A stretch of 24,058 bases of DNA from a virus. Below are positions 1-24,058 of the stretch, piece after piece. The translations under genes were made by a program, and so were the position numbers. Within the stretch, counting starts at the first letter, position 1, and each line of letters opens with the position of its first letter. Location: positions 1 to 24,058 of the IMG/VR virus record IMGVR_UViG_3300032265_000108. One strand, given 5' to 3'. Under the pieces are notes generated by a model. It made no database searches. It was not told where the DNA came from and was given only the letters and a program-made list of their open reading frames with translations.

Positions 1-762
1 AGCACCTGAAGCACCATCAGCACCAGTTGCACCTGAAGCACCATCGATACCAGTTGCACCTGAAGCACCAGTAATACCAGAAGCACCATCAACACCAGTT
101 GCGCCATCAACACCTGAAGCACCGTCGATACCAGTTGCACCAGTATAACCAGTTGCACCTTCAATACCGCTTGCTCCATCAACACCCGTTGCACCAGTAT
201 AACCAGTTGCTCCATCGATACCTGTAGCTCCACTAGCACCTTGTAGACCGGTTGCACCAATTATACCTGTGGCACCTGATGCACCTTGAATACCTGTAGC
301 ACCAGTGTAACCTGTAGCACCTGTAGCACCACTTGCACCTACTGCACCTGTAGCACCATCTAAACCAGTTGCACCAGAAGCACCGTCGATACCAGTTGCA
401 CCGCTTGCTCCTCTAATACCTGTGGCGCCTGACGCACCATCTAAACCTGTAGAACCAGAAGCACCTTGTAAACCTGTAGAACCTGATGCACCTTGGAAGC
501 CTGTAGCACCTGAAGCACCATCTAAGCCTGTTGAACCTGAAGCACCTTGAACACCTGTCGCACCAGTAGGTCCTGTTGAACCTGAAGCACCTTGGATACC
601 ATTAGCACCTGTTGCGCCTGAAGCTCCATCGATACCAGTAGCACCTGAGGCACCTTGATAACCTGTAGCACCACTTGCACCCTCAATACCTGAAGCACCA
701 GAAGCACCTTGGATACCAGAAGCGCCAGTAATACCGGAAGCACCTTGTACACCAACAGCGCC
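1..762 (-). repeat. Collagen-like coding repeat array, second block
   Basis: About 85 Gly-X-Y triplets encoded in phase, many as GGT-GCT-TCA or GGT-GCA-ACT. Hexa- and nonapeptide units such as GASGATGID recur, so the DNA itself repeats with periods of 18-27 bases. The array continues past the window edge. Confidence 0.9.
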
Positions 763-1608
763 ATCTAAATTAATTGCATAATTGCTTGATACAAAATTTT
801 GTGCAGCTGAAATGTCTGTAACAGTTAATGTTAATACACCTTCTGTAGAATGAGCACCTGTTCCATTTGCATATGAAACTACTAAGGCATGAATGTGATT
901 ACCAACATTGTTGGTATCTGCTACTATGACCGTTTGTTGTGGGCTATAATCTAAGTCACGATCTGTTGTGTATATAACTAAAGGATCATTTAATGCATAA
1001 GTTGATAAGTTTAATGACATTCCTGATGTGGTGTTATATTTGTCACCATCAAGACCGGCAGTACCAGTAGCACCAGTTAAACCGGTTGAACCATCAATAC
1101 CAGTAGCACCTGAAGCACCATCAATACCTGTTGCACCTGTTACGCCTGAGGCACCATCAATACCTGTAGCACCATCAATACCTGTTGCACCTGAAGCACC
1201 ATCAATACCAGTTGCACCGCTAGCACCATCAATACCAGTTGCACCTGAAGCACCTCTAATACCTGTCGCACCACTTGCGCCTTGTAAACCTGTAGCACCT
1301 GAAGCACCCTGTAAACCTGTTGAACCTGAAGCACCTTGGAAACCTGTAGCACCCGACGCACCTTGTGGGCCGGTTGCACCTGAAGCACCTTGAACACCGC
1401 TTGCACCATTGATACCAGAAGCACCATCTATACCTGTAGCACCAGAAGCGCCTTGATCTCCATTAGATCCTGTGGCACCAGTTGCACCAGCTGGGAGTTG
1501 GGCTCCTATCCAATTACCATTTTCGTCAATGACGTCTATTGGACCAGAGGCACCATTGCCTACGGCTAGCCCGTTTTTTACTACGAATTTTGAATTATTT
1601 GTTGCCAC
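1..1608 (-). CDS. Collagen-like tail fibre protein with GTG start (3' end outside window)
   Basis: The reading frame is open from the GTG at 1606-1608 to the left edge (536 codons) and continues beyond it. The start is supported by AGGAG eight bases upstream and a TATAAATA late promoter at 1663-1670. Residues 1-40 ([17 protein letters not shown]...) form a non-collagen head of the kind seen on T4-like marine phage fibres, with [10 protein letters not shown] near residues 26-35. Residues 41-188 and about 283-536 are uninterrupted Gly-X-Y triplets, mostly [12 protein letters not shown] and GIR, almost without proline. They are split by a domain at about 189-282 with the pattern [15 protein letters not shown]...LTLTVTD...INLDG, resembling a beta module often found between collagen blocks of phage fibres. 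The likely role is a trimeric, host-contacting or decorative fibre; that role is inferred. The C-terminal tip, which would tell most about its target, is not in the window. Confidence 0.85.
1045..1488 (-). repeat. Collagen-like coding repeat array, first block
   Basis: About 49 uninterrupted Gly-X-Y triplets (residues 41-188 of the GTG-initiated fibre). The unit GASGATGID is repeated nearly identically several times between about 1090 and 1240, which makes this the most DNA-repetitive part of the block. Confidence 0.9.
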
Positions 1609-1662
1609 GGTTAAATCTCCTTGATGGTGGTTTTTGCTAGACTAGGTATTTGCCTATACTAT

Positions 1663-1670
1663 TATTTATA
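1663..1670 (-). promoter_or_regulatory. T4-type late promoter element TATAAATA
   Basis: Exact match on the minus strand to the T4 late promoter box, in the 94-base gap between two collagen-like fibre genes. It is 54 bases upstream of the GTG start, leaving room for a leader that carries AGGAG. No convincing terminator hairpin was seen in this gap. Confidence 0.75.
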
Positions 1671-1702
1671 ATAAACTAATCTCTATTTTGTTTAAGTTTT
1701 TG

Positions 1703-3427
1703 TTACGATATAGTTGTTCTTAAATATTTCAGTGTTGTTACAGCATTATTTGGAGTGTATCTTAACTCACAGAATCCTGTGCCTGTCCATGATAAGTTTG
1801 ATAATAATAAAATTGGCGATCTACTAGGTGTTACTGTAAATTGATAGATACCTGTAGAAATTTGTACGCATTTTGTAGAAGCAGTTACTGTATATGCTCC
1901 ACTGTTTAAGCTAACTACAGTAGTTGGAACAATAGATAATAAAGCTTGTTGTATTGCTTCATTTGTTGTGTAAATTCTTACTGTTGTTCCATTCCAATAT
2001 GACATACCACCATTATTAATATCTGGGGATGAGTAATTATTAGTTGTTGGAGAGAAGAATGTATTAAATACACCCAATGAATATCCAATACTTGCATATT
2101 GTGTTAAGAATACATATGGGCCATCATGTAAAAATCTTAATTCACTAGCTGAATAACTAGATCCTGATGATTCTTGCATATCATATTTTGCACTTCTTAT
2201 TAATGATGTATCAATAACATCAACTATTGTTTCAGCCGTTGAGCTTGTAGTAAATGATGCTTGAACTGCAGCACCTGCACCTGAAGCACCTGCTACACCA
2301 GCAGAGCCTGTTGCGCCTGTTAAACCTGTTGAGCCTGAAGCCCCTCTAATACCTGTAGAACCCTGTGGACCTGACGCGCCATCACTACCTTGAATACCTG
2401 TTGCACCATCATGACCTACGTAACCCGACGCACCTGTTAAACCTGTAGAACCTGAAGCACCTTGATAACCTGTTGCACCTGAAGCGCCTTGAATACCTTG
2501 AACACCAGTAGAACCATTGATACCAGAAGCACCTTGTTCACCGGTTGCGCCTGCAACATTTGATATACCAGTAGCACCAGTTGCACCATTACCTGCACCT
2601 GTAGCAACTTGCCAACTAACAGTATCAACAGCTGGAGTAGTTACTGAATTACCACTAGAAGCACTTACCCAATAATAGAGATTACCTTGGTAAGAAACAA
2701 TGTCATATTGATTATATGATTTTGGTGAAGCTTCCCATTGAGATACGCTTCCACCTACACCAGTAGCACCGGTTAAACCTGTTGAACCACTAGCACCTTG
2801 AGAACCTGTAGCGCCATTACTTCCAATAAATCCTGAAGCACCTGAGATACCACTTGCACCGGCTGAACCTGAAGCACCCGAGATACCACTTGCACCTTGA
2901 GCACCAGTTGCACCAGAACCTGCACCGCCAACGCCTGAAGCACCAGCTGGACCTTGAATACCTGTTGCACCAATACCACTAGCACCGTGAATGCCTGAAG
3001 CACCAACCCCACTTGCACCTTGAGATCCGGCTGAACCTGAAGCACCAGCTATACCACTTGCGCCACTTAAACCTGTTGCACCTCTAGGACCTGTAGCACC
3101 ATTGCCACCAGCACCAGATGCACCTGCAATTGCACCAGCATCTATCCATGAAGCACCATCCCATACCCACACATGGCCAGTATCTACTGTGATATAACCA
3201 TCACCGGCTGCGCCTGAATAAGAGGGATTTAAATCTGTTGAAGTTGCTACTGAACCTACTATAGTTATTGCTGCTGCACCACCTAAACCTGATGCACCTT
3301 GAAGACCAGAAGCACCAACCGGTCCTGTAGAACCTGTAGCACCTGGAACAATTACGACTGTTCCTGTTGTAGATAAACCTTGTATACCGACTGCTGTAAC
3401 TTCTACGTAATTATCTCCTAGTGCCAT
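1703..3427 (-). CDS. Collagen-like tail fibre protein with CBM-like insert
   Basis: This 574-aa protein starts at an ATG preceded by AAGGAAAG. The N-terminus (MALGDNYVEVTAVGIQGLST) is a head domain, followed by a short collagen stretch (about 29-49). Residues 74-100 carry a GYITVDTGHVWVWDG...W motif recurrent in phage fibres. Collagen-like triplets fill about 101-225 and 278-383. They are separated at about 228-277 by a Trp/Tyr-rich module (QWEASPKSYNQYDIVSYQGN, then YYW and SWQV) that looks like a small CBM5/12-type carbohydrate-binding fold. Residues 386-574 form a globular C-terminal domain that I do not recognise. The likely role is an accessory fibre or receptor-binding protein; the modular order is seen, while sugar binding is inferred. 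It lies directly downstream of a BppU-N-like gene with a 9-base gap. Confidence 0.85.
   Translation of the reverse strand: MALGDNYVEVTAVGIQGLSTTGTVVIVPGATGSTGPVGASGLQGASGLGGAAAITIVGSVATSTDLNPSYSGAAGDGYITVDTGHVWVWDGASWIDAGAIAGASGAGGNGATGPRGATGLSGASGIAGASGSAGSQGASGVGASGIHGASGIGATGIQGPAGASGVGGAGSGATGAQGASGISGASGSAGASGISGASGFIGSNGATGSQGASGSTGLTGATGVGGSVSQWEASPKSYNQYDIVSYQGNLYYWVSASSGNSVTTPAVDTVSWQVATGAGNGATGATGISNVAGATGEQGASGINGSTGVQGIQGASGATGYQGASGSTGLTGASGYVGHDGATGIQGSDGASGPQGSTGIRGASGSTGLTGATGSAGVAGASGAGAAVQASFTTSSTAETIVDVIDTSLIRSAKYDMQESSGSSYSASELRFLHDGPYVFLTQYASIGYSLGVFNTFFSPTTNNYSSPDINNGGMSYWNGTTVRIYTTNEAIQQALLSIVPTTVVSLNSGAYTVTASTKCVQISTGIYQFTVTPSRSPILLLSNLSWTGTGFCELRYTPNNAVTTLKYLRTTIS
2279..3127 (-). 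repeat. Collagen-like coding repeats split by a CBM-like module
   Basis: Two blocks of Gly-X-Y coding repeats (2753-3127 and about 2279-2596) with GAS and GAT triplets dominant, interrupted by the aromatic module at about 2597-2746. The triplet vocabulary is the same as in the other two collagen-like genes, though GIG, GVG and GSA triplets are more frequent. Confidence 0.85.
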
Positions 3428-3436
3428 ATTCTTTCC

Positions 3437-3781
3437 TTAAATTGGGTCTGGTTTTGTTATTTGTGGTGTGAAGATAATAATACCTTCAGCTACTCTTAAT
3501 CTTTCTCCTAATGGAGATTCTATTTCAACATCATACATATATCTACCAGGTTTTACATCATTTGTACTCGTATTTGTCAAAGATACTCTAATTTGCCCAC
3601 CAGTTTGAGAAAATATAGAAGCATTAAAATTAATATGTGTTTTTGAAGCATATGACTTACGAATATATGAATCTACTGTAAAACCAGTTAAATTTAATGG
3701 TAAACCATCGGTACCTTTAACTGAAATTACAGCTCCAAAATTAGAGCCGGTATCTATATAAAAATTGGTTTGAGCTGCCAT
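3437..3781 (-). CDS. BppU-N-like phage structural protein
   Basis: This 114-aa protein starts MAAQTNFYIDTGSNFGAVIS and contains LPLNLTGFTVDSYIRKS, then GRYMYDVEI and RVAEGIIIFTPQIT near the C-terminus. The pattern is that of the small Ig-like domain in phage baseplate and fibre adaptor proteins (BppU N-terminal type), which commonly precedes fibre genes. A role joining a fibre to the baseplate is inferred from this and from the fibre genes on both sides. There is no clear Shine-Dalgarno upstream. Instead TATAAATA ends only five bases before the ATG. An 18-base gap separates it from the upstream fibre gene. Confidence 0.7.
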   Translation of the reverse strand: MAAQTNFYIDTGSNFGAVISVKGTDGLPLNLTGFTVDSYIRKSYASKTHINFNASIFSQTGGQIRVSLTNTSTNDVKPGRYMYDVEIESPLGERLRVAEGIIIFTPQITKPDPI

Positions 3782-3786
3782 TGTAT

Positions 3787-3794
3787 TATTTATA
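3787..3794 (-). promoter_or_regulatory. TATAAATA late promoter element abutting a start codon
   Basis: Exact T4 late-promoter octamer on the minus strand, in the context TATAAATAATACAATG. The spacing to the ATG is five bases, so a transcript starting the usual 6-7 bases downstream would begin at or inside the start codon. It could drive a leaderless message, serve the genes further downstream, or be a chance AT-rich match. Confidence 0.5.
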
Positions 3795-3799
3795 ACACT

Positions 3800-4864
3800 T
3801 TATCTTAGCTCTACCCATCGCTGTACACTAATTGTGTATTCTTCTTCACCAACATCTGCAGGTTCATAGTGATGGAATTCAATACGATACGTTGATCCTG
3901 CTGGTACAAAGAAGTTTAAGTTTGTAACTCTATATGCTCCCCAATACGGATCAGGAATGTACTCTTGCCAAACAATTTGACCATCAACTATACCATATAT
4001 AGCGTTAGCCTCACCTTCTCCAACTTCACCAGCATAAGTAGATGATGTAATTGTAGCATTTACCCATATTAAATTACCTGTTGTATTTGTATAAGTAGTT
4101 TCAGTAGCTCTTAAACTAGTTGCATCTAAATATGTTTGACCTTCACCAAAGCCAGCAGCAATTGTAATTGAACTACCAAGAGCTACGCTGCTACCATTAA
4201 TAGTAACTGATGAATTATTTAATGATGAGTTAGGAATACCTGTTACTTTAGAACCTGCAAGAGCAGTAATCCAAGAAGGATTATTATATGATACATTTGT
4301 GTATACACCGTTTGTAACAGTTCCGGCATTACCTGTAACATCTCCAGTTACGTTACCAGTAACATTACCAGTAACATTGCCTGTATGAACACCAGCGGTA
4401 TTGCCAGTTACATTACCTGTAAGATTGCCAATTACATCACCTACTGATTGTCCATGATGAACACCGTATGTTTGACCAGTAAGATCACCTGTAACATCTC
4501 CTGTTACATTTCCAGTATGAAGTCCTGTTGTATTTCCAGTTACATTACCTGTAACATTACCAGTTAATGGACCTGAGAATGTAACTGCTGTAATAGTTTG
4601 TGCGGCAAAGCTACCACCGCTATCTCTTGAAACAATAGAATATGGAACATTTGTATAATTTGCACTATACCCAGTTAATAAGTCAGCATCTAAACCGGAT
4701 CCTGAACCATCTACAGTTTTAATCTTAGTAAGTACATCAGCTGCAGTATATTGAGTAGCCAATAATCTTGTACCCACATCGGTATTTAAGTTAATAAAGT
4801 TAGTATCAACTTCCTCTATTGTTAAAGGTGATGGATTTCCTGCTCTTAATTTTATCGTTGCCAT
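3800..4864 (-). CDS. Tail fibre protein with GNVT tetrapeptide repeats
   Basis: 354 aa, with AGGA upstream of the ATG. Residues 1-66 (KLRAGNPSPLTIEEVDTNF, ADVL.KIK.VDGSGSGLDADLL) match the N-terminus of the fibre encoded at 6583-7434, so the two probably share a docking site. Residues 99-180 are tandem four-residue units, GNVT/GDVT/GNLT, in three longer super-repeats, each marked by histidine (GLHTG, GVHHG, GVHTG at about 114-137 and 158-162). Residues 206-236 contain SSVTINGSSVALGSSIT, again shared with the paralogue. Residues 237-354 form a distinct C-terminal head rich in aromatic residues (YIPDPYWGAYR, IEFHHYEPADV). The fold is probably an elongated trimeric beta structure with a receptor-binding tip; this is inferred from the pattern. 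Confidence 0.82.
   Translation of the reverse strand: MATIKLRAGNPSPLTIEEVDTNFINLNTDVGTRLLATQYTAADVLTKIKTVDGSGSGLDADLLTGYSANYTNVPYSIVSRDSGGSFAAQTITAVTFSGPLTGNVTGNVTGNTTGLHTGNVTGDVTGDLTGQTYGVHHGQSVGDVIGNLTGNVTGNTAGVHTGNVTGNVTGNVTGDVTGNAGTVTNGVYTNVSYNNPSWITALAGSKVTGIPNSSLNNSSVTINGSSVALGSSITIAAGFGEGQTYLDATSLRATETTYTNTTGNLIWVNATITSSTYAGEVGEGEANAIYGIVDGQIVWQEYIPDPYWGAYRVTNLNFFVPAGSTYRIEFHHYEPADVGEEEYTISVQRWVELR
4325..4570 (-). repeat. GNVT-type tetrapeptide coding repeats
   Basis: About 82 codons of four-residue units, mostly Gly-Asn/Asp-Val/Leu-Thr, giving near-identical 12-base DNA units such as GGTAATGTAACT. Histidine-containing units interrupt them at about 20-24-residue intervals. Confidence 0.85.
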
Positions 4865-4876
4865 TTTAAATCCTGT

Positions 4877-5416
4877 TTATATTAATTCTATTATTTTATC
4901 TAAATCATCTGAATATGATACTAGTGCACATACTCCATGTTTAGGTATTACTAATTCAGCAGTTTTACCTGGAAATACTATAGCATGCTGCATACTTAGT
5001 ATTTTTTGACTATTTGCCATAGCTGAACTAACTATACAAACAATCGTTATTCTTTTATCCTTTGCAGCAATAGTATGAGAACCTTCTTCAACTATGTTTA
5101 CATCTAATCTTCTTGTCTCTGCAATAGGATTAAAAAACATGGCAGTAGTTCCTTCAGCTTCAGTAATAACAGTTTCATATTTGGCTTCTTTTTTAGTGTG
5201 ATCTAAAAGTTTATAGCCAGCTGTCTTACTATCTACTACTTCTACTATTTCACCTTCCGGCGTATTTCTAAATTCTATCTTTAAGTTACCATCAATCAAA
5301 TATGTGTACTCATGATATAGCCCATTACCAACATTATAAAACTGTTTACTTTCATAAGGACCCCAGTGAGTCATACAGTAAATGAAGTTTCCTGCATTTA
5401 CGTCATTGTTTATCAT
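4877..5416 (-). CDS. Unassigned phage protein, possibly cupin-like
   Basis: 179 aa. It is rich in beta-strand-like stretches. The segment NVGNGLYHEYTYLIDGNLKI (residues about 28-47) looks like the first strand pair of a cupin, and MQHAIVFPGKTAELVIP near residue 145 could be a second cupin-like half. The metal-binding histidine set is not complete enough to be sure. There is no signal peptide or membrane segment. Its ATG overlaps the stop of the upstream gene by four bases (ATGA), so the two are probably translationally coupled. It lies in the fibre block, between a glycine-rich adhesin-like gene and the GNVT fibre, so a virion or fibre-assembly role is plausible but unproven. Confidence 0.7.
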   Translation of the reverse strand: MINNDVNAGNFIYCMTHWGPYESKQFYNVGNGLYHEYTYLIDGNLKIEFRNTPEGEIVEVVDSKTAGYKLLDHTKKEAKYETVITEAEGTTAMFFNPIAETRRLDVNIVEEGSHTIAAKDKRITIVCIVSSAMANSQKILSMQHAIVFPGKTAELVIPKHGVCALVSYSDDLDKIIELI

Positions 5417-5748
5417 ATCTGAACTTCTGGATCCTTTATAGCTTCATTTGTTTGTAAGCTAACATTATGATTTAATGGAGTATATGCATGACTAATTTCA
5501 TGACCTACCCATTTACTTAAATCTAATTCTTCTGGTAATTTTTCTAAATTATCACGATGAACAGCTTGATCTAATAATGAAGGTTTAATTCTTTCAATAA
5601 ATTCTTCAACTGTAGCATAACCTAAAGCTCTAGGCTGATAGGCAACAGCATCGTATTCATCTATTGATTTAGCACTGTTTTCAGTTGCATATTTTATTAG
5701 AATTGATTCACCTTCAACTCCAACTACTTTTACATTTAATATTGCCAT
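5413..5748 (-). CDS. Unassigned small phage protein of the fibre block
   Basis: 111 aa, starting MAILNVKVVGVEGESILIKY, preceded by AAGGAAA at good spacing. The N-terminal 25 residues look like a small beta unit. The middle (YATVEEFIERIKPSLLDQAV) is helical, and the C-terminus contains DLSKWVGHEISHAYTP. It has no membrane segment or signal peptide. Its last four bases overlap the start of the next gene, pointing to a joint product pair. I do not recognise the family with certainty. Its position among fibre genes suggests a virion component or a fibre-assembly factor. Confidence 0.7.
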   Translation of the reverse strand: MAILNVKVVGVEGESILIKYATENSAKSIDEYDAVAYQPRALGYATVEEFIERIKPSLLDQAVHRDNLEKLPEELDLSKWVGHEISHAYTPLNHNVSLQTNEAIKDPEVQI

Positions 5749-5760
5749 TTTATTTTCCTT

Positions 5761-6579
5761 TTAACCTACTAATCCAGATACTGTACCTAGAGTTTCCCAA
5801 GTGACATTAGAGTTTCCAACTATGTAATAACCAGCTGATCCACCACCGGCGCTTGAGTCTGCGCCAGGAGAACCAATTCCTCCACCAGCACCGCCTGTAG
5901 TTGAGTATGAAGCTGAACCTCCAGCACCACCGGCTCCTGATGTACCAGCATTACCAGCCCCGCCAGGCCAAGTAGCATTTCCACCAGCTGCTCCGCCTGT
6001 ACCACCAACTATACCAGCGCCACCGCCGCCACCGGATCCTGCAACTGATTGTGTATAATAACCTTTACCTGAACCAAAACCTTGTACTAATCCCACAGAA
6101 CCACCACCGCCGCCACCACCTGCATAAATTGTTCCATTGTTTTGAACAGTGATAGGAAGTGTAGTAGATAAAGCAGTACCGCCTTGGCCGCCTGCACCAG
6201 TATTACCTATACCATAATCTTCACCGCGGCCACCAGTACCACCAGCGCCTTGGATATTACCATTATTAATTAATAATATTTGTGAACCTGTAGCAAAACC
6301 ACTAATAGCTAGTGATGGTGTTCCTGGTGTATCTGAATAAACATTAACACCTGAATTAACTACAACTTTTAATCTTAATGCAGTGCTTGGAGATCCTACA
6401 TAAGTAAATAAATCTATGTTTGCCGTATTAGATGCAATATAGACTACTTTATGTATTACTTTCCATGTACCAGCATCATTAATGTAAATTTCTTGTGGTT
6501 CTTTCCAAGTACCAGCTTGATTTACATATACTTCTTTTGCTAGTGTCCACGTGCCAGAATTATTAACATAAACTGACAT
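5761..6579 (-). CDS. Glycine-rich tail-tip/adhesin-like protein with GTW repeats
   Basis: 272 aa. Three copies of (V/I)Y(V/I)NxxGTW at residues 4-11, 18-25 and 32-39, exactly 14 residues apart, form an N-terminal repeat typical of some phage tip proteins. A small beta region follows, and then two NNGxIxGxGG-like motifs (about 105-112 and 147-154) open a long glycine-rich domain with runs of seven glycines. The C-terminus (YYIVGNSNVTWETLGTVSGL) resembles the ends of the two other glycine-rich proteins. Such domains recall the polyglycine-II adhesins at the tips of T4-like fibres (Salmonella phage S16 gp38), so a receptor-binding role is inferred. The AGGA ribosome site lies inside the last codons of the upstream fibre gene (3-base gap). 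Confidence 0.8.
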   Translation of the reverse strand: MSVYVNNSGTWTLAKEVYVNQAGTWKEPQEIYINDAGTWKVIHKVVYIASNTANIDLFTYVGSPSTALRLKVVVNSGVNVYSDTPGTPSLAISGFATGSQILLINNGNIQGAGGTGGRGEDYGIGNTGAGGQGGTALSTTLPITVQNNGTIYAGGGGGGGSVGLVQGFGSGKGYYTQSVAGSGGGGGAGIVGGTGGAAGGNATWPGGAGNAGTSGAGGAGGSASYSTTGGAGGGIGSPGADSSAGGGSAGYYIVGNSNVTWETLGTVSGLVG

Positions 6580-6582
6580 GTA

Positions 6583-7434
6583 TTAAATCCTATACCAAAT
6601 ATCACCTGCACTACCACCAGTCGGTGTAGATGTTGAAATTGTTTTAACACCTTGTGAATTTTGACCAGTTGTTTGTATGGTTGTATTTACAAAGGCTTGT
6701 GTAGCAATAGTTCCAGACTCATTAGGAGCCGTAAGGGTTCTTGTTGTACCTGTAGTAATATTTGATATCTGTAAGTTTAATACTTTTGTAGTATCAACAT
6801 CATCTGTGACAGCAAATTTATTATCTCTAAATGTTTGTGTGCCAGTAAAAGTATTATTACCTGATACTGCAGCAAATCCAGGAGTAATTGAAGCACCTAG
6901 CGCAACACTATTACCATCAATAGTTACTGAACTATTTGCAAGTTTAGCGTTAGCAATAGAACCCGCTAGCATTGTATTAGTAATAGAACCCGTATCGCCT
7001 GTAGTTACCACAGTACCAGTAACATTTGGGAATGTAATAGTTCTGTCAGCAGTAGGATCAACAACAGTTAATGTTGTTTCATAAACATCATCTGTAGCAC
7101 CTTCAAACGTAATTGTTTGACCACCCGCTAAATAATGATTACCATTAACTTGAGTAGCAGTAATAACATTAGCAGAGAAACTGCCAGATGATCTGCTAAC
7201 TACAGAATTACCTGATGTATCTGAACTAGATGTATTTAAGCCATCAAGTAAATCTGCATCAAGACCTGAACCAGAACCATCTACGTTCTTAATCTTTGCC
7301 AGTACATCAGCATCTTCATAGTCTGTAGTTAATACACGAGATGCAACATCGGTATTTAAGTTACTAAAATTACCATCTATCTCTGCATTAGTAAGGGGAG
7401 AACCCTTTACTGATCTAAGTGTTAAGCTTGCCAT
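6583..7434 (-). CDS. Tail fibre protein (phage fibre N-terminal domain)
   Basis: 283 aa. The N-terminus (LTLRSVKGSPLTNAEIDGNF, then ADVLAKIKNVDGSGSGLDAD) is the docking-type head of many marine T4-like fibres and is shared with the gene at 3800-4864. The shaft carries beta-rich segments such as TLTVVDPTADRTITFPNVTG and LNLQISNITTGTTRTLTAPN, which look like two copies of a unit ending in G(T)xxT. SSVTIDGNSVALGASIT (about 168-184) also recurs in the paralogue. The end, STPTGGSAGDIWYRI, is a common short fibre terminus. The start ATG overlaps the end of the preceding coiled-coil gene by 20 bases. The exact fibre (long, short or accessory) cannot be told. Confidence 0.82.
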   Translation of the reverse strand: MASLTLRSVKGSPLTNAEIDGNFSNLNTDVASRVLTTDYEDADVLAKIKNVDGSGSGLDADLLDGLNTSSSDTSGNSVVSRSSGSFSANVITATQVNGNHYLAGGQTITFEGATDDVYETTLTVVDPTADRTITFPNVTGTVVTTGDTGSITNTMLAGSIANAKLANSSVTIDGNSVALGASITPGFAAVSGNNTFTGTQTFRDNKFAVTDDVDTTKVLNLQISNITTGTTRTLTAPNESGTIATQAFVNTTIQTTGQNSQGVKTISTSTPTGGSAGDIWYRI

Positions 7435-7621
7435 TTGTCATCCCGTTTATAAGCGTTTCTAATTTATTTATTCTATCAACCAAAAGATCTATCTTGTCTT
7501 CTTTTTCAGCTATCTTACTACGAAGAGCTCTGTGTTTATGTAACTTAGAAATGTCTGTCTCTAATATAGCTCCAGTAGTACTATCTCTAACTAATGATTC
7601 TTTTTCTACAGGTATCTTCAT
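7415..7621 (-). CDS. Small coiled-coil protein of the structural cluster
   Basis: 68 aa from MKIPVEKESLVRDSTTGAIL. I chose the ATG at 7619-7621 because it follows the stop of the 1733-aa gene as TAAtATG; an ATG 18 bases further upstream would add only MHWIIN inside that gene. Residues 1-30 are a short conserved-looking head, and residues 40-62 (EKEDKIDLLVDRINKLETLI) fit heptad spacing of a coiled coil. The 3' end overlaps the next fibre gene by 20 bases. Its coupling between a large virion protein and a fibre suggests a small structural or assembly protein, but I know no assigned function. Confidence 0.75.
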   Translation of the reverse strand: MKIPVEKESLVRDSTTGAILETDISKLHKHRALRSKIAEKEDKIDLLVDRINKLETLINGMTNGKLNT

Positions 7622-7622
7622 A

Positions 7623-10600
7623 TTAATTATCCAATGCAATAATTCTTAAGTCTCTTAACTTAGGAGTGTTAGCTCTATTTGATGAAAGCATTACAATCTT
7701 AATTTGGAAAGTATTAAACCTTGGTTGAATTGGTGAATTATTTGGAACACCATATTGGTCAAAAGCTTGGAATGGGAAGAATCTGTGTTCTTTAAAGTCA
7801 TAGTTAGACAATGAAGAAGCAACGGCAGATTCAAGGTACATTAATTCCCAGTTTTCATCAGTGATTGGTGTATTCTTTTCTGCAGGAAGAGTCTTATAAT
7901 AAACTGCAACATCAGTACCAGCTGGTTTATTAATATCTACTGTAACACATAGGTTAGTTGCTTCAAAACCCGCAGCAAGATTAATTGGTTTAGTAATATA
8001 TCTAGCAAGAGCATCACCACCTGCATTAGCATCTTCTCCTGCTGTACTATTATTAATAGTATTGTATGCAGTCACTATAGATAAACTTGCTGCATCAATA
8101 ACTGGAGATACCAATGTACTTTCAGTTGTTAATGTTGCTTTTAATCTTAATGATGGAGTGCCACCAATACCGGCTTTTGCAGCAAGACGTTTAATGTATG
8201 AATAATTAATATCTTGCATTACATTAAATGGAGCCCAATCAGTATCAAATGTTGTATCTTGATTGTATGCTTTTGCTGACCAAACTACGTTTGTGCCTGT
8301 AGGTAATACTGTTGACACGTTAGTAAATAATGTTTGATAGTCATATATTGTAGCAGGATCTTGAATATTAAATTCAGCAGTACCTGATGTAACAAAATCT
8401 GCACGTTTGATCTTAAACTTAAGATCTTTGTTTTGATCTGCTTCCCATGTAGAAGCATTTTGTGATTTAAACAATGAACCAATGTATGGTTGTTTATCAA
8501 CCTTTGTAGTACCACCTAAGATTGTACCACCCATTTCTGAAATGTATACTTGATATTCATTAGACTGAGAAACAAGTACAATTGCATATTCACCTGGAGT
8601 TAGATGAATTGGGTTAGCAAACTTAAATGTTGTGGCAGGTTGAACAGCGTCATTTGTAGACGATGTACCACCACCTTGAATAGATACATGTTCTGGATAA
8701 ACAATACATTCAGAGAATGGAATAGTCCTAGATGATTCTGGATAACCATTAACGGTTCTACGAATTTCCATAGTTACAGGAACTGTTGCAGATTTAGATT
8801 TAAAGTAAACATCTACTGATGATAGATGGAATCCTTGTGGGTTTGCTCTATCATCAACTAAGAACGTTTGACCTAATGGATCATACCAATAACTAACTGA
8901 TGTTATTGTCTTTTGATTTTGTAGTGTTCTTGTTGTAAGAATTGTTTCTTGTTTAGTTTGTAATGTACCAATAGCAGTGTACTTAGTCTCACCAATAGAT
9001 TCTTGAGCTTCAGTATCATTAGTTGAGTTATCGATTAATCGTATAGTTCTTTCACCAGTCTTAAATGTATTAGCTGGGATTTGGAACTCAAAACCAATAT
9101 TACCAAATTCGTCAGGAATTAAATCAGTACCTAGCGCATGTGTTGTAACAGCAGTAACTACACCTGAACCGCCGCCAGTCAGACCAACTACATACTTACC
9201 AACTGCAATAGTACCAGCATCGTTATAAACTGTTAATAGGCGTTTAGTAGAATCTGTTGTAGAAGGTTGTGAGTATATAGCAGTTCTTGCGGTACCAGTT
9301 TCTGTACCAGATGGTGAACCAGTTCTAAATGATAATGATTCATAAACACCTTGTTTATCATCAAATAAAGTTCCAGTGTGATTTTGAACTTCAATCACTG
9401 TTAATGGTTTAACATATGATGTGATACTTGTATTCTCAATGAATGGATACAATTTAGCTTTAGGTTTAAATAGTTTTGATATACCTAAGACTGTATTTGC
9501 TCTAATATATGGTACATACTGGATATCAACTACATTAGTTCCTAATGTAGAAGTCGTAGAACCAACAATATTTGTAGCAACAGTGGTAGTAGAACTTCCA
9601 CCTTGATATATTCTCCAACCTCCATTAGTACTGATGTTAGTATTATTAACTATATCGGCAGCATCTGCTAATTGAATATCAACTACTTTGTTGACTGCAG
9701 GTAGATATTGCGTATCCACCCACTGATCGAAAGCTGGTTCAAGTACAATAGAACCAACAAAGCGAAGTACATTAAACGGGTTAATATTGGCGTATGTTGA
9801 TGATATTGGTTGATCTATAGCAGTAACTTCAGTATAACTAAGAGTTACTAAGTCTCCAGTCTTTGACGCACTTGTTAATGTTGATGTGTCAAATTGACTA
9901 AATTGAACTTCAAACGGAGCTCTAAGTTCTTGACTAAAAGGATCTATTGCAGCTGCAAAATCTACGTCAGATGCTTGAGCAATAGAATTCTCATTGTAGT
10001 TTGTTGCTGCACCACCCCAATTATTAGAACCATTAAACCATGCATTCCACCAACCCCAGCGTCTTTGTGACCAATTTGTTGCTGAAGTAGCAAAGATATC
10101 AGCTGAAGTAAATGCATCAACTACAAATCCGTTTTTAAACTTCTCAAAGTTAGATGCATCAGGAATAGATGTATCCTTTGCTTGTTTTTCTAATAAAGAT
10201 AGTTGTGTGTAGTATTCAAGGTTTCCGATACGTTTATCTAACTTACCAATATCGCGCATAGTATATCGTCTATTTTCAATATACTTAATTTGAACATCTC
10301 TAATATTTGCTGTATATGGAGGAATCACTACATTATAAATTGCCATTCCGTTTGATTCATCCGTTGGAATAGTTGGATATACTGCAGGAATACCTTTTTT
10401 AACAACAAGTTGTTGGTCAGAAGTAGCAATGATCTTATCAATACGAGCTAAGTAGTATTGATAGTCTGCTTGTAGTGTAGTTTTTGGATCTGGAATTTGT
10501 CCATTATTTAATGCAGTACCACCATCAGCTTTTCTTGGTCTAAAATCAATACAATCTCTTAATTCATAAGTAATACCAGACGATGGATCTTTAAATTGTG

Positions 10601-12824
10601 GAATATTTGCATAGTCAATAGCATATGAATCTACTGAAAGATAGCCATTGCCTGAGTGTGAGAAGTTTCTGTATACAACTAATAAGTAATCAGTATTTGC
10701 TGGAGCAGTTCCTGTTAGAACTAAATTGCCGTGATCGTATATTTCTGCGCGTTGACCATTATCAACACTATAATTTGCAGTAACATCGGTGTGTGCTACC
10801 CCGCCCCAAGCTAGAACGCCAGTATCAGGATCAATAGTAACAGAAGCTGGGTCTGTATTTCCAGTATTATAGATACCTACTCCATCAACACCTATATCAT
10901 AGATGTCTGATAAGTTAAGATTATCTTTACCGCCGACTGATGTATTTAAACCAGGTGCAAGAACTTTAATAGAATATTTAGATAAAGCTTTTTTCTTCTC
11001 GGTTTGTTGATTTACTGTAATTGATGCAATAATAGTAGCTTGACCTGCAAAACTTCCACTATTTAAATCAAATGTAGCTGATTGTGGAGAGTTTATAACA
11101 GGAATAGATAATGTAATTGATTTAGATGAAGCGCTGTCAAATCTAACAATATCACCAACAACTAGACCTGTGGAGCCAGCATTTGAAATTGATGTAATTA
11201 CAACATGATAATAAGTATCTTTAATGGTGTCTGATAACGCACCAGATCCACCATAAAATCTTTCTAGACCAGTATTTGTTTGAATAGATGCTTGGCCAGA
11301 AGAGAATGAAATTGTAGTAAATGTTCTTTGAATTGTATAATCTGTTTGAGAAGCTAATGAAGCGTCTTTAACTGTTTTAACAAATTGATTTGGTATAGGG
11401 AATACTAAACCTGGGCTATCTGAACCACCAAGGAAGGCATCACCACCAGTATTTCCACCAACTTTACTTAAGTCTGAAATATTTGCTCCAGAAAGAACTG
11501 TTGCTCCAGATCTAATAACAATAGACTCAGCATCTTTAAAATATTTACCTGAATCCATAACAATATCAAACAAGTACATTTCGTAAAATGCAGTTATGCC
11601 AGGAGTTCCTGAACTAAGTTGCAAGAATCTTACCTTAGCAGAACCAATCTTTGATGTAGCACCACTAACTGAACTTCTAGTTACATTATGAATTTCTACG
11701 GATGAATATGGATTAGTAGAAATATTAGTGCTAAATGAACCATATAAACTAGTTACATAAACATAGTTACCATATGTCATAGCAACATCAATACCAGTTA
11801 CTTGTTCATATGCGCGGGCTCTATCTAATGTAAGGAATGTTTGATTAATAGTTTGGAATTCATAACCTTTAACGTATGCTTTACCCGGATCAAGAGCAGC
11901 AGTAAATTTAGTAGCATCACCATTTACATCATTAAGGATTTGAATAGGCCAGTTTTTAACTGTGTAATCACCTGACTCATCAAAAGTTCTGCGTGCTAGT
12001 TCTTTACCAATTTCTGAATAAACAGTCTTATCTTTATTTACTACTAATGCTCCATCTACAACACGAGCAATCTCAATAAAGTTTTCTACAGTTTCATCAA
12101 GACCTTTAACTATTAATGTTAGATATGCTTTATAACGATCTGCGCCAGGCGCTGCAAAGTTTGGGGACTCTTGAGCTCTATCAAATAATGATGTGTCATT
12201 ATCAGTACCATATAACTCTTCATTTAATACTAAACCAATATTGTGTGAAGTATTATTTGCATATTTGTTTACTGGAATAGTTTGTGCTTCAAGATAAACA
12301 AATTTACCATCTACAAAGAATACACCTGAGTCAATTGAGAAACCCATAGCGTTATTAAATGCAGACGCTGAATATATAGTAGCTGTATATGCAGTACCTG
12401 AAGAAGTTGTAATATTTTCTCCAAGATTAAATGTGGTACCTGAAATAATTGATACTAAGAGAGTTTTTGGGTCGCCTGCTGCATTAAGATCTGTAACAGC
12501 TTTAACTACAGCTTGAGTCTTGCTATCTGCCCCAATAATTGTTTTACCTAGAAAGTTTGATAATTTAACAGTTTGACCAGAATATGTAGAATTAATTTTA
12601 ATTGACATTAATTGAGTATCAAATAATCTACCACCACCTAATACAATAGATCCATTTACAAATACATGCTTACCAAATTTCTTAATTTGGTCTTGTATTT
12701 GTGTTTGAAGCTGAGTTAACTCTCTAGCTTGGACAGCATATCCAGGACGGAATAAGATTCGATGATAGTTCTTGGTTTCATCAAAGTCATCGTAGTAAGG
12801 ATTGATATCGAAATTAATTGCCAT
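7623..12824 (-). CDS. Giant virion structural protein, DUF4815-like
   Basis: 1733 aa. The first 65 residues (INFDINPYYDDFDETKNYHR, ILFRPGYAVQARELTQLQTQ) are the signature of a DUF4815-type phage structural protein family. A middle stretch includes YELRDCIDFRPRK and a conserved block NIRDVQIKYIENRRYTMRDI followed by KLDKRIGNLEYYTQLSLLEK, predicted helical. An unusual tryptophan cluster lies at 918-936. The C-terminal 130 residues (QIKIVMLSSNRANTPKLRDL at the end) are a family-type beta domain. In T4-like marine phages such a protein follows gene 8 and occupies the place of T4 genes 9-12, so it is probably a baseplate-periphery or fibre-network protein; that assignment is inferred. GGAAGAG precedes the ATG, and a late promoter lies 25 bases upstream. 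Confidence 0.85.
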   Translation of the reverse strand: MAINFDINPYYDDFDETKNYHRILFRPGYAVQARELTQLQTQIQDQIKKFGKHVFVNGSIVLGGGRLFDTQLMSIKINSTYSGQTVKLSNFLGKTIIGADSKTQAVVKAVTDLNAAGDPKTLLVSIISGTTFNLGENITTSSGTAYTATIYSASAFNNAMGFSIDSGVFFVDGKFVYLEAQTIPVNKYANNTSHNIGLVLNEELYGTDNDTSLFDRAQESPNFAAPGADRYKAYLTLIVKGLDETVENFIEIARVVDGALVVNKDKTVYSEIGKELARRTFDESGDYTVKNWPIQILNDVNGDATKFTAALDPGKAYVKGYEFQTINQTFLTLDRARAYEQVTGIDVAMTYGNYVYVTSLYGSFSTNISTNPYSSVEIHNVTRSSVSGATSKIGSAKVRFLQLSSGTPGITAFYEMYLFDIVMDSGKYFKDAESIVIRSGATVLSGANISDLSKVGGNTGGDAFLGGSDSPGLVFPIPNQFVKTVKDASLASQTDYTIQRTFTTISFSSGQASIQTNTGLERFYGGSGALSDTIKDTYYHVVITSISNAGSTGLVVGDIVRFDSASSKSITLSIPVINSPQSATFDLNSGSFAGQATIIASITVNQQTEKKKALSKYSIKVLAPGLNTSVGGKDNLNLSDIYDIGVDGVGIYNTGNTDPASVTIDPDTGVLAWGGVAHTDVTANYSVDNGQRAEIYDHGNLVLTGTAPANTDYLLVVYRNFSHSGNGYLSVDSYAIDYANIPQFKDPSSGITYELRDCIDFRPRKADGGTALNNGQIPDPKTTLQADYQYYLARIDKIIATSDQQLVVKKGIPAVYPTIPTDESNGMAIYNVVIPPYTANIRDVQIKYIENRRYTMRDIGKLDKRIGNLEYYTQLSLLEKQAKDTSIPDASNFEKFKNGFVVDAFTSADIFATSATNWSQRRWGWWNAWFNGSNNWGGAATNYNENSIAQASDVDFAAAIDPFSQELRAPFEVQFSQFDTSTLTSASKTGDLVTLSYTEVTAIDQPISSTYANINPFNVLRFVGSIVLEPAFDQWVDTQYLPAVNKVVDIQLADAADIVNNTNISTNGGWRIYQGGSSTTTVATNIVGSTTSTLGTNVVDIQYVPYIRANTVLGISKLFKPKAKLYPFIENTSITSYVKPLTVIEVQNHTGTLFDDKQGVYESLSFRTGSPSGTETGTARTAIYSQPSTTDSTKRLLTVYNDAGTIAVGKYVVGLTGGGSGVVTAVTTHALGTDLIPDEFGNIGFEFQIPANTFKTGERTIRLIDNSTNDTEAQESIGETKYTAIGTLQTKQETILTTRTLQNQKTITSVSYWYDPLGQTFLVDDRANPQGFHLSSVDVYFKSKSATVPVTMEIRRTVNGYPESSRTIPFSECIVYPEHVSIQGGGTSSTNDAVQPATTFKFANPIHLTPGEYAIVLVSQSNEYQVYISEMGGTILGGTTKVDKQPYIGSLFKSQNASTWEADQNKDLKFKIKRADFVTSGTAEFNIQDPATIYDYQTLFTNVSTVLPTGTNVVWSAKAYNQDTTFDTDWAPFNVMQDINYSYIKRLAAKAGIGGTPSLRLKATLTTESTLVSPVIDAASLSIVTAYNTINNSTAGEDANAGGDALARYITKPINLAAGFEATNLCVTVDINKPAGTDVAVYYKTLPAEKNTPITDENWELMYLESAVASSLSNYDFKEHRFFPFQAFDQYGVPNNSPIQPRFNTFQIKIVMLSSNRANTPKLRDLRIIALDN

Positions 12825-12849
12825 GTTTACTCTTCCAGTTAATTTTATA

Positions 12850-12857
12850 TATTTATA
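12850..12857 (-). promoter_or_regulatory. T4-type late promoter element TATAAATA
   Basis: Exact late-promoter octamer on the minus strand, overlapping the stop codon of the gp8-like gene (TAA at 12853-12855). It is 25 bases upstream of the ATG of the 1733-aa gene, with GGAAGAG in between. The spacing gives a normal short leader, so this is a convincing internal promoter for the downstream fibre half of the cluster. Confidence 0.75.
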
Positions 12858-15651
12858 TTGTTAAAACGGTTCTTACTGTAATAATTTGTTCAGCTGTAGG
12901 AGCATATGGTTCTCTTACTGAGAACATTAAGAAGTCTCCAGAGAACTGATCAATAGTTCTCTCTGAAACACTTGTAACAATAATATTTGTTGATGGAACT
13001 GTTGCTACTTGTAAGCCTGCATCTGTAGGATCTGTTACTATTGTATCTCCAATACTTACAGTAAAGTTATTAAATACAGATAGTAAAAGTTGTGTATCTG
13101 TAAAGTCAACAACTCTATACTTCTTATATCCGTCTTTTAATAATAACATATCATATTGAATTAATGCTTTATCAAATTGAGCAGTAACTAGAACACAACC
13201 TGATCCAATATCATCAGTAAATCTTCTAGTAGATCCAAACTTCTTAAAGTTTCTTACAAGACCAACTTTACGATAGTCATTATTGATCTCAATACCTTGA
13301 TTCTTATCTCTTGAAATAGATGTATAGAATACGATTGAGTTAGCATTTAGCTCATCAATAGCATTTGAGCCATGCCCACCCAACGGCGACATAATAGCTC
13401 TTGCAACTGCACCAGTTGCGCCGGTATTTCCAGTAAATTGCACGTCTGTCCAGGTATAACCTTTTCCTGGATTTGTAATTTTGATTTTAGAAACTTTACC
13501 GCCCGAACATATAGCTTCGGCTTCAGCACCGGTACCATCACCTAAAATAATTACATTTGCCGCACCATATCCTGATCCGCCTTCAACTACTTTAATAGAT
13601 TCTATAGATCCAGGAACAGCCAATAGTTCTACGTTTGCTTGAAGTGTGTCTACATTTCCTGTAGCAAAATCTGCAACTAACTTAGCAGTGTTAGTATTAA
13701 TAGTATCAAGATTCCAATCTACACTCTTAGATGAATCATTAATAGTAATATTAGCATTTGTGTATCCAATACCAGGATCTACAACAGTATAACCAACGAT
13801 TTCTCCGCCGGTTCCTAATACTACAGTAGCTGTTGCAATACCTGAAGTTAATGTTAATGTGTGAGCAGCTCCAATTCCATCAGCTAATGGAATAAAGACT
13901 GTGGCTATAGCATTAGCGTATGATGTAGCTAATTGAATAGTATTATCATCAATTTTAATTACATAGTATGTAGTGGTTGATGTTAAGCCACTAACTGATG
14001 TTCCGCCGCCATTATTATATACTACAGCATCACCAGTTTCTAATCTATGAATATTGTATGTGATTGCATCTGATGCATCATTAACATCAGTAACCGCATT
14101 AAATGTAAATTTAGGAGCTGTAATAGTAACATTAGGAACAGCAGTATAACCATAACCAGCAGACGTTACTGTAATAATAGTTATTTTACCACCCGAAATT
14201 GATGCTATAGCTGACGCAGTACCTCCAGATGTAGGAGCATCTATAGTTATGTCTGGTACCTCAGAATATTTTGTACCAGAAGCATTAATAAGAATTGTAT
14301 AAACGCTATCAATCCCTGGAGTAATAATTAAGTCTATTGCAGCATCAGTTTTATCTTGTACTACAGATACTAAAGCTTTTCTTGCCAAGTATGTAAGTTC
14401 AGCGGTGCCATTTGATTGAGCACCGGTTGTATGAGATGGTGCTGTAGCAGATGTTGTACCTGAAACTGTTACTGTGTAATAAATTCCATTGTGAGAAATA
14501 ATTTGGCTAATTCCAAGAAACGTATTAGCTGTCCATTCTGCATTAGCTACAACAGGTGCAGACGCTGTAATTGTTGCCGCAGGTAATCCTTGATAACCAT
14601 AACCGCCATCAGTTAATGTTAATACATCTACACCACCACTAGATAAAGTAGCAGACGCTAAAGCCGTTGTTCCTACATATTTTAATTGACATGAACCGTT
14701 ATTAATAGTACCAGAAGTATGAATTGGGCCAGATGAACCTAATTTTGTACCTGAAACTACATAATAGAAATTCTCTCTTGTAGTAGCTGGATTAATATAC
14801 CTAATATAACTACCAAGTGGCACAGCTAAATTAGAAGACCAATCAATATACGATTGAAATGGTTTTGATACAGTTAAATCTATTGCAGTGTATCCTTCTC
14901 CAGGATTATCTAAAACTAAACTGCCTAATAAGTATGGATTGGATTCTTTATATCCATCACCCGTAATAATTGCTGTTGTTGTTAATGGGTTATAACCAGA
15001 ACCACCGCTCTCAATACTAATATTATTAATTTCCCCACTTGAGAAGAAAGCTGCCTTTAGTGCAGTAGATACTGGCATATATGTTGAAGAAAGAAATCTG
15101 TTTCTTAGTGATACAGGAATACTGTACATAAATTTCCATCTATATCCATCTGGAGTCTCTACTATCTGTGGTGTTGTACCAGTCGGCATGTATAGTGATT
15201 TAGTATTATCATTATTGTCAATACATTTATATACATTAAATTCTGATGTTAATACATAAAATATGGCATCTTCTAATCGTACTGCGCCTGAATATGCTGG
15301 TGCGTATCCATAGCCAGTACTAGTTTCAATAGCATCATCATACATGTCATACACATTACCATAATTCCAATCGATACGTTTTACAACATAAGATACATCA
15401 GATGGTTTAATCTTCTTTGCAGTAAGAATATCTCTACGAACATGTAGCTCGTATCTAAAGTTCTCTGATGGCTGACCTGGATAATCGCCTGCAGATGAAC
15501 CAATAAACGGACTTAAGAAGTCTGTCCATGGATTTTCTTTACCAAACCAGTGATAATATGTTGCAGTTTTTGAAGTTACTTCCTGATAGATAGCATCAGC
15601 AATCGTCTTCTTAAACTTTGGTTTAAATATGGAATATGATGTTGTAGCCAT
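12853..15651 (-). CDS. gp8: Baseplate wedge protein gp8-like, greatly enlarged
   Basis: 932 aa against 334 in T4. Core gp8 features are in residues 1-205: YYHWFGKENPW (T4 has FITFGRSEPW), SDVSYVVKRIDW (T4 AVIPRRDW), FNVYKCID, and TPDGYRWKFMYSIP followed by YMPV (T4 GDGYVWEYLFEIP...VVPW). A gp8-like end follows from about 763. Between them, 206-762 is inserted material with seven GxGY motifs (216-220, 251-254, 349-353, 499-502, 627-630, 691-695, 729-732). It also holds two copies of a YYxV...GTxxxxxPxHTxG...NGxxxLxY module (277-327 and 368-422) and one module (526-601) also found in the neighbouring gene. gp8 joins gp7 and gp10 in the wedge. AGGAT precedes the ATG and overlaps the previous stop (4-base gap). 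The assignment rests on motif order, not on an alignment score. Confidence 0.8.
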   Translation of the reverse strand: MATTSYSIFKPKFKKTIADAIYQEVTSKTATYYHWFGKENPWTDFLSPFIGSSAGDYPGQPSENFRYELHVRRDILTAKKIKPSDVSYVVKRIDWNYGNVYDMYDDAIETSTGYGYAPAYSGAVRLEDAIFYVLTSEFNVYKCIDNNDNTKSLYMPTGTTPQIVETPDGYRWKFMYSIPVSLRNRFLSSTYMPVSTALKAAFFSSGEINNISIESGGSGYNPLTTTAIITGDGYKESNPYLLGSLVLDNPGEGYTAIDLTVSKPFQSYIDWSSNLAVPLGSYIRYINPATTRENFYYVVSGTKLGSSGPIHTSGTINNGSCQLKYVGTTALASATLSSGGVDVLTLTDGGYGYQGLPAATITASAPVVANAEWTANTFLGISQIISHNGIYYTVTVSGTTSATAPSHTTGAQSNGTAELTYLARKALVSVVQDKTDAAIDLIITPGIDSVYTILINASGTKYSEVPDITIDAPTSGGTASAIASISGGKITIITVTSAGYGYTAVPNVTITAPKFTFNAVTDVNDASDAITYNIHRLETGDAVVYNNGGGTSVSGLTSTTTYYVIKIDDNTIQLATSYANAIATVFIPLADGIGAAHTLTLTSGIATATVVLGTGGEIVGYTVVDPGIGYTNANITINDSSKSVDWNLDTINTNTAKLVADFATGNVDTLQANVELLAVPGSIESIKVVEGGSGYGAANVIILGDGTGAEAEAICSGGKVSKIKITNPGKGYTWTDVQFTGNTGATGAVARAIMSPLGGHGSNAIDELNANSIVFYTSISRDKNQGIEINNDYRKVGLVRNFKKFGSTRRFTDDIGSGCVLVTAQFDKALIQYDMLLLKDGYKKYRVVDFTDTQLLLSVFNNFTVSIGDTIVTDPTDAGLQVATVPSTNIIVTSVSERTIDQFSGDFLMFSVREPYAPTAEQIITVRTVLTI
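13366..15036 (-). repeat. Inserted repeat region of the gp8-like gene
   Basis: This region encodes residues 206-762, built from diverged beta units around GxGY followed by VPxVTIT-like strands (for example AGYGYTAVPNVTITAP) plus two PxHTxG modules. The repeats are clear at protein level but not at DNA level. Confidence 0.7.
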
Positions 15652-15655
15652 TTAA

Positions 15656-16363
15656 TTATCCTACAGAAACAACCCATGAAATTGAAATAGTTTCAGAACC
15701 AGACTTAGTAATTACTGGGAATGTTGTTCTGCAAAGCATAGTACCATAAGTTAATTTATGAGAAGTACCAATACCATCAGTGATAGCAATAGCAGTTCCA
15801 GCTGTGGCATTTGCAGCAGATGTTGCTAATTTTAAAGTATCATTTGTTAATCTAATAACATAATAAGTACCACCATCAACTAAACCTACAACAGCAGTAC
15901 CACCGCCGTCTGTATATGTAACTTTAGTGCCTGTAGTAAATCCATGATTAACATATGTAATCACGTGTGATGCTGAATCAACATTATTGTCTGCATCAAA
16001 TTTAATCACTGAGGTAGAACTTTTATTAAACACTCCAGCTTCAACGATTGAACCTGTTCCAGTACCAGCTGGAAATAACGCACTAAATGTTACATTAGAT
16101 CCTGATGCTGATGCAGAAGCTGTAGCAACTCGAGCTAACTCATTAACTAGTGTAGTTTGTGATAATGCACCTACTGAAGAGTCGTCACCGATAGCCATAT
16201 AACCCATTGGATCATATGTGCCAGCAACAATTCTAGATGCTATGAATTCTTTTCCTGACGTTACAACAAGATTAGGAACTTCTGTAGTAAAGACTTCCTC
16301 CCCTTTTTCGTTGAATTTTTTAATTAACAAACGTCCTGTTAATGTTATGCTATCTTTTAACAT
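15656..16363 (-). CDS. Virion structural protein between gp7 and gp8
   Basis: 235 aa with AGGAG six bases upstream. The N-terminal half (LTGRLLIKKFNEKGEEVFTT, LVVTSGKEFIASRI, MGYMAIGDD) and the terminal GTMLCRTTFPVI...SGSETISISWVVSV match a phage structural family I recall only by pattern, in which IVEAGVFN is normally followed soon by GTML(A/C)RT. Here residues 129-207 form an inserted module (HVITYVNHGFTTGTKVTYTD, GGTYYVIRL, LKLATSAANA). A close relative of this module sits inside the adjacent gp8-like protein. T4 has no gene in this place between 7 and 8. Its role is probably in or on the baseplate wedge, but this is inferred from position only. Confidence 0.75.
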   Translation of the reverse strand: MLKDSITLTGRLLIKKFNEKGEEVFTTEVPNLVVTSGKEFIASRIVAGTYDPMGYMAIGDDSSVGALSQTTLVNELARVATASASASGSNVTFSALFPAGTGTGSIVEAGVFNKSSTSVIKFDADNNVDSASHVITYVNHGFTTGTKVTYTDGGGTAVVGLVDGGTYYVIRLTNDTLKLATSAANATAGTAIAITDGIGTSHKLTYGTMLCRTTFPVITKSGSETISISWVVSVG

Positions 16364-16371
16364 TTTTACTC

Positions 16372-17895
16372 CTATGGTTTAGCGACAGTTGGTGTGTCAC
16401 TTAATGTTGTACTTGAACTTAATATGTTTCTTTCATCCCCAAAGAACGGAATGTTAACTGGTGGATTATAGAATTCATCTGGTGCCATGTAGTCTTCAGC
16501 GTCATATGGATCAATTCTAATTCTACCAAACGTATCAGATAGGTAGAAATAATCATTGGTTATAGGTTTATTTATCTGATTAAACGTGGCTTGTGAACGC
16601 CATTGTGCTAATACTTGTGAAGCCTGAACACCTGGGGTATAGGTATTTTGAATTTGATATTCACCAAATAAAGCTGTACCGGCTGGATGAAGATATGATT
16701 TAATTAAAGACTTATATTTTTCAAGCTTTTCATCCACTGTAATCAGGTAAGAATACTTCTGCCATCTATAACTATCTTGGATGAATATGTCATCATCAAG
16801 GAATCCATCATTGGAATTATAATGTCCTTGGTACTTTGCTACAGCACCAATATCAAATCTTATAACTAAATAATTTGGGTTTGATCCTTGCGAATTAATA
16901 GATTCTTGATAGAACTGTCTTAAAAATGTAGCAGCGTATGTAGGATCAGTATATTCCAAATCAGCATAATTTGGGCTTAGAATATAACCATAATCCACAT
17001 ACTCATCAATTTTAGTATCATTAGGAATAGAATAAAGCTGTGTACTATCTCGGGTTAAAGTAATTAATGAATTTGATGCTACTGTTCCGCTAGATTTTAA
17101 TAGATAAAAGTCAGTGTCATACCCATATCCAAAAGCAATAGTGGCAATATTAACAACACCACCGTTTGAGTCAACCTTTGTCACTTTTATTTTTTGTGTA
17201 ATTAATTCGCCTCTTGATATAGTTGTACCTTCAATAATATCTCCAAGCTTATAACCTACACCAGGTAATTCTACTGTATATTTTACAGTTGTAGGAATAA
17301 TAGATCCAGTTACACCAGCATAGGATAATGTGTATCCTATTTTTATATCGCCATAATAATTCTTGTTAATGAAGACTTCGTATAAGTTACCAGATACTTG
17401 TCTAATTCTATCAACAAATACTTTAATAATTACTTTTGGTCCTAGAATTGATATTCTATTTCCTACTAATTTAACTGCATCACCTGCTGATATCTCAACA
17501 AACAATGATACTTCTTGTTGCCATTTACCATCAGATACTTTAAGTACAGAATCCCATGGATATGAGATTTCAGCAACTTTTCCGTATAACAGTTTAAATA
17601 AGAATTTGTATGATGCTTCAACACCCTTTGAAACAAATAATTCTTTTATTTTTCTTAACAGTAATCTTTTATCAATATTTTCGTAATTATCACCAAAGAC
17701 ATCTAGTTCATTCTTAAAGAATTGAACAAATGAATCTAGTGTTTGATCTATATCTCTAATCTCAGTAACATTTCTTTTCTCATATTGATCTAGATATTCA
17801 TAGTACGCTTCAATAAAAGCAACAAATAAAGGATAGTCTTCCCTAGCAAATTCCGGGATTTGTTTAGATACTATAGACTTTAAATTAATTGTCAT
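16372..17895 (-). CDS. gp7: Baseplate wedge protein gp7-like (short form)
   Basis: 507 aa against about 1030 in T4. Residues 21-36 (YPLFVAFIEAYYEYLD) and 86-112 (LFVSKGVEASYKFLFKLLYG, then AEISYP) match the C-terminal third of T4 gp7, which has FEAFCEAYIQYLSDG and STKGIEASYKFLFKVLYNEE. The HPAG at 403-406 parallels T4 FVHPVGFG. So the protein corresponds to the C-terminal part of gp7 and lacks its large N-terminal domains. A GVGY near 212 and a GYGY near 256 recall the GxGY units of the gp8-like protein. gp7 bridges gp10, gp8 and gp6-gp25-gp53 in the wedge. The start overlaps the gp6 stop as TAATG, supporting coupled translation. Confidence 0.8.
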   Translation of the reverse strand: MTINLKSIVSKQIPEFAREDYPLFVAFIEAYYEYLDQYEKRNVTEIRDIDQTLDSFVQFFKNELDVFGDNYENIDKRLLLRKIKELFVSKGVEASYKFLFKLLYGKVAEISYPWDSVLKVSDGKWQQEVSLFVEISAGDAVKLVGNRISILGPKVIIKVFVDRIRQVSGNLYEVFINKNYYGDIKIGYTLSYAGVTGSIIPTTVKYTVELPGVGYKLGDIIEGTTISRGELITQKIKVTKVDSNGGVVNIATIAFGYGYDTDFYLLKSSGTVASNSLITLTRDSTQLYSIPNDTKIDEYVDYGYILSPNYADLEYTDPTYAATFLRQFYQESINSQGSNPNYLVIRFDIGAVAKYQGHYNSNDGFLDDDIFIQDSYRWQKYSYLITVDEKLEKYKSLIKSYLHPAGTALFGEYQIQNTYTPGVQASQVLAQWRSQATFNQINKPITNDYFYLSDTFGRIRIDPYDAEDYMAPDEFYNPPVNIPFFGDERNILSSSTTLSDTPTVAKP

Positions 17896-19742
17896 TAATT
17901 TCTACTTGAAGTGAATTGATAATTAGCACCACCAGCTGGATCACCAATTGTTAGTTTATCAAGTACCATAGATATATTAATATTTTCATCTGGGATAGTG
18001 ACTAATTGATTACGCACTGAAACAACATCGTTAGATTGTGGTTTAACAATTAGTTCAAAGATACCACCATTTGCTTGGTCAACACCAGTTATTTCTAACT
18101 CTGTTAATGTAACCGTTCCTGCTGTATAATCAATAGAACCAAATGTTTTATAATATGTCTTGTTATCAATATTATAGTAATACATTCTAACAACGCCCAT
18201 CTTATCACCCATCGGCATATCTTCAAGGAACATTAGTTTTTCTGGTTCACCTTGAATGTAAAATCCTGTAGATGTTAATGAATTTTCTGGAACACCTGAA
18301 TAATAGATAGGGTTTCCTAAATAGATTTTATAATTTTCATTTGTGTTATATTTTACTTCAATTTCTCTATGAAGTTTAATAGTTGTAATATTACTAATAA
18401 TAGAATCTTCGGTTGCATCTATTTGTGAAGATAGGTTTGAATGTCTAAATACACCACTAAATGAATTTAAATATGTAGTATTATAATTTTGAATAGTTTT
18501 AGTTACTAATGTTTTTAATTCAGATTCATTTTTTGATGTAAGTCTAGGATTATAATAAGCTGTAGTAGTAACTTCAAGATTAATATATTCTGGGTTTACA
18601 ATAACGGGTTGTATTGAAACAACGTTCTTTTGTTTTAGAATCTGATTTATAATAAAAGTCTTTTGGCTATCAGTTAATAGTGCTGTTGTAACAGGTTTAA
18701 TTGATAGATAAACTTTACCATAGACTGGAGGAACATTGTCTTCTCCACCCCAAGCGTTAACTGTTTCTGCTTCTGGGTATAATCTATATACTAACGCTTT
18801 ATAATCTTCAACTGTAACTGCTCTATTTTGTGCTGAATAAGCTCTAGGTGCATTATATCTAATTGAGTCAATAGTTTCAATATCAGAACCCCCAACAGCT
18901 GGAGTTAATGTAGTTACAGCAACTACACCGCCCAATATAGAAGAACCTGAGTAATTAAATACTCTTGCACCATTAGCAGCGGCTTTATTTGTAACTAAAT
19001 ATGATAGATTAACAATATTACCATTTAATAATGCTTTACCAATGACGCCATTACCAAATTGTAATTCATATAGTTGACCTTCTATTTCTTTAACAAAATA
19101 TACTTGTGATGTTCCACTAAGGTTTAATATCTCTTCTTGATTAACATACGTGTTAAATACTGAAGAAGATGCATTATCTTGTATTCTAACTTTAAGAGTA
19201 GATAGATCAACATCTGCGTTTGGAACAGTATATACCATTCCATCAGATACAGTGTATTTAAATGTTAATGGAGTACCTTGTTTAATTTGTACATTACTAA
19301 ATGTATATTTAGAATTTAGTAATTGTGTTTCAATAGCTTCTAAATTATAAAATACGTACTGTGAGCCATCAATAGTTGTTGTAAATTGACTTAGTGCAGG
19401 TAATGTCAATAAAGCTGGACTAGAACTTGTACTAGATACAACTATATTAACTGTTGCTGTTGCACATGATGCTGTATGTGGAATATACCCAATTTCTTTA
19501 GCTCTTGAAACGACTGAGGATCGTTTGCTGGCGGAATCCAAAAAGGATTCATTGACAGCTAAGTTTGTATATAGAGCGTTGTAATGGGTATTATATGCAA
19601 GTAAGTCTAAAAGTATGGAAAGTCCAGCTCCTTCAAAGTCATAATCCTTAAAGGTATCTTGACTTTGTAAGAATGTTTTTAGATTGGTCTTAATTGCATC
19701 AAAATCCAATTCAGCAGTAGTTATATTTTTGTTTGCAGCCAT
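17895..19742 (-). CDS. gp6: Baseplate wedge protein gp6
   Basis: 615 aa, close to the 660 of T4 gp6. The N-terminus has the family block DYDFEGAGLSILLDLLAYNT (34-53) followed by NALYTNLAVNESFLDSASKR (55-74) and EIGYIP. The centre carries the baseplate-J-type segment GGSDIETIDSIRYNAPRAYS (284-303), then VTVEDYKALVYRLYPEA and VYGKVYLSIKP (340-350). gp6 forms the continuous ring that ties the wedges together around the hub. Its start overlaps the gp25 stop, and its stop overlaps the gp7-like start (both TAATG), which supports stoichiometric co-translation of the three wedge proteins. Confidence is high because of the multiple motifs and the gene order. Confidence 0.93.
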   Translation of the reverse strand: MAANKNITTAELDFDAIKTNLKTFLQSQDTFKDYDFEGAGLSILLDLLAYNTHYNALYTNLAVNESFLDSASKRSSVVSRAKEIGYIPHTASCATATVNIVVSSTSSSPALLTLPALSQFTTTIDGSQYVFYNLEAIETQLLNSKYTFSNVQIKQGTPLTFKYTVSDGMVYTVPNADVDLSTLKVRIQDNASSSVFNTYVNQEEILNLSGTSQVYFVKEIEGQLYELQFGNGVIGKALLNGNIVNLSYLVTNKAAANGARVFNYSGSSILGGVVAVTTLTPAVGGSDIETIDSIRYNAPRAYSAQNRAVTVEDYKALVYRLYPEAETVNAWGGEDNVPPVYGKVYLSIKPVTTALLTDSQKTFIINQILKQKNVVSIQPVIVNPEYINLEVTTTAYYNPRLTSKNESELKTLVTKTIQNYNTTYLNSFSGVFRHSNLSSQIDATEDSIISNITTIKLHREIEVKYNTNENYKIYLGNPIYYSGVPENSLTSTGFYIQGEPEKLMFLEDMPMGDKMGVVRMYYYNIDNKTYYKTFGSIDYTAGTVTLTELEITGVDQANGGIFELIVKPQSNDVVSVRNQLVTIPDENINISMVLDKLTIGDPAGGANYQFTSSRN

Positions 19743-20134
19743 TAGCGTGTTCTCGTTAAAATAAGGTCGACAACCTGTGGTTTAGTCGTGTTTACAATTG
19801 TAAACTGTATTGAAACATATACTTCATTATTATCTGGTGAAACTGTCACTAGTACGTCATCTAATCTTACTCGAGGTTCAAATCCAATAATGGTATCAGT
19901 AATTGCTCTCTTTAGCATAATGTTTAATAAAGGAGTTGCTGGTTCAAACAGTAATCCCCTAATTTGAGATCCAATCTCTGAATGGAATGGTCTCTCATAA
20001 TTCTGTGTTAGTACTAAATTCTTTACGGAAGCTTTAATAGCATCCTCATCAAACTTACGAACGACATCCTTTGTTACTGGATGTTTAGTAAAGTTTAAAT
20101 CTAAATCTGAAAATGTTCTAGTATTTCTGGCCAT
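19742..20134 (-). CDS. gp25: Baseplate wedge protein gp25
   Basis: 130 aa, near the 132 of T4. The family signature QNYERPFHSEIGSQIRGLLF (44-63) followed by EP is intact, as is the C-terminal strand NNEVYVSIQFTIVNT. gp25 is the lysozyme-fold-named but non-enzymatic GPW/gp25 protein that seeds sheath assembly from the baseplate. There is no good Shine-Dalgarno near the ATG (only AGGGA at a long spacing). Instead TATAAATA ends four bases before it. Order PAAR-gp25-gp6-gp7 is the usual one in T4-like cyanophages. Confidence 0.93.
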   Translation of the reverse strand: MARNTRTFSDLDLNFTKHPVTKDVVRKFDEDAIKASVKNLVLTQNYERPFHSEIGSQIRGLLFEPATPLLNIMLKRAITDTIIGFEPRVRLDDVLVTVSPDNNEVYVSIQFTIVNTTKPQVVDLILTRTR

Positions 20135-20138
20135 CTAT

Positions 20139-20146
20139 TATTTATA
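20139..20146 (-). promoter_or_regulatory. TATAAATA late promoter element abutting the gp25 start
   Basis: Exact octamer on the minus strand within the 15-base gap between PAAR and gp25, in the context TATAAATAATAGATG. Only four bases separate it from the ATG, so initiation at the T4-typical distance would fall on the start codon. The same TATAAATAATA eleven-mer occurs at 3784-3794 and 1660-1670. Confidence 0.5.
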
Positions 20147-20149
20147 TCC

Positions 20150-20434
20150 CTATCCAAAGAATACGCTAGGTGATCCTTGAGCTGATACGGATCCACATGT
20201 TATTGGATCTCCTATTCTAACTGCAGCTTTACCATTAATAAACACTTTAGATGAACCCTCTTCAGCTATACCATCATGACATATAATAGTACAGCAATGA
20301 GTTACCCAGTGGTCACCTTTTCTATGTGCACCTAACCCATTAATAAACACGTTATTACTGGCTTCGTCATTAACTCTAGGTGGAAAACATCCATGGCCTG
20401 AGCAAATATCTCCTAATCTTGTAGCAGCTGCCAT
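20150..20434 (-). CDS. PAAR-motif baseplate spike tip protein (gp5.4-like)
   Basis: 94 aa. The ATG at 20432-20434 overlaps the upstream stop as TAATG, so I chose it over a longer frame that would start inside the glycine-rich gene. The sequence begins MAAATRLGDICSGHGCFPPR and has the usual two-part repeat: VFINGLGAHRKGDHWVTHC, then VFINGKAAVRIGDP and a terminal GSPSVFFG. Cysteines and histidines (C11, H14, C16, H42, H46, C47, C48, C52, H53) include the likely metal ligands of the tip. PAAR proteins sharpen the gp5-type central spike that pierces the cell envelope. The gene sits immediately before gp25. Confidence 0.92.
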   Translation of the reverse strand: MAAATRLGDICSGHGCFPPRVNDEASNNVFINGLGAHRKGDHWVTHCCTIICHDGIAEEGSSKVFINGKAAVRIGDPITCGSVSAQGSPSVFFG

Positions 20435-21423
20435 TATGCAACCGATCCATATACTGTACCTGTTGCACCCCATGTTACTGAATTTGCGTTTAGTGTAATA
20501 GCTCGGCCGCCAGTGCCGGCAGTTGCTGTAGCCGGCGTGCCAACGCCTCCGGCCGCTCCCCATCCGCCGCCTCCACCACCTGAAACCGGTCCACTTCCAG
20601 TTCCTCCAGTTCCACTAGCAGAGCCACCACCACCACCCTGAACACTAGTAGATAAAGTAGGTATTTTGCGTGCCGCTCCTCCACCACCGGCGCCGCCACC
20701 AAAGCCAGATACTTTTAGACATGTTCCCAATCCAGCTCCAACAGGGCCGCCTCCTGCACCGCCAGCACCAGGAAGAATTCTTCCACCGCCACCACCACCT
20801 ATAGTATTCAATGCACCACTTGCACCAGCCACACTAATAGCCCCTCCTGCACCGCCACTTGCACAACATCCACCTTTACCGCCTCCTGCACCACCACCAC
20901 CACCTGCCCCAGCAGAGCCACCAGCGCCACCACCGCCAGCAATATAAGAGTTATTAGTGATAGTAACTGGTTTAGCTATATTAATAGCAGGCTGTCCGGC
21001 AGTAGCACCACCACCATATCCACCTTGACCCATTATGAATCCATTATTTACTACCGCTACTGTACCTGTGAATCCTGCAGGAATATTCATTCCATAAACA
21101 GTAGCGCCAGTAGCACCATCAGCATAAATATAGACACCTGGAGATATTGTAACTGTTGCTGGACCAGTTCCAGGATAAGCTGGACTAGCGACTGTTGTCG
21201 CCCATGTTAATAGATTTAAATTAGCCTGTGGTGTTGAAATCGTACCAGTCCAGGCATTAGACTTACCATAACCATCTGCAGCAAGCCTTATAGCTCCAGT
21301 AGGAACACCATAAAGTGTTCTTACACCCGTAGCACCAAGTGATATCTGTGCAGTTGCAGTAAGGCCAAGTTCAACGTTGACGCTACCACCTAACCTAATT
21401 GATCCTGATGCTGGTAATGCCAT
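20434..21423 (-). CDS. Glycine-rich tail-tip/adhesin-like protein, copy A
   Basis: 329 aa. Residues 1-55 (MALPASGSIRLGGSVNVELG, TAQISLGATGVRTLYGVPTG, AIRLAADGYGKS) are a phage tip N-terminus almost identical to copy B upstream. Residues 56-124 form a variable beta region. Two NNGxIxGxGG-like motifs (126-134, 157-165) introduce about 130 residues of glycine runs, with CC in KGGCCASGG and a further Cys in GTCLKVSG, unusual for such sheets. The end (GGWGAAGG... NSVTWGATGTVYGSV) is of the type found in receptor-binding phage proteins. A polyglycine-II adhesin fold is inferred. The gene overlaps both neighbours by one base (TAATG), so it is in a coupled chain with the PAAR tip. Confidence 0.82.
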   Translation of the reverse strand: MALPASGSIRLGGSVNVELGLTATAQISLGATGVRTLYGVPTGAIRLAADGYGKSNAWTGTISTPQANLNLLTWATTVASPAYPGTGPATVTISPGVYIYADGATGATVYGMNIPAGFTGTVAVVNNGFIMGQGGYGGGATAGQPAINIAKPVTITNNSYIAGGGGAGGSAGAGGGGGAGGGKGGCCASGGAGGAISVAGASGALNTIGGGGGGRILPGAGGAGGGPVGAGLGTCLKVSGFGGGAGGGGAARKIPTLSTSVQGGGGGSASGTGGTGSGPVSGGGGGGWGAAGGVGTPATATAGTGGRAITLNANSVTWGATGTVYGSVA

Positions 21424-21611
21424 TATGCTATTCTATATTGTGTCGATGTATTGTCATCGTTTTGTATTAATACTGTTATACCAAACAAATCTGTATCATA
21501 AGTTGGATATAATGTAATAAATTCCGTTTGACGTGCTTGCGCCTTCTCTAATGTATCATAGAATTCAGGCATTCCATTTTCTTGATTGTATATTACGTAT
21601 TGTGTACTCAT
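21423..21611 (-). CDS. Small unassigned protein between two adhesin-like paralogues
   Basis: 62 aa, MSTQYVIYNQENGMPEFYDT followed by LEKAQARQTEFITLYP and a beta-like C-terminus ending STQYRIA. It shares one base with each neighbour (TAATG on both sides), so it is a real coupled gene although short. It has no signal peptide or membrane segment and no family that I recognise. Its lodging between the two glycine-rich paralogues suggests an assembly or capping partner for them; this is a guess from position. Confidence 0.7.
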   Translation of the reverse strand: MSTQYVIYNQENGMPEFYDTLEKAQARQTEFITLYPTYDTDLFGITVLIQNDDNTSTQYRIA

Positions 21612-22579
21612 TAACTAACTACTCCATAAATTGTGCCTGTTGTTATATATGTTACCGTATATGTATTAAGTGCTATGGCTTTACCGCCTGCTCCACCAGT
21701 TGCAACGTTTGATTGTTGAATAGCATCACCACCTTTAGCACCCCATCCACCTCCACCTGATGAAGCACTATTGGTTACATCGCCTGTAGCACTATTTCCC
21801 GTATTGCCAGCTGAACCTCCACTGCTTGAAACGTTAGCATTACCACCACCGCCGCCTGCTCCACCACCAGATCCTACTGCTCCACCAGCTCCGCCAACAC
21901 CTGGCATTATTCGACCACCCCCACCACCAGCTGTTACTGTGCCGGTTCCTCCAATTTGCCCTGGACCACCGCCACTACCACCAATTCTTGAACTACCTTC
22001 ATTTCCAGCCTTAGCACCTCCGGCTCCTCCGCCGCCAGTGCCTCTTACACCAACGTTTGATCCACCACCTCCACCACCACCGATGTAACTATTATTAGTT
22101 AGAAAAATATTATATCCTAAACTTATAGCAGGACCTCCTGGTAATCCTGGATTTACAGTGCCGCTTGATACATCAGCGCTTGCTCCACCCATACCCATAA
22201 TATAACCATTATTCACTAAAGTAATTTTATCACCAGTAGTTGCACCAGTAATAGTTAATGCAGGAGTACCTGTAGATGTGGAGTATAAGTATATTCCTGA
22301 ATTAACAGTAATAGTTAAATCAGACTTACCAGCAACATACCCACTCAATGATGATACAGTAATAGTAGTCTGTGTTGTGTTTGCAGAGAACACAGAACTT
22401 AGTGCAGCCCTATTAGCCTTACTATATCCATCAGCTGCTAACCTAATAGCTCCAGATGCAACATTATAAAGAGTTCTTACACCTGTAGCACCAAGTGATA
22501 TCTGTGCAGTTGCGCTTAACCCTAATTCAACATTAACATTAGAGCCTAAACTTATTTTACCTGATGATGGTAATGCCAT
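21611..22579 (-). CDS. Glycine-rich tail-tip/adhesin-like protein, copy B
   Basis: 322 aa, a paralogue of the gene at 20434-21423. Residues 1-55 (MALPSSGKISLGSNVNVELG, TAQISLGATGVRTLYNVASG) match copy A in all but a few positions. In the DNA, 22473-22513 and 21317-21357 differ at one base in 41. Residues 56-120 are diverged, then NNGYIMGMGG (123-132) and NNSYIGGGGGGG (162-173) open the glycine-rich domain. The end (GGWGAKGG... YTVTYITTGTIYGVVS) is parallel to copy A. It lacks the cysteines of copy A. The likely role is receptor contact at the tail tip or baseplate. Its start follows the stop of the 71-aa gene as TAAtATG without its own clear ribosome site. Confidence 0.82.
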   Translation of the reverse strand: MALPSSGKISLGSNVNVELGLSATAQISLGATGVRTLYNVASGAIRLAADGYSKANRAALSSVFSANTTQTTITVSSLSGYVAGKSDLTITVNSGIYLYSTSTGTPALTITGATTGDKITLVNNGYIMGMGGASADVSSGTVNPGLPGGPAISLGYNIFLTNNSYIGGGGGGGSNVGVRGTGGGGAGGAKAGNEGSSRIGGSGGGPGQIGGTGTVTAGGGGGRIMPGVGGAGGAVGSGGGAGGGGGNANVSSSGGSAGNTGNSATGDVTNSASSGGGGWGAKGGDAIQQSNVATGGAGGKAIALNTYTVTYITTGTIYGVVS

Positions 22580-22580
22580 A

Positions 22581-22796
22581 TTATGGTGTAGGTAATAGGT
22601 CTGGTGTAGCTTCAGGAATGGCTATAAATGAACCATTACTTTCATTATACCAGAATTTATCTGCAATAATATTATCATTGCAATCTACCCAATAAAGAGC
22701 AGGAGCAACTTCAAATATTCCTGAAGTCTCTACTACTTGAGCTACTCTATAACCTGATTCTCTAGGTTCAACTGTTGAAATTAATGCTTTTTTCAT
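22581..22796 (-). CDS. Small unassigned phage protein
   Basis: 71 aa, starting MKKALISTVEPRESGYRVAQ, with AAGGAT seven bases before the ATG. The core VVETSGIFEVAPALYWVDCN, followed by DKFWYNESNGSFIAIPE, is of a type I associate with T4-like marine phage structural clusters, but no function is known to me. It has no membrane segment, and a single cysteine. It lies between a collagen-like fibre and the glycine-rich adhesin-like pair and is coupled to the latter (TAAtATG). Confidence 0.75.
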   Translation of the reverse strand: MKKALISTVEPRESGYRVAQVVETSGIFEVAPALYWVDCNDNIIADKFWYNESNGSFIAIPEATPDLLPTP

Positions 22797-22803
22797 ATTA
22801 TCC

Positions 22804-24058
22804 TTATGCGTATTGATATACGACTATAATCCCGTTTCCGCCAGCGCCACCAGTAGAAGTTCCAGCATAACCACCACCTCCGCCTCCACCTGAACTGCCT
22901 GCTGTAGGAGAAATACTTTGTGCTCCACCACGACCACCTCCTGCTCCAAGATAACCTGCGCCTCCAGCTCCACCGCCAGTAGTAGCATAAAAACCACCGC
23001 CTGATGCAGAACCACCTGATCCTGTTAAGTTTATATCACCACCTGTACCAACTCCGCCTTCTCCACCTCTGCCACCACCAGCTGTACCTTCTGTACCGCC
23101 AGTAGCACTTAAAAATCCACCAAATGATGAAGTACCAGCTGCTGATCCTACAATAACTAATTCATTGTCTGCTATTTCTGATGCTAATAGTCTTCTTACT
23201 GAATGTCCTCCAGCACCGCCACCGCCACCACCATAGTAAGCACTGCCGCTTATAAGGCCATCACCGCCCTTACCGCCGCCACCTACTACATGGACAACAA
23301 TATATGTTGGCTCATAATCTAATTTATTAAATCCAGTTGAACCTGGAACTGTGTATGTTGTAATTGTTATTAAAGATCCAGCTGCTCTAGCGCTAGGAAC
23401 TCCACTAGCACCTTGTGGGCCCGTAGCTCCACCGGGACCTTGAATACCACGAACCCCTGTAGCTCCTGTAGATCCAATACCTGAAGCACCTTGTGTACCT
23501 GTAGCACCGCTTGCTCCACTAGCACCGCTTGCGCCTTGATAACCTGACGCGCCTATTGGACCAGTACTTCCTGTAGCACCAATATAACCTGTAGCCCCTG
23601 TTGCTCCCGTATAACCTGATGCACCTTGTGTACCTGTAGCTCCAGTATAACCAGTAGCACCGCTTGCTCCACTTGCTCCTGAAGCACCATCTATACCAGT
23701 TGCTCCCGCATAACCTGTTGCGCCTGAAGACCCCGTAATACCTTGAATACCTTGTATACCCTGGATACCTTGTGGGCCGGTTGCGCCAGCATCTCCTGTA
23801 AGACCTGATGCTCCTTGAATACCGCTAGCACCTGATGCGCCTGTTGCACCAGTATATCCTGTTGCACCAGTATATCCTGTAGCTCCTTGTGGACCTGTAG
23901 CTCCTGAAGCACCGTCAAAACCTGTAGCACCTGAAGCTCCGCTTGCACCTTTAACACCTGTTGCTCCTTGTACACCACTAGCGCCTGACGCACCTTGTAA
24001 GCCTGAAGCACCCTGTAAACCTGAAGCTCCAATAGGACCTGTAGAACCTGTAGCACCT
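22804..24058 (-). CDS. Collagen-like protein with glycine-rich C-terminal domain (5' end outside window)
   Basis: The frame is open from the right edge to TAA at 22804-22806 (417 complete sense codons in view); the start lies outside. From 24057 to about 23401 there are roughly 73 Gly-X-Y triplets ([15 protein letters not shown]), including [12 protein letters not shown] junction ([20 protein letters not shown]) leads to a beta segment [20 protein letters not shown], then ALYNVL-free glycine-rich material with [20 protein letters not shown] in the middle and the terminus [12 protein letters not shown]. That last layout (VVHVVGGGG ... [11 protein letters not shown]) is the glycine-rich domain at the tip of many phage fibres. 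The molecule thus joins a collagen-like shaft to a glycine-rich head. A receptor-binding fibre is the likely role. Confidence 0.83.
23401..24057 (-). repeat. Collagen-like coding repeat array at right edge
   Basis: About 73 in-frame Gly-X-Y triplets; the array continues to the window edge. Codons and triplet types overlap strongly with the arrays at 1-762 and 1045-1488, giving repeated DNA such as GGTGCTTCAGG and GCAACAGGT at both ends of the window. Confidence 0.88.

Follow-up and report, generated by a model that had tools for sequence, protein, structure and literature searches.

Organization of the gp25 locus

The window, which is the whole 24,058-nt stretch of viral DNA analyzed here, encodes on its minus strand a PAAR tip protein, the baseplate wedge subunit gp25, and a gp6-like wedge subunit, with a putative late promoter box of the T4 type immediately ahead of gp25. 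The features of the locus, in the direction of transcription, are as follows.

20150 to 20434, minus strand: PAAR tip protein of 94 aa when translated from the ATG at 20434 (phrog_281, E 2e-35)
20139 to 20146, minus strand: putative T4-type late promoter box TATAAATA; exact match, kept before gp25 in relatives
20135 to 20138, minus strand: spacer ATAG, the four bases from box to start codon, read from the sequence (spacings of 4–6 form the sharp near peak)
20134, minus strand: predicted transcript 5′ end, at the A of the gp25 AUG, from the T at −13 and the base bias of leadered boxes
19742 to 20134, minus strand: gp25, baseplate wedge subunit, 130 aa (phrog_261, E 3e-46)
17895 to 19742, minus strand: gp6-like baseplate wedge subunit, the first downstream cistron (phrog_219, E 2e-174)

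Box, spacer, and start codon form one contiguous unit, TATAAATA-ATAG-ATG, spanning 20146 to 20132 on the minus strand of the window, and a sequence match places TATAAATAATAGATG at 20132–20146 on the same strand. Between the end of the PAAR gene (20150) and the gp25 start (20134) lie 15 bases; sequence and ORF coordinates confirm the initial annotation in placing the box four bases before the gp25 ATG within this gap. The gp6-like gene overlaps the gp25 stop by one base. The region from −18 to −4 of gp25 holds no GGAG, GAGG, or AGGA, the three motifs scored here as the Shine-Dalgarno core; it does hold AGGGA, a partial match upstream of the box that a read-through message could use. Translation of gp25 is unlikely to begin at a later codon, because the N terminus begins at the same place in window-clade members with near and with far boxes.

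The longest PAAR ORF (20150–20563) runs into the upstream gene, and the phrog_281 match covers residues 40–137 of this longer ORF. The likely PAAR start is the ATG at 20434, which overlaps the stop of the upstream gene; relatives align over the resulting 94 aa.

Exact copies of TATAAATA number four in the window against a shuffle mean of 4.26, and allowing one mismatch gives 73 boxes against 81 expected. Because this count is at chance, placement and conservation must carry the case. All four exact boxes lie on the coding strand, 4, 5, 25, and 54 nt ahead of a gene start; no exact box was found upstream of the PAAR gene within the window. Simple position counts, made post hoc with 19 gene starts that we compiled from the ORF coordinates, give P ~3e-7 for four of four boxes within 60 nt upstream of a start and P ~8e-6 for at least two of four in the 4–6 nt slots. 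The three boxes elsewhere in the window, with the gene beneath one of them, are listed below.

12850 to 12857, minus strand: leadered late box, exact match, 25 nt before the ATG at 12824
3787 to 3794, minus strand: second near-type box, exact match, 5 nt before the ATG at 3781
3437 to 3781, minus strand: tail-fibre assembly-like protein beneath the second near-type box (phrog_1084 / phrog_3304)
1663 to 1670, minus strand: leadered late box, exact match, 54 nt before the GTG at 1608, with AAGGAG ahead of the start

The wedge gene upstream of the leadered box at 12850–12857 has its stop codon inside the box, promoter and coding end overlapping there.

Conservation of the box upstream of gp25

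The window has no megablast match among INPHARED phage records, and its gp25 is 38–48% identical to its counterparts in the 60 top-ranking of 2281 phage records that contain a gp25 match, a set that includes Methylophilales, Synechococcus, and Pelagibacter phages. We collected gp25 relatives from IMG/VR as the best 80 of 219 with the window as query, the best 80 of 241 with HTVC008M, and the best 80 of 328 with Melnitz, which together with six named phages and the window amount to 247 loci. Of these, 242 were scored (four gave no ATG and one had <45 nt upstream); at L051–L055, the conserved gp25 start was used instead of an upstream ATG that the script had picked.

Across the 242 scored loci, drawn from the best 80 per query, the plain box lies 4–9 nt before the gp25 ATG in 136 and 16–30 nt upstream in 94, a C-variant box ending CTAAATA lies 6 nt before the ATG in six, and no box was found before gp25 in the remaining six, five of them from the window clade. 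The near gp25 box keeps a fixed spacing in relatives whose flanks have diverged, and the gp25 box is retained across proteins <50% identical; this conservation is the decisive evidence that the gp25 site is not a product of chance. Many loci are near-copies, and collapsing them leaves 140 unique protein-and-state entries, in which the Shine-Dalgarno core occurs in 1 of 86 near entries versus 35 of 44 far ones. A gp25 tree, built on few columns and with many open forks, needs at least eight changes among the four box states.

Three groups of loci depart from the arrangement in the window. The variant ccTAAATA, found 6 nt before the gp25 ATG at L064, L074, L075, L079, L080, and L081, recalls the a/gC box form cited for Aeromonas phage Aeh1 (PMC2988020). 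In the Melnitz-like rows (L260–L339), the box is followed by a minimal leader with AGGAG and then the ATG, at a spacing of 16–17 in nearly all rows. In part of the Mosig-like set (L227–L254), the box is positioned 7–9 nt before the gp25 ATG, with many rows lacking a Shine-Dalgarno core; a Mosig-like spacing, often 7–9, would leave a leader of 2–4 bases.

Box-to-start spacing across genes

Spacing was measured over all genes, with starts taken from a simple ORF caller at a minimum length of 60 aa for the spacing, pooled, and family counts, 40 aa for the named-phage counts and the gp55 search, and 100 aa for the host. For the all-gene spacing and family counts, 13 of 18 contigs were used whole or nearly so, and G002, G006, G007, G012, G013, Melnitz, and Mosig were represented by pieces that stop short of their ends. 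In the pooled starts, the window clade comprised 80 gp25 loci, 10 of 15 further loci (five distant ones excluded), and 14 contigs including the window; identical sequences among the pooled starts were collapsed to one, and only starts at least 70 nt from a contig end were kept.

The spacing is bimodal. In the 14 window-clade contigs, 17, 10, and 7 genes have the box at 4, 5, and 6 nt, only five have it at 7–15 nt, and a broad second peak follows. The 7-mer of the box precedes 34 starts at 3–7 nt. Of the 20 other orders of its letters, TAAATAA, which itself overlaps the box, reaches 21 in this range, and none of the remaining 19 exceeds 10. Among named phages, the box sits at a spacing of 5 in eight genes of HTVC008M (plus one at 7), six of Mosig, and three of Melnitz, and at 3 in one gene of S-PM2; T4 and Syn9 have no near genes. 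The same motif on the opposite strand occurs at 3–7 nt 0 versus 3 times in Melnitz, 0 versus 9 in HTVC008M, and 1 versus 6 in Mosig. On the strength of the permuted motifs and the opposite-strand motif, we reject a chance origin of the near spacing. Of the 17 spacing-5 genes in the three phages, nine fall within the GenBank stretches viewed (HTVC008M 5, Mosig 3, Melnitz 1), and all nine begin at the depositor's start.

Pooling the three clades yields 115 starts with the box at 3–7 nt (67, 45, and 3, the last being the Melnitz clade), 14 at 8–10 nt, 14 at 11–15 nt, and 85 at 16–20 nt. Orthologues are not independent, so families were counted once per clade, giving 35 near family units from 30 families. 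In the window and SAR11-phage clades, 9, 22, and 6 family units have spacings of 4, 5, and 6 nt, versus 0–2 at each of 10–14 nt. Near and far family units stand at 32:99 in these two clades versus 1:59 in T4 and the cyanophages (P 2e-5), the latter divided into 0:22 for T4 and 1:37 for Syn9 plus S-PM2. The near share of near-or-far units is 32/131 in both clades together and 20/60 in the SAR11-phage clade, and 13 of the 30 near families include leadered cases as well.

Start codons and Shine-Dalgarno sequences

Spacing co-varies with the start codon and with the ribosome-binding sequence. Every one of the 115 starts with a box at 3–7 nt is ATG, and only seven have a Shine-Dalgarno core; the 14 starts at 8–10 nt are likewise all ATG, with none carrying the core. 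At 16–20 nt, the core is present in 70 of 85 starts. Boxless starts are ATG in 830/1049, 585/791, and 339/478 cases in the three clades. By family unit, all members start with ATG in 35/35 near units versus 672/1082 boxless ones (P 1e-7), a comparison that is stricter for large units, and a majority of members have a Shine-Dalgarno core in 5/35 near versus 72/124 far units (P 3e-6). The near class of the 14 window-clade contigs follows the same pattern (34/34 ATG, 2/34 with the core), and gp25 of the window itself starts with ATG.

Predicted transcription start

In T4 numbering, the first T of the late box is −13, the TATAAATA box occupies −13 to −6, and the box lies about one helical turn before the RNA start (PMC2988020). 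With this T at −13, +1 is therefore the sixth base after the box. Base counts at leadered promoters, taken from one randomly drawn member per family, show that the sixth base is mostly a purine in SAR11/OM43 phages and in T4: 34/40 of the SAR11-phage clade, 24/25 of the Melnitz clade, and 17/22 in T4. In the SAR11-phage clade, purines number 13–23 of 40 at bases 1–5 and still 25–33 at bases 7–12, the high values beyond base 6 being as expected of a purine-rich leader. Cyanophages have a purine at the sixth base in 28/37 with no clear peak. Leadered boxes of the window clade are weakly biased, again without a peak (purine in 36/59 at base 5 and 39/59 at base 6), and their fifth base is C in 1/59.

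In the near class, the A of the AUG is usually the fifth to seventh base after the box, and a spacing of 5 places it exactly on the sixth. The commonest window-clade spacing, 4, places it on the fifth base, one before the canonical +1 of T4, which in the window is 20133, the U of the gp25 AUG. This one-base difference is the main uncertainty for the window site, where transcription fixed at the T4 position would begin on the U.

A probable leaderless late message for gp25

The reading that best accounts for these observations is a gp55-type late promoter that would start transcription at or within one base of the A of the gp25 AUG, producing a leaderless mRNA; we put its probability at roughly three in four. 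A gp55-dependent promoter of the T4 type would begin RNA synthesis there, and ribosomes would load on the 5′-terminal AUG without a Shine-Dalgarno sequence, reading gp25 first and then the overlapping gp6 gene and the wedge genes behind it. The initial annotation had proposed a late promoter and a leaderless gp25 transcript, a prediction that the comparison with relatives upholds. The sequence and placement of the box, its conservation, the bimodality of spacing, the restriction of near starts to ATG, the lack of a Shine-Dalgarno core, and the limited range of the layout among the phages compared are observed directly; the role of gp55, the exact 5′ end, and the translation of the leaderless message we infer. 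Across genomes, the near layout looks like a real, so far predicted, route to late phage proteins, shared by about thirty gene families in T4-like phages akin to the SAR11 phages. It also appears fairly probable that it represents a leaderless branch of the late program in SAR11 and window-clade T4-like phages, covering a quarter to a third of late-box families, with the leader gained or lost in evolution and the layout mirroring a habit of the host.

An unlikely alternative retains the late promoter and lets RNA begin inside the AUG, so that the message would serve gp6 and the later genes and gp25 would be translated from PAAR read-through. It draws on T4 numbering, which at a spacing of 4 puts +1 on the U, on the overlap of gp25 and gp6, and on the AGGGA before the box, which could help a read-through message. 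The spacing distribution argues against it: spacings <4 are nearly absent in the window and SAR11-phage clades (a single family unit at 1 nt, another at 2 nt, and no unit at 0 or 3 nt), as if the AUG must stay in the message. Six starts of the Melnitz clade at 0–1 nt are perhaps miscalled, because other members of those families mostly have the box at 15–21 nt. Moreover, every near start is ATG, and HTVC008M-like orthologues with spacings of 5–6 have the A at +1 or one base after it.

Alternatively, the host sigma-70 enzyme could read the box as a −10 element, TATAAA followed by six bases to the ATG, yielding a message that would be leaderless and not strictly late; we regard this as quite improbable. 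The spacing is the one at which −10-like hexamers peak in one SAR11 genome (see below). However, what is conserved is the longer late box, far promoters use this box too, and other orders of its letters have no comparable peak. gp55 is, in addition, present in related phages: HTVC008M, Mosig, Melnitz, Syn9, S-PM2, and the window-clade contig G002 encode a homologue, which was not found in 12 other partial contigs or in the window, a 24-kb fragment.

That there is no promoter, and the box is a chance A+T-rich sequence or a ribosome-binding element of a low-G+C genome, fits the exact box count, which equals the shuffle mean, and is nonetheless very improbable given the coding-strand placement near gene starts, the retention of the gp25 box across proteins <50% identical, the co-variation of spacing with Shine-Dalgarno sequences, and opposite-strand controls of 0, 0, and 1 versus 3, 9, and 6 in Melnitz, HTVC008M, and Mosig.

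Candidate start signals in a SAR11 genome

The G+C content of the window is 37.8%. We surveyed the first 400 kb of one SAR11 genome, G019 (AG-414-L04), where TANNNT lies 6 nt before the ATG in 37 of 329 genes, versus a mean of 13.4 per position elsewhere (Poisson P 9e-8). The excess holds for genes with an upstream gap of at least 12 nt (21/167 versus 8.4, P 2e-4) and when this cut is set at 30 nt (17/141 versus 7.3, P 1e-3). Three scrambled TANNNT controls gave no excess in these 400 kb, and exact TATAAT formed no peak there, with no occurrence at 6 nt before the ATG. The Shine-Dalgarno core is found in just 47 of 388 G019 genes and in none of the 37 with TANNNT at 6 nt. This −10-like peak is a hint of leaderless host genes in G019, and SAR11 hosts seem suited to leaderless messages, as judged from a single SAR11 genome that may not be that of the window's host.

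Comparison with known systems

HTVC008M, Mosig, Melnitz, and syn9 are all classed under Kyanoviridae in the record taxonomy. Leaderless mRNAs with a 5′-terminal AUG are known in bacteria and phages, and the gp25 message as predicted resembles them in its AUG-only start, the lack of a Shine-Dalgarno sequence, and a predicted 5′ end at the AUG. It differs from them in coming from a group of late phage genes headed by a gp55-type box, with 5′ ends that are predicted. Phage transcripts have been called often leaderless (PMC5312081). A literature search, covering few subscription papers, turned up no account of T4-like phages with leaderless late mRNAs.

T4 late promoters, served by gp55/gp33/gp45, share with the window the 8-base TATAAATA box, and the likeness extends to a gp55 homologue in the window's relatives and to leadered examples in the same genomes. 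T4-type late promoters have no conserved −35 element, and their transcription is late, coupled to replication, and dependent on gp33 and gp45. Among the T4 genes tested, however, none has the box at 3–9 nt; 22 family units have it at 14–60 nt and two at 10–13 nt. In T4 gene 25, a split Shine-Dalgarno sequence is brought together by a hairpin (PMC3014915). The same gene thus has an unusual translation start in both phages, but T4 keeps a leader, a distant Shine-Dalgarno sequence, and a hairpin, whereas ahead of gp25 of the window a leader would not fit and the Shine-Dalgarno core is absent.

Late boxes of marine cyanophages are given as NATAAATA (PMC2984593). They are the same box as that of the window and lie far from the start in 37 of 38 near-or-far family units of Syn9 and S-PM2. 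For Melnitz, 15 late promoters were listed from a search for TATAAAT near ORFs, in an account of the search that does not comment on leaders (PMC9004378), and the same kind of search was applied to cyanophages (PMC3037559); for pelagimyophages, late-promoter prediction is described as unsuccessful (PMC7029224). Syn9 transcript starts have reportedly been the subject of an earlier study.

SAR11 phages are very abundant, and a box 4–6 nt before a start codon offers a simple rule for locating late units in their genomes, one that helps to fix start codons and predicts RNA 5′ ends almost to the base. If the leaderless reading is correct, late transcription in these phages would be coupled directly to leaderless translation. 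Orthologous gp25 genes, which are near-type in some phages and carry the minimal AGGAG leader in Melnitz-like ones, would then constitute a natural experiment.

The PAAR neighbor and genes sharing the near layout

The initial annotation had ascribed the promoter to a need for many wedge copies and few PAAR tips. This purpose is not supported, because the layout is common to many unrelated morphogenesis genes and the box is not tied to PAAR. Besides gp25, the near layout stands before genes for a DNA end protector, a head closure protein, a tail-fibre assembly protein, and the terminase small subunit. Among 49 dereplicated window-clade upstreams, near gp25 boxes account for 31, of which 25 follow PAAR and six follow another ORF, defined as the longest ORF just upstream without a blastp match to PAAR. 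Far boxes account for eight; seven of them follow something other than PAAR, usually across a longer gap. A plain box is missing from 10, of which the five that follow PAAR all have the C-variant.

In the 14 window-clade contigs, the median gap to the upstream gene is 17 nt for near boxes, 37 nt for far boxes, and 1 nt for boxless genes, the short gap of near boxes following partly from how near is defined. The main use of the near layout would be in places where the upstream gene lies too close to leave space for a leader.

At three loci, the box lies four bases after the PAAR gene and is followed by an extra gene and then gp25. The extra gene, of 180–200 aa, has the box at a spacing of 4 in place of gp25 and shares one base with gp25; its coordinates, each in its own locus, are as follows.

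L021, 2129 to 2737: extra gene between the PAAR-adjacent box and gp25
L022, 3016 to 3570: extra gene between the PAAR-adjacent box and gp25
L024, 1911 to 2525: extra gene between the PAAR-adjacent box and gp25

The PAAR proteins of these three loci are 63–69% identical to that of the window over 94 aa.
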